From Bdellovibrio sp. ZAP7 (lineage in GTDB: Bacteria > Bdellovibrionota > Bdellovibrionia > Bdellovibrionales > Bdellovibrionaceae), in contig NZ_CP030082.1 of NCBI RefSeq assembly GCF_006874645.1, positions 2,294,001 through 2,358,000 on the forward strand: a stretch of DNA of 64,000 nucleotides. The letters are read 5' to 3'. Every line of letters begins with the position of its first letter. The stretch's first letter is position 1. Below the pieces are notes generated by a model. That model searched no databases. It saw only the letters and a list, made by a program, of their open reading frames with translations, and had not been told where the DNA came from. A program made the position numbers and the translations under genes. This document shows positions 1 through 64,000 of this stretch, one piece after another.

Positions 1-132
1 CAAAAATGGTGTCTCAGTTACTTCCCAAACCACAGCCGTATCTTGAGCTGCGTGGTTTTCAGAAGATGTTGCACACGCTGCTAGGAAGTTCATCGCGATC
101 AATGTTGTGAGGATTTTAAGTGTGTTTTTCAT
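1..132 (-). CDS. Lipoprotein, N-terminal part only (cut by window edge)
   Basis: The first 44 codons of a gene that runs off the left edge. The start begins with a charged MKNTLK stretch, then a hydrophobic core and the lipobox FLAAC at about residues 16-20, followed by a polar SSENHAAQD linker, so it is a lipoprotein cleaved by signal peptidase II and acylated on Cys20. The ATG has a well-placed AGGAG. The mature domain is outside the window, so no function can be given. It is downstream of the histidine kinase gene on the same strand, about 195 bases away. Confidence 0.75.
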   Translation of the reverse strand, partial: MKNTLKILTTLIAMNFLAACATSSENHAAQDTAVVWEVTETPFL

Positions 133-307
133 CTTTGTACTCCTAACGATCTGAAATAATGATACCACCTTATCGGAATGCAAAGAACCGACCATAAGGA
201 GCCGGTGTTAAATTGGACCCAAAGGTGATGAAATGTTGAATTGGGGCACAACTGAACAATAAATGTCAGACACTGGAGCAGAAATACTAGTGTATTTATT
301 GATTACT

Positions 308-315
308 TATCGGCT
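308..315 (-). promoter_or_regulatory. Possible sigma-28-type -10 element (GCCGATAA)
   Basis: On the minus strand the intergenic gap between the histidine kinase and the edge lipoprotein holds an exact GCCGATAA, the known -10 of flagellar sigma-28 promoters. The expected TAAA lies at about 12 rather than 15 bases upstream, so spacing is poor. If real, it would drive the lipoprotein with a long leader. Confidence 0.2.
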
Positions 316-327
316 AATTAGGGGGCT

Positions 328-2346
328 TTATTTTCTTCTCACCGAAGAGTTTCTGTCACCCTTGCGAGTCAGCTCCAAAAGCGTCGCATACAATTGTTCA
401 GAGACAATGGGCTTCGTCAGATAGTCATTGCAGCCCACCCCCAGACAGCGTTCCCGATCTTCCTTCATCGCGTGCGCAGTGAGTGCCACAATCGGCCGCT
501 CATAACCGCGCTCGCGCAGCTTACGTGTTGCTGTATAGCCATCCATGCGGGGCATTTGCATATCCATCAATATCACATCATAAAGAGTATTTTCGGCAAG
601 CTCACAAGCTTCCACACCGTCCATCGCGGCTTCACAAAGAACGTGATATTTTTTAAGGTAATGCTGAATCAATGCCTGATTATCTTCGGAGTCGTCGACG
701 ATCAAAACTTTTGAGCCTTTCAGTTCCGCTTTGGCTTCTTCTGAAACTTTGACCGGCTCGGAAATAGTCCCGCGACTGATTTCATGCTGAGGGATGGTAA
801 GTCTAAATACAGAACCCTGCCCTAAAGCACTTCTCTTAAGGACAACATCCCCACCTAAGGAGCGAGCAAGTTTACGAGAGAGCACCAGCCCGAGCCCCGT
901 GCCTTCGTACTTGCGGGTGCTCGAAGTATCCACTTGAAAGAAATTTTGAAACAGACTGCTTTGCATCGCCTCCGGAATTCCAATTCCGGAATCAGCGACT
1001 TCAAAATAAATATCGCCGCCACTGCGTTCTAAATCGACACGCACTTCGCCGTCATTGGTAAATTTCAAAGCATTATTAATCAGATTCACCAGGATCTGCT
1101 TTAGGCGGTTGCGATCGGTGGCAATTTCCATTCCCCGCAGTGCTGAATCCATATGAAAGGATAAAGTAAGCCCCGACTTGGAGGCCTTCAGATGCATCAT
1201 GCTTTCGATCTCTTCCATCAGGGAATCCAGCTTCACACCTTCAAATTCCACTTCGATGTGACCCGATTCCACTTTGGTGATATCCAAAATATCATTGATC
1301 AAACGCGCAAGATTTTGCCCCGTACTTTCGATCACGTCGAGGTACTTGCGCTTTTGCCCTTCGCTGACCTGCGGATCTTTAAGAATTTCAGTCATGCCAA
1401 GGATAACTCCCAAAGGCGTGCGTATTTCGTGACTCATATTCGCCAGGAACAGCGTTTTGACCTGATTCGCATTTTCCGCTAGTAAGCGCTGGGAGATGTT
1501 CACATCCAGATCGTGACTCATTTTATTAATCGAACGTGCAAGTTCCCCTAACTCATCAGCGGAGTGCACGGGGACTGTGATTCCCAGATTCCCCTGCCCG
1601 ATCTCACGGGTCGCTGCATTCAACTCCAGCAAACTGCGATTCAGATTCTTGGCAAAAGAGAATGTTAAGAATAGTCCGGTTCCTTCGATTGTAACCACCG
1701 CGAAGACCAGGAGCATCATCAAAAGATGTTCCAGCCAACGCGAGCCTTCCCCAAGAACATTTGAGAATTGTGTTTCTAAGACAGTGAGCTTGCTGTTGAT
1801 GACATTAATCTCGGCCAGAATGCGTTTCACCTCATTGGAGTCCGCGTTGGGTCGAGCAAAGAGTTCGCGCAGTTCTTCAGATTTTTCAATTAAAACGTTT
1901 AACAATCCATCAGCTTCCGTCCAAGCCGCGACGGCGCGTTTGATGTAGGAAACTTCACCGAAGCGACTAAGCATGACAATCACACCGGGAATATCGTCAG
2001 GGTGAACTCCCCCTTGAATAAATCCTGCATAGACTGAGGACATATCGGGCTCGTGCTTCATTAATTCTAAGCGCGCACGGCGATCGCCCATGGGGATTTT
2101 CATATGCTCATGAAAGGCGTCGTAATAATGCTGCTCTTTGGTGAAAATATAAGAAGACAGGGAGTGAATCGCATTTTTTTGAGCCTTGGACCAGAGTCCT
2201 TCACCACCCACGAACGCACGAACTGAAGACAACGTCGAAAGAGCAAAGACCAAGGTTCCCAACTCTATGGCAATCAACAAAGCCATTCCGCCAACGACTA
2301 TGTAAAGCTTTTTAACGACAGATAGATTCTTCCAGAAATTAAACAC
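328..2346 (-). CDS. Membrane-bound hybrid sensor histidine kinase/response regulator
   Basis: A two-component hybrid kinase. In order it has a TM helix (around KKLYIVVGGMALLIAIELG), a periplasmic helical sensor region of about 180 residues, a second TM helix (LLMMLLVFAVVTIEG), a HAMP linker, a HisKA domain with the H-box SHEIRTP (His 306 counted from the start used here), a HATPase_c domain with N box NLINNALKF and G boxes DSGIGIP and GTGLGL, and a C-terminal receiver with phospho-Asp in MDMQMPRMDG (Asp 595). The GTG start is preferred because GAGGAAAA precedes it; an in-frame TTG 93 bases upstream has no ribosome site. The input signal and any further partner are unknown. No response regulator gene is adjacent. 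Confidence 0.85.
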   Translation of the reverse strand: MFNFWKNLSVVKKLYIVVGGMALLIAIELGTLVFALSTLSSVRAFVGGEGLWSKAQKNAIHSLSSYIFTKEQHYYDAFHEHMKIPMGDRRARLELMKHEPDMSSVYAGFIQGGVHPDDIPGVIVMLSRFGEVSYIKRAVAAWTEADGLLNVLIEKSEELRELFARPNADSNEVKRILAEINVINSKLTVLETQFSNVLGEGSRWLEHLLMMLLVFAVVTIEGTGLFLTFSFAKNLNRSLLELNAATREIGQGNLGITVPVHSADELGELARSINKMSHDLDVNISQRLLAENANQVKTLFLANMSHEIRTPLGVILGMTEILKDPQVSEGQKRKYLDVIESTGQNLARLINDILDITKVESGHIEVEFEGVKLDSLMEEIESMMHLKASKSGLTLSFHMDSALRGMEIATDRNRLKQILVNLINNALKFTNDGEVRVDLERSGGDIYFEVADSGIGIPEAMQSSLFQNFFQVDTSSTRKYEGTGLGLVLSRKLARSLGGDVVLKRSALGQGSVFRLTIPQHEISRGTISEPVKVSEEAKAELKGSKVLIVDDSEDNQALIQHYLKKYHVLCEAAMDGVEACELAENTLYDVILMDMQMPRMDGYTATRKLRERGYERPIVALTAHAMKEDRERCLGVGCNDYLTKPIVSEQLYATLLELTRKGDRNSSVRRK

Positions 2347-2588
2347 GTTCCAATTTTCCTCAGAAGTAAACTTGTACGAATACGATGGACTCACTTCAAG
2401 CGATATTCGACTCTTGTTAGATACGTTACACACTCGCAATACAACAATCGGTTTAACTGCATTTTAGCTGCACCCGCCTTCGTATGCGTTGCGCTATACG
2501 TTTTGATTATTGGCGATCTTTTCAAATCAGGACTGGTGGAAATCAGTCTTCGGGAGAAACATGAGGGCATAGTCTTTAGGAGGAAGTC

Positions 2589-2858
2589 ATGAAAAAGCTT
2601 ATTCTCTTCGCACTTACAATGATGTCGTTCAGTTTTGCCCAGGCCGAAAGATCTTTGCTTGAAACAATCACGCAAGACAGAAATTCCAGCCCTTCAAAAC
2701 TAGATACAACGAACGAAGCCCGTCGCGCCCGCCAAGCCAGTGCCGCGGAATACATGCGCGAGCGTCAACCAAGAACAGAAAGAATCTACATCGAAGAACG
2801 CATCAACGAGCCACAATATCGTGAGCCCGGCTATCGTGCTCCAGCGGATTCTCAATAA
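2589..2858 (+). CDS. Small secreted protein, unknown function
   Basis: 89 residues starting after an AGGAGG ribosome site. A clear Sec signal peptide (MKKLILFALTMMSFSFAQA, probable cleavage after Ala19) is followed by a very polar, Arg- and Glu-rich tail (RRARQ, RERQPRTER, EERINEPQYREPGYR) that looks largely disordered. I do not recognise a family. The arginine-rich mature part may bind an acidic partner such as peptidoglycan-associated polymer or a membrane surface, but this is only inference. Confidence 0.6.
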   Translation: MKKLILFALTMMSFSFAQAERSLLETITQDRNSSPSKLDTTNEARRARQASAAEYMRERQPRTERIYIEERINEPQYREPGYRAPADSQ

Positions 2859-2990
2859 TAATTTCATGAGTGTATAAACTCTGAACAGAGCCCTCCATCG
2901 ATTGATTTTCATTCTTACCGAACAGTGGAATGAAAGTATCGATGGAAGCCTGTTTCTGCTAGAACAGGGACTTCTGAAATAGGAGTCCCT

Positions 2991-3509
2991 ATGTTGAAAC
3001 TTTCCGCTGCCGTTATCACAATGGCGCTATCATTCGCAGCTTCCGCTCACCCCGTGGATGGCGATCTGATTCTTGAATACAAACACTATTATTCTGAATT
3101 CGATAAATACGTTTGCAAATCTTCGAAAGAAAAAGCGATCACTATCCCTGATGAAGTGAAAGACTTGAAACTTTCTTTCGAAGATTTGAATGTCAGTATT
3201 TTTCTGGACAATGCGATCCTGACAGCTGAATACAAAGAAGACGAAACCGACTGCCGTTACAGCGCTTTGTATGAGATCGATAAAAATACAAAAGTCATCA
3301 CAGCGACAGAATCAAAAGCCTTCGATCTGCAGGGAGATAAAAGCTGCGAACCAGGTAAAAACAAAGTGGATCAGTTGCTTAAGAAACTTGAATACGTCGT
3401 TCTTCACGAGCACATCACGGTTAAATTTCCAACGACGAGCTTAAAAGAAGCTTGCGGGGAAAATTCTGATTCTGTGCTTCTTGCTTTCAAGCGCATTCGT
3501 AAGAAATAA
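2991..3509 (+). CDS. Secreted protein, unknown function
   Basis: 172 residues with an N-terminal signal peptide (MLKLSAAVITMALSFAASA, cleavage before HPVDG) and a GGAG ribosome site. The mature part of about 150 residues is rich in Lys, Glu and Asp with four cysteines (YVCKSS, TDCRYS, KSCEPG, EACGEN), compatible with two disulfides in the periplasm or outside. It ends in basic FKRIRKK. No known domain recognised. It lies just upstream of the TfoX-like gene, seven bases between stop and start, so the two may be co-transcribed. Confidence 0.6.
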   Translation: MLKLSAAVITMALSFAASAHPVDGDLILEYKHYYSEFDKYVCKSSKEKAITIPDEVKDLKLSFEDLNVSIFLDNAILTAEYKEDETDCRYSALYEIDKNTKVITATESKAFDLQGDKSCEPGKNKVDQLLKKLEYVVLHEHITVKFPTTSLKEACGENSDSVLLAFKRIRKK

Positions 3510-3516
3510 TAACCGT

Positions 3517-4266
3517 ATGGCTAAGGAACCACTGGAACTAAAATGGATTGAAAACCTTCTCCCGGAGGAGGGCTATCGACGAAAATCCATGTTCGGCGGT
3601 TTCGCATATTATCTGGATGAGAAAATCATTCTGATCACTTTTGAAGCCGGTCACAAATCCAATTGGAACGGCTGCATGTTTCCGGTTGAGCGTGAGTTTC
3701 AAAATAAAGCTTTAGAGAAATTCCCGATTTTAAATCCCCATCCTGTTTTACCTAAATGGCTTTACCTGCCGATTGAAACCGAAGGTTTCGACGAATGGGT
3801 TTCCGATATTTTACGCGTGGCTTTACGCCCGAACAGCATTTGGGGCAGTATTCCCAAAGAAAAAACTAAATCGGCTCAAGGCAAAACCAAGGGTCGCAAA
3901 GCGACTGCTGCTAAAGAAGTCATCACCGAGAAAATAGATACGCGCCGCCCGCGCATGTTTTCTGACGATGACCCTGTAGCTGTGCTGCAAAAGGCCAAAA
4001 AACTTACGGACCTTAAGAACATCGGCCCGGTCCTTGAAGGATTGCTGCATGACGCCGGAATTAAGACGCCGCAGCAAATGCAGAAATTGGGCTGGCAGAA
4101 GACCATGGTGAAACTGGTCAAAGTTCATCCTAAGACCAATCATTCCATGTACGCCTACACTATTATCACAGCGCTCGAGAACAAAGATTTTGGTGGAATG
4201 TCAGAGCAGCAAAAAGCAGAGGTCCGTGCTTACATGAAAACCCTGCGAGATCGCTTAAAATCGTAA
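3517..4266 (+). CDS. TfoX/Sxy family protein (N- and C-terminal TfoX domains)
   Basis: 249 residues from ATG 3517; an in-frame start 36 bases upstream would overlap the preceding gene and lacks support. The first 90 residues fit the TfoX N domain (RKSMFGGFAYYLDEKIILI), and the last 85 the helical TfoX C domain (LTDLKNIGPVLEGLLHDAGI, then LGWQKTMVKL and YTIITALENKD). A basic linker rich in Lys, Thr and Ala (about residues 100-140) separates them, making the protein longer than the usual 200 or so residues of Sxy. TfoX/Sxy proteins activate competence genes through CRP sites in gamma-proteobacteria. In this organism the role is open; the C domain resembles a helix-hairpin-helix fold and may touch DNA. 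Confidence 0.7.
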   Translation: MAKEPLELKWIENLLPEEGYRRKSMFGGFAYYLDEKIILITFEAGHKSNWNGCMFPVEREFQNKALEKFPILNPHPVLPKWLYLPIETEGFDEWVSDILRVALRPNSIWGSIPKEKTKSAQGKTKGRKATAAKEVITEKIDTRRPRMFSDDDPVAVLQKAKKLTDLKNIGPVLEGLLHDAGIKTPQQMQKLGWQKTMVKLVKVHPKTNHSMYAYTIITALENKDFGGMSEQQKAEVRAYMKTLRDRLKS

Positions 4267-4278
4267 CCTGTTTTGATC

Positions 4279-4308
4279 TTGACTCGTTTTCCGAATCGGG
4301 AGCATAGT
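4279..4308 (+). promoter_or_regulatory. Possible sigma-70 promoter
   Basis: TTGACT at 4279-4284 and CATAGT at 4303-4308 with an 18-base spacer, about 40 bases upstream of the start codon at 4350. The -35 is close to consensus; the -10 is weak. Confidence 0.35.
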
Positions 4309-4349
4309 CGTTGCGTCATCACGACACTGTTAAAGTGAAAGGTTAGATT

Positions 4350-4727
4350 ATGAAATCCGTTGTTATCGCTTCTTTGATCGCATTGTCTGCAACAGCTGCA
4401 CAAGCTTCTCAAATGGACGTTCACTGCACTGCTGGTGACGCCGTTATCTCTGCTCAACTAAATGTTGAAGGCAGAACTGTCACTGGAACTGTTGATGCTT
4501 CTGGTGCCGGAGTAGATTTTAAAGCTCCAGCTTCTGGCTCTTACATTTTCTACCCAGCGGGTTCTTACTACAAATTCGACGAACTTGAAGTGATCGAGTT
4601 CTGGGCGACTTCTGGTAAAGACTCTGTTGCGTTCAAATCTGTTCGTGGCGAAAAAGGTTCTTACCAACAAACTCTTTTGGTTAACAAGCACACTGTTGAA
4701 GGTACTTGCGTAGTTTCTAAAGAGTAG
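4350..4727 (+). CDS. Small secreted protein, unknown function
   Basis: 125 residues with a Sec signal peptide (MKSVVIASLIALSATAAQA, cleavage before SQMDV). The mature part has a Cys near each end (VHCTAGD and EGTCVVS), probably one disulfide, and alternating polar/hydrophobic segments (TVTGTVDASGAGVDF, DSVAFKSVRGEKGSYQQTL) that suggest a small beta-sandwich. No family recognised. It is a single gene: a candidate promoter lies about 40 bases upstream and a strong terminator immediately downstream. The codons are strongly biased (many tct, gct, gtt), which suggests high expression. Confidence 0.6.
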   Translation: MKSVVIASLIALSATAAQASQMDVHCTAGDAVISAQLNVEGRTVTGTVDASGAGVDFKAPASGSYIFYPAGSYYKFDELEVIEFWATSGKDSVAFKSVRGEKGSYQQTLLVNKHTVEGTCVVSKE

Positions 4728-4752
4728 TCCTCTTCGTTATTCATAACGAATG

Positions 4753-4789
4753 AAAAAAAGGCGCAGATCTTCGGATCGCGCTTTTTTTA
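4753..4789 (+). terminator. Rho-independent terminator
   Basis: A run of A, then GCGC-A-GATC, a TTCG tetraloop, GATC-GCGC and seven T residues. It sits 25 bases after the stop of the small secreted protein. The A run on the left arm makes it potentially bidirectional. Confidence 0.85.
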
Positions 4790-4860
4790 TTTCTGATTGA
4801 TGACATTCCCAAGACCCCTCCCCTTTCATGCAGATTCGGCTCGCCATAGAATAAGCTTCT

Positions 4861-5853
4861 ATGACTTCACCACAAATTGTTGCTGATTCTGAATATCTGC
4901 CCGTCCTGCTTAAGCTTTTAGATCAGGCCCAAAAGAGCATTGATATTCTTGAATACTCCTTTGCCATTGGCAGCGCTGCGGGGAAAATCAACATCAAGAC
5001 CGCGCCTTTTGAAATTGCCCAGAAACTGATTGAAATCAAAAAAGCCAAGAAACGAAAGATTCGCATTCGACTTTATATCGAAGGCTATCGCGAAACAGCT
5101 TCGCGCAACCAAGTGACGGCAAAGTATTTAGAAAATCACGGTATTGAGGTGGTATATGGCGCGACTCACGCCAAAGGATTTTGCATTGATAAAAAGTGGT
5201 TGTTGTTTGGCTCAACAAATCTGACTCAACAGTCCATCCTGAAGAACCATGAGACCAATTTGCTGATCACCGACACAAGGGCCATTGTTGGGTTTATGAA
5301 GTATTTTGAATTTCATTGGAAAGGTGGTGATCATGGCGGTATCACTTTGCCGCCGCCGATGATTGCCGATGGCGGATTTAAAGACGTCTTGATCGATATG
5401 ATTGATCGCGCGCAGGTGTCGCTTTCGTTTTCGATTTATTTCTTTCATATCACCGAGATCGAAAAGGCCTTTATACGCGCTCACAAACGCAAGGTTAAGA
5501 TCACCGGATTAGTGCATCATCATGGCGCCTTTGCCTTAAGTTACGTCAGGCGCACCCGTGGTACCGCTGATAGAATGCTTGCCGCTGGCATTAAGGGACT
5601 TCATTTTGGTCCAGGCTCTTTATTCACTCACTCGAAATTCATTGTGATGGATAATAAAGAAGTTTTATTGGGAACCGGCAACTGGCTTCACGAAGATGTG
5701 AAGATTCATCCTCAGCTGTATATTCATTTAAAAGACCCCATGCTCGCTAAAAAACTAACTAAGCATCTGATAAAAACAATCGATGGCACAATACTACGAT
5801 CCCCAAGAACAGCAGATGGCATTCCACCAATTGGTGCTGAAGATCATCTTTGA
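4861..5853 (+). CDS. Phospholipase D-like protein with two HKD motifs
   Basis: 330 residues with two copies of the PLD catalytic motif HxKxxxxD: HAKGFCID starting at His103 and HSKFIVMD starting at His257, each followed by the usual GSTN/GTGN strand (LLFGSTNLT, LLGTGNWLH). The two halves form one active site through a covalent phosphohistidine. Family members include phospholipase D, cardiolipin synthase and Nuc-type endonucleases. There is no signal peptide or TM segment, so it is either cytoplasmic or exported by another route. The substrate cannot be fixed from sequence; the compact size argues for a nuclease or a simple phosphodiesterase as much as for a lipase. Confidence 0.8.
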   Translation: MTSPQIVADSEYLPVLLKLLDQAQKSIDILEYSFAIGSAAGKINIKTAPFEIAQKLIEIKKAKKRKIRIRLYIEGYRETASRNQVTAKYLENHGIEVVYGATHAKGFCIDKKWLLFGSTNLTQQSILKNHETNLLITDTRAIVGFMKYFEFHWKGGDHGGITLPPPMIADGGFKDVLIDMIDRAQVSLSFSIYFFHITEIEKAFIRAHKRKVKITGLVHHHGAFALSYVRRTRGTADRMLAAGIKGLHFGPGSLFTHSKFIVMDNKEVLLGTGNWLHEDVKIHPQLYIHLKDPMLAKKLTKHLIKTIDGTILRSPRTADGIPPIGAEDHL

Positions 5854-5880
5854 GGATTAGGTGCTTCGGGTGGGTGGAAA

Positions 5881-6615
5881 TTATTTTGCGCCTGGAAAAT
5901 GCGGGAGCATCAAATTGCGAACATGTTCTTGCAACACAGGACGCTGTTCGATGGTGTAAATGCTAGTATCAACGGGTGGCAATACTTCCAGCGTGATCGT
6001 ACGAGTCCATACTCCCCAATTCGGAACCCAGTTTCCTTTTGGCATAATCGCTGCGGCTCCTTTGACTACGACAGGAACAATCGGCGCTTTGGCGTTGATT
6101 GCAAAAATAAAAGGACCGGATTTAAAAGAGCCCAGAGTTTCTTGATGTTGGCGTGTGCCTTCGGGCGCGAGTGCAAATCTTTCGCCGTTGGCGATTCTTT
6201 TTTCGGCCTCTTTATAAACTTTGAAAACTTCTTCGCGGCGATTGCGAGCGATAGGCAAAATCCCAGCCCGTCTCATTCCCCACCCAAAGACAGGGATATT
6301 GAAGAGTTCAATCTTGGCGCCAAAACGGAAGCTTCCTAAGTAGCCTGACATCGCAAAGATATCAAAAAAACTGGTGTGATTAAAAACGTAAAGGTAGCCA
6401 CCTTTGGGAACGTTCTCCCAACCTTTGACAATGACTTTTACACCGAACATCCAACATGTCGTACGGGTCCACGCATAGACAATCTGATCTTCCAGCCAAC
6501 GGTTCGGATAAATAAAAGTCACCAGGATCATCGCTGCGGAAGCAATTACTGTGATAATTGGCAACATTACTGTCGCCAAAAGAGAGCGTGGATAAGAAAG
6601 AAGCTTTAGAAACAT
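5881..6615 (-). CDS. plsC: 1-acyl-sn-glycerol-3-phosphate acyltransferase
   Basis: 244 residues of the PlsC/AGPAT family, which acylates lysophosphatidic acid to phosphatidic acid at the inner membrane. The catalytic NHxxxxD is NHTSFFD (His80, Asp85) and the glycerophosphate-binding block is APEGTR, with FKSGPFIFA and APIVPVVV after it. A hydrophobic N-terminal segment (SLLATVMLPIITVIASAAMILVTF, split here by only a few polar residues) anchors it. The start lies 3 bases after the stop of the upstream RelA/SpoT-like gene, so the two are co-translated or at least co-transcribed. Confidence 0.88.
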   Translation of the reverse strand: MFLKLLSYPRSLLATVMLPIITVIASAAMILVTFIYPNRWLEDQIVYAWTRTTCWMFGVKVIVKGWENVPKGGYLYVFNHTSFFDIFAMSGYLGSFRFGAKIELFNIPVFGWGMRRAGILPIARNRREEVFKVYKEAEKRIANGERFALAPEGTRQHQETLGSFKSGPFIFAINAKAPIVPVVVKGAAAIMPKGNWVPNWGVWTRTITLEVLPPVDTSIYTIEQRPVLQEHVRNLMLPHFPGAK

Positions 6616-6618
6616 GAC

Positions 6619-7713
6619 TTAACTTTCAGGGAATAGACGTTTACGAGCGGCTACACGTTGGCGCTCTTTATAGGCTTCATGCTCCGAAGGACCTGACAGA
6701 ATTTTTTCGTGTGCGGATTGATCCATGATTTGCACTTCATAAGGATAAAAGAAACTGAAAGCTTCTTTGCTCCCTTGAGGTTTGATATGAATCAGTTTAC
6801 GAGAGATAAATTTAATAAATTTATAATCTTCGCCTGAGAAGAAGTTTTCCTTACGCAGGAACTTCACGTTCTCTCCCATCTCGGAGAGTTTTTGATCAAA
6901 AGCTGCCTGAATGGTTTTTTCATCCATGGTGTCCAGTCGCTGAGCAAGTTCCGTGCAAACCTGCATGAACAAGTCCACGGGATAAAGATTGTTCGAGCTT
7001 TGATCCGGCATAATATGCGGGAAACTGATCACATTTTCACGTACCAGGAAGCGCACGACCTGGAACGTATCAAACAGATTGCGGGTCACAAAGCGCACAC
7101 CCAGTTTATCAAAGATCTTCATCGCCAAGGCATCGGGTTTAGCTAAAAGCTTAATCACTGTGCTGGCAGACGTTTTAAACGGTTTTACTTCAAAACCCAA
7201 GAGCTCGATAGATTCTTGGTTTTCACCGTTGCATCTTAAAAACGTGCGATGGGTGTTACCATCATGAAAAATCGTGTCCTGAAATGGAGTTAAAATTTGC
7301 GACTGAATTTCTTCAGAGAACGAGCTGAAAAGATCATTCTCAGCATGAACGAAAACATGAATACCACGCAGGATCGCACAGGCCCACCGTTGGAGATTTA
7401 CTTGATCTGGATCACTGGAGCTTGCGTACAGCAACAACTGGCGGATATCGCCAAGCTTTTTAGGGTCTAAGAAAAGCTCTGGGATATCAGCGTCGTTAAA
7501 ACCTAGCTTTTCGACCATCAACACAAGGGCGCGGCGATGGTAGTACCAAAGTTTTTCGACGTCGTTTTTTTGATTTGTATCAAACCCATAGCTTAGCAGG
7601 AACGCAGAAGCTTCATCCAAAGATTGGATATTAAGTTTAGGGATATCGATCGCGGAACCACCGCCAACAACTGAGCCCAGTATGGAAGAATCGAATAAAA
7701 AACGTTGAGGCAT
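6619..7713 (-). CDS. RelA/SpoT-like fold protein of unknown function (probably TIGR04552 family)
   Basis: 364 residues. From memory this looks like the conserved delta-proteobacterial family TIGR04552. The second half shows spaced similarity to the (p)ppGpp synthetase fold: KPDALAMKI followed by DKLGVRFVTRNLFDTFQVV, like the Kxxxxx(K)I and DlxGvRi blocks, then PYEVQIMD (Glu326, Gln328) and SGPSEHEAYKERQ, like the EvQIrT...H..yK block. The N-terminal 150 residues are helical with no clear counterpart. No HD hydrolase, TGS or ACT domain is present. Whether it makes or binds a nucleotide is unknown. It overlaps no gene, and plsC follows after 3 bases. Its start codon sits at the foot of a hairpin that hides the ribosome site. 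Confidence 0.6.
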   Translation of the reverse strand: MPQRFLFDSSILGSVVGGGSAIDIPKLNIQSLDEASAFLLSYGFDTNQKNDVEKLWYYHRRALVLMVEKLGFNDADIPELFLDPKKLGDIRQLLLYASSSDPDQVNLQRWACAILRGIHVFVHAENDLFSSFSEEIQSQILTPFQDTIFHDGNTHRTFLRCNGENQESIELLGFEVKPFKTSASTVIKLLAKPDALAMKIFDKLGVRFVTRNLFDTFQVVRFLVRENVISFPHIMPDQSSNNLYPVDLFMQVCTELAQRLDTMDEKTIQAAFDQKLSEMGENVKFLRKENFFSGEDYKFIKFISRKLIHIKPQGSKEAFSFFYPYEVQIMDQSAHEKILSGPSEHEAYKERQRVAARKRLFPES

Positions 7714-7740
7714 TGCCTCTATCTTATTGGGGATAGAGGC
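7710..7740 (-). promoter_or_regulatory. Hairpin enclosing the ribosome site of the RelA/SpoT-like gene
   Basis: GCCTCTATC at 7715-7723 pairs perfectly with GATAGAGGC at 7732-7740, an 8-base loop. On the mRNA the 3' arm, GATAGAGGC, is followed by one A and the ATG, so the AGAGG that could act as the ribosome site is inside the stem. There is no T run, so it is not a terminator. It could repress translation or couple it to the upstream lipoprotein gene. Confidence 0.55.
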
Positions 7741-7759
7741 TCAGGCAAGACGCGGCGCC

Positions 7760-8410
7760 CTAGTTAAAGAGGCCACAGGAAGGAACCCAGAATGACCCCA
7801 TTGTTTGTTGAGTCAATGGGCTATTATCCACAGAAGAGTAGTTTTGGAAGTACACCGTACCAAATGCGTTTGTCGCATCGTAAGAACCTGTGAAGGCGAT
7901 CCAACCGAGGCTGTCTTGGAAAGTTACAGTGAAAGTCTTGTTAGCTTTATTAACAGAACCAGCGTAAGCCGTTGTGAATTGTACTTCATAAGGTGGAATT
8001 TCTTTACCAGTCTCGCCGTCTTTAGTTCCCACCAAAGAGTCTCTGATTTGAACCAACACTTTGGATGACGTTTTATCGATCTGTCCAGAAGCATCGAATC
8101 TTAAGTTCATTGTTACAAACACACCGTTAGCTTGGCTGCCCGTAGCATCGATATTACCGAAGCTCGTGCCTGGAAGAGTTGTCGATACGAAGATTTTAAC
8201 TTTGCTTTCAAAAGAATTCGCTGTGCTGGATTTATCGTAGATACGACCGATGGCTGATGCACCCGTTGTACAAGTGGAGTTGGTAGTAACCTCACCGCCA
8301 CGACCGGCAACACGAACGGAGGATTCGCCTTTCTTTGCGCAGGCAGCAAGTCCCATGGACAAAGCCATCACAGCACCCAGAGCAAGTTTGGTAAAGATTG
8401 ACGATTTCAT
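7760..8410 (-). CDS. Lipoprotein, unknown function
   Basis: 216 residues from the ATG at 8410, which has a perfect AGGAGG. An in-frame start 21 bases upstream has no such site. Signal peptide with lipobox LAAC (MGLAACAKKG), so the protein is lipid-anchored. The mature part is beta-rich and Thr/Ser-rich (YEVQFTTAYAGSV, KTFTVTFQDSLGWIAFTGSYDA) and carries two further cysteines (STCTTG near the start, VPSCGLFN at the end), probably a disulfide joining the ends. No family recognised. It follows the metalloprotease gene on the same strand, and the 186-base gap holds a hairpin. Confidence 0.65.
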   Translation of the reverse strand: MKSSIFTKLALGAVMALSMGLAACAKKGESSVRVAGRGGEVTTNSTCTTGASAIGRIYDKSSTANSFESKVKIFVSTTLPGTSFGNIDATGSQANGVFVTMNLRFDASGQIDKTSSKVLVQIRDSLVGTKDGETGKEIPPYEVQFTTAYAGSVNKANKTFTVTFQDSLGWIAFTGSYDATNAFGTVYFQNYSSVDNSPLTQQTMGSFWVPSCGLFN

Positions 8411-8550
8411 AAAAGCCTCCTGCACAGACAAGAGGCAAGCATTGGACCAACCGGGCCCTACTTATATTCGAGATGGAAGAGATTTTGCGTCTCAGAGTGA
8501 GACAGCACCACGGTGACTGACAATTTCGGGAAGCAGATGATTACTTTTAG

Positions 8551-8578
8551 GTCAGGGCCTCCGGATGGGACCCCTGAC
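8551..8578. other. Intergenic hairpin
   Basis: GTCAGGG at 8551-8557 pairs with CCCTGAC at 8572-8578. It lies 18 bases beyond the stop of the metalloprotease gene. It lacks a T tract on either strand, so it is more likely an mRNA-stabilising or attenuating structure than a classical terminator. Confidence 0.35.
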
Positions 8579-8596
8579 TCTTATATTCATAGAAAG

Positions 8597-11347
8597 CTAT
8601 TTTACTGCTTCAATAGCTTGGAGGACTTTTACTTGAGCGGCAATCCAGTTCGCTCCTGTTGCATCCACCGAACCCGCCTTAAGCAGTTTACCTGCGAGAT
8701 CGGCTTGCTCTGCCGTCGTCAAAGTCTCGATATTCAAAGTCGGATCGACTTTGTGCAAGAACTCATTAATTGTCGCCGCCAAGGCCGCTTGGACCTGAGC
8801 ACGCTTTGTATCCATCGCAAAGGTTACGCCTTGAGATGAAAGGATGGAAAGCAAAGACACACGTTCTTTGGCGGTCAAGAATGGAATAGGCAGCTGAGCT
8901 TTGTTAGCTCCACCATCGCCCACTTGAACATCCAAAGACTCTTTGCTGACCAAAACCAGATCCAAAGCGATATTCCCCAACATATCGGCGTCAGCTTGCT
9001 TGACCACGTCGATTGGCAGGATCTTATTCATCACTTTTACAGTGCCATCGTCACCTTTGACCTGGCCTTGAATCATGGGCAACAAATCACGAACAGCCGA
9101 GAAGATGATTTTCTTATTTGCGGCTGTGATATCCTGATAGAACTTAAGAACTTTGCCTTGTTGTTCTTCCGTTAAAGAATACTCACGGCCCGCCAAAGTT
9201 TTACCTTTCGCCAGAGTGCCGCTTTCTTTCAAAGCTGCGACTTCTTTTTCGAACCAATCGATATCGATCTGCCCTTGAGGGTTGCGCAAGAAACCATTCA
9301 ACATCGCCGCATAGCCCCCGACTTTATCAGAGATGCCATCAAGACCTTGAAGGTATTTAGCTGTCTCTGCCAAGTGAGCTAAACGCAACTCTGCAAATGA
9401 TGAATCTTGGCCCGTACGCGCCGTTAGGATATTTCCGCCTTTCACAGCATCCAATGATACCAGCGCAGGAACTTTCGCAGATCCCGCGCCTACGACTTGG
9501 GAAATATCAAACAAAGCGTCGCCCACGAATCCATAGTCGATCGCAGCTGTGCCCCATTTGTAAGTGTCTTTAAGAACGTTATCCAGATTATTCACCACAT
9601 CTGGCTGATCGCCCGGGTACATGCGACCAATGATGGAAGCGAACAGAACGTTTACCAAGCCTGTTTTTTCGTCACGGCCATCCAAATACTTTCTTAGCAA
9701 TGGATTGTTCCCGTTATCGAAACGCTCACAACCATAGATCGACATCTTTTGGCTGTTCGCCAACGAGATATCTTCGTCCGTACAGAACTGAGAGATTTTA
9801 GTATCCAGAGCTTTGTCATCATCAGAATAAGCCCAGTCCATCGCCATCTTGTCATAAGAAAGAGGCGCGTGTTTGATGTAGGCAGCACTTAACACGTTAT
9901 CAATACCGCTCACGTAGTCCATGATACTTGTTGTTGTTTCAAGTCCCGGATGATTCGGGTTTTTCAAATACGTTTTTGCGGAATCATAGATTTCTTTCGT
10001 TGTCGCTTTCGCAGAAAACGATCCTGCGAAATTATGGCGAAGCCCCAAAGCATGCCCCAGCTCATGCGCAACAGTCGCGCGAACGCTGTCTTGCCCCAAG
10101 CGCAGTCTTTGGGAATCCGAAGCTTCACGAGTCAGCTTCTGCAATTCTTTAATTGTCTCGCTGAAATCGCAAGCCATAGCACCCGTCGCCACCGGTGAAC
10201 CACCGTTTAGCAATACCAGGTCAGCAGAGCCCACTTTCGTAAATACGGAAGGCATGAACACCTGCGCGCGCAACAACTCCCCCGTCAATGGATCAGACTG
10301 ACTGATCGCATACGCGGCACCAGCATCAAGCCATGTCACCCAGCGCACCATGATGGTGTGATCTTTAGGTGGAGCTTGCGGATCAACGCCGGTTTCAACA
10401 GCGACGACGTCTTTACCAAATACTTTATTCCAGTAAAGGGCGCCTTCTTTCACGGCTTGCACATAGTCTTCAGGAACTGCTGCAGAGATGCGCACTGTGA
10501 TCGGTTCGCGATCGTCAGAGATATCCCATTTAGCGATATATTTAGTAACATCTTTGCTCATCGCTGCTTTCGCCACGCGAGTCACAAAGAACCCGACCGT
10601 GCGAGACGCATCGGCAACTTTAGGTTTAAATTTAGATTGCAAACGGTAGGCGCGGATCTGGATATTCATATCCAAAGTTTCTTCAACGCTTTCAATGGCG
10701 ATTTTATTGGCACCCGCACCCTTGCCTTGAAGAGATTGGATCTTAGAAACCTGTTCAAGCTCGATGCTGTTATTAGTGATTTTGATGTTACGCGTGTACG
10801 AATCCAAAACCGAAATAGATGGCAAAGAAGACTCTGTCAGAGCCTCATTCAAACCCGGGCCGGAATCGATATCATAAGCATTCTGCGCGATCAGAGTTTT
10901 GAGTCCACGACCCCAATCAAAAGTGATTGTCTCTGTGTCCTCACCCACGATGCGGAATGTTTGCACCAGACTTTCCGTTTTAAGCTCGTCGTAAATGCTA
11001 TTATAGTTTTGGCCAAGCAAGGCCAAGCGGCTGCCGGATTTTTCAAAGCTCACCACTTGCGGCTTCAAATCATACCACTGCGGAGTTGAGCCCCCCGTTT
11101 TGCCTGAAGCGATCAACAAAAAGATTTTACCCAAGGAAGATTTATTGATCGTTAAGCACGTCGCTTTTTCGCACTGGGCCGCGATCTCCGCGGATTGCGT
11201 TCCAGGGATGGAGAAGGAGTCCACGATTTGCTTCGGAGCTTGCTTTTTCTCTATCAGAGGGCTCACTTCGAACCCGTTTGTACAACCGGTTACAAAGATG
11301 ATTGAAAGCAGTGCGCCGAAGACAGAAATGTTTTTAGAAAAGGACAT
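8597..11347 (-). CDS. Lipoprotein zinc metalloprotease
   Basis: 916 residues. N-terminal lipoprotein signal with lipobox VTGC (about residues 19-22). The zinc site is HELGHALGLRH, with His428, Glu429, His432 and His438, the extended metzincin form, and SIMDYVSG follows about 40 residues later as the Met-turn-like segment. The arrangement, with a long N-terminal region of about 280 residues before RISAAVPEDYVQAVKEGALYWNKVFG, matches large bacterial zinc-dependent metalloproteases with a DUF5117/DUF4953 layout. It probably acts on proteins in the periplasm or at the cell surface, where a predator would meet prey protein. An ATG with GGAGGGG eight bases upstream supports the start. The next gene on the strand is a lipoprotein. 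Confidence 0.82.
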   Translation of the reverse strand: MSFSKNISVFGALLSIIFVTGCTNGFEVSPLIEKKQAPKQIVDSFSIPGTQSAEIAAQCEKATCLTINKSSLGKIFLLIASGKTGGSTPQWYDLKPQVVSFEKSGSRLALLGQNYNSIYDELKTESLVQTFRIVGEDTETITFDWGRGLKTLIAQNAYDIDSGPGLNEALTESSLPSISVLDSYTRNIKITNNSIELEQVSKIQSLQGKGAGANKIAIESVEETLDMNIQIRAYRLQSKFKPKVADASRTVGFFVTRVAKAAMSKDVTKYIAKWDISDDREPITVRISAAVPEDYVQAVKEGALYWNKVFGKDVVAVETGVDPQAPPKDHTIMVRWVTWLDAGAAYAISQSDPLTGELLRAQVFMPSVFTKVGSADLVLLNGGSPVATGAMACDFSETIKELQKLTREASDSQRLRLGQDSVRATVAHELGHALGLRHNFAGSFSAKATTKEIYDSAKTYLKNPNHPGLETTTSIMDYVSGIDNVLSAAYIKHAPLSYDKMAMDWAYSDDDKALDTKISQFCTDEDISLANSQKMSIYGCERFDNGNNPLLRKYLDGRDEKTGLVNVLFASIIGRMYPGDQPDVVNNLDNVLKDTYKWGTAAIDYGFVGDALFDISQVVGAGSAKVPALVSLDAVKGGNILTARTGQDSSFAELRLAHLAETAKYLQGLDGISDKVGGYAAMLNGFLRNPQGQIDIDWFEKEVAALKESGTLAKGKTLAGREYSLTEEQQGKVLKFYQDITAANKKIIFSAVRDLLPMIQGQVKGDDGTVKVMNKILPIDVVKQADADMLGNIALDLVLVSKESLDVQVGDGGANKAQLPIPFLTAKERVSLLSILSSQGVTFAMDTKRAQVQAALAATINEFLHKVDPTLNIETLTTAEQADLAGKLLKAGSVDATGANWIAAQVKVLQAIEAVK

Positions 11348-11454
11348 TATAAAGCCCCTCCATTTTTCAGGTGTCTTTATCTCAAAAAAAGGCCAAGATC
11401 AAAAGGCACCTTAGAAAAAAGTAGCAATCGTCAACCTTTTGTACAGAGAGGCTT

Positions 11455-12885
11455 ATGGCTCAAACAGCAGAGAAAACATTTTTTGGACATCCCCGCGCCT
11501 TGTTCACGCTTTTCTTCACGGAAATGTGGGAACGATTCTCGTTTTACGGGATGAGAGCGCTTCTAGTGCTTTATATGGCTCAATACCTTTTTATTGAGGC
11601 TGACAAAGGAAAAGATGTTTGGGGATACGGAGCTTTGAAAGGTGGAATTGAACACTTTTTTGGACCGGTTTCAGCGCAGGCTTTGTCTTCTCATATCTAC
11701 GGCCTCTATATGGGCCTTGTGTATTTTACACCATTTTTTGGTGGAATCATCGCAGATCGCTACTGGGGTAAGCGCCGTTCGGTGTACGTCGGCGGGATTT
11801 TGATGGCCATCGGTCACTTTTTGATGGCCATGGAAAGCATGTTCTTCCTGGCCTTATTGTTTATTATCGCGGGCAACGGATTCTTTAAGCCTAACATTTC
11901 TACTCAGGTGGGCGAGCTTTACCCTGCGGGCGACAAGCGCCGCGATGGCGCCTTTACGCTTTTCTATATGGGCATCAACTTGGGCGCGTTCTTCTCTCCA
12001 TTGGTTTGCGGAACTTTGGGGCAAAAAGTTGGCTGGCACTGGGGCTTCGGCGCCGCTGGTATTGGGATGCTTGCGGGCCTAGTGATCTATCACTTTGGCG
12101 GCAAACACTTGCCATCATCTGAGCAAAAACTTTCTGTAAAAGAAGTTGAAGCAGCAGCGCAAAAACCACTGACGAAAAATGAGTGGAAGCGCACGTGGGC
12201 GTTGACGTTTATGTGTGCGATCACGATTTTCTTCTGGGGCGTTTACGAACAACAAGGCAATACTTTGCAGTTGTTTGCGGATCAATCCACTGATTGGAAT
12301 TTCTTTGGTTGGGAAATGCCTTCTACTTGGTACCAATCCTTCAATCCGTTTATCATCTTTATATTTGCACCGATCTTAGACCGTGCTTGGGCATGGCAAT
12401 CTCGCAAAGGCAAAGAGAACACGACGGCTATGAAAATGGCGATTGGTTGCTTCCTGGGAACTGCGGCACTGATCGTGATGTTCATGGGTGCAAAATCTAT
12501 CGGCGACGGCAAAGGCACAGCTCTTTGGTTGCTGGGTTCAACATTTATGCTGACTATCGGTGAGCTTTATCTTTCTCCGATTGGCCTATCATTGGTAACG
12601 AAAGTATCTCCAACGAAGATCGTTTCTATGATGATGGGTGTTTGGTTCTTGGCTTCTTTCTTTGGAAACACGGTTTCTGGTTGGATCGGGGCTCTTTACG
12701 ACAAAATGCCTAAAGATAGCTTCTTCCTATTGCTTGCGGCCCTTGGATTTGTTCCGGGCGTGATGTTCTTTATCTGCAACAAGGTTCTGACGAGCTCTTT
12801 GAATGCGGAAGACGACGAGCCAGCACCGAAACACACTGGTAAATCCAGCTCTGGCGTCGGAGCTCATGCCGAAGTGACTGTATAA
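11455..12885 (+). CDS. Proton-dependent oligopeptide transporter, POT family
   Basis: 476 residues with about 12-14 TM helices. The POT signatures are at hand: ExxER in TEMWERFSFYGMRALL (about residues 22-38), the FYMGINLGAFFSPL motif and RYWGKRRSVYVGG in the first cytoplasmic loop. POT proteins import di- and tripeptides with protons. The C-terminal 30 residues are hydrophilic. The gene is divergent from the metalloprotease. Peptide uptake fits an organism that lives on prey protein. It is a single gene with AGAGAGG before its ATG. Confidence 0.9.
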   Translation: MAQTAEKTFFGHPRALFTLFFTEMWERFSFYGMRALLVLYMAQYLFIEADKGKDVWGYGALKGGIEHFFGPVSAQALSSHIYGLYMGLVYFTPFFGGIIADRYWGKRRSVYVGGILMAIGHFLMAMESMFFLALLFIIAGNGFFKPNISTQVGELYPAGDKRRDGAFTLFYMGINLGAFFSPLVCGTLGQKVGWHWGFGAAGIGMLAGLVIYHFGGKHLPSSEQKLSVKEVEAAAQKPLTKNEWKRTWALTFMCAITIFFWGVYEQQGNTLQLFADQSTDWNFFGWEMPSTWYQSFNPFIIFIFAPILDRAWAWQSRKGKENTTAMKMAIGCFLGTAALIVMFMGAKSIGDGKGTALWLLGSTFMLTIGELYLSPIGLSLVTKVSPTKIVSMMMGVWFLASFFGNTVSGWIGALYDKMPKDSFFLLLAALGFVPGVMFFICNKVLTSSLNAEDDEPAPKHTGKSSSGVGAHAEVTV

Positions 12886-12896
12886 CTGTCTGACAT

Positions 12897-12932
12897 GCCA
12901 AGAGTGCGCGGCGCGCATTGCGTCCTCTTGGC
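12897..12932 (+). terminator. Possible terminator hairpin after the POT transporter
   Basis: GCCAAGAG at 12897-12904 pairs with CTCTTGGC at 12925-12932 around a GC-rich loop. It comes 12 bases after the stop. There is no good T tract after it. Confidence 0.4.
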
Positions 12933-13035
12933 TGTCTCCCTATTGTAAATAAATAAAATTAAATAATCAAAAAGGGTGTGAAGCCAGTCTTCATAGTGTT
13001 CGGAATTTGCAGGGTCGCTTTTTCAGGGGGAATCT

Positions 13036-13800
13036 ATGCCTTTGAAAATAGGACTTTTCGGCTTTGGAAGAACAGGATCTGTTGTTGCAAAAGAAATAAC
13101 CAACGATCCTTCTTTGTCTTTAAAGTGGGTGTGCCGCAGGAGCACGGATCCCTCCATTCCATTTGCCAGCAGAGTTCTGGGATACACCGAGGATTTCGCT
13201 CCATTTATTTCTTTTGACGAAATGGATGACTCCTTTCTAAGGACGAATCCGGTTGATTTGGTTATTGATTTTTCTTCTGGCAACACAACTTCGATTTACG
13301 AAAAAATAGCGGCGTTTAATATTAAAGTCGTAAGTGCAATTTCAAATTACTCTAGTGAAGAAATTGAAAAGGTTAAATCCGCCAGTCAAGGAACGGCCAT
13401 TTTATATTCTCCCAATATTACTTTGGGAATTAATTGGCTCATAATGGCTTCCAAAATTCTGAAACAGATGATTCCTCACGCAGATATCGAAGTGATCGAA
13501 GAACACTTCAGACAAAAGAAAGATATCTCTGGAACAGCCCTCAAGTTGGCTCGACATCTTGATTTAGATCCTCAAGAGCATGTAAATTCCATTCGTGTGG
13601 GTGGAATCGTAGGCAAACACGAAGTTATTTTTGGCTTACCATACCAAACCATTCGCTTGGTCCACGAAAGTATCAATCGCGCTGCTTTTGGAACCGGTGC
13701 AATTTTCGCCGCGAAATGGCTCCAGTCTCAGCCCCAAGGATTTTATTCGATGGAGCAAGCGCTTCAACAATCTTTTAAAAACCGATTACAGGAAATCTAA
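13036..13800 (+). CDS. DapB-like dihydrodipicolinate reductase family protein
   Basis: 254 residues. The Rossmann start is GLFGFGRTGSVVAKEI, the mid-domain has DLVIDFSSGNTT, and the substrate block is EEHFRQKKDISGTALKLA, aligned with EaHHxxKxDAPSGTA of 4-hydroxy-tetrahydrodipicolinate reductase. His157 and Lys161 match catalytic His159 and Lys163 of E. coli DapB, but the second histidine is Phe158 and the loop is one residue shorter. The C-terminal RVGGIVGKHEVIFG and NRAAFGTGAIFAAKWL are typical. It may be the real DapB of lysine/peptidoglycan synthesis or a paralogue with another substrate. It ends in the same CTAA as the convergent otsBA gene. Confidence 0.68.
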   Translation: MPLKIGLFGFGRTGSVVAKEITNDPSLSLKWVCRRSTDPSIPFASRVLGYTEDFAPFISFDEMDDSFLRTNPVDLVIDFSSGNTTSIYEKIAAFNIKVVSAISNYSSEEIEKVKSASQGTAILYSPNITLGINWLIMASKILKQMIPHADIEVIEEHFRQKKDISGTALKLARHLDLDPQEHVNSIRVGGIVGKHEVIFGLPYQTIRLVHESINRAAFGTGAIFAAKWLQSQPQGFYSMEQALQQSFKNRLQEI

Positions 13801-15983
13801 GAGAGGGCAGAAACAAGACTCCACAGCCACTGCGTGACGTCCTTTTGGGACGACAGGCGGTATTGCGCCAGCGTTTGACCGTCGCCCACTTTCACAGACA
13901 CCCCCGCCCCGCCAAGCGCCTCGAACATATCTTCATCCGTGCGATCATCTCCCACACATAGGAAGGGCACAGAGTTCATTTGCTGTCGCAACCAACGCAG
14001 AAAACTTCCCTTATTGCATTCGATGGCTTTTGCCTCGACGATCGCTTTACCAATATTCACAGTGACGGGCTGATTCGCCATACCCAACTGCAACTCGTCA
14101 TCCATCTTTTTACTTTGGAAGGCAGCAAAGTCCTGAGGAGAGAGACGAAAATGCCATACCAAGCTGGCCTTTTTCTTTTCAACGAACGACAGAGGAACTT
14201 TCTCGGTGTAGTCATTCATGATTTTTTCAATGTGCGGATACCAAGAATTAATATCAGAGGAAATACGCGTCTTCCAATCTTCCCCAATTAACTTTACGAA
14301 GGCTCCGTGTTCAGCGGCCAAATTTACTTTCATGCCTTGAAACTGACCATCCAGAAACTCGCGATTTCTGCCACTTAAAATAAATAGATCTGTTTTTTCG
14401 GCCAATGCCAAAAGTGCCTTTCGAGTTTCTTCAATTAACACCACTTGATCGGGCCGCTTCACAATTGACACCAAAGTGCCATCATAATCCAACAGTACTG
14501 CAAGCCGAGGACTGGCGATGAACTTTGCAAAATCACTGTTCCAATCTTCTTTACGAACAGGCATTGGTTTTGGAATACGACGAGGCGTAAGAATTGTATT
14601 CTCTAAATCATGAATAAATCCTTGAGCCCATTTTGTCGAAGAGTACTTAGACAAAATATCCTGCAGATGCGAAATTCTATCTAGACGCTCCTCAAATTCC
14701 ATATCGTGAGCCTTTTTAATAGCATCCGCGATGGAATCGACATCCCATGGATTTACCAACAAAGCATCGCTTAGTAACGACGCCGCTCCGGCAAATTCAC
14801 TCAAAATTAATGATCCCGGCGTCTTAAGATCTTGCGCCATCACATATTCCATGGCCACTAAGTTCATCCCATCCCGCTTACTGGTCACAAGAATCGCACT
14901 GGCTGATCGATACAATGCCAACAGTTCAGTTTCTTGAACGGAGTTGTAAACGTAATGAACCGGATTGTGAGACGGCGTTCCGAACTCTCCGTTGATCGAG
15001 CCAACAAGATGCTCAACTTCTTTGCGGATACTCATATAAGCAGGAACATCTTCACGCGTGGGAATTGCAATTTGCAGCAATGACACGCGCTCACGAAGCT
15101 CTGGATATTTCCTAAGGGCGTGTTGCAATCCGCGCAGCTTCAACTCCAAACCTTTGCTGTAGTCCAAGCGATCAATCCCCACGATAACGAAAGGACTGGA
15201 GTGCTGACGACGGTATTCCTCAACTTTAGCTTCGACTTCTGGGGTTTGAGATTTTTCGCGAAACTCGTCACTCTCGATACTGATAGGATAAACTCCCAGC
15301 TGCGTGCGATGACCTTCGTATTGGGCTTGGATAAAGTTGGCATCCACTCCCAAAACCATTTTCAAAGCCACGATGAATTGTCGCAAATAAGAATATTCAT
15401 GGAAGCCAATCAAATCACAAGCCAAGATGCCACTGAGCAATTCTTCGCGCACAGGAATTTGCCTAAAGAGCTCAGCACTTGGGAATGGAATGTGAAGGAA
15501 AAATCCAATTTTTACCTCAGGGCACAGATCACGAAGCATCTTAGGCAATAAAAAGAAATGAAAGTCATGAATCCAAACTGTGTCACCAGCTTGCGCGACT
15601 TCGGCGATTTGCTGAGCCATCAATTTATTGGCTTCTTGGTAGAACTCCCAATTGCTGCGATTAAAATTGGCGAGGTGGGACTCGTAGTGAAATAACGGCC
15701 ACAAAATATCATTGGCAAAACCGTTATAATATTTCTCATAAACATCTTTATCCAAATACACCGGATAGCAGTTTACATTTGTTTCCGTATTTTTAACTAA
15801 GTTATGCATTTTTAAGGCGTGATCTTCATTCGTTTCAAAGCCAAACCACGAGAAACTTTCACTGCGACTCACCCCCATCAACGCGGAGACAAGGCCTCCA
15901 CTTCCACGCTTGAGGTCACCATTTTCATTGATGCTGTATGGCAAGCGATTGCTCACAAAGATGCGTTGGGGCTTTCTAATCAT
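13797..15983 (-). CDS. Fused trehalose-6-phosphate synthase/phosphatase
   Basis: 728 residues. Residues 1-470 are a GT20 trehalose-6-phosphate synthase: IFVSNRLPYSINENG, GGLVSAL, HDFHFFLLP and GIDRLDYSKGL (glucose-6-P and UDP-glucose binding blocks), DGMNLVAMEYV. Residues 490-728 are a HAD-type trehalose phosphatase: LLDYDGTLV with Asp499 and Asp501, and CVGDDRTDEDMF near the end. The two steps give trehalose from UDP-glucose and glucose-6-phosphate in the cytoplasm. The ATG has GGAGGAAGA before it. It lies back to back with the GH15 gene, with only 46 bases between the two starts, and its stop interlocks with that of the DapB-like gene. Trehalose protects against osmotic and desiccation stress. 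Confidence 0.93.
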   Translation of the reverse strand: MIRKPQRIFVSNRLPYSINENGDLKRGSGGLVSALMGVSRSESFSWFGFETNEDHALKMHNLVKNTETNVNCYPVYLDKDVYEKYYNGFANDILWPLFHYESHLANFNRSNWEFYQEANKLMAQQIAEVAQAGDTVWIHDFHFFLLPKMLRDLCPEVKIGFFLHIPFPSAELFRQIPVREELLSGILACDLIGFHEYSYLRQFIVALKMVLGVDANFIQAQYEGHRTQLGVYPISIESDEFREKSQTPEVEAKVEEYRRQHSSPFVIVGIDRLDYSKGLELKLRGLQHALRKYPELRERVSLLQIAIPTREDVPAYMSIRKEVEHLVGSINGEFGTPSHNPVHYVYNSVQETELLALYRSASAILVTSKRDGMNLVAMEYVMAQDLKTPGSLILSEFAGAASLLSDALLVNPWDVDSIADAIKKAHDMEFEERLDRISHLQDILSKYSSTKWAQGFIHDLENTILTPRRIPKPMPVRKEDWNSDFAKFIASPRLAVLLDYDGTLVSIVKRPDQVVLIEETRKALLALAEKTDLFILSGRNREFLDGQFQGMKVNLAAEHGAFVKLIGEDWKTRISSDINSWYPHIEKIMNDYTEKVPLSFVEKKKASLVWHFRLSPQDFAAFQSKKMDDELQLGMANQPVTVNIGKAIVEAKAIECNKGSFLRWLRQQMNSVPFLCVGDDRTDEDMFEALGGAGVSVKVGDGQTLAQYRLSSQKDVTQWLWSLVSALS

Positions 15984-16029
15984 TCTTCCTCCGTTTAGAA
16001 TCAGAGTTGCATCACAGAAAGGTTTCGCG

Positions 16030-17835
16030 ATGAACTCTACTGCAGAATTAAAAAATCATCGATATCAACAAGGCCTGATCGGAAATTGCGCATTCTTAGC
16101 GCTGGTAGATCTAAACACCAACGTCAGTTGGATGTGTTGGCCAAGGTTCGACTCTAGTTTTATTTTTGGTTCCTTGCTTGATAAAGACCGAGGCGGAGAG
16201 TTTTCTCTTAAACCTCACTCTGACAGTTTTAATTCCCATCAAAGCTATCTCAAGAATACCAATATTCTTCGTACTCGTATCGAGACGAAAGAAGGTGCAT
16301 ACGATGTGATTGATTTTGCACCCAGATTCACTCTATTCGAAAGATATCATAAACCCTTGATGCTTTTTCGAAAAGTAAAAAAAGTCTCTGGGCGTCCGCG
16401 CATTGTTGCAAAATGCAAACCTGTTGGAAAATACGGTGAGATCGTTCCTGGAAGTTTAATGGGAAGTAATCACATTCGCTACGAAGGACTTGAAAATCCA
16501 GTACGTCTGACAACGAACGCTCCTCTCACATATGTCCAAGAAGAAAAACCCTTCTATCTTGACGACGATATTTATTTTGTACTTTCATGGGGCATTCCAC
16601 TAGAAGGTCCTTTGGAGACCACATTTGAAGATTTCTTCAAACGCACAGAAAATTATTGGCAAAAATGGATTGAACACTGTCATCTTCCACAAGTTTTCCA
16701 AAACGAAGTGATTCGCTCGGCCCTTGCGTTAAAAATTCATCAGTACGAGGACACCGGCGCGATCATCGCTTCGGCAACAACAAGTCTTCCAGAAATTCCT
16801 CATGAGGGACGTAACTGGGACTATCGTTTCTGTTGGTTACGCGATACCTATTACACTTTATCGGCGATCAATTCTTTAGGACATTTCGAAGAGATGGAGA
16901 AGTACGCGCACTTCATCGAAAATATCGAGATTCAAAATTCTAAAACATATCAGCCGTGCTATCGCATTGATGGATCGACAGATCTCACAGAACTTATTTT
17001 ACCTCTAGATGGATACATGGGTAACAAACCTGTGCGCATCGGAAATCAAGCGGCAGAGCAAATTCAGCACGATGCCTATGGGCAGATTTTGATGGCTCTG
17101 TTTAAGCTTTACACGGATGAACGTGTAAATTCGAAAACAGGTCGTTCGTTGCGCTTGGTAGAAAAAGCCTTAAGCTATATCGAGCAATATATGACGACTC
17201 CCGACAACGGAGTTTGGGAATTCCGTGGCAAGCAAGCCTTGCACTCTTATGCATTGATGTTCCACTGGGCTGGAAGCGCAGCTGCAAGATCTGTCGCGCG
17301 CAAGCTTGGTGATCAGAGTTTAGAACAGCGTGCGGATGCCGCACTGAAACGGTCTGCAGGACTTATTGAAGAATGTTATTCAAAAGAAAAGAAAGCCTAC
17401 ACGCAAGCTATTGGCAGTGAGGAATTGGATGCAAGCATTCTGCAACTCATTACGATTGGCTACTTCCACGACAAACCACCGGAGCTTGCAAAAGATCTGA
17501 TTGCCGCAGTGGAAAAGGAATTGATGATTTCTCCAGGGTTCTTAGTTCGCTATGCCCATGTCGATGATTTTGGTTTGCAAAAATCAGCGTTTCTGGTTTG
17601 CAGCTTCTGGTATATCGAGGCCCTTGCAGCCACAGGACAAGAAGACAAAGCGGAAGAGCTTCTGCGCCACATCACCGCAACAGCTTCGAATCAGGTGGGT
17701 TTGTTGGCTGAAGACTTTGACGTTGAAAACAACAGTCAATGGGGGAACTTCCCCCAGACTTACAGTCATGTCGGCCTGATCAACTGCGCTTATGCGATTG
17801 ATAAAGCCAGAAAGAAACCGCCGTTTTTATCTTAA
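16030..17835 (+). CDS. GH15 glucoamylase/trehalase-like glycoside hydrolase
   Basis: 601 residues from ATG 16030; an in-frame start 120 bases upstream would run through the start of the divergent otsBA gene and is unlikely. The family mark is GRNWDYRFCWLRDTYYTL (Asn262 onward), inside the (alpha/alpha)6 barrel. The N-terminal LIGNCAFLALVDLNTNVSWMCWPRFDS is the usual N-terminal beta domain of GH15 bacterial enzymes. Family members hydrolyse alpha-glucosides; some in bacteria are trehalases. Pairing with trehalose synthesis suggests a trehalase or a glucan-trimming role. No signal peptide, so it is cytoplasmic. Confidence 0.85.
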   Translation: MNSTAELKNHRYQQGLIGNCAFLALVDLNTNVSWMCWPRFDSSFIFGSLLDKDRGGEFSLKPHSDSFNSHQSYLKNTNILRTRIETKEGAYDVIDFAPRFTLFERYHKPLMLFRKVKKVSGRPRIVAKCKPVGKYGEIVPGSLMGSNHIRYEGLENPVRLTTNAPLTYVQEEKPFYLDDDIYFVLSWGIPLEGPLETTFEDFFKRTENYWQKWIEHCHLPQVFQNEVIRSALALKIHQYEDTGAIIASATTSLPEIPHEGRNWDYRFCWLRDTYYTLSAINSLGHFEEMEKYAHFIENIEIQNSKTYQPCYRIDGSTDLTELILPLDGYMGNKPVRIGNQAAEQIQHDAYGQILMALFKLYTDERVNSKTGRSLRLVEKALSYIEQYMTTPDNGVWEFRGKQALHSYALMFHWAGSAAARSVARKLGDQSLEQRADAALKRSAGLIEECYSKEKKAYTQAIGSEELDASILQLITIGYFHDKPPELAKDLIAAVEKELMISPGFLVRYAHVDDFGLQKSAFLVCSFWYIEALAATGQEDKAEELLRHITATASNQVGLLAEDFDVENNSQWGNFPQTYSHVGLINCAYAIDKARKKPPFLS

Positions 17836-17844
17836 AGATTTTTA

Positions 17845-18240
17845 TCAGCGACAGTCCTGCTGAACAGTGACTGTCTGGAGCCCTTTGGGGGTGGAAAAAA
17901 CCAGATGCTGCTTTTGATATTCGATCTCCATCGTTTCGGTCAGATTGCCATCAAAAGCTGTTTGAGTGAACTCTGCCCGTCCATTTGAATCGGTTGTCGA
18001 GGAGCCTTTCTCCGCGCCGATTTTCCATTTAAAAGAAGCATTCTTTGCTGGCCTGCGAATGATATTCTCTCCGGCCGGCTGACAACTGATGCGAACCAAA
18101 TAGCGATAAGACATCGAACGCGATCTCGCGCTAAAAACCCGGTCAACCATGATTGTATGAGTGGATGTTTGCGCAAAGACCTCCAGACTTGAAGTCAAAG
18201 TGAGCGCGAAGATAATGCCCGTGAGAAGTCGTCTATGCAT
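17845..18240 (-). CDS. Small secreted protein, unknown function
   Basis: 131 residues with a signal peptide (MHRRLLTGIIFALTLTSSLEVFA, cleavage before QTSTH). The mature part is a predicted beta-sandwich with SRSMSYRYLVRISCQPAG and KASFKWKIG-like strands, and one Cys near the end (VQQDCR) that may pair with ISCQ. It resembles small Ig-like secreted domains with a repeated strand/turn rhythm, but no family is recognised. The stop is 10 bases from the end of the convergent GH15 gene. Confidence 0.55.
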   Translation of the reverse strand: MHRRLLTGIIFALTLTSSLEVFAQTSTHTIMVDRVFSARSRSMSYRYLVRISCQPAGENIIRRPAKNASFKWKIGAEKGSSTTDSNGRAEFTQTAFDGNLTETMEIEYQKQHLVFSTPKGLQTVTVQQDCR

Positions 18241-18310
18241 TCCCTATAGTAATTCCAATAAGGCGCGTTCTAAATATGTATTCTTTCAAAAATTCGAGAA
18301 GGATGCAGGA

Positions 18311-18997
18311 CTATGATAAGCGGCGGGGCAATTTGATTTTAATCATGGTGCCCACACCCTCCTCGCTGATGATACCCATTTCGCCACCGAAGTGGTTAAT
18401 AACAGTTTTTGCGTGATACAAACCAAGCCCTGTACCACCTTTACGAAAAGTAGCTCCCTTACGACCCAACAGAGGCAGACGGTGCGAAGGAATGCCAGAA
18501 CCATTATCATGGACCTGGATCGAAAGGGAGCCGTCGATATTCTCCGTTACCATGATCTGAATTCGCCCAGCTCTCTCACCCATGGCTTGGATAGAATTAT
18601 CGACAAGATTAGAAACGATTCTTTCAAAATAAGTTCTTGGCAGCGCAACCGATGCAGATACATTTTTAAGGTTGGCATGAAGAACGACTTCACATTGAGT
18701 TTGCACACGTTTTTCGCTCACTAGACCTTGAAGTGACGCTTGAAGCTCTGCTCCACTCATCCGTTTGCCGCTTGTGATTTCTACAGATCCTTCTTGAGAA
18801 GACTCTTCGATCGCCAGAAGATCCGCTGCAATCTCGTTAATTCTTTTAATAGAAGCTTCAAGTAATGCTTTAGCTTCCTCTGACAATGAATCACCGCAAG
18901 TCTTAACAAGAATATTCAAAGCAGATAGCGGCGAGCGGATATCATGAGCCGCTTGGCGTACCTTTGAATGTTCTTTTAGCTTGATTGCTGTGTTCAT
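18311..18997 (-). CDS. Soluble histidine kinase without sensor domain
   Basis: 228 residues, a bare kinase core. The H-box is AAHDIRSPLSALNI with His18, only 17 residues from the start, followed by a dimerisation helix, the N box LVDNSIQAMG, G1 DNGSGIP and G2 GTGLGLYHAKTVI. There is no TM, PAS or HAMP segment. Either the input comes through a partner protein, or this is a kinase that works for a separate receptor. No response regulator gene lies next to it; the following gene to the right, divergent, encodes the TIGR02147-family protein. It may serve that or a distant regulator. Confidence 0.82.
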   Translation of the reverse strand: MNTAIKLKEHSKVRQAAHDIRSPLSALNILVKTCGDSLSEEAKALLEASIKRINEIAADLLAIEESSQEGSVEITSGKRMSGAELQASLQGLVSEKRVQTQCEVVLHANLKNVSASVALPRTYFERIVSNLVDNSIQAMGERAGRIQIMVTENIDGSLSIQVHDNGSGIPSHRLPLLGRKGATFRKGGTGLGLYHAKTVINHFGGEMGIISEEGVGTMIKIKLPRRLS

Positions 18998-19209
18998 AAT
19001 CGCCTCTTTGTTACCAGTTATCTGGTGAAGCTAAGATAACCTCGGGGAATGCTTTAAGCGACTTACCTGAAGTTAAAAACAGGGCCTTTCGGTTTACTGT
19101 TAGTAAAGTCCGGGTATTCGGATTTTCACCGTTAACCTATTGATTTTATGAGGTTTTAAACTAAGATTTATATATATCGGAGACGGACACCCCCCTCCAA
19201 GGACGGCCC

Positions 19210-20010
19210 ATGAACATCTTTGAGTACGAAGACTATCGCACCTATTTGAAGGCTTTTTTGGCCTTAGAAGAAAACCAGGCATCGGGCCGCCGCAAACAAC
19301 TCCTGGCTTCTGCCAATATGAGTAGCTCCTATCTGACTCAAATCCTTGCAGGCACCAAACATCTGTCCTCTGAGCAAGCTTATGAGATGGCTTTAGACAT
19401 GGGACTGACAGAGAAAGAAACAGACTATCTGTTGGTTCTCGTCGACATCGGCCGCGTGGGCACCGTGAAGTTGCGTGAACGTTTGATGATGAGATTGCGC
19501 GCCCTTCAAGCGGAATCAAAACATGTTTCTGCGAAAGTCAGCACCGATCGCCATCTGACGGACCAGCAAAAGGCGGTCTATTATTCGAATTGGCTTTACA
19601 CGGCTGTTCGCAATCTTGTGCCTACCGAAAAAGGTCGCAGCATCAAAGACATCGCCATGAAATTGGACGTGCCAGAGCCTCGCGTGGAAGCTGTCGTGCA
19701 ATTTTTAATCGACGTCGGTTTGGTGGGTAAATTTGATGACGGCTTAAGATACCGCCGCGGCTACACTCACCTGGATGCGTCTGATCCATTGATCTTCCGT
19801 CATCATCAAAATTGGCGTCAGCGTGCCATTCAGCGCATGGATCACTATAACGAAAATCATCTGCATTACACTTGTCCCATGGCAATTTCAAAAGATCTTG
19901 CGATCAAACTGCGCGCGCAACTGCTTGAAGAAATCAAACGCTTGAATCAATCGATGAAAGACACGCCTGAGGTTTCCTACTGCTTGAATATTGATTTGTT
20001 CGAGTACTAG
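19210..20010 (+). CDS. TIGR02147 family protein, DNA-binding-like
   Basis: 266 residues. TIGR02147 proteins are found, as far as I know, mainly in Fibrobacter and Bdellovibrio in many copies. The start, MNIFEYEDYRTYLKAFL, is the family mark (F-x-Y-x-D-Y-R). An HTH-like region follows (MSSSYLTQILAGTKHLSSEQA), then a C-terminal winged-helix-like part (IKDIAMKLDVPEPRVEAVVQFLIDVGLV). They are thought to be transcription regulators; the target is not known. It is divergent from the sensorless kinase, 212 bases between starts. The ATG has AAGGA nine bases upstream. Confidence 0.82.
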   Translation: MNIFEYEDYRTYLKAFLALEENQASGRRKQLLASANMSSSYLTQILAGTKHLSSEQAYEMALDMGLTEKETDYLLVLVDIGRVGTVKLRERLMMRLRALQAESKHVSAKVSTDRHLTDQQKAVYYSNWLYTAVRNLVPTEKGRSIKDIAMKLDVPEPRVEAVVQFLIDVGLVGKFDDGLRYRRGYTHLDASDPLIFRHHQNWRQRAIQRMDHYNENHLHYTCPMAISKDLAIKLRAQLLEEIKRLNQSMKDTPEVSYCLNIDLFEY

Positions 20011-20056
20011 ATTTCGCTCGCTTGTTTGTTAACAAGCGTAGCTCGCGTGCAAAAAC

Positions 20057-20088
20057 AAAAGCCGGAGATTTCACTCCGGCTTCGGTTT
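20057..20088 (-). terminator. Rho-independent terminator of the fadB-type gene
   Basis: GCCGGAG and CTCCGGC form a 7-bp stem with a 6-base loop, extended by AA/TT. Read on the minus strand, the stem is followed by TTTTGTTTTTG. It lies about 75 bases past the fadB stop and could also slow transcription coming from the TIGR02147 gene. Confidence 0.8.
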
Positions 20089-20164
20089 AGTAAGGATATT
20101 TTCCAAGTTTTCGCAGTCCCAACAAAGCTCCCCAATTTCTTGATAGAGCCCTTACTGATGGCGA

Positions 20165-22315
20165 TTACTTGTAGAACTTAGCGTTTGATTTAGCCATGTT
20201 CGCCAGTGGCGTTGCTGGCTTCAAACGTTTAGCATTGCGGCTGGAAGCATATGTCGCCAATTGATCAGCGATATATTGCGAGCCAATGCTGTCGGCATAC
20301 TTAAGCAAGCCACCACGGAATGGTGGGAAGCCTGTACCCATGATCATACCCAAGTCAACTTCGTGAGGAAGTTCAACGATATGATCTTCGATCAAGGCCA
20401 GCGAGCACTCATTCACCATCGCGAACACACCGCGCTCGATGCATTCCTTTGGTTGCAGAGGATTACTTGGCGAACCCAAGCCCAATGCTCCATATACTGT
20501 TTGATCGACGTCACCGCGTTTGCCATCAGCCTGGTAAGTGTAGAAACCTTTACCATTCTTACGACCCAAGCGGCCTGACTTCTCAAGAGCTTCCATACAA
20601 GGCGCCATTTCAATGCGCTCGCCGAATGCTTTTTTGAAGATTTTTAGAACTTTGATACAAACATCCAAACCAACTTCATCCATCAATTCAAATGGACCCA
20701 TTGGCATTCCGAATTCTTTTACGTAGGCTTTATCTACGACTTCAATGCTCATACCTTCTTGCATCAACCAAGCAGCTTCCGCCATATATGGCAAAAGAAG
20801 ACGATTCACAAGGAAGCCCGGGCCGTCTTTAACCACGACAGGCATTTTACCCATTTTCTTAGTGAGTTCAAAAATAGTCGCGATAGTTTCGTCAGATGTT
20901 TTTTCACCGCGGATAACTTCAACAAGTGGCATTTTATTTACCGGATTGAAGAAGTGCATTCCTGCAAAGTATTCAGGACGTGGATGACCCTTGGCCATTT
21001 CAGTCACTGACAAAGAAGACGTGTTCGTCGCAATAATCGCGTCAGGGCGCATTTGACCTGCACACTCACCGATGACTTTTTGCTTGATACCCATGTCTTC
21101 AACGATCGCTTCGACAACCACATCCAGGTTTTTGAAACCCGAGTAATCAGTTGTTACTGATACTGCGTCGATTTTTTGTTGGAATTGATATTTGTCGATG
21201 GATTTACGTTTTACCAACTTCATCCAAAGGTCGCTGGCGTGCTTCAAACCTTTTGCCAACGCATCTGGATTCAAGTCTTTCATACGAACTTGAATGCCCT
21301 TATCTGCCGCAACGTAAGCGATACCGCCACCCATGGTACCAGCACCCAAGATACCCAGGCCTTTAACTTCTTTCGGTTTTACATTCACACCTGATACGCC
21401 GGTTTGCTTTTTAACCATTTCAGTTAAGTAGTAAACGTGGATCAGGTTTTTAGATTCCGCCGTGACACCCAACTCACAGAAGCCTTCGCGTTCGATACGC
21501 ATACCCGCATCACGATCGCTCATGCCGTAAGTTTTTTGAATCACATCCAATGCTTTAAGTGGAGCTGGATAGTGACCTTTGGTTGCTTTCATTACGCCTT
21601 CACGGGCTTTCTTAAACACAATGCCTTTTGCTGGGCCTTCAAGAACTTTATTGACCAAACCTTGCGGTTGGAACTTCTTGCGACGTTTTTGACCGCCAGC
21701 TGCGATGACTTCTTTCGCCCATTTGATCGCTTGCTCATCCAACAAGTTCGGATGAACGACTTTGTCCACTAGGCCTGATTTCAATGCCTTTTTAGAATTC
21801 ACTGCCTTACCAGCAAGGATGATATCCAATGACGCTTGCAAGCCCATGATACGAGGCATACGTTGAGTACCGCCAAAACCTGGCAAGATACCCAATTGAA
21901 TTTCTGGAAGACCGATTTTCGTTGAGGAATCATCGGAAGCGATACGGTAATCGCAAGACATGATGAACTCACAACCACCACCCATACACGCGCCATTTAC
22001 AGACGCGAAAGTTGGCATTGGGAGGTCTTCAACCATATTCATGATTTCTTGACCGGCTTTAACCGCGTCGTTGAATTGTTCTTTCGTCGTCATGCCTTTG
22101 ATCTCTTCGATGTCAGCACCAGCGATAAAGATTTTCGGCTTCATGGATTTAAAGATCACCGCTTTGTAAGAAGACTTACGTAGTTCTTCAACGACGTCTT
22201 TCAGTCTCATCATAACCGGTGTTGAAAATTTATTAACTTTTTCACCCACAAGATCGAACTCAACAACTGCGATTTCACCTTGTGGATTAATTCTGATACT
22301 TTCTAGCATAGACAT
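20165..22315 (-). CDS. fadJ: Multifunctional beta-oxidation protein: enoyl-CoA hydratase/3-hydroxyacyl-CoA dehydrogenase
   Basis: 716 residues. Residues 1-190 form the crotonase domain (KPKIFIAGADIEEIKG, GACMGGGCEFIMSCDYRIA oxyanion segments, GLPEIQLGILPGFGGTQR). The NAD-binding dehydrogenase follows with GAGTMGGGIAYVAADKG at about residue 325, NTSSLSVTEMA and GMHFFNPVNKMPLVEVIRG, then the C-terminal helical domains to the end. It hydrates and oxidises enoyl-CoA in beta-oxidation and works with the thiolase encoded upstream. Whether to call it FadB or FadJ is open; the symbol is tentative. The start has AGGAG. A 182-base gap with a long inverted repeat separates it from the thiolase gene. Confidence 0.92.
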   Translation of the reverse strand: MSMLESIRINPQGEIAVVEFDLVGEKVNKFSTPVMMRLKDVVEELRKSSYKAVIFKSMKPKIFIAGADIEEIKGMTTKEQFNDAVKAGQEIMNMVEDLPMPTFASVNGACMGGGCEFIMSCDYRIASDDSSTKIGLPEIQLGILPGFGGTQRMPRIMGLQASLDIILAGKAVNSKKALKSGLVDKVVHPNLLDEQAIKWAKEVIAAGGQKRRKKFQPQGLVNKVLEGPAKGIVFKKAREGVMKATKGHYPAPLKALDVIQKTYGMSDRDAGMRIEREGFCELGVTAESKNLIHVYYLTEMVKKQTGVSGVNVKPKEVKGLGILGAGTMGGGIAYVAADKGIQVRMKDLNPDALAKGLKHASDLWMKLVKRKSIDKYQFQQKIDAVSVTTDYSGFKNLDVVVEAIVEDMGIKQKVIGECAGQMRPDAIIATNTSSLSVTEMAKGHPRPEYFAGMHFFNPVNKMPLVEVIRGEKTSDETIATIFELTKKMGKMPVVVKDGPGFLVNRLLLPYMAEAAWLMQEGMSIEVVDKAYVKEFGMPMGPFELMDEVGLDVCIKVLKIFKKAFGERIEMAPCMEALEKSGRLGRKNGKGFYTYQADGKRGDVDQTVYGALGLGSPSNPLQPKECIERGVFAMVNECSLALIEDHIVELPHEVDLGMIMGTGFPPFRGGLLKYADSIGSQYIADQLATYASSRNAKRLKPATPLANMAKSNAKFYK

Positions 22316-22366
22316 TTTGCAAACTCCTAAGTTGCTAATCAGTTTTTTACCGCCTCAAATACAATC

Positions 22367-22489
22367 GGGTCGACCAAAACGACCCAGATGCAAGGCGGAG
22401 GGCACGAACCGCAGCGCAGGCGTACTTACAGTACGCTGGAGCGAGGACCGCGCCCGACACGCAGTCAGATGGGTCGTTTTCATCGACCC
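22367..22489. repeat. Intergenic long hairpin repeat, copy A
   Basis: Outer arms at 22367-22386 and 22470-22489 pair over 18 of 20 positions, with an AAAAC/GTTTT core. Inside is a second stem, GCGTAC-loop-GTACGC at 22420-22436, and the words GCAAGGCGGAG and GCAGCGCAGGCGT. Copies B (51178) and C (62613) have the same plan. It lies between the fadA-type and fadB-type genes, so their common mRNA would carry the hairpin. Confidence 0.75.
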
Positions 22490-22497
22490 CCTTAGTG

Positions 22498-23841
22498 CTA
22501 GCCCTCATTCTCCAGAATCATAGAACCACCTTGACCGCCACCGATGCAAAGTGTTGCAAGACCGTGCTGTACGCCTCTGCGTTTCATTTCTTTCGCAAGA
22601 GTCAATACGATACGAGTCCCTGTCGCACCTACTGGATGACCCAATGCAATCGCGCCACCGTTAACGTTTAGGATCTCGTCACGAATCTCTCCGACTTTTG
22701 CAGACAAGCCAAGTTTCTCTTGGGCAAATTTGTCAGAATCCATGGCTCTTTGGCAGGACATAACTTGAGCGGCGAACGCTTCGTTTAGCTCTACCAAACC
22801 GATGTCTTTCAAAGAAAGACCTGCGCGCTTAAGTGCAAGTGGTGTTGAGTACGCCGGGCCCAGCCCCATGCGCTCTGGCTCCAGGCCTGCGAAGCCGTAA
22901 GAACGGATTGTAGCCAGAGGTTTGTAACCTGCTTGCTCTGCTTTCTCACGAGACATTAAAAGCACCATCGCGGCACCATCTGTAATTGGGCAAGAATTAC
23001 CAGCTGTGATTGTCCCTGTTGCTTTATCGAAGAACGGCTTCAATTTCGCTAGTGCTTCCATAGTTTGAGTGTCACGAGGACCGATGTCTTCAGAGATCAC
23101 TTCTTTGTATTCAGGAGCCAAGTACACGGGAGTTGATTCTTCCTTCATGCGACCTTCTTTCATCGCTTTGGAAGCCAACTGATGGGAACGAAGAGCGAAA
23201 GCATCTTGCATCTGACGATTCAAGCCCCACTCTTTTGCCAGGATCTCAGCTGTTTGTCCCATGTTGATCCCTACGAAAGGATCTGTCAGACCCAACATCA
23301 CACCGATTTGTGGGAAATAGGGATCTCTCATGTTGCCTTGAAGAAGCGCTTTGATTTGACTGACGTCTGCTTTAAAAAGCTTCCACAACAATGGCAAAGC
23401 TTGCTTTGGACCTTTTGCCGCGAAAAGTTTTTCATAGATGTCTTGGAATTTTTGCGGCGCTAGAGTTGGGATTTGCGACATGGATTCAGTACCACCCGCG
23501 ATCACAACATCCATCGTGCCGGATTTGATTTTTTCAAAACCGTTAGAGATCGACTCAAGTGCTGAAGCACAGTTTCTGTGAACGGTGTACGCCGATGTTT
23601 TCATCGGGATACCTGCATTCAAAGCAACAACGCGCGAGATATTCACAGCATCTGGTGGATTACCAGTGTTTCCGATGATCACTTCATCAACGGAATTTAC
23701 ATCCAAGTTCGTTTGCGCGATTAATTGCTTAAGCGCAACTTGTCCCAACTGTGCTGGGTGAACTTTTTTAAGTTTTGTACCTGATTTTGCGAATGGTGTA
23801 CGCACACCTTCAACGAGAACCACATCACGTGGTGACTTCAT
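22498..23841 (-). CDS. fadI: Acetyl-CoA C-acyltransferase (thiolase)
   Basis: 447 residues from ATG 23841, which has AGGAG with 7 bases of spacing; a longer in-frame start adds 24 residues without homology. Thiolase marks: the acylated Cys in HRNCASALES, NEAFAAQVM, GGAIALGHPVGATGTR and the C-terminal Cys in LATLCIGGGQGG. It cleaves 3-ketoacyl-CoA, the last step of beta-oxidation. The FadA/FadI distinction is not certain; FadI-type length (over 430 residues) fits. The fadB-type gene follows on the same strand, and a regulatory-looking region of inverted repeats lies upstream. Confidence 0.9.
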   Translation of the reverse strand: MKSPRDVVLVEGVRTPFAKSGTKLKKVHPAQLGQVALKQLIAQTNLDVNSVDEVIIGNTGNPPDAVNISRVVALNAGIPMKTSAYTVHRNCASALESISNGFEKIKSGTMDVVIAGGTESMSQIPTLAPQKFQDIYEKLFAAKGPKQALPLLWKLFKADVSQIKALLQGNMRDPYFPQIGVMLGLTDPFVGINMGQTAEILAKEWGLNRQMQDAFALRSHQLASKAMKEGRMKEESTPVYLAPEYKEVISEDIGPRDTQTMEALAKLKPFFDKATGTITAGNSCPITDGAAMVLLMSREKAEQAGYKPLATIRSYGFAGLEPERMGLGPAYSTPLALKRAGLSLKDIGLVELNEAFAAQVMSCQRAMDSDKFAQEKLGLSAKVGEIRDEILNVNGGAIALGHPVGATGTRIVLTLAKEMKRRGVQHGLATLCIGGGQGGSMILENEG

Positions 23842-24189
23842 AGAAAACTCCTGTTGGGTAATTCTGACTAACCACTGAAAATCGTACAGGTTTTCCATGT
23901 GAGGACCAAACACAAACGCAGAATTACGAAGTGAGGTCTAGTTTCGACAACCTTTCTCGAATGCCCTCAGGGGGTCGAGGGACTTTTTCGAAACACTTTC
24001 TCAGTTTTTACGAGGGAAACTAGAACCACGGCTCTAGTTTAAAGCACGCTCGGGTCCAGGCTTGCCGCACCTGAAGACTTATGTTTCACACGTGCCTCAC
24101 CGCAAAAGAGCAAGGGGTCACTCAGCGACGAAGCTGCTTTCAATAATCCTGCGATTCGGTCTTGTGCGCACTTTTAATTCTCGTCGCAG
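23842..24189. other. Gene-free stretch upstream of the thiolase gene
   Basis: 348 bases between the thiolase start and the end of the HNH gene. It holds the TCTAGTTT half-sites described separately and a hairpin CCCTC-loop-GAGGG near 23965. I see no convincing coding sequence; the 62-codon plus-strand reading from 24062 looks accidental. It should contain the promoter of the beta-oxidation genes. Confidence 0.5.
23937..24040. promoter_or_regulatory. TCTAGTTT half-sites and inverted repeat, possible operator
   Basis: TCTAGTTT at 23937-23944, and an inverted pair AAACTAGA at 24017-24024 with TCTAGTTT at 24033-24040, 8 bases apart. The same half-site forms a tighter palindrome upstream of cheY at 42078-42097. 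An alternative reading is a weak hairpin terminator for the HNH gene, but there is no T run. Confidence 0.4.
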
Positions 24190-25152
24190 TCACCTCGAAA
24201 CTCGCCGGAGTTTTATACCCGCCTCCTCACGATATTTAAGACTATTGTGAGCACCACAGAGCGCCTGCAAATTCGCAGGCGCATGAGTTCCTCCACTCCA
24301 TCGCGGAACGATATGATCCACTTGCAAACCGTAGGTACTCCGGCACTGCCGCCCCGTATGTTTGTCTTTGTACTGGCAACATTTGTCGCGATTAAGAATA
24401 TATCTGCGTGTTTTTAGGGTGAGGGATTTATTGTCTGACTTGATAACATCACTACTATTAACATCCTTGTGAATTGCATCACCGTCTGTGACATTTGGCG
24501 AACTTTTCACGGTTTTCGAAATAAATAATTTTGAATCTAAGTATTGGCCCGCAACGACTTCGATAACCTTAGCCCAAGAATAATCTCCATCAGCGAGCTG
24601 AAGGCTATGCGCAGCCTTATCTTTACAACTGGTGAGCAGATTATACTGCTCACGAGTCAACGTAATCGATAGATGAACGGAGTCGTCTTTTTGAACTCTA
24701 ACTTTCTCCGGCTCCCTCAAATCGACATCCAAACTCAAGGCCACGACCTTTTGAGTTTCCTCACTATTTAATCCAGAAATCTGATCTAGGATTTGAATTT
24801 TGGCTTCATCGGAAACCTTAAATCCACTCTTTTCTTTTTCTTTGATTGCCCTGGAAAGCTCACCCACCTGGGTTAAGTTCACATCTCCTTGCTGAATTTT
24901 ATCTGCAAGTGAAGGAACAGCATTTAACATTCTCGCTGCATCCAATCTTCGCATCGCAGCTGAACTCGAGTAACCTAGTTCACTCATCATATAATGAAAC
25001 ATCGAAGAATGAGCTCGTTCTAAATAGATCTTTCGCGCATCAATCTCCCTGATATGTTCCAATATTAAATGAAGCAACATCCGCTCTTTTCGAACAAGAC
25101 TTTTTAAACTACTCTCAAGATCTTGGTTACTCACCAACGACAGACCACTCAT
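24190..25152 (-). CDS. HNH endonuclease-domain protein
   Basis: 320 residues from ATG 25152, preceded by GGAG. The last 75 residues are an HNH nuclease with a zinc-binding CxxxxxxxGxxC region (CCQYKDKHTGRQCRS), LQVDHIVPRWSGGTHAPANL and ALCGAHN. The N-terminal half is helical (LESSLKSLVRKERMLLHLIL, YSSSAAMRRLDAARML) and resembles the N-terminal region of DUF222-type HNH proteins. They occur in many copies in some Bdellovibrio genomes. The substrate is unknown: candidates are mobile-element homing, phage or prey DNA. The gene is AT-rich compared with its neighbours and sits between two gene-poor stretches, which suggests horizontal gain. Confidence 0.78.
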   Translation of the reverse strand: MSGLSLVSNQDLESSLKSLVRKERMLLHLILEHIREIDARKIYLERAHSSMFHYMMSELGYSSSAAMRRLDAARMLNAVPSLADKIQQGDVNLTQVGELSRAIKEKEKSGFKVSDEAKIQILDQISGLNSEETQKVVALSLDVDLREPEKVRVQKDDSVHLSITLTREQYNLLTSCKDKAAHSLQLADGDYSWAKVIEVVAGQYLDSKLFISKTVKSSPNVTDGDAIHKDVNSSDVIKSDNKSLTLKTRRYILNRDKCCQYKDKHTGRQCRSTYGLQVDHIVPRWSGGTHAPANLQALCGAHNSLKYREEAGIKLRRVSR

Positions 25153-25292
25153 TACAATCTCCACAAAACAGAATTTGTCGATCTATCGAACAGCAATTGT
25201 GAAGCCGACTTTTACATCTCTCACGTTCAAAACAATCAAAATGCACAAACTAAATTCGGACACCTCCGGCACAACATCACAAATCAGCAACT

Positions 25293-25313
25293 TTCACTGC
25301 CGCTCCGGTTGCT
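25293..25313. repeat. 21-base segment shared with 58376-58396, copy 1
   Basis: A stretch with core CTGCCGCTCCGGTTGCT is identical over 21 bases to one at 58376-58396. Just to its left is the word GCAACTTTCAC, also seen at 58298. It may be a remnant of a dispersed repeat. Confidence 0.6.
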
Positions 25314-25543
25314 TAGCGCATCATTTTTCCATCGAGGAAAAAGACGTAAACGCATTCAACACGGATGAATTGTCACATATAGATCGCCAACCGACGGTTA
25401 CACTGTTCCCAGAAACGCCACTTTCGCAGGCAGAATCTCTTCTCGCGAGCGAAAAGCGGCATGCGTCATGGCATTGCTACCCGCGCCAATCACCCCCACG
25501 TATTGACCCCCTCTGTAAAGGTTTTATAGAGTAACTGCACTTA

Positions 25544-25619
25544 TTTCGCGAGAGAGCTAAACGCTGAAAAGCTTTAGAAAATTTCTAAAAATCTCCCTCG
25601 CGAAAAAGGAGCATGCTCC
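25544..25619 (+). promoter_or_regulatory. Leader hairpins upstream of maeB
   Basis: Arms at 25544-25556 and 25593-25605 pair over 12 of 13 positions (TTTCGCGAGAGAG against CTCCCTCGCGAAA), enclosing a 36-base AT-rich loop. A small palindrome GGAGCATGCTCC follows at 25608-25619. There is no T tract. A leader element that controls maeB expression is possible. Confidence 0.45.
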
Positions 25620-25656
25620 GGCCCAATCGGAGCGCAGACTGCGAAAGGAAATTTCC

Positions 25657-28020
25657 TTGGAAAAAGAATTAAACAAGAACTCAGACAAAGCCGCCACAGA
25701 AGCAAAACACGCGACAAACAACTTCGACCAAGAAGCTCTGGAATATCACAGCCGCGGTAAGCCCGGAAAAATCGAAGTGATCTCTTCCAAACCCTGTATG
25801 TCTGAAAAAGACCTAGCGCTGGCCTACTCCCCAGGAGTAGCAGCTCCTTGTAAAGTCATCGCTAAGGATTCTTCCAAAGTTTACGACTACACTGCCAAAG
25901 GAAACTTGGTGGGAGTTATCTCTAACGGAACAGCGGTTCTGGGGTTGGGCAACATCGGCCCTCACGCTTCGAAACCCGTGATGGAAGGCAAAGGAATTCT
26001 GTTCAAACAATTCGCCGGCATTGACGTATTCGACATCGAAGTGGATGCAAATGACGTGGACACATTTTGTAACGCGATCAAAACACTGGAACCCACATTC
26101 GGTGGTATCAATCTGGAAGACATCAAAGCTCCAGAATGTTTTGAAATCGAAGAGCGCTTGAAAAAAGAAATGAAAATCCCGGTATTTCACGATGACCAGC
26201 ATGGAACTGCGATCGTGTCGGGAGCAGCCTTACTGAATGCCGTATCCATCACGAACAGAAAAATGGAAAACGTACGGATCGTGGTAAACGGTGCGGGTGC
26301 TTCTGCGAATTCTTGCGCAAAAATCTTTATCTCATTGGGCGCACGCCGTGAAAATATCATCATGTGTGACTCTCAGGGCGTGATCTACAAAGGTCGTACT
26401 GCGGGGATGAATAAATACAAAGAGTATTTTGCAGCAGAAACAGAAGTACGCACACTCAGCCAAGCTTTGCATGGTGCTGACGTATTCGTGGGTCTTTCTG
26501 TGGCAGGAGCACTGACTCCGGAAATGCTGAAAGATATGGCGAAGGATCCAATCATCTTTGCGATGGCAAATCCTGAACCAGAAATCACACCAGACAAGGC
26601 ACGCGCGGCTCGTCCAGACGCTATCATTGCCACGGGCCGTTCAGATTATCCGAATCAAGTGAACAACGTCTTAGGTTTCCCATCTATTTTCCGTGGAGCC
26701 TTGGACACCCGTTCAACTCAGATCAACGAAGAAATGAAATTAGCCGCCGTTCATGCTCTAGCGAAACTTGCGCGCGAAGAAGTTCCAGACCGCGTGTCGG
26801 CGACTTACGGTGGCAAAACATTTAAATTCGGTCGCGAATACCTAATTCCAAAACCATTCGACACTCGCGTCCTTCTTTGGGTTGCTCCTGAAGTAGCAAA
26901 AGCTGCAATCAAAACAGGTGTCGCAACAAGAACGATCGAAGATTGGGATCACTACCGCGAAACTTTGGAAGCGCTTCAAGGTCCGTCGAAAGTTTTCATC
27001 CGCTCGGCCATCAACCGCGTTCATCAAAACGCGACAGCGATGGGAGGAGAACTTCCTCGCATCGTATTCCCCGAGGGCACCAGCACAAAGGTTCTTAAAG
27101 CCCTCTCCACTTTGGTGGAAGAAAAAATCTGCCAGCCGATTTTATTGGGTTACCCAGACCGCGTGAAAGAAAAAATCCAGGCCTTGGATATCCCGGCGCT
27201 GAATGACGTCCCGGTTATTCATCCCGCGACTTATCCAAAATTCTTTACGTACGTTGAAAAACTTTACTCGCTAAGACAGCGTAAAGGTATCAACATGCGC
27301 GAAGCTGAGCGCTTGATGGCGGATCCAAACTATTTTGCAGCGATGATGGTTACCATGGGAGACGCTGATGGCGTGGTGAATGGGGCTTCTGTGAATTATG
27401 CAGACGCTGTAAAACCAATCTTGCAGACTGTGGGAGTTTACCAAAACGGCATCCCCGCCGGTTTGAACTTCATCTTACTTGAAGACAAATTCCTGGTACT
27501 TGCAGATACGACGGTGAACTTCAACCCAACGGCCGAACAATGCGCGCAAATTGCAATGCAAGCTGCGAAAGTTGTTGAGTACTTTGGTATTGAACCAAAG
27601 GTCGCGATGCTTTCGTACTCAAACTTCAGCGGCGCTGAAGGCACTCCATGCAAAATGAAAACAGCGGCTCAGATCGTTAAGAAAAATCGCCCTGGCCTGA
27701 TGGTTGATGGTGATATGCAAGCGGACACAGCTGTGAATCCAGAGATCATGGAACGCTTGTTCCCGTTCTCTGATCTTAAAGGTGGCGCAAACATTTTGAT
27801 CTTCCCGAATTTAGAGTCGTCCAACATCGCTTACAAATTGATCCAACAAGTGGGTAAAGTGGAAGTGATCGGGCCTTTCTTGACGGGAGTTCGCAGATCT
27901 TGCAACGTTTTGCAAAGAACGACGACAGTGGATGGTATCGTGAATTCAGTAGTATTCACGGCACTGGAAGCTCAATTCATCAAAGATGTTTTGAAGTCCC
28001 GCGAAGCAAAAAAACAGTAA
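25657..28020 (+). CDS. maeB: NADP-dependent malic enzyme with C-terminal phosphotransacetylase-like domain
   Basis: 787 residues from a TTG start preceded by GAAAGGAAA; no good ATG exists before the conserved YSPGVAAPC. Residues 1-430 are malic enzyme: GNLVGVISNGTAVLGLGNIG, the metal/active-site KPVMEGKGILFKQFAGIDVFD, DDQHGTAIV and the NAD(P) fold VVNGAGASANSCAKIF. Residues 455-787 are the phosphotransacetylase-like domain (LPRIVFPEG, GDADGVVNGA, VDGDMQADTAVN), which is usually regulatory rather than catalytic in MaeB. The enzyme turns malate into pyruvate with NADPH formation. It has a strong terminator downstream and a hairpin-rich leader. Confidence 0.93.
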   Translation: MEKELNKNSDKAATEAKHATNNFDQEALEYHSRGKPGKIEVISSKPCMSEKDLALAYSPGVAAPCKVIAKDSSKVYDYTAKGNLVGVISNGTAVLGLGNIGPHASKPVMEGKGILFKQFAGIDVFDIEVDANDVDTFCNAIKTLEPTFGGINLEDIKAPECFEIEERLKKEMKIPVFHDDQHGTAIVSGAALLNAVSITNRKMENVRIVVNGAGASANSCAKIFISLGARRENIIMCDSQGVIYKGRTAGMNKYKEYFAAETEVRTLSQALHGADVFVGLSVAGALTPEMLKDMAKDPIIFAMANPEPEITPDKARAARPDAIIATGRSDYPNQVNNVLGFPSIFRGALDTRSTQINEEMKLAAVHALAKLAREEVPDRVSATYGGKTFKFGREYLIPKPFDTRVLLWVAPEVAKAAIKTGVATRTIEDWDHYRETLEALQGPSKVFIRSAINRVHQNATAMGGELPRIVFPEGTSTKVLKALSTLVEEKICQPILLGYPDRVKEKIQALDIPALNDVPVIHPATYPKFFTYVEKLYSLRQRKGINMREAERLMADPNYFAAMMVTMGDADGVVNGASVNYADAVKPILQTVGVYQNGIPAGLNFILLEDKFLVLADTTVNFNPTAEQCAQIAMQAAKVVEYFGIEPKVAMLSYSNFSGAEGTPCKMKTAAQIVKKNRPGLMVDGDMQADTAVNPEIMERLFPFSDLKGGANILIFPNLESSNIAYKLIQQVGKVEVIGPFLTGVRRSCNVLQRTTTVDGIVNSVVFTALEAQFIKDVLKSREAKKQ

Positions 28021-28047
28021 GCTCCTTTGAATGTGGTCATAAAACTT

Positions 28048-28080
28048 AAAGCCCGTGTTAATTACACGGGCTTTTCTTTT
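28048..28080 (+). terminator. Rho-independent terminator of maeB
   Basis: AAAGCCCGTG and CACGGGCTTT form a 10-bp stem with a 7-base loop, followed by TCTTTT. It starts 27 bases after the stop. Confidence 0.9.
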
Positions 28081-28169
28081 ATCAAAGTATGCATCTTTAC
28101 AAGCTTGACCAGTTCGTCCTGCAATAGTCACCCCTACACGTTAAACTAATACTAACGAGAGGGGTTTAG

Positions 28170-28355
28170 ATGAGCCGTCCGGAAAACATTCAGGTTAAAA
28201 AAATTATCGACGCAGTTCCCGCGATGACCACAGGCAATCCCTTAGAGTATGGTTATAAAGAAATCAATTCCCGCAGCTTTGAAAGCAGTCTGAGTACTCT
28301 GGTAAATCATTTTAAAAATAAAACTCCCAAGACGAAACCCCTCAAGAAAACTTAA
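28170..28355 (+). CDS. Small conserved-looking hypothetical protein
   Basis: 61 residues with a good ribosome site (GAGAGGGG, 6 bases before the ATG). It contains a polar amphipathic N-terminal half (NIQVKKIIDAVPAMTTG), a central SRSFESSLSTLVNHF helix and a Lys/Thr/Pro tail (KNKTPKTKPLKKT). No signal peptide or TM. No family recognised. It stands alone between the maeB terminator and the convergent cyclic-glucan synthase gene. Coding status rests on the ribosome site and plausible composition. Confidence 0.45.
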   Translation: MSRPENIQVKKIIDAVPAMTTGNPLEYGYKEINSRSFESSLSTLVNHFKNKTPKTKPLKKT

Positions 28356-28365
28356 AATCAATTTT

Positions 28366-28407
28366 TCAAAACAATAAAACCATCCCTGGGAATCCCACTA
28401 GGGATGG
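28366..28407 (-). terminator. Rho-independent terminator overlapping the ndvB stop
   Basis: On the minus strand CCATCCCT pairs with AGGGATGG (28380-28407) and is followed by TTTTATTGTTTTG. The stop codon TAG is inside the hairpin's loop side, so transcription ends almost at the stop. Confidence 0.8.
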
Positions 28408-31400
28408 GAGTCTTTGGGAGCTTGTTCCTTTTCTGGCGCTTCATCTTTAAATTCGACGACGATCTCCTGCGTGCCCCCCACGTCCTTCAGTGGAATTCGT
28501 TTTTCAGTCAATCGTCCCTTTTTAGATATCTGCACCTTGATGACATAGGTCGTACTTTTAAATCTATACATAATCTCAAAGCCGAACCAATCCTCCGGCA
28601 CACAAGGGCAAAGCACCATCTCGCCATTTTCGATTGTAAAGCCCAGGACGGATTCCAATCCCGCACGGTAAAACCAGCTCGCAGATCCCGTGTACCAACT
28701 CCAACCCCCGCGCCCCACGTGAGGTTCAACCGCATAAACGTCCGCCGCAATCACATAGGGTTCGATTTTATATTTCTGCATCCCCGCCCGTGTGCGACCG
28801 TGATGAATAGGATTGATAATATTATAAAGCTCCAGAACCTTTTCACGCTCTTGAAGTTTGGCAAACGCCATGACCACCCAAATCGCCGCATGCGTGTACT
28901 GACCGCCATTCTCGCGCACGCCAGGCACATAGCCTTTAATGTAACCCGGATCCAAATTGGTCTTATCAAAAGGTGGCATCAATAGTTTGATGAGTCCTTT
29001 TTCTTTTACGATCAGGTTTTCTTCAACCTTACTCATCGCCAACAACTGCCGTTCGGGATTTCCTACCCCGGACAAGACCGACCAGGACTGCGATAAGGAG
29101 TCGATGCGACACTCCTGCCCCCAAGCAGAGCCCAACGGGGTCCCGTCATCAAAGTAAGCTCGACGATACCATTCCCCGTCCCAGGCATTGTTTTCTAAAG
29201 CATCTCTAAGTTTAGCCATGTGCTCTTTGTATCTAGTCGTGTGCTCAATATCACAGAAGGGCAGGAAGTCTTCCAACACCCGGTGCAGGAACCACCCCAT
29301 CCACACACTCTCACCTTTGCCTTTTTCCCCAATGCGATTCATCCCATCATTCCAGTCCCCGGAGCCGATCAGTGGCAAACCGTGCTCTCCGACTCGCAGG
29401 GAATATTCGAGTGTACGAATGCAATGATTATGTAACGTCGCCTTTTGATCACTAAGTGTCGGTTGCGTGTAAGAGTCTTCTTGTTCCGGAGTCAGTAACG
29501 GCGCCTCGATAAACGGAACGTGCTCTTCCAGGATAGAATGATCCCCACTGATGCGAATATAGTGAGCCACCACATAAGGAAGCCACAATAAATCATCCGA
29601 GAAATGCGTGCGCACGCCACGTCCAGTTGGCGGATGCCACCAGTGTTGTACATCGCCCTCGGGGAACTGACGAGCCGCTGCACGCAAAATATGAGCGCGC
29701 GCGATTTCAGGAGTGGAGTAGACAAAGGCCATGCAGTCCTGCAACTGGTCGCGGAAACCATAAGCTCCACCCGATTGATAAAAGGCCGAACGTGCCCACA
29801 TACGACACACCAAAGACTGATACAAAGACCAATGATTCACCATCAAATCCAATGACGGCTCGGGAGTGGAAACCTGAATCGCGCCCAAATGATGCATCCA
29901 CATGCTTTGCACATCTTTGAAAGCCTTATCGACATTTTCAAAATCAATATATTTTTCGGAAAGTGCAAATGCGTCCGCTTTGTTCGCGGCCTGCCCTAGC
30001 AAGATCAGAATTTCAATTTCTTCTCCGTCACGAATGAAATAACTCGCATGAAGTGCCCCGCAAGGATCCTGACCTATACCTGAATAGCCACTGAGCCCAC
30101 GCCGTTTCAGGGCCTCGGGCGAAGCATAGCTGTGATTTCGTCCCAAAAATTCTTTCCGATCAGAAGAGTACGACTGAACTTCCGAACTGATTCTAAAAAA
30201 AGAAATTCTTTCCGCAAACTCATGGTTGTATGCATTTTTAGCGTACAAGACTTTATCGTCGTCCACTTCACACAAAATATACGGCGCCGACTTTTCGCGC
30301 AGATTTCCCAAGACCCACTCCACATAGGCCCAGAATGACAAACGACGATTCCGTCCGGAAACGTTTTTCACTTTTAACCGCGAGATTTTAACCGAATCAT
30401 CCGGAGGCACAAACATCATCAGTGTGTGTTCCATCCCGTAAGCATTGTGCTCAAAAACGGTGTATCCCTGCCCGTGGCGAATATTGTATTGATCGCGCCC
30501 ACGAATGGGCAACGGTGTTGGCGTCCACAATTCCCCTGTGTCATCATCGCGGATATAAATAATTTCACCAGGCGGATCTGAAATTGGATCATTCGACCAA
30601 GGCGTCAGGCGATTTTCACGACTGTTCACAGACCACGTAAAGCCGGATCCCGACTCACTGACCTGGAATCCAAAATCATTGCCATTTGCAATCACATTAA
30701 TCCACGGAGCCGGAGGCCACTGATCCCCGGTGAGTGAAATCACATACTCTCGTCCATCAGGAGAGAATCCCCCGAGTCCGTTAAAGTACTGCAGATTTTT
30801 AGGCGTGACGTTCTTAGTTTCGTAAGATGAACGGGTATTTTTCGGAATAAAGCTTTCCGCGTACTTGATTGGTAAAACTTTGCGCGATACTTGTTCTTTG
30901 AAAGTTCCCGCATCACTCGAAATCACCACACGCGCCATAGCTTGAATCAAAGCGCGATCGGCCTCCTGCATATTATCCAAACGCAGACTGAAAATTCCGC
31001 CGGGCTTATTCAGCCAATCCTGAAGACCGGCATAACGAATCTGCCACAAAACTTCATCCTGCAGTTCCTGAAGGTACGTCGACTTGGAGTCGTTCATGAT
31101 CACCAAATCATATGGCAAACCTTTTAATCGCAAGTATTCATGCCCCCTTAAAAGTTTGCGTACGAGTCCCATATCCTTTTTATCGCCGATCATCACGGCA
31201 ACAATAGGCACATCCCCGCTGATACCATAGGGCCACAGACTCGCTTGTTCTCGAGTGTGCACAGCTAACAAGTGCGCAGGTTGTCGCATTGATGGATCCG
31301 AGAACAGCAAACGCTCGGCCAATCGCTGAAAGGAATAAGCTGATTCGGCGTCCATTCCCAAGTGACGAAGATCAATTCGTGACTTCGTCCAGGCAAGTTT

Positions 31401-34400
31401 CGTTTCGCGTTCAAAAGTATGAGGGTCGTGATAACGATCCACCATTTGCAACATTTCGTCGCGCGTCGCCGCAAAACCTGTTTTGAAAATAACCTTCCGA
31501 ATGCCCGCCGGCGGAATGCGGATCTTTACACGCAGACTTAAAATCGGATCTAAGACCGAACCAGAACTGTTCGAAAGAGTGCTCCCGGTTTTTAAAGCCG
31601 CCGGGTTCGTCACGTCGCGACCGCGACCGATAAATCGAGAGCGATCTGATTCGTACTCCACATCCCCATCAAATTCCGCATCAGAAACAACACCATGCAG
31701 GCCGTATATTTCCTTTTGCTCAGCAGAACGTGGACGACGCTTCACTACCAGGCACTGTTTTTGTTCCAGATACTCTGTCTGCAAAAACAAATTACTAAAG
31801 CTTGGATGAGCCTGATCTGCAGCCATCGTCGCCAGCACGGGCTCCATATAACTGGTCAGTTCAATAATTTTCTCTTCGGTCGAGGTGTTCGTCAACGTCA
31901 CCTGACGAAGTTCCAAATTATCTTCTGGTGCGACAATAATTTGTGTGGAGGTTCTTACATCCATGTCATGGCGTAAGAACTCGACCTTATCTTCTGTAAA
32001 GACTGCTTTGTACGAATCAGGCTTACGCATATACGGTTGCAAAGTCGCCGACCACACGAGGTTCATGCCGACATCGCGAACGTAAATATATTGGCCCCAG
32101 TCATCCTGCGTTGAGTCTTCGCGCCAACGCGTGATCGCAATCTTGCCACACTTCGAATATCCAGATCCTGCCGACGACAGAACCAAAGAGTAATCTCCAT
32201 TGGATAGAATCTGCACCCTTGGACTATGATGAGGGGCTTCATCGTAAACTCGCACAAAGGATTTCATCAAAGAATCCCCGGCACTTTCCCACTCGATCTC
32301 AGCTGCTTTTGGAGCTGTCAATGCCACGTGTTCTGGCACGCGCTCTTGTAACAAAACTTGAGCCGCGCGAACTCTCGCGTCGCTATGGAAGCGATTTTGC
32401 ATAACTTCCGCATTCAAAATATTATCGATCGCGATCAAACTCATGCCCTGATGATGGGCCATATAAGATTTAACCAGAGAGTATTTCTGTTCGGGGGCCA
32501 AGCGCTCCGGCGTGTAATCGATGGCTTCGATAAAACCAAATTCCGTTAAAATATCCGGACTCCGCATCTCTTGCAGATTTTGAGTGGCAACAACCGGATC
32601 CACTAAAGCCGCCAAGAAACTCGAATACGGAGAAACCACCAGATCATGCCCCAAGCCCCGCTTCAAACCCAATCCTGGAATCCCAAAGGGTCCATACTGA
32701 TAGTTAAAATTCAAATCACGGGCGTTATAACCAGCTTCAGAAATTCCCCAAGGCACGTTCAACTTTTTACCGTAACTGATCTGACGATCCACAACCGCCA
32801 GCAAAGTTTCACCAATCAAAGTCTTTTCAAAATTCTTCATCACCAAATGAGGCATTAAGTATTCAAACATCGAAGCGGACCAGGAAACCAGGGCGCGCTT
32901 CCCCTCCACCGGCACAAGTTGTCGTCCCAGGCGGAACCAATGTTTAGCAGGCACATCTCGCTTTGCAATAGCGATAAAGCTCGCCAAACGACACTCTGAC
33001 GCCAACAGGTCGTAATAAGAGTTATCATGGCGATTTTCGCTGACATTGAAACCGATCGAAAACACTTCACGATCCCGCTCGATCAGAAAGCCAAATTCCA
33101 TTTCAGTAAAATAGTTTTCACAAGCATCACCGATACTTTGCAGATCCTGGACGAGCTCCCGCAAGTTCTTGGAAACCTTGGCACAAGAGTCGCGAAACTT
33201 GATAATCTCTGCCGACAATTCTTTGTCTGGAATTGCAGTCAACTCAGCCATGAACTGGAAGTAAGACTGGATCATATCCTGTAGCGGTTGATTCAGATCC
33301 AGTTCGGGATAAGACCCAATTTCTGACAAGCGCGTTTTCGCTGCCGCACTTAACGTTTGAGGAGCAATGAATAATTCAGAATCTTTTTTTAGATCCGCAA
33401 TCAAGGTGTTCAAAGAGTTGGTCCAACCACGAAGCTTAGAATAGTAACGAACACCATGTTCAATTTCCAAGGCTTCCAGGCTGTCTCGGAAGTCCTCGAC
33501 AGAAAGCTGAACGGCACGAATAAGTCCCAACCACTCCGACATTTTTTCAGGTGGTTTTTCAGCCAGAATCTCTTGCGTGCTGCGAATTTGATCAATTAAA
33601 TGCGTGGCACTGAGTGCGCCTGTCTCCTGTCGTTGAAGTTGAAGCTTTTTTACTTCATCTTCCATAAATTTCAGATTGGAATTCAGTGCATGCAGGTAAT
33701 TCAATGAAAACAACGGCGAGCGCGTGAATTCTTCCACGCCTTGCTTAATCACCAGCAAGTAGCCCGCAAGGTTGCCACTGTCCACGGTAGAAACATACTG
33801 AGGATACAGGGGATTTAAATTTGTCGTATCATACCAGTTCAGAAAATGCCCGCGATAGCGCTCCATGCGACTTAACGTTTGAAATAAAAGTCGAAGTCGA
33901 TCTGTGGCCCCTCGTAAAGAAATAAAACCAAAATCCTGCGCCGAGAAAATTGCAAGGCCATACAAGCCAATGTTCGTCGGCGACGTGCGATGAGCAACAA
34001 CCTGTTCGGGATCTTCCTGAACATTATCTGGCGGCAGCCAGTTATCAGTAGGCCCCACAAAAGTTTCAAAGAAATACCAAATCCGGCGCGCAACTTCGAA
34101 AAGAAATTCTCGGTCCGCCGTCGTCAGATCTTCACGCTTTTTCTCCAGGCGCTGCTGAGTAAACTCCGAGACCCATGGATAAATCGCCCAAAGAAGTAAA
34201 AACGGAATCGCCACGGCCATCACTGATAGATTCCAGCGAATGATAACGGCTGCAAAAATGACTCCCAAAATCGTCTCGACGCCAGCGGTACTTTTCCAAT
34301 AAGCCGTCTTCATGTCATATTGAATGGTCTCGGCCTTAGCCGCCGTCATCCATTCCAAACACTTCGTTTTTGAAACCCGCGTACGATACAACGCCCGGAC

Positions 34401-37085
34401 AATCGCATCCACATCATTTACGGCCCGATGAGGTAGGAAAATCAATGAAAGCAAGAACTGCGCAAAATGCATTTTAATTTTACCAAGTTCACTCCAAAAA
34501 CTGCTGGTCCAACTTGCCCCGCGAGTATTCACAAGCAAGCTGTTCGCCACATGGAGAAATATGGGAATTCCGATAATACAGGTCGTAACAACCGTCCAGA
34601 ACCACGCATCCCCCGGCAAAATCAACCACGAGGCGACGTACATCAGAACCAAACATGGTGCAACCAAACTGCGACGAAGATTGTCGCGAATCTTCCATTT
34701 AGAAAGGACCGAAAGATCATTGCGAACTAATTTTCCCTCACGATTTGGGACAAAGGGAAAAATCCAAGGACTTATTTGCCAATCCCCCCTCACCCAACGG
34801 TGCGCGCGCGTGGAAAAGCTTTTATAAGAGCTTGGGTAATCATCCATAACCTCGATATCCGTCGCCAGGGCCGTGCGCACATACAGACCTTCAAACAAAT
34901 CATGGCTAAGAATAGTATTTTCAGGAATACGCCCTTCCAACGAGCGCTCAAAGGCCTCGATGTCGTAAAGACCTTTTCCGGTAAAACTGCCCTCAGAAAA
35001 AAGATCCTGATAAACATCTGAAACCGCCGTCGTATAGGGATCAATGCCCGTATGACCGGAAAAAATAGCTGCGAACAACGAACGCGAAGAACTTTCCAGC
35101 GAAATACTTACGCGCGGCTGAATGATCCCATATCCTTCCGTCACCCGACGACGAAGCTCGCTGAAATGAGGACGATTTAAGGGGTGCGCCGCCGTTCCAA
35201 TCAACATACGGGCTCCACCCAAACCCAACTGCGTATCCGCATCCAAAGTGATCACATACTTAAATGTTCTGACCATCTCTGCAGGAATCGTCATCACAGT
35301 GTAACTGGTGTCGCCCTTACCTAAAAGAATGCGATTAAGCTCTTCCAGTTTTCCGCGTTTTCGCTCCCATCCCATCCACTTGTCTTCATTCGGATTCCAC
35401 AGACGTTTGCGATGAAGTAAAAAGAATCGATTCTCTCCATAGATTTGATTCAAGCGAACAATTCCGTTTAAGACCTGAGCCACTAGTTCATCATCATTCT
35501 CGACATGTTCATCGGTCGCATCCGTAAAATCCGTTACCAATGCAAAGAACACCTGGGGATCCACATTCCCCAAATAATGAACTTCAATTCTTTCCAGCAA
35601 AGCTTGAATGGTTCCAGGATCCGTTAACATGCAGGGAACAATCACCAGAGTTCTAAACTCTTCGGGCACTCCTTTGCTGTAATCCATTTTTGCCAAACGA
35701 CGAGGACGCACGATGTGGGTTAAAAGATAATTGAATAAAGTGATCGCCAAATCACTTAAAGGGAAAAACATCACCAGGACGGCAATAACCATCCCATACC
35801 AGGATTTGGAATGATCCATGGCGTACGAGATGGGACCAATCATAGTCAAAATAATTAGCGACGCAATACTTGAGAAATAGCAGACCGTCGGATATTTCAA
35901 GGTCACGCGCAACCACGTCTCACGCAGTCGTGGACGATATTTACATTCCTTTTCTAGTTTCTCCAGTCCCCGTCCATATAGGAAATACCCCACGTGGCGG
36001 TTTTCCGAATTTGCCATCTCCAACGCGCGTTTCGCGATATCAAGTTCTGCCAATTTGGTGCATTTGCCGATTTTCTCAATATTGTGACGGTAATCATCGC
36101 GCGTGGTGAATTCCATACGCACGTAATCCCCCGACGGATCCTTTTCCAAAAGACGATCGATCAAACTGACGCTTTCAAAGAAAACCGTCCAATCGATATT
36201 GGATAACAAACGCATACTGGAAATCACGTTGGCGATCGTCACTTGATTCGCAGCTTGACGTTGATGTTCGGTTGAAACGACTTGTTCAACACTCGTGTCC
36301 TTTTTTTTAAGCTCCTCGTTCATGGCTTCAATGACGGGCCAGATATCGGCTTCGGCATCACGCAGGCGTTTTGCGACCTGAGAAATAAATGTCAGCTCCC
36401 CTTCCACGGGGTTTTCACAATGATGCACGATAAGTTTTAAATATTTCTGAAACTTACGCGGACGCCGGGCATTTTCAATCAGATGATCCACCAGCTCGTC
36501 AGCTTCGGCCGATTGATTGAAATCCCACGCAATTCGCGCAGCGACACGACGTAGGTTTTCCACCAGAGCAATACGCAAGGTGATCGCGACAGCCCAAAGC
36601 TCTCCCATTTTCAAATAGGATCGCGTCTGAAAGGCTGCGATGAAGCGCCGGATATTATCAACAGTCAGATGACTGTCGGTGTGAGCAATCAAGGCCAGCG
36701 CCAATGCATAGATTCGCGGAAACCCTTCCAGGTCTCCCATCGAGAGCTTAGGCAATTCTTTGTAATAGGAAGGCGGCAAGTCTTCTTTGATTTCCCGGAG
36801 CTGTTCTTCGACGATGTGAAAATTATCGATTAACCACTCGGCCGCAGGAGAAACGGATTCTTTTTTACGACCAACTTCAGCGAGCAGACGATAAGAAATA
36901 AGGAGCTTGTCACCGTTTTCATAGATTCGCTTTAGGAGGCCGCGATGAACCCGGGTCGTTTTCCCGGTTTGCAGATTATCACCTAAATAAAGAGCGTATT
37001 CCTCAAGTCTTTCACTACTGAAAATCTCTGCCTTAATAGGTAATTCTAAAATATCTTCCAGAGCTAATCGCAGCTTCTTTGCCAT
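28398..37085 (-). CDS. ndvB: Cyclic beta-1,2-glucan synthase (NdvB/Cgs-like)
   Basis: 2895 residues, the full length of the Cgs family. The N-terminal third carries TM segments (around residues 400-460) and a GT84 glycosyltransferase with LDADTQLGLGGARML (Asp615 and Asp617), then RAHRWVRGDWQ and more TM helices at about 800-980. The C-terminal half has two GH94-like parts; the last holds GDWNDGMNRIG with Asp2577 and Asp2580, as in the phosphorylase that sets ring size. The enzyme uses UDP-glucose to build the glucan on itself, closes it and releases it on the inner-membrane side. Cyclic glucans act as periplasmic osmoprotectants. The gene is a single transcription unit with GGAGAG upstream and a terminator downstream. 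Confidence 0.93.
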   Translation of the reverse strand: MAKKLRLALEDILELPIKAEIFSSERLEEYALYLGDNLQTGKTTRVHRGLLKRIYENGDKLLISYRLLAEVGRKKESVSPAAEWLIDNFHIVEEQLREIKEDLPPSYYKELPKLSMGDLEGFPRIYALALALIAHTDSHLTVDNIRRFIAAFQTRSYLKMGELWAVAITLRIALVENLRRVAARIAWDFNQSAEADELVDHLIENARRPRKFQKYLKLIVHHCENPVEGELTFISQVAKRLRDAEADIWPVIEAMNEELKKKDTSVEQVVSTEHQRQAANQVTIANVISSMRLLSNIDWTVFFESVSLIDRLLEKDPSGDYVRMEFTTRDDYRHNIEKIGKCTKLAELDIAKRALEMANSENRHVGYFLYGRGLEKLEKECKYRPRLRETWLRVTLKYPTVCYFSSIASLIILTMIGPISYAMDHSKSWYGMVIAVLVMFFPLSDLAITLFNYLLTHIVRPRRLAKMDYSKGVPEEFRTLVIVPCMLTDPGTIQALLERIEVHYLGNVDPQVFFALVTDFTDATDEHVENDDELVAQVLNGIVRLNQIYGENRFFLLHRKRLWNPNEDKWMGWERKRGKLEELNRILLGKGDTSYTVMTIPAEMVRTFKYVITLDADTQLGLGGARMLIGTAAHPLNRPHFSELRRRVTEGYGIIQPRVSISLESSSRSLFAAIFSGHTGIDPYTTAVSDVYQDLFSEGSFTGKGLYDIEAFERSLEGRIPENTILSHDLFEGLYVRTALATDIEVMDDYPSSYKSFSTRAHRWVRGDWQISPWIFPFVPNREGKLVRNDLSVLSKWKIRDNLRRSLVAPCLVLMYVASWLILPGDAWFWTVVTTCIIGIPIFLHVANSLLVNTRGASWTSSFWSELGKIKMHFAQFLLSLIFLPHRAVNDVDAIVRALYRTRVSKTKCLEWMTAAKAETIQYDMKTAYWKSTAGVETILGVIFAAVIIRWNLSVMAVAIPFLLLWAIYPWVSEFTQQRLEKKREDLTTADREFLFEVARRIWYFFETFVGPTDNWLPPDNVQEDPEQVVAHRTSPTNIGLYGLAIFSAQDFGFISLRGATDRLRLLFQTLSRMERYRGHFLNWYDTTNLNPLYPQYVSTVDSGNLAGYLLVIKQGVEEFTRSPLFSLNYLHALNSNLKFMEDEVKKLQLQRQETGALSATHLIDQIRSTQEILAEKPPEKMSEWLGLIRAVQLSVEDFRDSLEALEIEHGVRYYSKLRGWTNSLNTLIADLKKDSELFIAPQTLSAAAKTRLSEIGSYPELDLNQPLQDMIQSYFQFMAELTAIPDKELSAEIIKFRDSCAKVSKNLRELVQDLQSIGDACENYFTEMEFGFLIERDREVFSIGFNVSENRHDNSYYDLLASECRLASFIAIAKRDVPAKHWFRLGRQLVPVEGKRALVSWSASMFEYLMPHLVMKNFEKTLIGETLLAVVDRQISYGKKLNVPWGISEAGYNARDLNFNYQYGPFGIPGLGLKRGLGHDLVVSPYSSFLAALVDPVVATQNLQEMRSPDILTEFGFIEAIDYTPERLAPEQKYSLVKSYMAHHQGMSLIAIDNILNAEVMQNRFHSDARVRAAQVLLQERVPEHVALTAPKAAEIEWESAGDSLMKSFVRVYDEAPHHSPRVQILSNGDYSLVLSSAGSGYSKCGKIAITRWREDSTQDDWGQYIYVRDVGMNLVWSATLQPYMRKPDSYKAVFTEDKVEFLRHDMDVRTSTQIIVAPEDNLELRQVTLTNTSTEEKIIELTSYMEPVLATMAADQAHPSFSNLFLQTEYLEQKQCLVVKRRPRSAEQKEIYGLHGVVSDAEFDGDVEYESDRSRFIGRGRDVTNPAALKTGSTLSNSSGSVLDPILSLRVKIRIPPAGIRKVIFKTGFAATRDEMLQMVDRYHDPHTFERETKLAWTKSRIDLRHLGMDAESAYSFQRLAERLLFSDPSMRQPAHLLAVHTREQASLWPYGISGDVPIVAVMIGDKKDMGLVRKLLRGHEYLRLKGLPYDLVIMNDSKSTYLQELQDEVLWQIRYAGLQDWLNKPGGIFSLRLDNMQEADRALIQAMARVVISSDAGTFKEQVSRKVLPIKYAESFIPKNTRSSYETKNVTPKNLQYFNGLGGFSPDGREYVISLTGDQWPPAPWINVIANGNDFGFQVSESGSGFTWSVNSRENRLTPWSNDPISDPPGEIIYIRDDDTGELWTPTPLPIRGRDQYNIRHGQGYTVFEHNAYGMEHTLMMFVPPDDSVKISRLKVKNVSGRNRRLSFWAYVEWVLGNLREKSAPYILCEVDDDKVLYAKNAYNHEFAERISFFRISSEVQSYSSDRKEFLGRNHSYASPEALKRRGLSGYSGIGQDPCGALHASYFIRDGEEIEILILLGQAANKADAFALSEKYIDFENVDKAFKDVQSMWMHHLGAIQVSTPEPSLDLMVNHWSLYQSLVCRMWARSAFYQSGGAYGFRDQLQDCMAFVYSTPEIARAHILRAAARQFPEGDVQHWWHPPTGRGVRTHFSDDLLWLPYVVAHYIRISGDHSILEEHVPFIEAPLLTPEQEDSYTQPTLSDQKATLHNHCIRTLEYSLRVGEHGLPLIGSGDWNDGMNRIGEKGKGESVWMGWFLHRVLEDFLPFCDIEHTTRYKEHMAKLRDALENNAWDGEWYRRAYFDDGTPLGSAWGQECRIDSLSQSWSVLSGVGNPERQLLAMSKVEENLIVKEKGLIKLLMPPFDKTNLDPGYIKGYVPGVRENGGQYTHAAIWVVMAFAKLQEREKVLELYNIINPIHHGRTRAGMQKYKIEPYVIAADVYAVEPHVGRGGWSWYTGSASWFYRAGLESVLGFTIENGEMVLCPCVPEDWFGFEIMYRFKSTTYVIKVQISKKGRLTEKRIPLKDVGGTQEIVVEFKDEAPEKEQAPKDSHP

Positions 37086-37285
37086 TCAGTTAAACTCTCC
37101 ACATGCAAAGGACTAAAAGAAAAATTTAATATTGTTTAACCCACAGGGCCAATCCGTGTGTCTAGAACTGCGAAAATGCATGGCCCGCAAAGCCTTTGCA
37201 GTTCAGCAAAAATGGCAGAAAATTGTCTTTGACGGACCCGCAGACGGTGTTAGAATTAAGACAGACCAAGGGAGGGTTCTTAGAT

Positions 37286-38551
37286 TTGAGTCAACAAGCC
37301 CATGTCAAAGTTCACGATAGAGCCATTGTCATCGGGGTCGGTTTAAAAACCGAACCACTCACCGAAATCAAAGAAAATCTGCTGGAATTGGAAGAGCTCG
37401 TCACCGCTGCTGGCGGAGAAGTCGTTGGCTCCATCATCCAAGTTCTGCCCACTTGGAATCCCGCAACACTTATTGGATCTGGAAAAGTCGATGAAGTCGC
37501 GGAAATGGTTCGCGACAGCCAAGCGACAATCGTGGTCATGGATCACCAGCTTTCCGGCGTTCAACAAAGAAACTTACAACAGATAGTTAAAGTTCGTGTG
37601 GTCGATCGCAATCAGTTGATCCTGGATATTTTCGCCCAACGTGCTCAGACCTTTGAGGGAAAACTTCAAGTAGAACTTGCACAGTTATTAGATCAAATGC
37701 CCCGCATGGTCGGCGCGTGGTTGGAATCCCTTTCTCGTCAAGGTGGCGGTATCGGTACCCGTGGTCCCGGTGAAACCGCCCTTGAGAACGACCGTCGTCG
37801 CATCCGCGAACGTGTGGCCATTATTAAAGAAAAACTTGAAGGTGTTCGCCGTAATCGTGCGCAACACAGACAATCTCGCAAACGCCACGAGATTCCGTCC
37901 TTTGCTTTAATTGGCTATACCAACTCCGGCAAAAGCTCGTTACTAAACCGCTTAACTGGCGCGCAAGTGATGACGAAAAATCAGGTCTTCGCGACATTGG
38001 ATCCTACAACTCGTAAGATCTTCTTAAACGATGGCCCGCCTGCCGTTGTAACAGACACGGTGGGTTTCATCCGCAAACTCCCTACACAGTTAATTGAGGC
38101 CTTTAAAGCAACACTTGAAGAGTCGGCTGAGGCAGATGTTTTACTTCACGTGGTGGATTTATCTTCACCAAACATGGAAAGACAAATCGAAGTCGTCGAA
38201 GAGCTGATCAAAGAGTTCAACTGGGCTGACAAGAAAATCATCCATGTATTTAACAAAGTGGATGCTGCCCCCATCGAAAGACAATTCCGCGTGAAACAAT
38301 ACCCACGTGTTTTCGTCAGCGCTCTAACCGGCCAAGGCATGGAACAATTAAAAAAATTGATGGCCAGCATGGTGAGCGAAATGCAAACCGATGTGCAGTT
38401 GTACTTCCCGCGCTCTGAAGAATACAAAATCTTCGATTTGGGCCGCGAAGCACAGATCTCAAGAAAAGAGACCGCGACCGAGGGAACAGTTTGCTATACA
38501 CAACTGACACCTTCTCTGATCAATCGCTGGAAAGACTACATCGTAAAATAG
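37286..38551 (+). CDS. hflX: GTPase HflX
   Basis: 421 residues from a TTG with GGGAGGG eight bases upstream; an earlier in-frame start would add 30 residues without family similarity. HflX marks: the N-terminal domain TEIKENLLELEELVTAAGGEV, the glycine-rich linker GGGIGTRGPGETALE, and a G domain with G1 GYTNSGKSS (Gly210), FATLDPTTR, DTVGFIRKLP and FNKVD. HflX binds 50S/70S ribosomes and splits or rescues stalled ones under heat stress. The gene is divergent from ndvB, and its downstream neighbour is a secreted protein on the same strand. Confidence 0.94.
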   Translation: MSQQAHVKVHDRAIVIGVGLKTEPLTEIKENLLELEELVTAAGGEVVGSIIQVLPTWNPATLIGSGKVDEVAEMVRDSQATIVVMDHQLSGVQQRNLQQIVKVRVVDRNQLILDIFAQRAQTFEGKLQVELAQLLDQMPRMVGAWLESLSRQGGGIGTRGPGETALENDRRRIRERVAIIKEKLEGVRRNRAQHRQSRKRHEIPSFALIGYTNSGKSSLLNRLTGAQVMTKNQVFATLDPTTRKIFLNDGPPAVVTDTVGFIRKLPTQLIEAFKATLEESAEADVLLHVVDLSSPNMERQIEVVEELIKEFNWADKKIIHVFNKVDAAPIERQFRVKQYPRVFVSALTGQGMEQLKKLMASMVSEMQTDVQLYFPRSEEYKIFDLGREAQISRKETATEGTVCYTQLTPSLINRWKDYIVK

Positions 38552-38645
38552 CTCTCAGACCTTTGTACCCACAAAGGTCCTGCCCCAATCAAGGAAACCT
38601 CATTTTTTACTTTAGGTCACTTATTGATTCCGATAGGCTTTGTAT

Positions 38646-39902
38646 ATGCAAAAGCTTTCGGTTTACCTTTTCGTTTTAGCAGCCATCCAAAGCCCCGGTG
38701 CCTTCAGCGCGGACAAACCAGCGAAGGACACACCTGCATGCATGAACAACGCAAGTGACAAGAATCTAAAGCTCTACAACTCTTTTAAAGACAACGCCGA
38801 CCCCTTGAAAAAAGCTTTCCTTCAAGAAATGGCGAATGGCGCTTCAGGCCCTGCCTGCGAGCCTCCGCCCCACAGCCCTTCACCGGGCAAGCAAACTAAA
38901 GATCTGAACGAGATCGCACACGCAACCAACGCTCAGCCAGAAAATACGGGAATCTGGGATTTGGACGACCGCTTAAAAACTCCTGATCAACTTCCTAATT
39001 TAATTAAGCGTGAATGCATCAACGCGTCTCTGATGCGCGATCCGGGACAAAAAGGTTACGCGTGCACAGCGAATAAAAAAAGCACTGATCAAGACAATGA
39101 AATTTCCTATGGCCAAGTCGGAGGAAAAACCCAGCAATGTATCACGGGCGATATGGTGAGCTATATCCAGTTCGCGGTGAACAGCGCGATCAAATGTCTT
39201 TCTCCCGACAACCCGGTCGATGCGCGCGTGATTTATCAAAAATTCAATAACGAAACAGGCTTTAATTATTCCATCGCCTGGAACGGCGGAGCAGGTATCG
39301 GTCAGATGACGAATATCGCAGTTGAAGAAATCGCCGAAGGAAATGGCAAAGGCATCTTAGAAGGCGTTGCGAACAGCAGCAAACACTCTTGCCAGGCCTT
39401 TAAAGGCATCGCGAAATCAGATTTGGCAAAACGCCCGCGCATCACTCCCAACAACTACTGCGACTTCGTCAGTGCTGGTGATGGCCTGGGAAGAAACTTG
39501 ATGTACGGAATCGCCTATTACCTGCACATGCGCGACAGCGTGATCGAACCACAACTCTTTCAAGAAAACAAATCCTTCTCTAAAAACCGCGATATCGTCA
39601 GCGCATTGACCGCTGTCAGTTATGGCGCCGAAGGAATCAAGAAGGCCCGCGCACTTGCTGAAAAAGCCGGACTCTATACTGAGAAAAGCAACCCGTGTAA
39701 GAGCCAAAAAATCACAGCGGCCAAATGTTATTTACAAATGGTTCAAAAAAGCAGCGTTTACCTGAAAGCTATTCGTGGAAAAATGGGAGAAACCTACTGC
39801 CTGAAAGATGGCGTTGAACCTTCTTCCAAAGAATGCACTCAGAAAAAAGCAGCCATGACAGATCAACAACTGGGAGCCAACGAATGTGTAAAACCACTCT
39901 AG
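38646..39902 (+). CDS. Secreted lytic-transglycosylase-like protein
   Basis: 418 residues from ATG 38646, with a signal peptide (MQKLSVYLFVLAAIQSPGAFSA). The middle holds NNETGFNYSIAWNGGAGIGQ, close to the SLT pattern ESGFnP...GaiGlMQ, with Glu203 as the likely catalytic acid. YGIAYYLHMRD and VSALTAVSYGAEGIKKARAL resemble the helical end of the fold. Six or more cysteines (CMNN, CEPP, CINAS, YACTA, QQCITG, NPCKS) suggest a disulfide-rich periplasmic or secreted enzyme. This would cut peptidoglycan glycan strands. It overlaps the next gene by 19 bases. The assignment is motif-based and moderate. Confidence 0.55.
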   Translation: MQKLSVYLFVLAAIQSPGAFSADKPAKDTPACMNNASDKNLKLYNSFKDNADPLKKAFLQEMANGASGPACEPPPHSPSPGKQTKDLNEIAHATNAQPENTGIWDLDDRLKTPDQLPNLIKRECINASLMRDPGQKGYACTANKKSTDQDNEISYGQVGGKTQQCITGDMVSYIQFAVNSAIKCLSPDNPVDARVIYQKFNNETGFNYSIAWNGGAGIGQMTNIAVEEIAEGNGKGILEGVANSSKHSCQAFKGIAKSDLAKRPRITPNNYCDFVSAGDGLGRNLMYGIAYYLHMRDSVIEPQLFQENKSFSKNRDIVSALTAVSYGAEGIKKARALAEKAGLYTEKSNPCKSQKITAAKCYLQMVQKSSVYLKAIRGKMGETYCLKDGVEPSSKECTQKKAAMTDQQLGANECVKPL

Positions 39903-40303
39903 CACTTTTTCTCGCATTTGCTTCCATCGCTTGGGCCACCCCGCGCACGAAGGCAGATCTATTAGCCGATTTAAAAGTGCGCCGCGAAAAAGCCGCAAAG
40001 CTTGATTTTACAGATGCCGCGGCCGAATTCATCAAAGCCAACGCCGTGGTGAAATCCTCTGCCGACAGCTATAGAAAAATGAAAAATCCCGTTCTTACTG
40101 AAGCTGAAGAACAAGTGCTGTTTGTCGCTTACAGCATGGAACCCGTGAAGTCTTTGGCAGGCACCAGCAAACCTTCTGCTCAAGCGTGCGCAAAGGCCAA
40201 ACGACAGATCATATTAGAAGACAAAGGCACAAAAACTGAAGACTCGAGTTTTTCTCACGAAGCCACCGAAGCCCTCGCATGGCTCGAAGTCCTTTGCAAA
40301 TAA
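39884..40303 (+). CDS. Small secreted protein, coupled to the transglycosylase-like gene
   Basis: 139 residues from ATG 39884, which lies inside the end of the upstream gene (19-base overlap) and has GGGAG before it. Signal peptide MCKTTLALFLAFASIAWA, cleavage before TPRTK. The mature part is helical and charged (KADLLADLKVRREKAAKLDF, EAEEQVLFVAYSME) with two cysteines (SAQACAKAK, EVLCK at the C-terminus). No family recognised. The overlap implies translational coupling, so it may be a partner or inhibitor of the enzyme encoded before it. Confidence 0.6.
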   Translation: MCKTTLALFLAFASIAWATPRTKADLLADLKVRREKAAKLDFTDAAAEFIKANAVVKSSADSYRKMKNPVLTEAEEQVLFVAYSMEPVKSLAGTSKPSAQACAKAKRQIILEDKGTKTEDSSFSHEATEALAWLEVLCK

Positions 40304-40413
40304 GCGTCTCAAAATAGGATTCTGTTTTAAAGCGTTACCGGATCAAAATGATCGCTCTGTCGAATGTCAGATATAATAGCCTTACACGCGCACGTCGGTG
40401 GAGACTTGTTACT

Positions 40414-40950
40414 ATGTTCGAAAGCAGCGATTTTTCTCTTAATCAAAACCATCTCGGTAGATACGTAAGCCTCAGCGTGTGGGCCGTCAGTATTACTTTT
40501 TGTTTTTACTATCTGGCGATGGATGCTGATTTTAAAAAACTGATCAGCTTGGGATTGATCTCTCTGACGGGAATAGCCTCCTCGACACTCTTCACAATTA
40601 AACGAAACCGTGAAGCCGTCATCGTCCAAAGCTTGCTGATGTATGCATCACTTATGATTCTGCTTTCCATGCCCTACATCAGCAAATACGCGATTTTGAC
40701 AGTACTGATCGTCGCGTTAAATCCCGTTATTTTTCTAAATAAAATGAAAGTGGAATTGGTGTTCGGAAATCTGATCGTATCGCTGATGGTGCTGATCATT
40801 TATCAATTAACTAAACCCATCAGCTCCGCTCCTATCCTAGAGCAGCTTTTGGATTTCTTTATGAAATTCATTATGATTGTTTTTGTTTTTGTGCAGGTCT
40901 ATGGCATGAGGCTGATGTACGAACGCAGTCAGCCCCGCGATTCAGATTAA
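40414..40950 (+). CDS. Integral membrane protein, unknown function
   Basis: 178 residues from ATG 40414 (GGAG upstream; an earlier in-frame start has no support). About six TM helices: SLSVWAVSITFCFYYLAM, LISLGLISLTGIASSTLF, VIVQSLLMYASLMILLSM, AILTVLIVALNPVIFL, LVFGNLIVSLMVLIIYQL and FIMIVFVFVQVYGMRL. Short polar loops, so no evident catalytic residue. The layout resembles the N-terminal membrane module of some sensor kinases without the kinase. Its stop interlocks (TTAA) with that of the convergent thioesterase gene. Confidence 0.6.
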   Translation: MFESSDFSLNQNHLGRYVSLSVWAVSITFCFYYLAMDADFKKLISLGLISLTGIASSTLFTIKRNREAVIVQSLLMYASLMILLSMPYISKYAILTVLIVALNPVIFLNKMKVELVFGNLIVSLMVLIIYQLTKPISSAPILEQLLDFFMKFIMIVFVFVQVYGMRLMYERSQPRDSD

Positions 40951-41423
40951 TCTTTACGTTTTTCTTTCAAGCGCAATTCACGACGAGCTTTGCCTTCATT
41001 GTAGCGGCGCTTGTCGTCTTCAGAGCTTAGCTCTAAGCCCGGAACTTCAATTGGCTTGCCATTCGCACCCAGGGCCACGAATGTCGTGTAGGCCGTGGCG
41101 GTATGGAATGTCTCCCCGGTCTTAGGATCTTCCGCATCCACACGAACTCCTACTTCCATTGATGTACGAGAAGTGAAATTTACGCTGGCCTTCAAATTTA
41201 CCACCCAGCCTTTATAAACGGGCGCCACAAAGTTGATACGATCGATCGATGCCGTCACCACGTCTTTGTTCGAGTGACGTTGAGCTGCGATCGCTGCTGC
41301 AATATCAATCCACGACATGATCGTGCCCCCGAAAACGGAGCCCAAAGCATTCGTATGTGAGGGAAGCACTAATTGAGTCATAACGACTTGGGAAACAGAG
41401 ACGGGCTTGGAAGATTTAGCCAT
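40947..41423 (-). CDS. Acyl-CoA thioesterase, hotdog fold (YciA-like)
   Basis: 158 residues. The hotdog motif HTNALGSVFGGTIMSWIDIAAAIAAQRH (with HxNxxGxxFGGxxMxWxD) places it in the acyl-CoA thioester hydrolase group with YciA and BACH enzymes, which act as hexamers on medium to long acyl-CoA. DRINFVAPVYKGWVVNLKA and FTSRTSMEVGVRV follow as usual. The C-terminal 30 residues are basic and Arg/Lys/Glu-rich (KARRELRLKEKRKD). It would release free fatty acid from CoA and fits the fatty-acid genes in the window. Confidence 0.88.
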   Translation of the reverse strand: MAKSSKPVSVSQVVMTQLVLPSHTNALGSVFGGTIMSWIDIAAAIAAQRHSNKDVVTASIDRINFVAPVYKGWVVNLKASVNFTSRTSMEVGVRVDAEDPKTGETFHTATAYTTFVALGANGKPIEVPGLELSSEDDKRRYNEGKARRELRLKEKRKD

Positions 41424-41472
41424 GAGGAAGAGCCTTTCAGGAGAAGACCCTTTTGCTTTGATTTAAAAAAAC

Positions 41473-41503
41473 AAAAGGCACAACATTTCTGTCGTGCCTT
41501 TTA
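41473..41503 (-). terminator. Rho-independent terminator, probably bidirectional
   Basis: AAAAGGCAC and GTGCCTTTT form the stem; on the minus strand a TTTTGTTTTTTT tract follows. It ends transcription of the LuxR-type gene before the thioesterase gene. Confidence 0.82.
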
Positions 41504-41547
41504 TACTAAACTCTTATCGAGTTCAGTCAACGCTTTGGGCGTCTATA

Positions 41548-41943
41548 TTAGATGCCGCCCATACCGATGTCTGAATTACCGTTTCCACGGTTCATTCCGC
41601 CACCTGGCAAAGTCGTAGCACCAGCTACAGTCGCAGATCCAGCTGGGATCGTTTGCGTTTGGTTATTGTTGTAAGTTTGAGCAGTTGTTGCACTTTGATT
41701 GTTGTTCTCAGCGCGGATTTCACTCTCAACAAAACCAAGATGAGGAAGGCACCACACGATCAATTGTGCACGAGACTTCACATTCATCTTTTTGTAGATG
41801 TTTGTAAGGTGAAATTTTACTGTTTTTTCAGTTACAAAAAGCTGGTTCGCAACTTCCTTGTTGGACAAGCCTTTAGACACAAGTTCAGCAACTTCTGCCT
41901 CTCTATTTGAAAGACCTTTTTGAATCAGGACATCTCTGAGCAT
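41548..41943 (-). CDS. LuxR-type HTH regulator without receiver, low-complexity tail
   Basis: 131 residues. Residues 8-70 are a complete LuxR/GerE DNA-binding domain (LSNREAEVAELVSKGLSNKE, VANQLFVTEKTVKFHLTNIY, KKMNVKSRAQLIVW). There is no receiver or ligand domain. After about residue 78 the chain becomes Asn/Gln/Thr-rich and then Gly/Asn-rich (ENNNQSATTAQTYNNNQTQT, LPGGGMNRGNGNSD). The tail is probably disordered. Start supported by GGGAGGGAG. It is divergent from cheY, sharing the 200-base region with a palindrome and sigma-28-like promoter, so it may regulate that operon. Confidence 0.82.
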   Translation of the reverse strand: MLRDVLIQKGLSNREAEVAELVSKGLSNKEVANQLFVTEKTVKFHLTNIYKKMNVKSRAQLIVWCLPHLGFVESEIRAENNNQSATTAQTYNNNQTQTIPAGSATVAGATTLPGGGMNRGNGNSDIGMGGI

Positions 41944-42076
41944 CCTTGCTCCCTCCCGCTAATTGTTTTATTTTTCTATCTAAACCGTTTGCACTACCCA
42001 GGACTCATGTCCAAAAGCAGCACGACCACCTGTAATAAAGTCTGACATAAATTCTAAGTTTCGCAATAGCTTTGGA

Positions 42077-42104
42077 CTCTAGTTTTAAAAAACTAGACCG
42101 ATAA
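42077..42104 (+). promoter_or_regulatory. Sigma-28-like promoter overlapping a TCTAGTTT palindrome
   Basis: ACCGATAA at 42097-42104 resembles the flagellar -10 GCCGATAA, with CTCTA 15 bases before it in the -35 place. The palindrome TCTAGTTT-TAAA-AAACTAGA at 42078-42097 spans the spacer and the -35. It lies about 40 bases before the cheY start, which suits a flagellar or chemotaxis operon. A repressor or activator on the palindrome could gate it. Confidence 0.5.
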
Positions 42105-42142
42105 TAAGGGAGATTTTACACAAAAAGCCCTTAGGAGATATT

Positions 42143-42559
42143 ATGTTTCCCAATACGACCAAATTTTTGATCGTTGACGACTTCTCAACTATGCGAAAAA
42201 TCATCAAAAAAGTTCTAAACGAGCTTGGCTACACGAACGTCGAGGAAGCTGACGACGGAAAAACAGCCCTTCCGATGATTTCTGCTGCCCATGATGCAGG
42301 TAAGCCATACGAATTCATTATCTCCGACTGGAATATGCCTGGAATGCAGGGCATCGACCTTTTGAAGGCCTGTAAAGCCGACCCTCGCTTTAAAGCGACT
42401 CCATTTATGCTAGTAACTGCCGAATCTGAACAAAAGCACATCCTCGAAGCTGCAAAAGCCGGCGTTTCTGACTACGTGGTCAAACCGTTCAACTCCCAGA
42501 CTCTAAAAGGGAAAATGGAACGCGTTTGGGCTAAACACTCTGGCACTAAAGCAGCTTAA
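42143..42559 (+). CDS. cheY: CheY-like response regulator
   Basis: 138 residues, one receiver domain. Acidic pair Asp12-Asp13, phospho-Asp62 in SDWNMPG (the DWNMP signature of E. coli CheY), Thr in LVTAESEQ and Lys in VVKPF. A five-residue insertion lies between strand 2 and the phospho-site compared with E. coli. It should shuttle between the kinase and the flagellar switch. The ribosome site is TTAGGAGA. It is the first gene of a three-gene unit with the CheX-like and pseudo-HD-GYP genes, 24 bases and then a 1-base overlap. Confidence 0.9.
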   Translation: MFPNTTKFLIVDDFSTMRKIIKKVLNELGYTNVEEADDGKTALPMISAAHDAGKPYEFIISDWNMPGMQGIDLLKACKADPRFKATPFMLVTAESEQKHILEAAKAGVSDYVVKPFNSQTLKGKMERVWAKHSGTKAA

Positions 42560-42583
42560 TCAAGGCATTGAGGAGAATTTAAT

Positions 42584-43084
42584 ATGTCTGCAGCACCGAA
42601 AGTGGATGCTATAAATCCGCTCTTTGACAAACGTCTAATCAATGCCTTTGTTGATGGAGTTATCAAAACTCTTAAAACGATTGCACAAACTGATGCTTCC
42701 CCAGGTAAACCATTCATCGAGCCTTCCTTCGTATTGAAGGGCGAAATCGCTGGTATGGTGGGCATGGTGGCTCCCCCTCTCAAAGGGACTCTTTTGATTT
42801 CTTACGGTAAGGATTCCATCTTCCATATTCTTGAGAATATGCTGGGCGAGAAGCACACCGAGATCAATCAAGAGGTTCAAGACGCCGTGGGTGAAATGAC
42901 CAATATGATTTACGGGTCTGCGAAAACGACTTTGAATCAGATGGGCTATAACTTTGAAATGGCGATCCCGACTGTTATCTCTGGTAAATTTAATATCACT
43001 CAGGCAGATAAAGGTGCGACTTTGGTTATCCCTTTCAATCTACCTAACAACTCTACGTTTTACGTGGAGATCACGGTGCAATAA
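42584..43084 (+). CDS. CheX-like CheY-P phosphatase
   Basis: 166 residues of the CheC/CheX/FliY family. The active-site helix is EVQDAVGEMTNMIYGSAKTT, with the E-x-x-N pair (GEMTN) that dephosphorylates CheY-P. The beta-sheet parts FIEPSFVLKGEIAGMVGMV and GATLVIPFNLP surround it. It is the expected partner of the CheY just upstream; the stop overlaps the ATG of the next gene (TAATG). Confidence 0.85.
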   Translation: MSAAPKVDAINPLFDKRLINAFVDGVIKTLKTIAQTDASPGKPFIEPSFVLKGEIAGMVGMVAPPLKGTLLISYGKDSIFHILENMLGEKHTEINQEVQDAVGEMTNMIYGSAKTTLNQMGYNFEMAIPTVISGKFNITQADKGATLVIPFNLPNNSTFYVEITVQ

Positions 43085-44463
43085 TGGCTGATAGCCCAGG
43101 AAAGACTGTTGATGTGATTGTAGGAAGCCCGGCCCCGGGCTTTCTGGAAACCATCAAAACTGTCTTAAAGGGCTATTACCCGTATATCTTACAAGAATTT
43201 AAAAGCGTTGATGAAATCATCGACGCTTCATCCAAGCCTGAATTCAAACCTATTTTAGCTTTAATCGATGGCGCCGGCGGAACAAACACCACCAACGAGT
43301 GGGTTCAAACCACCAAGATGAATTATCCTGATTGCCATTTGATTGTTCTTCACGCCTCGGCTCCGCTGGATTTCAATATTGTGAAAAAAAATGGTGCTGA
43401 CGAAGTCATGCACATTAATTTTGACCGTGAGTTCATCTCCGACATGGTTTTGCAATTAGCCCCCATCGAGCTTGAGGGTGAAAACATCCCCATCACTGCT
43501 TTAATGCCCGTGGATTTGCGCGACATGGAGGCGAACATCAATTTAAACTTTGATGTCTATGCTCACCTCCCGGCAAATCATAGATCCGTGATTTTACGCC
43601 GCAGTGGCGATGTGATTGAAGACCGTCACGTGGAAAAGTTTAAAAACATGCGTCAACAGATGTACGTTAAGAAAACTCAGATGAAGCAATTCTTTGAGTT
43701 TGCCAGAACCATCATGAGCATGCGCAATCTTCCTTTCCCGATTTCGATGACGGAAAAGTTCCACCGTTCTAAAAAGAATATCTACGAATTCATGCAGCAA
43801 TTCCTCAACGCCGCCTCCGGGGACTACTCCATGGGGAAAGGCATTCTGGATAAATGTAAAACGATTATCACGGAGCTCGAGTTAAATAAGACTCTGCCAC
43901 TGCCCGAGCTATACGATGAAGTTTGTCGTTATACGGGCAACACGCGCTCTTATTACCATGATTGCTTGTGTATTTCAGCCTACGCAGCTTATTTCGCACA
44001 GCTATTAGATTGGCCGGAAGATAAGCGCGAGTCCGCGGCGATTGCGGGGCTGTTGCACAACATCGGTCTGTCACAAGCAAACTTTGCGGCGACTGAAATC
44101 GACATCTCAAAGCTCTCCGCAGAACAAGCGCACGACTATAAATACTATCCCGAGCGCTCCGTGAACATGGTAAAAGCAAAAAAGGTCCCCATCAATCAGG
44201 ACATCCAAGACGGCATCATGCAACACCGTGAAAACTTGCGTGGTACGGGATTTCCCAAAGGCCTTCCCGGCGATGATATTTCTGCTTTCGGTAAACTTTT
44301 GTTCATAGCCTATTCATTTCATGAAGCGACGGCTTTACGAGAAGGTCTCGCAGCGGCAGCTCCACAGGTTGCGATGGCCGCTTTAAAAGAAGACGCTGTC
44401 AGCGGTAAGGCACAGATCGATCTGGTGATGATCAGCACCATTGCTAAGAAATTTAAACCTTAG
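43084..44463 (+). CDS. Pseudo-receiver plus degenerate HD-GYP protein
   Basis: 459 residues. Residues 1-120 look like a receiver fold without the acidic pair (VDVIVGSPAPGF) and with a possible aspartate in LALIDGAGG. Residues 150-230 resemble the N-terminal domain seen also in the HD-GYP gene at 48498 (NFDVYAHLPANHRSVILRR). Residues 290-450 are an HD-GYP domain in which HD is His325-Asn326 and HHExxDGxGYP is changed to HRENLRGTGFP (His381, Arg382, Glu383, Phe390). Loss of metal ligands makes hydrolysis of c-di-GMP unlikely. It may bind the nucleotide or a protein. It ends the cheY-cheX operon. Confidence 0.8.
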   Translation: MADSPGKTVDVIVGSPAPGFLETIKTVLKGYYPYILQEFKSVDEIIDASSKPEFKPILALIDGAGGTNTTNEWVQTTKMNYPDCHLIVLHASAPLDFNIVKKNGADEVMHINFDREFISDMVLQLAPIELEGENIPITALMPVDLRDMEANINLNFDVYAHLPANHRSVILRRSGDVIEDRHVEKFKNMRQQMYVKKTQMKQFFEFARTIMSMRNLPFPISMTEKFHRSKKNIYEFMQQFLNAASGDYSMGKGILDKCKTIITELELNKTLPLPELYDEVCRYTGNTRSYYHDCLCISAYAAYFAQLLDWPEDKRESAAIAGLLHNIGLSQANFAATEIDISKLSAEQAHDYKYYPERSVNMVKAKKVPINQDIQDGIMQHRENLRGTGFPKGLPGDDISAFGKLLFIAYSFHEATALREGLAAAAPQVAMAALKEDAVSGKAQIDLVMISTIAKKFKP

Positions 44464-44531
44464 ATTCCCATAAAACGCCGGCGAGCTATACCGCAGGAGA
44501 AACCACACCAGACGCCGTCAGCCACGCCCTC

Positions 44532-44987
44532 TTATGGAAACAACTGCTTCGCCGTTACTTTGTAAAAGTCTTTAGGCTGCTCGTTCGGAATCCCCTGGGC
44601 CACATCCAAACGGTCGTGTTCGACATTCATGATTTTCATGTTCGACGGATACATGGCTCCTGCCATGGTGTAATAGATATTCACAAATTGAAACGTGCCA
44701 TCCGCGCCTTTACCGACGAAAACAAAAATATTTTTAAAAGACGTTTTTTCGGCGAGATAAAAAATCGGAGAAACGATCTTTGTCGAAGACACGTCTTCAA
44801 GCTTTTTCAAAAGATCTTCCCAGCCATTCACCATCGGTTTCACGGCCCACGGGAAAGCATTGTCCCCGGAGGCACTTAAGACCTCCACCCCAACAAAGTT
44901 GATTTTAGAAAAATCCGCCTGGGAAGCCGGTTGTGCCCACGCCGCACCCACAAACAACAATGATAAAATAAATGCGGTGATTTTCAT
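44532..44987 (-). CDS. Secreted protein, unknown function
   Basis: 151 residues from ATG 44987, with GGGGAG five bases upstream. A longer in-frame start five codons earlier would overlap the RDD gene's stop. Signal peptide MKITAFILSLLFVGAAWA, cleavage before QPASQ. The mature part has aromatic/hydrophobic strands (KTSFKNIFVFVGKGADGTFQ) and no cysteines. No family recognised. One base separates it from the RDD gene, so it is the third gene of the cca-RDD unit. Confidence 0.6.
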   Translation of the reverse strand: MKITAFILSLLFVGAAWAQPASQADFSKINFVGVEVLSASGDNAFPWAVKPMVNGWEDLLKKLEDVSSTKIVSPIFYLAEKTSFKNIFVFVGKGADGTFQFVNIYYTMAGAMYPSNMKIMNVEHDRLDVAQGIPNEQPKDFYKVTAKQLFP

Positions 44988-44988
44988 C

Positions 44989-45636
44989 TTACTCCCCTTC
45001 ATCTTCCATATCGAAATCTAACTGCATGTCATCCATTCCACCCACGGCCAAAAGATCACGCAGATCTGCTTTGCCTTCTTGCCAATGAATTTCATTTAAG
45101 ATCGCAGCTGCATAATGCAGGCCTTCATAGCTATAGGATAAAACCAAGAAACACCCCAAAATCCAACGGATTCCGGCCCGCGTGCTGCGCGGCTGGAATT
45201 GCACGACGCGAGTTTCCGCAACCCAGTCAGACAGATGCGTTCGATCGTACCGAAAGAACGCCAAAGCAAAGATCGCCCAGGAGAAAAAGAAGCTTAAACG
45301 ACTGGTCAAAGGACGCAAAACACATTGGGTGTAATCCAGTTCTTCCTGAGGATTATGTGCGGGAACGACTTTAAGTCCCATAATCCATTTTCCCGGAGTG
45401 GCTGAAATCAACATCAAAGATGCCGCCTCATACAAAGCGGGAATCAAAAACAACATCAAAAGCTGGAAGAGACTGAACTGCACGTCGGCTTCTGTGAACC
45501 ACACAGTATAAAAAGCTTTATAGAAAGGCGAATAGCAAATCGCGAGAAACACCTGATCAATGGTGATTGCCAAGAGCCTTTTCCAAGTGCTCGGGACATA
45601 AATATCTGCAGTGTTTTCAGCGGTCCTGTTCATCAT
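44989..45636 (-). CDS. RDD family membrane protein
   Basis: 215 residues with about four TM helices. The RDD marks are an Arg in the first helix with ID close by (KRLLAITIDQVF), TPGKWIMGLKVV, and an RTHLSDWVAET end motif. RDD proteins are poorly understood; some are ion transporters or antiporter-like. The C-terminal tail is acidic (MQLDFDMEDEGE) and cytoplasmic. It sits between cca (10 bases upstream) and a secreted protein (1 base downstream), one operon. Confidence 0.78.
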   Translation of the reverse strand: MMNRTAENTADIYVPSTWKRLLAITIDQVFLAICYSPFYKAFYTVWFTEADVQFSLFQLLMLFLIPALYEAASLMLISATPGKWIMGLKVVPAHNPQEELDYTQCVLRPLTSRLSFFFSWAIFALAFFRYDRTHLSDWVAETRVVQFQPRSTRAGIRWILGCFLVLSYSYEGLHYAAAILNEIHWQEGKADLRDLLAVGGMDDMQLDFDMEDEGE

Positions 45637-45646
45637 TCCAAATTCC

Positions 45647-46840
45647 TTAATTTGTTTTTTTTAGAAAGCTTTCAAGCCATGAAAGAGCTTGGTTGCGATC
45701 TTTCAAACTTTTCTCCAACTGCAGGCAATAAACCTCTTGCAGACACTGGCCAATTGCGGGACCTTGAAGTTTTCCTTTAAGATCTTCACCCGTTAAAAAG
45801 GGCTTTGGCAATTCCTCACCAAAACTGCGGGCCTCGTTTAAAAGACGCAAAATCGCCTCTTCATAGCGCCCTTCCTTCATTAAAACTTCCAAGGCCCAAG
45901 CTTTCCCCGGTTTTTGTATTTGCTGAAGTTGCAAACCCAAACGCAGAGCCAAAAAATCCTCGGGCTTTTGCCAAAGCTCCCAGGCATCTTCGATCCCGCG
46001 GCGTTCTTTTGTGGATAGGCGTAAAAGCTCAATGCTCTTTTCTAAATCAGAATTGCCTGCGGGGCGCAGAAATAAACTTAAATTTTGCCAGATCTCACAA
46101 CCCGGATACGGGGTCCAATTCACATCGGGAGCTTTCCAGGGAAAAAGCTCGCTTTGCAAACCCGTGTCCTGCATCACTCTTAAACCCAGAGGCACATTTT
46201 TGGATTTTAAAAGTTTTCCCATTTCATCACGCAAACGTTCGCCGCTGACAGTTTTCACCGCCGCAGCCATTTCTGTCATGGCTGTCAAAGTCCCAGACTC
46301 CACTGCGAAATCCAGTTGCGCTGCAAAGCGGGCCCCTCGAAGCAAACGCAAATGGTCTTCTTGAAAACGTTTTTTTGCCTCGCCCACAGTGCGCAGAACT
46401 TGTTTTTTCAAATCCTCTTGGCCATGAACGAAATCCAGAACTTGGTGGTTTTGCATGTCATAGAAAAGGGCATTGACGGTGAAATCCCGGCGTTGCGCGT
46501 CCTCTTCTGGAGTGGAAAATTCCACGTGATCAGGGCGACGGCCGTCTTTATAGCTGCCATCATTTCGAAAGGTCGCAACCTCGATATCGGCGCCGCCCAG
46601 AACGACTCGCATGACCCCGAAACTTTTACCCACGCTGATAGTTTTTTCGAACAACTCTTCGATTTTGTCAGGAGTGGCATCTGTCGCTATATCCAAATCA
46701 TTCGCTTTAAGCCCCAATAAAGCATCACGCACGCAACCGCCTGCCAAAAAGGCCTTGTAGCCTTCTTGCGCCAATTTGTGGTAGATTGCCTCCACCGCAG
46801 GCCAATGGGGATGAGATTGCAAAATCGTGCGAACTTGATC
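45647..46840 (-). CDS. CCA tRNA nucleotidyltransferase/poly(A) polymerase family
   Basis: 397 residues from ATG 46840 (weak AAAGG before it); an in-frame start 129 bases upstream would run over the start of queG. The head domain has GGCVRDALLGLKANDLDIAT, with the nucleotidyltransferase Gly-Gly and DxD, and the neck motifs RRDFTVNAL and HLRLLRGARFAAQL. Such enzymes add CCA to tRNA 3' ends or poly(A) to RNA; class II members cannot be told apart by sequence alone. It heads an operon with the RDD and secreted genes. Confidence 0.85.
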   Translation of the reverse strand, partial: DQVRTILQSHPHWPAVEAIYHKLAQEGYKAFLAGGCVRDALLGLKANDLDIATDATPDKIEELFEKTISVGKSFGVMRVVLGGADIEVATFRNDGSYKDGRRPDHVEFSTPEEDAQRRDFTVNALFYDMQNHQVLDFVHGQEDLKKQVLRTVGEAKKRFQEDHLRLLRGARFAAQLDFAVESGTLTAMTEMAAAVKTVSGERLRDEMGKLLKSKNVPLGLRVMQDTGLQSELFPWKAPDVNWTPYPGCEIWQNLSLFLRPAGNSDLEKSIELLRLSTKERRGIEDAWELWQKPEDFLALRLGLQLQQIQKPGKAWALEVLMKEGRYEEAILRLLNEARSFGEELPKPFLTGEDLKGKLQGPAIGQCLQEVYCLQLEKSLKDRNQALSWLESFLKKTN

Positions 46841-46890
46841 CATGCCTTTAAGTGTACGGAAAAACCTGTTGAAAGAAAGAAATTGTTCGC

Positions 46891-47940
46891 GTGACGCCTC
46901 AGGAGATAAAACCTCTTTTAGATCCTTTTTTAGCTGAACTGGGAGTTTCCCATTTCGGCTGGGCGCCATTGCAAAATCCTTTGAGCTTTGATTTCTATCG
47001 CAGTTGGATCGAAGAAGGCTTGCACGGCGAAATGAAATATCTGGCCGAGCACGCTCCGATCAAAGAAAATCCCAAAAGCAAATGGGGTCGCGCCGAAAGC
47101 GCCTTGGTTTTCGCCATGCCGTACTTCCCCCATCCTGAAAAACTCGAAAACTTCCCGCTTAAATCAGCTCGGGTAAGTCTGTATGCCCAGGGTATGGATT
47201 ACCATTTTTGGTTTAAGCAACGCATGCAAAAGCTTTGCGAAGAACTCACAAAACTTTTCCCGCAAGAGGAATTCCTCGCATTCACGGACAGTTCCCCGCT
47301 CTTAGAACGTGATTTGGCAAAAAAAGCGGCACTGGGTTGGGTTGGAAAAAACACTTGTGTCATCCATCCTAAAAAAGGCAGCCTCTTTTTCATTGGCGAA
47401 ATCGTGACTTCATTGAAAGTGACGACAGAGATCGCTCCCTTGCCTGATTTCTGCGGCACCTGCACCCGTTGTTTGGATATTTGCCCAACGGGAGCTTTGA
47501 TTGAGCCTAAAAAAATGGATGCACGAAAATGCATTTCCTATCTGACAATCGAATCCCGCCAGATACCCGAGGAAGCTTTGCGCGAAAAAATTGGCGATTG
47601 GTTTTTTGGTTGCGACCTTTGCCAAACAGTTTGCCCGTGGAATCAAAAAATCTTTAAAGGACAACTTTCCATCGAGAAAAGTCTGACATTAGACACAGAG
47701 TCGGCGGAATCGTTAAAAAAAGAGTTAAGTTACATCCTGACGGCATCAGGAAAAAAACTAACCAAGGATTTCTTTGGCACACCCCTGGCCCGTGCGGGTT
47801 CCTTCGGTCTTAAGCGCAATGCGATGATCGTTGCGGCAAATCGCAAAATAAAAGGGCTTCAACCAGAAATTGAAGCCCTGAAAGAGCACGAAAAATTAGG
47901 GGAACTGGCCCAGTGGGCGCTTTTGAAACTACAGTCCTAG
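46891..47940 (+). CDS. queG: Epoxyqueuosine reductase
   Basis: 349 residues from a GTG. QueG reduces epoxyqueuosine in tRNA to queuosine using cobalamin and two 4Fe-4S clusters. The ferredoxin-like part has CGTCTRCLDICPTGAL (about residue 187) and CDLCQTVCPWN for the two clusters, and CISYLTIESR in between is typical. The N-terminal half holds FGWAPL, a substrate and cobalamin-binding domain, and the C-terminal end is a short HEAT-like tail. Its stop overlaps the end of the convergent CheZ-tail gene by 12 bases. Confidence 0.93.
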   Translation: MTPQEIKPLLDPFLAELGVSHFGWAPLQNPLSFDFYRSWIEEGLHGEMKYLAEHAPIKENPKSKWGRAESALVFAMPYFPHPEKLENFPLKSARVSLYAQGMDYHFWFKQRMQKLCEELTKLFPQEEFLAFTDSSPLLERDLAKKAALGWVGKNTCVIHPKKGSLFFIGEIVTSLKVTTEIAPLPDFCGTCTRCLDICPTGALIEPKKMDARKCISYLTIESRQIPEEALREKIGDWFFGCDLCQTVCPWNQKIFKGQLSIEKSLTLDTESAESLKKELSYILTASGKKLTKDFFGTPLARAGSFGLKRNAMIVAANRKIKGLQPEIEALKEHEKLGELAQWALLKLQS

Positions 47941-48462
47941 TTTCTTCAAAAGATCATCGATCTCGTTCTGTTTCAGCTTCTGCTTACCAACATCGTCTTC
48001 AGCAGCTTTCCCCGTGCCCACACTCATCGACACATCATCCGAAAACTTGCCCGAAACCCAGCGCAGACGATCAATAAAGGCCTGAGGAATGCTGGTTTTC
48101 AATTTAGACAGGGGCTCTTCAATGCGATCAAGCAAGGTGCTCAATGTTTCCGAGCCATCCAACAAAGTGGCGACACACACATCAAACAATTGCTCATTGT
48201 CTTTGATTTGCGAAGCCTTATAACCGACGGCCTTGCACAGGGCTGTATAGTCAGAAATCAAATGAACCGCGTGATCTGGGGAGGCTGACAGGGCTAAACT
48301 CTTGGCCCCCCCCATGATGCGGTCGACACCGTTTCCATAATCTGCCAACTTTTGCACTTGCGAGAAATCGCCTTCAATACCTTCGAGAAGATCTATCATA
48401 TCCTCAATCAAGGTCTTTGACTCGTTCACAAAATCTTTTACAATTTCTTTATCAATAGACAT
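47929..48462 (-). CDS. HPt-like helical protein with CheZ/FliM-type C-terminal helix
   Basis: 177 residues from ATG 48462; 22 more in-frame residues upstream would overlap the divergent HD-GYP start region. The N-terminal part resembles an HPt domain (IVKDFVNESKTLIEDMIDLL, then VDRIMGGAKSLAL in place of the phospho-His helix), but the expected His is missing. After more helices the protein ends in QNEIDDLLKKLGL, very close to the CheY-binding end of E. coli CheZ (QDQVDDLLDSLGF) and to the FliM peptide (LSQDEIDALL). I infer CheY or receiver binding. No catalytic residues of CheZ are seen. It faces the HD-GYP gene, 35 bases between starts. Confidence 0.68.
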   Translation of the reverse strand: MSIDKEIVKDFVNESKTLIEDMIDLLEGIEGDFSQVQKLADYGNGVDRIMGGAKSLALSASPDHAVHLISDYTALCKAVGYKASQIKDNEQLFDVCVATLLDGSETLSTLLDRIEEPLSKLKTSIPQAFIDRLRWVSGKFSDDVSMSVGTGKAAEDDVGKQKLKQNEIDDLLKKLGL

Positions 48463-48497
48463 CGTTTTAACGATAGCAATCGGAAGGTTTGGAAGCA

Positions 48498-49424
48498 ATG
48501 GATTATGTCTCAATTCGCGTGAGCACACTTCGGGGAGACCAAAAGATTGATTTCAATGCCTACATCAAAATCAATGATAAGATGATCCTCTACCTACGTC
48601 GTGGTGACAGTTTCGAGGGAGACCGTTTAAAGCGTCTGAAAGAAAAGCAGCTTCGCAAAATGTATATTCTGACTGGTGAAGAACAGCTTTACCGTGGTTA
48701 TTTGGATCGCAATCTGGAAATGGCTTACGACAACTCATCGGGCAAAGACCTGCAAACCCGTGTTGAAGTTATTCAAGGCGCCCAGCAATCGAACTGCGAA
48801 GAAGTTTTCGAAAATCCAGAAAATGTTGAAACATACAACTATGCTAAGGAAGCTGCAGGGAAATACGTTAGCTTCGTCATGTCCAATCAACAATCCGTCT
48901 CTTCCATCATGCATCTGGAAAACACGGATAAAAACCTGGCCCATCACGGCGTGACGGTTTCAACTCTGGCAATCGCTTTGGCGCAGAAATTAGGCATCAA
49001 TGATCTGAAAAAAACACAGCTTCTGACATTGGGAGCCTTATTGCACGATTACGGCCACTTCTTAACTGGCATGAACGTAAATCAAAAGCTTTCAGCAATG
49101 AGTCCAGCAGACAAACTTCTGTGGTGGAAACATCCCTCTGAAGGCGCCACAAAAGTTCGCGATAAAAAACACTTTGATCAATCGGTGATCAATATCATCG
49201 CTCAGCATGAAGAATTGATCGATGGTTCGGGCCCCTTGGGAATGCGCGAAAAAGATATCGATCCACTGGCGGTGATTGTGTGTTCTGCCAATGCAATTGA
49301 CCGTCTGATCACATTCGAAGGCGTTGCAAAAGCTGATGCTGCAAAAAAACTGATGCTTGAGCGCGTGGGACAACATCCACTGCAACACATTCAGCTTTTA
49401 AGCGATATTATGAAAGGCATCTAA
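48498..49424 (+). CDS. HD-GYP phosphodiesterase lacking the family tyrosine (Bd1817-like)
   Basis: 308 residues from ATG 48498 (GGAAGG upstream). HD-GYP enzymes hydrolyse c-di-GMP at a di-iron site. The HD is His183-Asp184 in LLHDYGH, and the later block is QHEELIDGSGPLG with His237, Glu238 and GSGP, so the Tyr of GYP is missing. This matches the published description of Bd1817 from Bdellovibrio bacteriovorus, a crystallised HD-GYP protein without that tyrosine. The N-terminal 90 residues (FNAYIKINDKMILYLRR) share a domain with the degenerate HD-GYP at 43084. It may be an active phosphodiesterase. Confidence 0.88.
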   Translation: MDYVSIRVSTLRGDQKIDFNAYIKINDKMILYLRRGDSFEGDRLKRLKEKQLRKMYILTGEEQLYRGYLDRNLEMAYDNSSGKDLQTRVEVIQGAQQSNCEEVFENPENVETYNYAKEAAGKYVSFVMSNQQSVSSIMHLENTDKNLAHHGVTVSTLAIALAQKLGINDLKKTQLLTLGALLHDYGHFLTGMNVNQKLSAMSPADKLLWWKHPSEGATKVRDKKHFDQSVINIIAQHEELIDGSGPLGMREKDIDPLAVIVCSANAIDRLITFEGVAKADAAKKLMLERVGQHPLQHIQLLSDIMKGI

Positions 49425-49490
49425 ACTGACCCCCCGTCACAACGGGAAATAATCATTCCCATCTGCGCCGGATGGGAGTATTTGTGATGC

Positions 49491-50825
49491 ATGCCTAAAT
49501 CTCCCGTCGGCTTTCAACTTCACAAAATCATCGAAAGACTTCAGTACAAAGAATCTTTGCGAATCCTGCCATTTTTAGTGGCAAGTTTGGTCGCGGCCTT
49601 CGTTTCCATTGTCTATACGAAAATATTTTTTGCAGCCGAAGAAATCTCTTTGCGAGTTTTACATGAAACTCATTGGGCGATTTCTCTTTTTGTAACATTG
49701 CTGACCGTTTTTTTAAGCTGGTTTCTGCCCCATCGCTTTGCACTTCAAGCCAGCGGCAGTGGCATTCCACAGATGCTTATTGCAAATGAACTTGACCCCG
49801 CCAGCGACAGCGCTTTGATTCGCTCGTTGATTGGCGTGCGCGTGATCTGCATGAAAATTATCGCAAGCATCGTCTGTGTCCTGGGTGGCGGAGCCGTGGG
49901 ACAAGAAGGCCCTACGCTGCAAATCGTATCCGGTATTTTCTATCGCCTCGGCGAAAAGTCCACGCGTTGGATTCAACAGGCTTCCACCCGAAGTTTTATT
50001 CTGGCGGGCGGCGCTTCGGGCCTGGCTGCGGCGTTTAACACCCCCCTGGGTGGCATTGCCTATGCTTTGGAGGAGCTCAGCAAAGACTATTTTAATAATT
50101 TTAAAACCTACGTTTTGTGGTCCGTGATGGCCACGGGACTTTTAGTGCAGACCGTGCTTGGCGGATATTTGTACTTTGGCTTTCCTTCTATTCAATCTGT
50201 CGGCGTTCAAAGTTACTTTTCCATTGTCGCCTTAGCCGCAATCACAGGCATCCTGGGAGCGCTGTTAGGGAAAATTCTTTTTCGCATCAATCAGGAGCGT
50301 AAAAAGATCAGAAATTTTAAAAAGCTGATCGCCGTGAACTTGGTTGCAGGTCTGCTGTTCTGGTGTGCAATTTACTTCTGGAACGAACACGGCGTGGGTG
50401 GCGGCAAAACCGTCATCACGAATCTTTTATTTAAAGAACAATGGGCCAGTGCTTCTGACGTAGCCATTCGCTTTGTCGGCCCGGTTTTAATGGCCATTGC
50501 CGGTGTGGCTGGTGGCTTATTCGCCCCGACCCTTGCCATAGGTGCGACCGTCGGCTCGCTGTTTTCAGAGCTGGTATGGACTCACAATCACCACCTGCTG
50601 ATTTTATGCGGAATGATTGGATTTCTTACAGGCTTTATGAAAACGCCATTTACCGCCTTTATTCTTATATTCGAGATGACCGACCGTCACTCCTCCCTCT
50701 TTCCTATGATGTTGAGTGCAGCAGTTGCAGCGGGTGTGTCCCATATGATAAGTCATCACTCATTCTATGACCTTGTGAAGGAGGACTTCTTTCACAAGAA
50801 AGACATGGATAATCCCGCACCCTAG
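49491..50825 (+). CDS. ClC-family chloride channel/transporter
   Basis: 444 residues with 10 or more TM helices. Signatures: GSGIPQ (chloride-binding loop), GGAVGQEGPTLQ with the gating Glu, and GGLFAPTLAIGA. Bacterial ClC proteins exchange chloride for protons or conduct chloride, for example in acid resistance. A short C-terminal hydrophilic tail follows and there are no CBS domains. slyX follows after 9 bases and is probably co-transcribed. Confidence 0.88.
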   Translation: MPKSPVGFQLHKIIERLQYKESLRILPFLVASLVAAFVSIVYTKIFFAAEEISLRVLHETHWAISLFVTLLTVFLSWFLPHRFALQASGSGIPQMLIANELDPASDSALIRSLIGVRVICMKIIASIVCVLGGGAVGQEGPTLQIVSGIFYRLGEKSTRWIQQASTRSFILAGGASGLAAAFNTPLGGIAYALEELSKDYFNNFKTYVLWSVMATGLLVQTVLGGYLYFGFPSIQSVGVQSYFSIVALAAITGILGALLGKILFRINQERKKIRNFKKLIAVNLVAGLLFWCAIYFWNEHGVGGGKTVITNLLFKEQWASASDVAIRFVGPVLMAIAGVAGGLFAPTLAIGATVGSLFSELVWTHNHHLLILCGMIGFLTGFMKTPFTAFILIFEMTDRHSSLFPMMLSAAVAAGVSHMISHHSFYDLVKEDFFHKKDMDNPAP

Positions 50826-50834
50826 AGGCCTAAA

Positions 50835-51041
50835 GTGGATGAATCGCGTTTAATAAATTTAGAAATTAAAATATCACATCAAGATCAAGTGATCGAAGAG
50901 CTACATCAAGTAGTCTACGAACAACAAAAAGCGATCGAAAAATTGGAAGTCCTATTGAATGGACTAACCAGCAGATTGAAAGAAGCCCTCGAAGCCGAAG
51001 GCTCCGAAATCCGCGGCAACGAAAAACCACCACACTACTAA
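50835..51041 (+). CDS. slyX: SlyX family protein
   Basis: 68 residues from a GTG with AGAGGCC before it. It is a single coiled coil (INLEIKISHQDQVIEELHQV, YEQQKAIEKLEVLLNGL) ending in a basic, proline-containing tail (EKPPHY), the usual SlyX layout. Function unknown in all bacteria. It sits 9 bases after the ClC gene. Confidence 0.75.
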   Translation: MDESRLINLEIKISHQDQVIEELHQVVYEQQKAIEKLEVLLNGLTSRLKEALEAEGSEIRGNEKPPHY

Positions 51042-51085
51042 TTGAACATAGAAAAAAACCAAGTCAAGATCCCTCCCCGCCCCAA

Positions 51086-51145
51086 AAATCGAGACGCAGT
51101 CGAGATTTCCCCCCCGCTCCCAAAATCGAGACGCAGTCGAGATTT
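51086..51145. repeat. Tandem pair of 23-base hairpins
   Basis: Two identical 23-base units at 51086-51108 and 51123-51145 (core CGAGACGCAGTCGAG). Each can fold with a GCA loop and two tandem G.A mismatches in the stem. They lie after slyX in a C-rich stretch and could act as transcription end or mRNA-end signals. Confidence 0.55.
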
Positions 51146-51177
51146 TTCCCCAAAAAAAAGGGCAAGATGACGGAGGG

Positions 51178-51279
51178 AATTTTAGCGCCGAGAAGGTTTT
51201 ATCAAGGCGCAAAGAGGAAGGCGTACACCGTACGCCGACGATGCAGCAACGCAGAGAAAACCTTCTCCGCGCTAAAATT
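51178..51279. repeat. Intergenic long hairpin repeat, copy B
   Basis: Nested arms: AATTTTAGCGC (51178-51188) with GCGCTAAAATT (51269-51279), GAGAAGGTTTT (51190-51200) with AAAACCTTCTC (51257-51267), and an inner perfect stem GGCGTAC-ACC-GTACGCC (51220-51236). Same plan as copies A and C. Its right end touches the stop codon of the XRE gene, so it may end convergent transcripts. Confidence 0.75.
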
Positions 51280-51560
51280 TAGCTGCTTTTGGCTTGTTTG
51301 AAGCGAGTCTTTAGGTTGATAGCAGTTAGACGAAGTTCTTCTTCCAAAACCACATCAAACAACTTTTGTGCGGAGATTTTGTACAAACCCGCCAATTTCC
51401 ACAAAATAGAAATCGGTGGAGAAGAAACGCCACGCTCCCAGTTGGAAACGAACTGAGCTGTTTCATAACCTAGAACAGTTGAAACTTCTTTTTGTGACAA
51501 GCCAGATTTCAAACGACACTCTTTTAGGAAAGCCGCCAATTTCGATTCTTGTGTAGCCAT
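51279..51560 (-). CDS. XRE-family HTH regulator
   Basis: 93 residues. Residues 8-65 are an XRE/Cro HTH (LAAFLKECRLKSGLSQKEVS, TVLGYETAQFVSNWERGVSS, PPISILWKLAGLYKIS). The last 20 residues form a basic helical tail (INLKTRFKQAKSS). Good ribosome site GGAGGAATTAAGTA. No partner gene next to it on the same strand apart from an unrecognised gene upstream, about 90 bases away. The target is not known. Confidence 0.85.
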   Translation of the reverse strand: MATQESKLAAFLKECRLKSGLSQKEVSTVLGYETAQFVSNWERGVSSPPISILWKLAGLYKISAQKLFDVVLEEELRLTAINLKTRFKQAKSS

Positions 51561-51652
51561 TACTTAATTCCTCCAAATACGTACCTGAGTCCAAGCGGGA
51601 CGCTACCAGCGACGCAAAACAAAGACAAGCATTCGATTCAAATTTTTTTTAC

Positions 51653-52492
51653 TCACGCCTTCACGATTACTTTGGACGCGAGAAGCGCTTCAATTTTTTT
51701 TTGCCACTGATCTCGTGTCGGCGGTGAAGACAACTCTTCAAGAAGTGCCATTTCTAAAAGTTGTTCCTCTGTATACTCACGATCACCCATAAGTAAATCC
51801 AAGAGTCCGGCCTCATACATATCAATTTTCGCCTCGGTTATTTTAACCGATTCTTGATCATATACAAATGTATAAAGACCTGACGAGCATTGAATGTGTT
51901 CATTATCGTGAGATAAATTCAAAGTCTGCAAACTCGGGTTAACAAGCAAATGTTTAGAGGAGCCCTTTAACATTACGAATGGTTGAATCTCAAGCCAGGC
52001 GTGAATCCACTCCCACTGCACGAGCTCAATCAGGGATTGTTTATTCATATATTTCTGACGAAGAAAACCACTGAAGTAACGCCAGTGATCTTGCAGCAAC
52101 CAACTGCTCCACTCCATCTCTTTTAAATATTCGGCGCAAAGTTTTGAACTCATGACTCCGAGTTGGTGATGAGTCTTCGGAAAAATACGAACAAATGTTT
52201 TTAAAACTTCTTCTTCAAAATTAAATTTGGATTCAGCGATCACTCGCGACGGAGTCAGCCACTGAAGTGTTCTCTGTAATTCTTCATCGTAGATCGCGCG
52301 CACTGTTGTGGGAATGAACGAGGAATGTGTTTGTAAAACAATCTCTCGCTCTGCTTTTATTTTTAGCAGTTGTTGCTGGCGAAGAGCTCCCACTCCCACG
52401 ACATCAAAATCACGCACGACCACTTGCGCGGACTCCGGCAAAACTCCATCCCAAGGAAACGATAATATAGCGAGGTCATTTGATTTCGACAT
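51653..52492 (-). CDS. Hypothetical protein, weak resemblance to DUF2063/HvfC
   Basis: 279 residues from ATG 52492; longer starts at 52540 or 52543 have no better ribosome site. No signal peptide or TM helix. The middle (TFVRIFPKTHHQLGVMSSK, then LKEMEWSSWLLQDHWRYFSG and LVQWEWIHAWLEI) follows the order seen in DUF2063/HvfC proteins, which partner DUF692 enzymes, but similarity is weak and no DUF692 gene is next to it. The C-terminal half has YTEEQLLEMALLEELSSPPT, an HvfC-like helical ending. I give no function. Confidence 0.45.
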   Translation of the reverse strand: MSKSNDLAILSFPWDGVLPESAQVVVRDFDVVGVGALRQQQLLKIKAEREIVLQTHSSFIPTTVRAIYDEELQRTLQWLTPSRVIAESKFNFEEEVLKTFVRIFPKTHHQLGVMSSKLCAEYLKEMEWSSWLLQDHWRYFSGFLRQKYMNKQSLIELVQWEWIHAWLEIQPFVMLKGSSKHLLVNPSLQTLNLSHDNEHIQCSSGLYTFVYDQESVKITEAKIDMYEAGLLDLLMGDREYTEEQLLEMALLEELSSPPTRDQWQKKIEALLASKVIVKA

Positions 52493-52621
52493 TTCCAAAT
52501 AGTGTAGGATTCTATGGGTTTGCGGGCAAGATTTGCTCATCACTTGTGCATGACTATGTCAGTCAAACGAAGGAGTGCTTTTAATGTTGACCCGGTTTTT
52601 CACCCATGGAACAAGGGTGCC

Positions 52622-53215
52622 ATGAGAGTTTTAATTTTCGTCCTCACAGCTATGATGTCTGCTGTTGCCTTTGGTGCGCAACAAGTTGGTGGCGTTGTAT
52701 CTATTGAAGGCGGAAGCATGTTTCTGAAGTCTGAAGACCCTTGCCACCGCTACTTGATCGCTTCTAATAATGAAACGGCCTTGAATGCTTTAGTGAAACT
52801 AGCAGCGGGTGACTTCATCACAGCAACGGGATTGAAAACTCCAGGAAACTGCACCGTTGCTATTGAATCCGTGGAATATGTTGGCCTTCGCCGCATGCTG
52901 GGCAACTGGTACTCTCGTGAAGCCGTTATCAATGTTCAAGACTTTAACTCCATGAAGTACTACCCGGCACAGACTGTCGTGACTAACGGCAATCGCGTGT
53001 ACACTTCAGTATCGGCAAGCCCCGTGGAGTACAACTACAGCTTGGTTCCAGGCTCTGGTAAAGAATGGGTGATGTTCCTGTCTGACTCTAGAAGTACGAC
53101 ATTTGGAACGATCCAATTCAATCGTGGATCTGCAGTGATGAAGATCTACAACTCTGAGACTGGTGAATTGAACAAAACCCTGCTTCTTTATAGAATGACA
53201 TCCGGACAAAATTAA
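52622..53215 (+). CDS. Secreted protein, unknown function, first gene of the TDO/htpG operon
   Basis: 197 residues from ATG 52622, with AAGGG before it; the longer in-frame start has no signal-like N-terminus. Signal peptide MRVLIFVLTAMMSAVAFG, then GAQQVGGVVSIEG. The mature part has two cysteines (EDPCHRY, GNCTVA), probably a disulfide, and beta strands. No family recognised. Its stop TAA overlaps the next ATG, so it is translationally coupled to the arginase-family gene. Confidence 0.6.
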   Translation: MRVLIFVLTAMMSAVAFGAQQVGGVVSIEGGSMFLKSEDPCHRYLIASNNETALNALVKLAAGDFITATGLKTPGNCTVAIESVEYVGLRRMLGNWYSREAVINVQDFNSMKYYPAQTVVTNGNRVYTSVSASPVEYNYSLVPGSGKEWVMFLSDSRSTTFGTIQFNRGSAVMKIYNSETGELNKTLLLYRMTSGQN

Positions 53216-54171
53216 TGAGTTGGCTACATCCCACAGACAAGCATCTTCTTTTCACAAAAAATGACAAAGAGGATCCTCGCCTTGGGGAATGCGTACAGCT
53301 ACTGCCAAAGGGCGAACCCTCTCTGGAATCCTACGATTTCAATTTTGCTCTTTTGGGATATCCCGATGACGAAGGTATTGCCTTGAATGGCGGCCGCGTT
53401 GGCGCTCAAAATGCTCCCAAAGAAATCCGTACCTATCTTTATAAAATGACTCCTCACCTGGCTTCGACCACCCTTCCAAAAATTTTGGATATGGGGGATT
53501 TGGTGAACCGAGAAAAACCGATCGAAGAACGTCACGCCAAGGGCCGCGAACTGGTCAGCCAATTGGTGAAAATGGGCAAACGCTGGATTTCTTTCGGCGG
53601 AGGACACGATTATGGTTACTGCGATAGCACTGCTTTCGTGGAAAATCATAAGGGTAATGCCGTCGTGATTAATTTTGATGCTCACATGGATGTTCGCCCA
53701 ACTGACAAGGGCATGAACTCCGGAACGCCTTTTCATCGCCTGCTTCAGGAATTTTCTGGCCAGGTGGATTTTGCCGAAGTCGGCATTCAAAACCAATGCA
53801 ACAGCCAGGCACATATTGCTTGGGCGCGCGGCAAAGGCGCTGAGATCATCACCTTGGATCAAGTGAATGAAAAAGGACTTTTGAATTCCTTGAAAGATTA
53901 CTTACGCGGCAAAGAAGGCAAAAAGGTTTTCTTAAGCGTGGATATCGATGCTTTTACCTCCAACGAAGCTCCGGGCTGTTCTCAGTCCTGGACGACGGGA
54001 CTTTTCACGAAGGATTTCCTGGAAGCCCTTCAGTGGATGATGAAGAATCACGATGTTCGCGGCATGGGAATTTACGAAGTCTCCCCGCCTCTGGATTCTG
54101 ATAAGCGCACATGCAAATTAGCGGCGTTGATTTCTCATAATTTTATCTTTGGTCTTTTAAATAAAGGTTAG
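53215..54171 (+). CDS. Arginase/formimidoylglutamase-family hydrolase
   Basis: 318 residues of the ureohydrolase fold. Dinuclear metal ligands are in GGGHDYGY, NFDAHMDVRP and SVDIDAFTS, the usual three blocks. HutG and related enzymes cleave C-N bonds in arginine, agmatine or formimidoylglutamate. The order NFDAHMDVRP and the short loops look most like formimidoylglutamase. Next to tryptophan 2,3-dioxygenase it could instead be a formamidase-type enzyme, but that is inference. It overlaps the preceding gene by one base and is followed after 4 bases by the PLP enzyme. Confidence 0.82.
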   Translation: MSWLHPTDKHLLFTKNDKEDPRLGECVQLLPKGEPSLESYDFNFALLGYPDDEGIALNGGRVGAQNAPKEIRTYLYKMTPHLASTTLPKILDMGDLVNREKPIEERHAKGRELVSQLVKMGKRWISFGGGHDYGYCDSTAFVENHKGNAVVINFDAHMDVRPTDKGMNSGTPFHRLLQEFSGQVDFAEVGIQNQCNSQAHIAWARGKGAEIITLDQVNEKGLLNSLKDYLRGKEGKKVFLSVDIDAFTSNEAPGCSQSWTTGLFTKDFLEALQWMMKNHDVRGMGIYEVSPPLDSDKRTCKLAALISHNFIFGLLNKG

Positions 54172-54175
54172 CTTT

Positions 54176-55201
54176 ATGAATCGCGGTTTTGGCAGCGACA
54201 ATCATGCGGGTGTTCACCCCAGGATTTTAGAATCATTGGCAAAGGCCAATGTCGAACACGCGCCATCTTATGGAACCGACGAATGGACCGAACAAGCTGT
54301 TGGCGCATTTCGCTCGCACTTTGGTGAACAATCCCAGGTCTTTTTTGTTTTCAATGGCACCGCTGCAAATGTCACCGCTTTGCGTGCGATCACTCGCCCC
54401 TGGCAAAGTGTTCTTTGTGCCGATGTTTCTCATATCAATATGGACGAGTGTGGCGCTCCCGAGCAAATGGGTGGTTTCAAACTGCAAACAGTGCCGACTG
54501 TCGATGGAAAACTTTCGGTCGCAGCTTTAGAAAATCAATTCATCCGCCGCGGCGATCAGCACTTTTCTCAGGCTGCGGTCTTAAGTATCACTCAGCCAAC
54601 AGAGCTTGGGACGGTCTATAGGTTGGAAGAACTGCGTTCTTTGATCGGTTGGGCTCGCGAGCGTAAACTCTTGGTACATATCGACGGAGCGCGCTTAAGC
54701 AATGCGGCAGTATCTTTGGGGCTGGGCTTTAAAGAATTCACGACAGATTTGGGAGTCGATGTAGTCAGCTTTGGCGGGACAAAAAATGGCCTGATGATGG
54801 GTGAAGCTGTGATTTTTCTGAATAAAGCTTTAGCGCATGATTTTAAATATGTGCGCAAACAAAGCAGCCAACTTCCTTCCAAATCCCGCTTTATCGCCTG
54901 CCAGTTTATCGAGTATTTTAAAAATGATTTATGGAAAGACATTGCTGGAAACTCTTTGGAGCGCGCTCAAGAACTTTATGAAGCAATCCGTGAAGTTCCC
55001 GGTGTTGGCGTTCGTGCAAAGCCGACCAGCAACGCTGTCTTTGCCACAATTCCCTCCGCCTGGGTGAAACCCTTGCGCGAGAAATTTTTCTTTTATGTTT
55101 GGGACGAAAAAACTTTCGAGTGCCGCTGGATGACTTCCTGGGACACGCAAAGTTCCGACGTTCAAAATTTTGCCAATGCTATTAAGGAGCTTTCACGATG
55201 A
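54176..55201 (+). CDS. Threonine aldolase-family PLP enzyme
   Basis: 341 residues of the fold-type I beta-eliminating lyase/threonine aldolase family. FNGTAANVTAL near residue 60, HIDGARLSNAA and the PLP lysine Lys203 in SFGGTKNG are in place. Low-specificity threonine aldolases cleave threonine to glycine and acetaldehyde; relatives include tyrosine phenol-lyase and, more distantly, kynureninase. The reaction here is not fixed. Its stop overlaps the tryptophan dioxygenase start by four bases, so the two are translated together. Confidence 0.82.
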   Translation: MNRGFGSDNHAGVHPRILESLAKANVEHAPSYGTDEWTEQAVGAFRSHFGEQSQVFFVFNGTAANVTALRAITRPWQSVLCADVSHINMDECGAPEQMGGFKLQTVPTVDGKLSVAALENQFIRRGDQHFSQAAVLSITQPTELGTVYRLEELRSLIGWARERKLLVHIDGARLSNAAVSLGLGFKEFTTDLGVDVVSFGGTKNGLMMGEAVIFLNKALAHDFKYVRKQSSQLPSKSRFIACQFIEYFKNDLWKDIAGNSLERAQELYEAIREVPGVGVRAKPTSNAVFATIPSAWVKPLREKFFFYVWDEKTFECRWMTSWDTQSSDVQNFANAIKELSR

Positions 55202-56280
55202 AATACCCTCCGGTTCATTACCACGATTACCTAGGTATCGATAAAATCCTGGGCGCCCAACACCCCAAAAGTGTGGAGTACGGAAAACCTGCTCATGATG
55301 AATTGCTTTTTATCATCGTTCATCAGGCTTACGAGCTTTGGTTTAAGCAGATTCTTTTTGAATTGGATTCGGTTCTAGCGACTTTCCAAAAGCCGACCGT
55401 GGCCGAGGAAGAAATGGGTCAGGCCACTTCTCGCCTGGAAAGAATCGTCGCGATTCAAAAATTGATCATGGGCCAAATCGATGTTTTGGAAACCATGACA
55501 CCTTTAGATTTCTTGGATTTCCGTGATATGCTTTACCCGGCATCGGGTTTCCAAAGCTTCCAATGGCGTTTGATTGAAACTAAATTGGGTCTGCGCATTG
55601 GCGACCGCTTGGCTTACAACCAGGCTCCGTTCTGGAAGTCTTTAAGCGAAGGTCAGCAAAAAGAAATGCTGGAAGTCCTGGACAAGCCTTCCCTGTTTGA
55701 CTCCTTGGAAAAGTGGCTTGAGCGTACTCCGTTCCTGCAAGGTGAAAACTTCAATTTCTGGGATTCTTACAAGCAGGCCGTGAACAAGATGTTCAATGAG
55801 GATATAGCGACCGTTCAGGCCAATGCGAAAATTCCTGATGAAGAAAAAAAGAAAACCATCGAAGGTTTGGAAAAATCTTTGCAAAGTTTTGACGCTTTGT
55901 TTGACGAAGCGGCCTTCAACAAATTGCGCGCTGAAGGTCAGTTCCGACTGTCTTACAAGGCCATGCATGCTGCCCTGCTGATTCAGCTGTACCGCGACCA
56001 ACCCATCCTGCAAACGCCGTTCAGAATCATCCGGGCACTTTTGGATATCGATGAAAACATGACGAACTGGCGTTACCGCCACGCGATGATGGCCATGCGC
56101 ATGCTGGGGAATAAAATCGGTACTGGCGGCTCAAGCGGCCACCAATATCTGGCTGCTGCGACCGCAAAACACAAGATTTTCAGTGATTTCTTTAATCTAA
56201 CGACATTTTTTATTCCAAGAAGTCAGGTCCCGGCCTTGCCAAAATCGATTTCGGACCGAATGTCGTTTCACTACACTTAA
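55198..56280 (+). CDS. kynA: Tryptophan 2,3-dioxygenase
   Basis: 360 residues of the heme TDO family. His42 (HQAYELWFKQILFELD) corresponds to the distal active-site His, RYRHAMMAMRMLG holds the proximal heme His, and GTGGSSGHQYL is the tryptophan-binding loop. It opens the indole ring of tryptophan to N-formylkynurenine. ATG has AAGGAG eight bases upstream and overlaps the preceding gene by four bases. htpG follows after 15 bases. Confidence 0.93.
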   Translation: MKYPPVHYHDYLGIDKILGAQHPKSVEYGKPAHDELLFIIVHQAYELWFKQILFELDSVLATFQKPTVAEEEMGQATSRLERIVAIQKLIMGQIDVLETMTPLDFLDFRDMLYPASGFQSFQWRLIETKLGLRIGDRLAYNQAPFWKSLSEGQQKEMLEVLDKPSLFDSLEKWLERTPFLQGENFNFWDSYKQAVNKMFNEDIATVQANAKIPDEEKKKTIEGLEKSLQSFDALFDEAAFNKLRAEGQFRLSYKAMHAALLIQLYRDQPILQTPFRIIRALLDIDENMTNWRYRHAMMAMRMLGNKIGTGGSSGHQYLAAATAKHKIFSDFFNLTTFFIPRSQVPALPKSISDRMSFHYT

Positions 56281-56295
56281 TTAAGGAGCTTATTT

Positions 56296-58161
56296 ATGGC
56301 AAAACAAGTTCAAGCCTTTAATGCAGAAATTAAACAGCTTTTGGATATCGTGATTCATTCACTGTATTCACATAAAGAAATTTTTATTCGTGAGTTGGTT
56401 TCCAACGCATCGGATGCGATTGATAAATTAAAATTTCAATCTCTGACTCACCAAAGTTTGCTTCCGGCTGACTGGTCTCCGGAAATTCGTCTAGAAGGCG
56501 ATAAAAACCAAAACACTTTGAAAATTATCGATAACGGTATCGGTATGGACCAAGAAGAAGTGGTTCAGTTCATCGGAACGATCGCCCGTTCAGGTGCTAA
56601 AGCCTTCATGCAAATGAATGAAGAAATGCGTAACAAACCTGAATTGATCGGTCAGTTCGGCGTGGGCTTCTATTCTGCATTTATGGTTGCTGACAAAGTG
56701 ACTTTGCACACGCAAAAAGCTGGCACAAACGAAGGTGTGGTTTGGGAATCCACTGGCGATGGCACTTACTCTATTGATTCAGTTCCGCGCCCAGGTGGCA
56801 CAGGTACGACAATTACTTTGCACCTGAAAAAATTCGCAGAGGAAGAAGAAGTTCAAGACTTCACAGACGCGTGGGTTTTGAAATCCTTGATCAAGAAATA
56901 TTCTGACTTCGTTGCTCATCCCATCAAAATGAAAAACGATAAAGGCGAAGACGAGACTTTAAACTCGCAAAAAGCGATCTGGTTGAAATCACCTTCTGAA
57001 GTGACGAAAGAAGACCACAAGGAATTCTATCAACACTTGTCTCATGACTTTAACGAGCCCTTGAAAACAATCCACTACCGCGCTGAAGGTACGATGGAGT
57101 TTAATGCCTTGATGTATATCCCGGGCAAACGTCCTTGGAATTTCAACAACCGCGAGATGGAATACGGCTTAAGCCTTTACATCAAACGCGTGTTCATCAT
57201 GGCTGATTGCAAAGAATTGCTTCCACAGTACTTGCGCTTTGTTAAGGGCTTGGTGGATAGCTCGGATCTTTCACTGAACGTTTCTCGTGAAATCTTGCAA
57301 CAAGACCGTCAAGTGACTGCGATTAAGAAAAACGTGACGAATAAAATTTTGAGCGGCTTGAAAGATTTGCTCAATAAAGAACGTACGGAATACGAAAACT
57401 TCTGGACTGAGTTTGGTTCGACTTTCAAAGAAGGTCTTCCAGTCGATCCATCGAACAAAGACAAAATACAGGAACTTTGCCTGTTCCACTCCACGACTTC
57501 CGACAAAATGACGACTTTGGATGAGTACGTGGCACGCATGAAGCCTGAGCAAAAAGACATCTATTACATCACGGGTGATTCCTTGTCTCAGGTGACAAAC
57601 TCCCCTTACTTGGAAAAACTGAAAGAAAAAGGCTTTGAAGTTCTTTTGATGGTGGATCCTGTGGATGAGTGGGTTGTAAACGCGATCAGCACATTCAAGG
57701 ATAAAAAGCTTCAGTCGATCACAGCTGAAGGACTCAACCTAGACACAGAAGAAGAAAAGAAACAAAAAGAAGAAGAATTGAAAGCCGCCGCTGCGACTTT
57801 GCAACCTTTGATGGACACGATGAAAAAGACGTTGGCAAACCAAGTTAAAGACGTGGTGTTATCAGAGCGCTTGACGAACACGCCAGTGTGCTTGGTTTCT
57901 TCTGCTCATGATCCGTCTGCCCACATGCAAAAGCTCATGGCGCAAATGGGCCAAGAGTACAATCAGCCAGTGAAACGCGTGATGGAAATCAACGCGAAAC
58001 ATCCGCTGTTTGAAAAAATGCTGAAGGCTTCTCCAGAACAACAAGCGAAGTGGTCTGAGATCTTGTTCGCACAGGCATTGTTGAACGAAGGTTCATCGAT
58101 TCCAGATCCAGTGAAATTCTCTCAGCAAGTGGCTGAGTTGATGATCTCTGCGGTTCACTAA
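56296..58161 (+). CDS. htpG: Hsp90-family chaperone HtpG
   Basis: 621 residues. The N-terminal GHKL ATPase has ELVSNASDAIDKL, DNGIGM, and GQFGVGFYSAFMVAD. The middle domain has the Arg-containing DSSDLSLNVSREILQ, and the C-terminal dimerisation domain ends the chain. HtpG folds and protects client proteins under stress. Good ribosome site TTAAGGAG. It ends the run starting at 52622, and the downstream region holds competing hairpins and a strong terminator. Confidence 0.96.
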   Translation: MAKQVQAFNAEIKQLLDIVIHSLYSHKEIFIRELVSNASDAIDKLKFQSLTHQSLLPADWSPEIRLEGDKNQNTLKIIDNGIGMDQEEVVQFIGTIARSGAKAFMQMNEEMRNKPELIGQFGVGFYSAFMVADKVTLHTQKAGTNEGVVWESTGDGTYSIDSVPRPGGTGTTITLHLKKFAEEEEVQDFTDAWVLKSLIKKYSDFVAHPIKMKNDKGEDETLNSQKAIWLKSPSEVTKEDHKEFYQHLSHDFNEPLKTIHYRAEGTMEFNALMYIPGKRPWNFNNREMEYGLSLYIKRVFIMADCKELLPQYLRFVKGLVDSSDLSLNVSREILQQDRQVTAIKKNVTNKILSGLKDLLNKERTEYENFWTEFGSTFKEGLPVDPSNKDKIQELCLFHSTTSDKMTTLDEYVARMKPEQKDIYYITGDSLSQVTNSPYLEKLKEKGFEVLLMVDPVDEWVVNAISTFKDKKLQSITAEGLNLDTEEEKKQKEEELKAAAATLQPLMDTMKKTLANQVKDVVLSERLTNTPVCLVSSAHDPSAHMQKLMAQMGQEYNQPVKRVMEINAKHPLFEKMLKASPEQQAKWSEILFAQALLNEGSSIPDPVKFSQQVAELMISAVH

Positions 58162-58175
58162 ATTACATTAAGTAC

Positions 58176-58232
58176 GGAAGTAAGTCCAAAAGGCACGGCC
58201 TTACTTCCACTAAGGCCGGATCAAGTAAGGCC
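58176..58232 (+). promoter_or_regulatory. Mutually exclusive hairpins after htpG
   Basis: GGAAGTAAG at 58176-58184 pairs with CTTACTTCC at 58200-58208; alternatively GGCCTTACTT at 58197-58206 pairs perfectly with AAGTAAGGCC at 58223-58232. The two share CTTACTT, so only one can form. A terminator follows directly. This resembles an antiterminator/terminator switch or a processing site. Confidence 0.45.
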
Positions 58233-58243
58233 TAACTCAGGAA

Positions 58244-58282
58244 CAAAAAAAAGCCCTGGCTATTAACCAGGGCTTTTTCTTT
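58244..58282 (+). terminator. Rho-independent terminator of htpG
   Basis: AAAGCCCTGG and CCAGGGCTTT form a 10-bp stem with a 7-base loop, followed by a TTCTTT tract. Confidence 0.93.
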
Positions 58283-58438
58283 ATTCATTTACAGATTGCA
58301 ACTTTCACCTCCGCATCGGTAACCGATTGCTTCGGTCCGACGAGTGTTCCGGACGACAATTACTATCTTTCCAGATTCACTGCCGCTCCGGTTGCTGCGC
58401 GCGTCAGTCCGATAGAACGTTCGACGCGCGAACCGAAA
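58283..58438. other. Hairpin-rich intergenic region before the DUF4288 gene end
   Basis: Two related units: one starts with GCAACTTTCAC near 58298 and one contains the shared segment at 58376-58396. A stem GCGCGTC-loop-GACGCGC follows (about 58400-58430). No coding sequence. Probably decayed repeat sequence. Confidence 0.45.
58376..58396. repeat. 21-base segment shared with 25293-25313, copy 2
   Basis: Identical over 21 bases to 25293-25313, with core CTGCCGCTCCGGTTGCT. Beyond the identity the flanks differ, so it is a fragment of a larger, decayed family rather than a recent copy. Confidence 0.6.
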
Positions 58439-58873
58439 CTAAATGTAGGCGCTCAATTCTTTACTCATGAAACGTTTACGCATTTTGATTGTGCTGTTTG
58501 TTTCAAGTTTACCAAGACGGCGTGCGATCAAATCGTTTTTTGAAGCTTTTTTAGTCAAAACTTCAGTGGATGCGAACAACTCAACACCGCTTTCCAAAGT
58601 TTCATACAATTCAAAAACGTCACAAGCATTCAAGTACTCTGTGCGTACAGCTTGACCTTCGAAGTTTGCATAAGTGTATTGGCTGTATTCTTTCGCATCT
58701 TTTTCAGCTGCTTTAACTGCGGCACCTGCATTCGCTGCCTGGAACAACACCACGCGCTCTTCAAGCAATTCTGCGAAAGGAGCTTTGCCTTTAGCCGTGC
58801 TTTTACCAACTGCGCGAGTAACATAGAGAGTTTTAACAGCGAACCATTTTTTGCTTTTCATTCTTTTTCCCAT
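58439..58873 (-). CDS. DUF4288 domain protein
   Basis: 144 residues from ATG 58873; a second ATG follows four codons later and a TTG lies upstream inside the repeat tract, so the start is uncertain. The domain reads KWFAVKTLYV, LLEERVVLFQAANAGAAVKA, YSQYTYANFEGQAVRTEY, CDVFELYETLESGVELFAST: the DUF4288 plan. Its role is unknown. The mRNA leader has a hairpin (AGGAGAA/TTTTCTCCT, about 58890-58910) that can hide a GGAG, and the upstream region is the (TTTA)10 microsatellite. Expression could be variable. Confidence 0.68.
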   Translation of the reverse strand: MGKRMKSKKWFAVKTLYVTRAVGKSTAKGKAPFAELLEERVVLFQAANAGAAVKAAEKDAKEYSQYTYANFEGQAVRTEYLNACDVFELYETLESGVELFASTEVLTKKASKNDLIARRLGKLETNSTIKMRKRFMSKELSAYI

Positions 58874-58922
58874 TTTAATTTGCGGAGGAGAAAATTCGAA
58901 TTCTCCTTTCGCTTCAGTTTTC

Positions 58923-58982
<60 letters not shown>

Positions 58983-59029
58983 TTTGATATTCTGCTTCTC
59001 AGACTTTAACCAGCGTTAAGTTGTAAATT

Positions 59030-59500
59030 CTAAAGAGACTTTACAAACTTCAACATCTCAGCCGCGTGACCTTCCGCTTTGATTTTACGGAACTCGCCCA
59101 CAAGTTTGCCATCTTCATCGATCACGAAAGTGCTGCGCTCAATACCCATCACTTTTTTGCCGTACATGTTTTTTTCTTTAATCACATCAAACATTCCGCA
59201 AAGCTCTTCGGCTTCGTCAGACAAAAGTTGAAACTTAAAGTCATACTTACAGATGAATTTATCGTGGGATTTCAAGCTGTCACGAGATACACCGATGATC
59301 TCGGTATTCTCTTTTTTAAACTTCGGCAACAGCTCATTGAACTCAATCGATTCCGTCGTGCAACCCGGTGTGCTGTCCTTCGGGTAAAAATACAGAACAA
59401 TCTTTTTGCCCTTCAATGAAGACAAGGCAAACGTCTCCCCACTGGAAGAAGGAATTTTAAATGCGGGAACTTTTTTACCCAATTCAATTTTAGCGGCCAC
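59030..59500 (-). CDS. bcp: Peroxiredoxin of the BCP/PrxQ type
   Basis: 156 residues from the GTG at 59500, which has AAGGAG six bases before it; an ATG 18 bases upstream is the alternative. The active site is DSTPGCTTES with peroxidatic Cys47. In E. coli BCP a resolving Cys lies five residues later; here that place is Ile52, so either another Cys (FICKYD, EELCGM) or another protein resolves it. IVLYFYP and ERSTFVIDEDG are typical. It reduces peroxides with thioredoxin. The start overlaps the end of the lipoprotein gene by 11 bases. Confidence 0.9.
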   Translation of the reverse strand: MAAKIELGKKVPAFKIPSSSGETFALSSLKGKKIVLYFYPKDSTPGCTTESIEFNELLPKFKKENTEIIGVSRDSLKSHDKFICKYDFKFQLLSDEAEELCGMFDVIKEKNMYGKKVMGIERSTFVIDEDGKLVGEFRKIKAEGHAAEMLKFVKSL

Positions 59501-60671
59501 TTGGTGCTCCTTGATCATGCAGGATTTCCTGCTGTACCGGCGCTTGCTGTTGTCCTGGCTGCGCACCAGGTTGCCCCTGCTGAGCAGGATCGCCGTCAAC
59601 TTCAAGCGGTTGCGGATTTTCGATAATATTACCGTTCTCGTCCGTTGGCCAGCCATGATTAGTCGCTTCAGGATTTGCACTCTCAACCGGAGCATCCGAA
59701 GAAGGCGCACCTTCGCCCCCGATCACGCCTCCTGGCAATAAAACCGTCGGCTGATCCATGGGAACCACCACAGGGCCGGAAGGACTCGCTGCGGGAGCCT
59801 GCCCCTCGCCTGACTGTGGCTGGCCCTCAGCGACTGCGGAGGCCTGCGGAGTGACTGAAGGCATTGGTGTAACCTTAGGAGTTGGCGACGGTGTCGGAGC
59901 ATACAGCTCGGTTTCCGTGACCGTGATCTTACCCGTCATTGGCACGTCGGCTTCAATTTTACGAATGTCCGTCAAGTTTTCATAAACTTTCCCGCGAAGG
60001 CGAATCATGTCCTTGCCTTCTTTTTGATAGTCGTAAACATCCAGACGAATCATCTGCGTTTTATTTTTTTCTTGAGCCCAGTCTTTGCAATTTAAACCCA
60101 GCAACTGTTCCGAAGAGTTCGTGCGAATTTTACAGACAATGGCTTTATTCAAAATCGCTGCACTCATCCCCAAGACCTCTTGCAGGCCTTCGGGATAAAA
60201 AGTGACTTCAAACTCACCTTCTTTTTGCGCATTCAAAAATGCCATGTGTTTCGCAGGAGCTTTCGAAGAACACTTTTCAAACATATCGATTCTTTGCGGA
60301 TATCCCGTTTGCGACAGGACGTCGCGCTTGACTTCGTAACGGTCACAACTGAACAAGGATTTATTTCCCAGCTTGGCATTTGATTGCGACAAAATCGCAC
60401 GCTGAACTTTTCCGAAGGCTGATTTTAAAAGTGGAGGACGCTCACCCGTTAATACCCACCATGCCTCGCGATGAACACTGTCGGCTTGTTCCATCAAATG
60501 CGCGAAAGAGTTCATTGCTTTGTCCTGAGGACTCACAACTAACTTTTTTGGCATGTTCACCACAGTCGGTGCGCTGGCCGCCGCATCCCCAGATGAATCC
60601 TTCTTACGAACACAAGAGGTAAACAAACTTATTGGAACCACAAGGATGAGAAGGATTTTACAAATGTTCAT
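59490..60671 (-). CDS. Lipoprotein with Pro/Gln-rich tail, unknown function
   Basis: 393 residues. Lipobox LFTSC (Cys20) after a hydrophobic start. Residues 30-250 form a folded part with several cysteines (FSCDRYE, KCSSKA, IVCKIRT, LNCKDWA). After about residue 255 it is low-complexity, rich in Pro, Thr, Gly, Ala and Gln (YAPTPSPTPKVTPMPSVTPQ, QQGQPGAQPGQQQAPVQQ), probably extended and disordered, perhaps spanning the wall. No known family. Its stop overlaps the bcp start, so they are co-transcribed. Confidence 0.65.
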   Translation of the reverse strand: MNICKILLILVVPISLFTSCVRKKDSSGDAAASAPTVVNMPKKLVVSPQDKAMNSFAHLMEQADSVHREAWWVLTGERPPLLKSAFGKVQRAILSQSNAKLGNKSLFSCDRYEVKRDVLSQTGYPQRIDMFEKCSSKAPAKHMAFLNAQKEGEFEVTFYPEGLQEVLGMSAAILNKAIVCKIRTNSSEQLLGLNCKDWAQEKNKTQMIRLDVYDYQKEGKDMIRLRGKVYENLTDIRKIEADVPMTGKITVTETELYAPTPSPTPKVTPMPSVTPQASAVAEGQPQSGEGQAPAASPSGPVVVPMDQPTVLLPGGVIGGEGAPSSDAPVESANPEATNHGWPTDENGNIIENPQPLEVDGDPAQQGQPGAQPGQQQAPVQQEILHDQGAPSGR

Positions 60672-60783
60672 CCCTTAAGTCTTGCAAAGGGACCGTCTGA
60701 ACACAAGAATTTCCTTTACCCGTCTCGAACCTTTACTCTAGAATAAGGGCTCAGCACAATTGAGAACGTCATCAGGAGGCATC

Positions 60784-62448
60784 ATGGAAAAGATTTGGCT
60801 CAAGAACTACCCTGCAGGAATTGGCCCTGAAATTGACCCAAACGAGTACCAATCTCTGACTGACATTTACGACGAAGCCGTTCGTAAGTTTTCCTCCAGA
60901 AAAGCTTTCACCAACATGGGCGTCAGTCTCACGTTTTCGGAGCTGGACCAAAAAGTAAACAACTTCGCTTCATTCCTGCAAAACGAATTGAAACTAAAAA
61001 AAGGTGATCGCATTGCGATTCAAATGCCGAATTTATTGCAGTTCCCGGTGGCAGCCTTCGCAGCTCTTCGCGTGGGTCTCACAATTGTGAACACCAACCC
61101 CCTTTACACAGCTCATGAAATGCAACATCAGTTCAAAGACTCCGGGGCAAAAGCGATCGTGATCATGGCGAACTTTGCAAATCATCTGCAAGCCATCATC
61201 AAAGACACACAAATTGAAAGTGTTGTAATTACAGAGCTTGCGGATCTATTCCCGACTCCGAAAAGAATTTTGGTGAACTCGGTTGTGAAATACATCAAAA
61301 AAATGGTTCCTAAATATGACATTCCTCAAGCTTACACTTTCCGTCAGGCTTTGGAATTGGGAGCGATGCGCCCGCACCAAAACGTAAAAACGAATCACGA
61401 AGACTTAGCTTTCCTTCAGTACACAGGAGGAACGACGGGTGTTGCAAAAGGCGCTATGCTGACTCACAAAAACGTGATCTCAAACATGATGCAAATTCGT
61501 GAGTGGATGAGACCGAAACTGGAAGAGGGCCGCGAAATCGCCATTGCCGCTCTTCCGCTATATCATATCTTTGCATTGACGGTAAACTGCTTGGCGCTTT
61601 TAAAAATGGGTGCCGAAAATATTCTCATCACAAATCCAAAGGACATCCCAGGCTTTATCAAAGAATTGAAAGCTCGACCTTTCTCTGTGGTATCGGGAGT
61701 AAATACATTATTCAACGCTTTGATGAACAATCCAGAATTCGCAACGATTGATTTCAAATCCGTGCGCGTGAGCGTGGCGGGCGCCATGACTTTGCAAAAA
61801 CCTGTGACAGAAAAATGGATTAAGATGACGAACTCCGTGATCGTCGAAGGTTACGGCTTAACGGAAGCTTCTCCCGTGGTTTCCTGCAACCCTATCGACG
61901 GCACGGACCGTGTTGGCACAATTGGTCTGCCAATGCCTAGCACAGACGTAAAATTGGTTGATGACGATGGCAACGAAGTGAAACCAGGCGAAGCCGGCGA
62001 GCTTTGCGCTAAAGGCCCACAAGTGATGAGAGGTTACTGGAATCGCCCGAAAGAAACTGCAGACGTGCTTTCAGCTGATGGCTGGTTAAAAACTGGTGAC
62101 GTCGCGACCGTGGACCAAGATGGATTCTTCAAAATCGTAGATCGCAAAAAAGACATGATCTTGGTTTCAGGCTTTAACGTTTATCCAAATGAGGTCGAAG
62201 AAGTGATCGCATCCCACCCGGGCGTGCTAGAAGTAGCTGCCATCGGTGTTCCAGACGAACACTCCGGTGAAATCGTAAAAGTGGTGATCGTCAAAAAAGA
62301 TCCAAGCCTGACACCAGAAGATGTGATCGCTCACGCCAGAAAGAGCCTGACGGGTTACAAGATTCCTAAATTGGTAGAGTTCCGCACAGAACTCCCAAAA
62401 ACAAACGTAGGCAAAATCCTACGCCGCGCCCTAAGAGATCCCAAATAG
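60784..62448 (+). CDS. fadD: Long-chain acyl-CoA synthetase
   Basis: 554 residues from ATG 60784, with a perfect AGGAGG four bases upstream. AMP-forming ligase marks: YTGGTTGVAKGAMLTHKN (P-loop), VEGYGLTEASPVVS, GWLKTGDVATVDQDGFFKIV and KTNVGKILRR with the catalytic lysine. It activates fatty acids with ATP and CoA, feeding the beta-oxidation genes at 20-24 kb. A tandem hairpin array and a strong terminator follow. Confidence 0.93.
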   Translation: MEKIWLKNYPAGIGPEIDPNEYQSLTDIYDEAVRKFSSRKAFTNMGVSLTFSELDQKVNNFASFLQNELKLKKGDRIAIQMPNLLQFPVAAFAALRVGLTIVNTNPLYTAHEMQHQFKDSGAKAIVIMANFANHLQAIIKDTQIESVVITELADLFPTPKRILVNSVVKYIKKMVPKYDIPQAYTFRQALELGAMRPHQNVKTNHEDLAFLQYTGGTTGVAKGAMLTHKNVISNMMQIREWMRPKLEEGREIAIAALPLYHIFALTVNCLALLKMGAENILITNPKDIPGFIKELKARPFSVVSGVNTLFNALMNNPEFATIDFKSVRVSVAGAMTLQKPVTEKWIKMTNSVIVEGYGLTEASPVVSCNPIDGTDRVGTIGLPMPSTDVKLVDDDGNEVKPGEAGELCAKGPQVMRGYWNRPKETADVLSADGWLKTGDVATVDQDGFFKIVDRKKDMILVSGFNVYPNEVEEVIASHPGVLEVAAIGVPDEHSGEIVKVVIVKKDPSLTPEDVIAHARKSLTGYKIPKLVEFRTELPKTNVGKILRRALRDPK

Positions 62449-62474
62449 CAAAAAAGCCCAAAGGCGCTCGCCAA

Positions 62475-62548
62475 CCATCCCAAGCAAGAAAGCCCGAAGG
62501 GGCTTTCGAGCCATCCAAAGCAAGAAAATCCCAAAGGGATTTTCTTGC
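62475..62548. repeat. Two 36-base tandem units with hairpins
   Basis: Units start at 62475 and 62511 with CCATCCcAAGCAAGAAA. Each ends in a hairpin: GAAAGCCC-gaag-GGGCTTTC (62488-62507) and a perfect 13-bp GCAAGAAAATCCC-aaa-GGGATTTTCTTGC (62520-62548). They sit directly after fadD, probably stacked terminator-like structures. Confidence 0.7.
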
Positions 62549-62560
62549 GCCCCAAAAATA

Positions 62561-62591
62561 AAAAAAAGGTCCCACCAGGGACCTTTTTTTT
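62561..62591 (+). terminator. Rho-independent terminator after fadD, bidirectional
   Basis: A7-GGTCCC, ACCA loop, GGGACC-T8. With an A run on the left and T run on the right it works both ways and could also serve the convergent HiPIP gene. Confidence 0.9.
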
Positions 62592-62612
62592 ATTTCAAAA
62601 ACCGAGAACCAA

Positions 62613-62733
62613 GGTTGGTCAAAACGGTTCGATTGCTAGGCGGAGTGACTTGCTCGCAGCGCAGGCGTGCCCCAGGCACGTCGGAGCGAGAACAAGTCGC
62701 TCCAACAACGCAAGCGGGCCGTTTTCACCAACC
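62613..62733. repeat. Intergenic long hairpin repeat, copy C
   Basis: Outer arms at 62613-62630 and 62716-62733 pair over 15 of 18 positions with AAAAC/GTTTT at their core. The inner stem is CGTGCC-CCA-GGCACG at 62666-62680. Words AGGCGGAG, GCAGCGCAGGCGT and GGAGCGAG are shared with copy A. It lies between the fadD terminator and the HiPIP stop. Confidence 0.75.
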
Positions 62734-62741
62734 GCCCAGAA

Positions 62742-63101
62742 CTAAGCTTTTTTGTTCCAGGATGCACACCACCCATTCGCCTTAACCAATTTTCCAGCGA
62801 AGATTGTGCAAGTGCCTTTATCCGCGTCTTTCTTGCCATAGAAACCGCAAGTCGCGCAGTGATTGCCCTTTGCTTCAGGCGCTTTGGTGTGATCTTCAAC
62901 GTACTTCACTGCTTTTGCTACAGAATCATTTGGATCAACCATTGGCATTGCGCCGCCAGCTGCCGCACCACCAGAAGGGGCTGCGCCTCTTCTTTTCTCC
63001 TGAGCCTGAGCTTCAGAAGAGAATGCACGCAAAAGTGTTGGAGCGATAACAGCGACTCCTGCTACGGATGCCAGTGTTTTAAAAAATCCACGACGGTTCA
63101 T
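62742..63101 (-). CDS. High-potential iron-sulfur protein, Tat-exported
   Basis: 119 residues. Tat signal NRRGFFKTLASVAGVAVIAP with Arg3-Arg4. The four cluster ligands are Cys82, Cys85, Cys98 and Cys112 in CATCGFYG, GTCTIFAGK and NGWCASW, the HiPIP pattern. A Gly/Ala-rich linker (residues 39-54) follows the signal. The protein carries one electron in the periplasm. Good ribosome site AGGAGG. Single gene. Confidence 0.92.
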   Translation of the reverse strand: MNRRGFFKTLASVAGVAVIAPTLLRAFSSEAQAQEKRRGAAPSGGAAAGGAMPMVDPNDSVAKAVKYVEDHTKAPEAKGNHCATCGFYGKKDADKGTCTIFAGKLVKANGWCASWNKKA

Positions 63102-63225
63102 ATGTTGCCTCCTGTATGTTCGATTCGTATTATCAAATAGTATTCATTTTCACTATGTTTTCAATTACAAATCAAAAATAACCAGACACGACATAATCTG
63201 ACAAGGCCACAAAACGTTGCATGAA

Positions 63226-63255
63226 ATAAAAAAGCCGCATCAACTGCGGCTTTTA
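63226..63255 (-). terminator. Rho-independent terminator of the MerC-like gene
   Basis: GCCGCA and TGCGGC form a 6-bp stem, extended by A/T pairs, with a 5-base loop. On the minus strand TTTTTTATT follows. Confidence 0.85.
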
Positions 63256-63281
63256 ACTTATTATAATGTCTAAGAAATTAC

Positions 63282-63815
63282 TTAGTGAGAGTGAACTTCG
63301 CACTGACAGGCTTTGCGATTCAGCCAATGCGCGGATACTAAAATTAGACTTCCTAAGATCGTCACGACATCGTGCTCAAATACTTCAACCATTTCGTGAG
63401 GCAAAACCGACCCTGCACAAACCAGCAGCAATCCTGTCACACCCATTGCTAGCACCTTGCTTTGACGATGATGCTTATAGCCCGACCAAAACGCAAACAA
63501 CCCGATCGGTAAAATCACCGCGGCCATCGACAGATGCACCCAGTGAGACTCAAAAGCCTGCCCCATCACAGGCAAAGCCAGAATCAAAAGCGGCGTTACT
63601 AAACAGTGAATCGCACACAACGTCGACAAAAACATCCCAAGCCTATCCCAGATGTCGGTTTCTTCGGCGAATTGATCATGCTGAGAGTGATCGACATCGC
63701 AGCAAGGGGCTGCGTTTGGATTCATCGCGAAGGAAGATTTTAGGTCCGTGCCGGAAACAGTTTCCACTGCTTTAAAAACTGGTTTTCCGTTTAAAATTTG
63801 CTCGTCCACATGCAC
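63282..63815 (-). CDS. MerC-domain membrane protein
   Basis: 177 residues from a GTG; V3 or Met31 are alternative starts. After a soluble N-terminus of about 55 residues with a Cys pair (APCCDVDHSQH), there are four TM helices. DRLGMFLSTLCAIHCLVTPLL is the MerC signature (CaiHC), with HLSMAAVILPIGLFAF, VTGLLLVCAG and VVTILGSLILVSAHWLN. The C-terminal end has CQCEVHSH. MerC transports mercury ions, but many members may carry other metals. A short His/Cys-rich tail fits metal binding. No merR or merA nearby. Confidence 0.75.
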   Translation of the reverse strand: MHVDEQILNGKPVFKAVETVSGTDLKSSFAMNPNAAPCCDVDHSQHDQFAEETDIWDRLGMFLSTLCAIHCLVTPLLILALPVMGQAFESHWVHLSMAAVILPIGLFAFWSGYKHHRQSKVLAMGVTGLLLVCAGSVLPHEMVEVFEHDVVTILGSLILVSAHWLNRKACQCEVHSH

Positions 63816-63924
63816 CGCCTAAGCTACGGTTATCCCCTAAATGCAAGTCACTGTCAACTAGCCCCAAGGTCCCTCGTAAACTCTACAGCTTGCCTTTCAC
63901 CCCTGGGAAGCTCATACATGAGAT

Positions 63925-64000
63925 ATGAGCACTCACCAGCCCCCTCCTATTTATGAATTGGGACCCGAATTTTATGACGAGGTCCAGCCTGCAAGTTTCC
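63925..64000 (+). CDS. SelO/YdiU-like protein, N-terminal part only
   Basis: 25 codons before the window ends (MSTHQPPPIYELGPEFYDEV and onward). The ELGPEFYDxVxPASF start resembles the N-terminus of SelO/YdiU protein adenylyltransferases. No clear ribosome site just before it. The rest is outside the window, so this rests on a short stretch. Confidence 0.4.
   Translation, partial: MSTHQPPPIYELGPEFYDEVQPASF

Follow-up and report, generated by a model that had tools for sequence, protein, structure and literature searches.

The window, that is the whole 64-kb stretch of Bdellovibrio DNA analysed here, contains three long hairpins, copies A, B and C, which an earlier note on this DNA had described. 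The hairpins, their arms and the surrounding genes are as follows; scores of the hairpins are those of R1, a covariance model described below.

20165–22315, minus strand: fadB-like gene, in the same direction as the fadA-like gene and beyond the left side of copy A (Pfam ECH_1, 3HCDH_N, 3HCDH)
22363–22490, plus strand: copy A, long subtype, complete element (R1 120 bits, E 4e-30 in the window)
22367–22386, plus strand: outer left arm of copy A, GGGTCGACCAAAACGACCCA (inverted repeat I3, 90% complementary to 22470–22489)
22470–22489, plus strand: outer right arm of copy A (inverted repeat I3)
22498–23913, minus strand: host gene of copy A, a fadA-like thiolase, leading-strand (Pfam Thiolase_N/C, ORF end)
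51177–51279, plus strand: copy B, short subtype with copy-specific arms (R1 37.8 bits, E 7.4e-8)
51279–51560, minus strand: host gene of copy B, an XRE-type regulator (the label is that of the earlier note), leading-strand (ORF coordinates and translation)
60760–62448, plus strand: fadD-like AMP-binding enzyme, a convergent lagging-strand gene left of copy C (Pfam AMP-binding, AMP-binding_C)
62556–62595, no strand: terminator-like perfect palindrome between the fadD-like gene and copy C, separate from the element (inverted repeat I2, 18 nt, 100%)
62608–62735, plus strand: copy C, long subtype, complete element (R1 131 bits, E 3.7e-33)
62742–63101, minus strand: host gene of copy C, a high-potential iron-sulphur protein (HIPIP), leading-strand (Pfam HIPIP, 2e-18)

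The presence of the three hairpins was confirmed in the sequence and by an inverted-repeat search, which gave no more than six inverted repeats (18 nt or longer, arms at most 120 nt apart) in the 64-kb window, the three hairpins included. The hairpin core of copy A spans 22367–22489 and folds with -66.7 kcal/mol; that of copy C spans 62613–62733, and copy B corresponds to inverted repeat I1 with arms of 26 nt (92%). Compared to 200 dinucleotide-preserving shuffles, the folding z values of A, B and C on the plus strand were -7.5, -6.2 and -7.2, respectively. No Rfam family matched the 64-kb window at the gathering score. All three copies are intergenic, as had been stated, and all three sit directly at the end of a gene: the stop codon of the fadA-like thiolase (22498–22500) is 8 nt from the right edge of copy A, that of the HIPIP gene is 6 nt from the right edge of copy C, and the last base of copy B overlaps the stop codon of the XRE-type gene. 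The stop codon of the fadD-like gene lies about 160 nt from copy C.

One shared design with constant words had been proposed for the three copies, with AAAAC/GTTTT at the core of the arms. Both statements apply to A and C and fail for B, which is without GCAGCGCAGGCGT and GGAGCGAG and has arms of the form GGTTTT...AAAACC, i. e. in the opposite sense. The core of copy B reads TCAAGGCGC..GGAAGGCGTAC..GTACGCCGACGA..GCAACGCAG. Copies A and C are thus typical of one family and match it strongly, and copy B is related to them but belongs to a second subtype, whose core is shorter. Copy C is identical in the sister genome G022 (128 of 128 bases). Left of copy B, at 51085–51143, there are two short near-identical palindromes, AAAATCGAGACGCAGTCGAGATTT.

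With one mismatch allowed, a search of the 4.12-Mb genome gave 21 occurrences of the word GCAGCGCAGGCGT; the reversed word, used as a control, occurs once. R1, which was built from 14 copies and has 128 positions, gave 46 matches in the own genome (G000). After removal of opposite-strand echoes and very weak matches and addition of B-type copies found by a core-pattern search, 38 copies were counted. They are elements of 100–130 nt, each forming one long interrupted hairpin, and are spread widely over the chromosome. Within the genus, 21 of the 24 genomes contain R1 matches at a threshold of E 0.001 (0 to 78 per genome, some of them strand echoes), and no copies were detected in G003, G004 and G013. 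The covariance-model search suggested in the earlier note thus yielded further copies both here and in most genomes of the genus. In the phylum, 68 of 291 sampled genomes, from 37 genera, had matches at E 1e-6. Beyond the phylum, a pattern scan of species genomes pointed to contigs of deltaproteobacterial, Syntrophobacterales and Firmicutes metagenome-assembled genomes, which R1 confirmed with E values from 1e-20 to 1e-7. A literature search found no published report of these repeats in Bdellovibrio.

Copies within one genome are up to 85–91% identical and have genome-specific cores; they form genome-specific sub-families with nearest-neighbour identities of 0.76–0.85. They occur singly or in tandem in the same orientation, and alternating pairs were not seen. 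Two tandem copies in the same orientation are found for example at L022/L037 (G000:C1:3041522-3041761), and same-orientation tandem pairs are common in G012. L045 (G000:C1:3122158-3122345) is a composite copy whose right arm carries two further perfect hairpins.

The arms had been described as different between copies yet complementary, and this was borne out. Double changes affect 25 of the 43 pairs in the 14 copies, and 93.5% of the cells are paired versus 77.8% in shuffles and 33–42% when the partners are slid. The covariation score was 0.469 versus 0.183 in shuffles, and not one of 500 shuffles scored as high. The B-type copies have a core of about 55 nt in common and arms near chance identity between copies (mean 0.35). 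A left arm nevertheless pairs with its own right arm at 13–18 of 18 positions (median 17), compared to a mean of 11.0 with the arms of other copies. Between orthologous copies of G000 and G022, 26 pairs were changed on both sides, where 3.1 would be expected if the changes were independent, and 15 of the 26 are still paired. These data show that the DNA encodes a long interrupted hairpin which is maintained by compensatory change, and that such long stems evolve fast by compensation between sister species. Hence further copies and covariation in the arms, on whose absence the earlier note had offered to abandon its proposal, were both found. The selection on the folded form to which it pointed is one of two readings: double changes are expected from selection on the fold, and also from template-switch correction of quasi-palindromes; the data fit both.

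The orientation of the elements follows replication. Of the copies listed by the searches, mainly the higher-scoring ones, 171 of 180 in 11 genomes have one orientation relative to dnaA, or 169 of 173 when G007 is left aside. In the six complete genomes that start at dnaA, 116 of 117 copies are in one fork orientation; in the five further genomes dnaA was located for this count. By position, the counts were 37/38 in G000, 18/18 in G002, 15/15 in G006, 33/33 in G012, 9/9 in G022, 7/7 in G005, 11/11 in G021, 19/19 in G023, 11/12 in G017, 9/11 in G015 and 2/7 in G007. The strand calls are safe: both replichores contributed copies to R1, and on the wrong strand A and C lose 75–85 bits of score.

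Seven of the nine misfits are in two genomes, G007 and G015. The misfits were checked against the replication part of the third-position GC skew in 20-kb stretches. This local GC3 skew agrees with the element in G007, where it is near zero at one locus, and at both misfits in G015. The mixed orientation in these genomes was therefore dropped as a counterexample, and two exceptions are left (G000 2973313- and G017 3238806+). The discord suggests inversions, or misassembly or assembly order, in G007 and G015. On contig C1 of G007 (L322–L328), the position relative to dnaA and the local GC3 skew disagree over large parts of this genome, and the element follows the skew. As a sequence marker of replication direction, the element can be used for checking assemblies of the genus.

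A second rule concerns the stop codon. The genes in this analysis come from a simple codon-score caller, and individual gaps may therefore be inaccurate. In four genomes, the right neighbour of 64 out of 73 copies is a gene on the opposite strand, i. e. a leading-strand gene. Where both neighbours were known, the stop codon was at most 8 nt from the element in 48 of 59 copies; uniform placement within the spacer predicts 8.3. Of 21 convergent spacers, 18 have the element right next to the stop codon of the leading-strand gene, and none has it next to that of the lagging-strand gene. A bias in gene strand is not the reason for this placement, as the genes of the window are distributed 21:21 over the strands. 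Nor did the element bring the stop codon, since at empty orthologous sites the stop codon is at the same place. The stop codons at the copies (TAA 26, TAG 19, TGA 7) have proportions similar to the background (81/49/25). The G000 copies had suggested 5'-STAR (CTAG/GTAG/CTAA/GTAA) as a target in the lagging-strand template; this motif was rejected because the stop types match the background and because A or T precedes the stop codon in other genomes.

The comparison of orthologous loci with and without the element, also suggested beforehand, revealed differences in presence and one site that is precisely empty in two relatives. G000 and G022, whose FadB proteins are 99% identical, have about half of 36 loci in common; the others are without the element or hold remnants. 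With G021 as the third genome, L027 was seen to be lost in G022 and L035 and L042 to have internal deletions, while G022 and G021 both have a precisely empty site at L053. Precise empty sites numbered just two, which does not suffice to define a target-site duplication, and TAG stands at both ends of the element at L053 only. The arms of L053 had no match in the 24 genomes of the genus; either the parent was lost or unsampled, or the arms were made anew. Possibly, L053 was lost in two relatives rather than gained once. A derivation of the arms from the target was discarded: empty sites are without arm sequence, and the resemblance of the left arm of L053 to its right flank is a single case.

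Smaller inserts were found as well. In L047 and L062, a hairpin of about 32 nt is nested in the arms of the large element and is absent from G022 and G021. This insert, which also occurs in L044 and L052, consists of a variable complementary stem followed by GCGGCGNAGCCC. The orthologs of the fadB-fadA spacer (window 22316–22497; L108–L126) contain different hairpin families in different species, and many of them contain no hairpin. Eight genomes have a second family there, with the core GGCRAGTTCCGCAGCAG..GTCCGCGAGGACTGTCCG and arms that are again different yet complementary. In the fadB-fadA spacer of G002, the arms of the G006 hairpin are present without the core.

Our results show the following: the presence of copies differs between close species; their orientation to the fork is near-uniform; and most of them lie directly behind leading-strand stop codons that existed before. 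The reading we favour, with a probability of roughly 0.55, is that the hairpins are non-autonomous interspersed repeats of the REP/ERIC/MITE kind, inserted via the single-stranded lagging-strand template. Copies would enter through the single-stranded DNA of this template. The element would probably take its folded form there and be processed by an HUH (Y1, IS200/REP-type) enzyme or by a comparable single-strand mechanism, and such an entry would fix the orientation. Only copies that land where a leading-strand gene ends would persist or be admitted, because there the coding strand is the lagging-strand template and the mRNA past the stop codon is free of ribosomes. The element would then make up the beginning of the transcribed 3' UTR, where it would fold. 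Either selection on the fold or correction of one arm by the other through template switching could maintain its pairing.

Insertion into the lagging-strand template would explain the orientation by analogy with the IS200/IS605 single-strand transposons, which prefer this template (PMC6006769). However, insertion bias alone leaves the contact with the stop codon unaccounted for. The very tight gaps favour targeting over retention. Retention at gene ends would nevertheless be plausible in view of the effects of REPs on translation: those lying no more than 15 nt from a stop codon are reported to stall ribosomes and to affect translation (published work cited in PMC12306157). The best single account is an insertion bias combined with either targeting or retention at gene ends.

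A tentative alternative is that the hairpins represent a new class of element, which enters single-stranded coding-strand DNA just past co-directional stop codons without a dedicated transposase of known kind and whose arms are rebuilt as inverted copies private to each copy. The exposed DNA would in this case be the lagging-strand template, and an R-loop might contribute at the point where the mRNA is released by its ribosomes.

The tight placement behind stop codons and the strong covariation would also be expected of a functional RNA structure in the 3' UTR, selected for mRNA stabilisation, processing or control of translation termination, with mobility being old or incidental and the location of copies dictated by selection on the RNA. 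The fadB-fadA spacer, where the hairpin families differ by species as if a hairpin were wanted, fits this as well, and a similar role, including the stalling of ribosomes, has been proposed for REPs of E. coli that lie no more than 15 nt from a stop codon (PMC12306157). Yet lagging-strand genes should gain equally, and none does in the 21 convergent spacers; moreover, the orientation follows the fork in nearly all copies, and many orthologous spacers are hairpin-free. Because both genes of a convergent spacer should be alike, the ratio of 18 to 0 contradicts RNA-level selection alone, and we regard this explanation as rather unlikely. The same contrast separates insertion bias from RNA-level selection, and single-strand insertion at the fork becomes directly testable.

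The near-absolute orientation to replication and the wide chromosomal spread could also indicate a DNA site which acts with the fork or in chromosome organisation, for example by easing replication past co-directional 3' ends. Orientation-dependent DNA sites such as KOPS and Chi are short motifs, however, whereas the element is a long hairpin. It is present in about 10–80 highly variable copies, none were detected in three genomes of the genus, and close species differ in which copies they hold. Such a function is therefore improbable.

A classical REP/REPIN system mobilised by resident RAYT (TnpA-REP) genes is likewise improbable. The copies are interspersed and form hairpins, and 21 of the genus's 24 genomes have Y1 (IS200-like) transposase domains, with ten Y1_Tnp genes in this genome. 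At 6 of 50 Y1 loci, a copy of the family lies 41–288 bp downstream of the Y1 gene and in the same orientation, which is more than chance, but these loci are partly orthologous. On the other hand, a search for the Y1 groups adjoining copies gave none in G012 and G017, two genomes rich in the family (49 and 78 R1 matches), and in G012 no Y1 domain was detected at E 0.01. The group-1 Y1 genes (seven copies in this genome) are followed by a short repeat, TGACCGATACCCC (L229, L239, L241, L245, L247, L253), which is probably their own REP. Mobilisation by group 1 was rejected for this reason and for its absence from the copy-rich G012 and G017. A search for a transposase-bearing partner element with shared ends found none. 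As to the associated transposase that the earlier note had asked for, IS200-like genes lie beside a few copies but are undetected in a copy-rich genome; a Y1 enzyme is a candidate mobiliser, and no enzyme is tied to the family. That the hairpins are intrinsic transcription terminators, as their position behind genes and strong stem might suggest, is very improbable, since at A, B and C no T run follows the outer stem on either strand and within the elements the terminator search yielded nothing but small internal stems, A lies within a same-direction gene pair, and C has a separate terminator-like palindrome alongside.

Returning to the favoured reading, insertion of non-autonomous repeats, the family can be compared with known systems. 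REPs are palindromes of 20–60 nt with a GTAG or CGTC-type tag at one end, and BIMEs are alternating pairs of them. Like REP, BIME and REPIN with their RAYTs, the Bdellovibrio elements are interspersed hairpins, often just behind stop codons, in genomes that carry RAYT-like genes. Unlike these, they are much longer (100–130 nt) and have no constant tag, the variable flank of the hairpin being the stop codon; they are single or in same-orientation tandem instead of alternating BIME pairs, fixed in orientation to the fork and without a consistent RAYT or IS200-like partner. The earlier suggestion of a REP/BIME-like or non-autonomous mobile element fits in view of interspersed intergenic copies, genome-specific amplification, presence and absence, a precise empty site and nested insertions; that the element is a REP in the strict sense is not supported. 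Many copies with presence/absence polymorphism at orthologous sites are also what characterises MITEs and other non-autonomous mobile elements.

In size and form the family resembles ERIC/IRU/RU-1 of enterobacteria and Vibrio, which are about 127 bp long, intergenic and non-coding, occur in tens of copies and fold as one long imperfect stem-loop (for ERIC, PMC2267715). By eye, small words are alike as well (GCAAGGCGG-like and GGTGAGCGA). Membership in ERIC was rejected, as two ERIC copies of E. coli went unmatched by R1 even with the threshold relaxed to E 10. With IS200/IS605 and their non-autonomous derivatives the elements have in common the hairpins, insertion apparently without a clear target duplication and the bias to the lagging-strand template, but there is no linked tnpA with matching ends and no fixed short target sequence here, and to our knowledge stop-codon placement is not known for elements of the IS200/IS605 type. 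Geobacter genomes, from related bacteria, contain multicopy, conserved intergenic repeat families with palindromes which we compared by description only; the available parts of these descriptions mention no rule for orientation or stop codons (PMC2700814, PMC2996986).

Fork-locked orientation combined with placement at leading-strand stop codons did not turn up in the published work searched, most subscription journals lying outside the search. As a kind, the family thus sits with REP and ERIC-like repeats, and what is new are the two placement rules together. ERIC-like hairpin repeats have been known for more than three decades, and we know of no agreed mode of movement or reason for their position. 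A family that indicates the direction of the fork almost without fail and, in a shared spacer, chooses the stop codon of the leading-strand gene provides a sharp clue to how hairpin repeats move and why they lie where they do.
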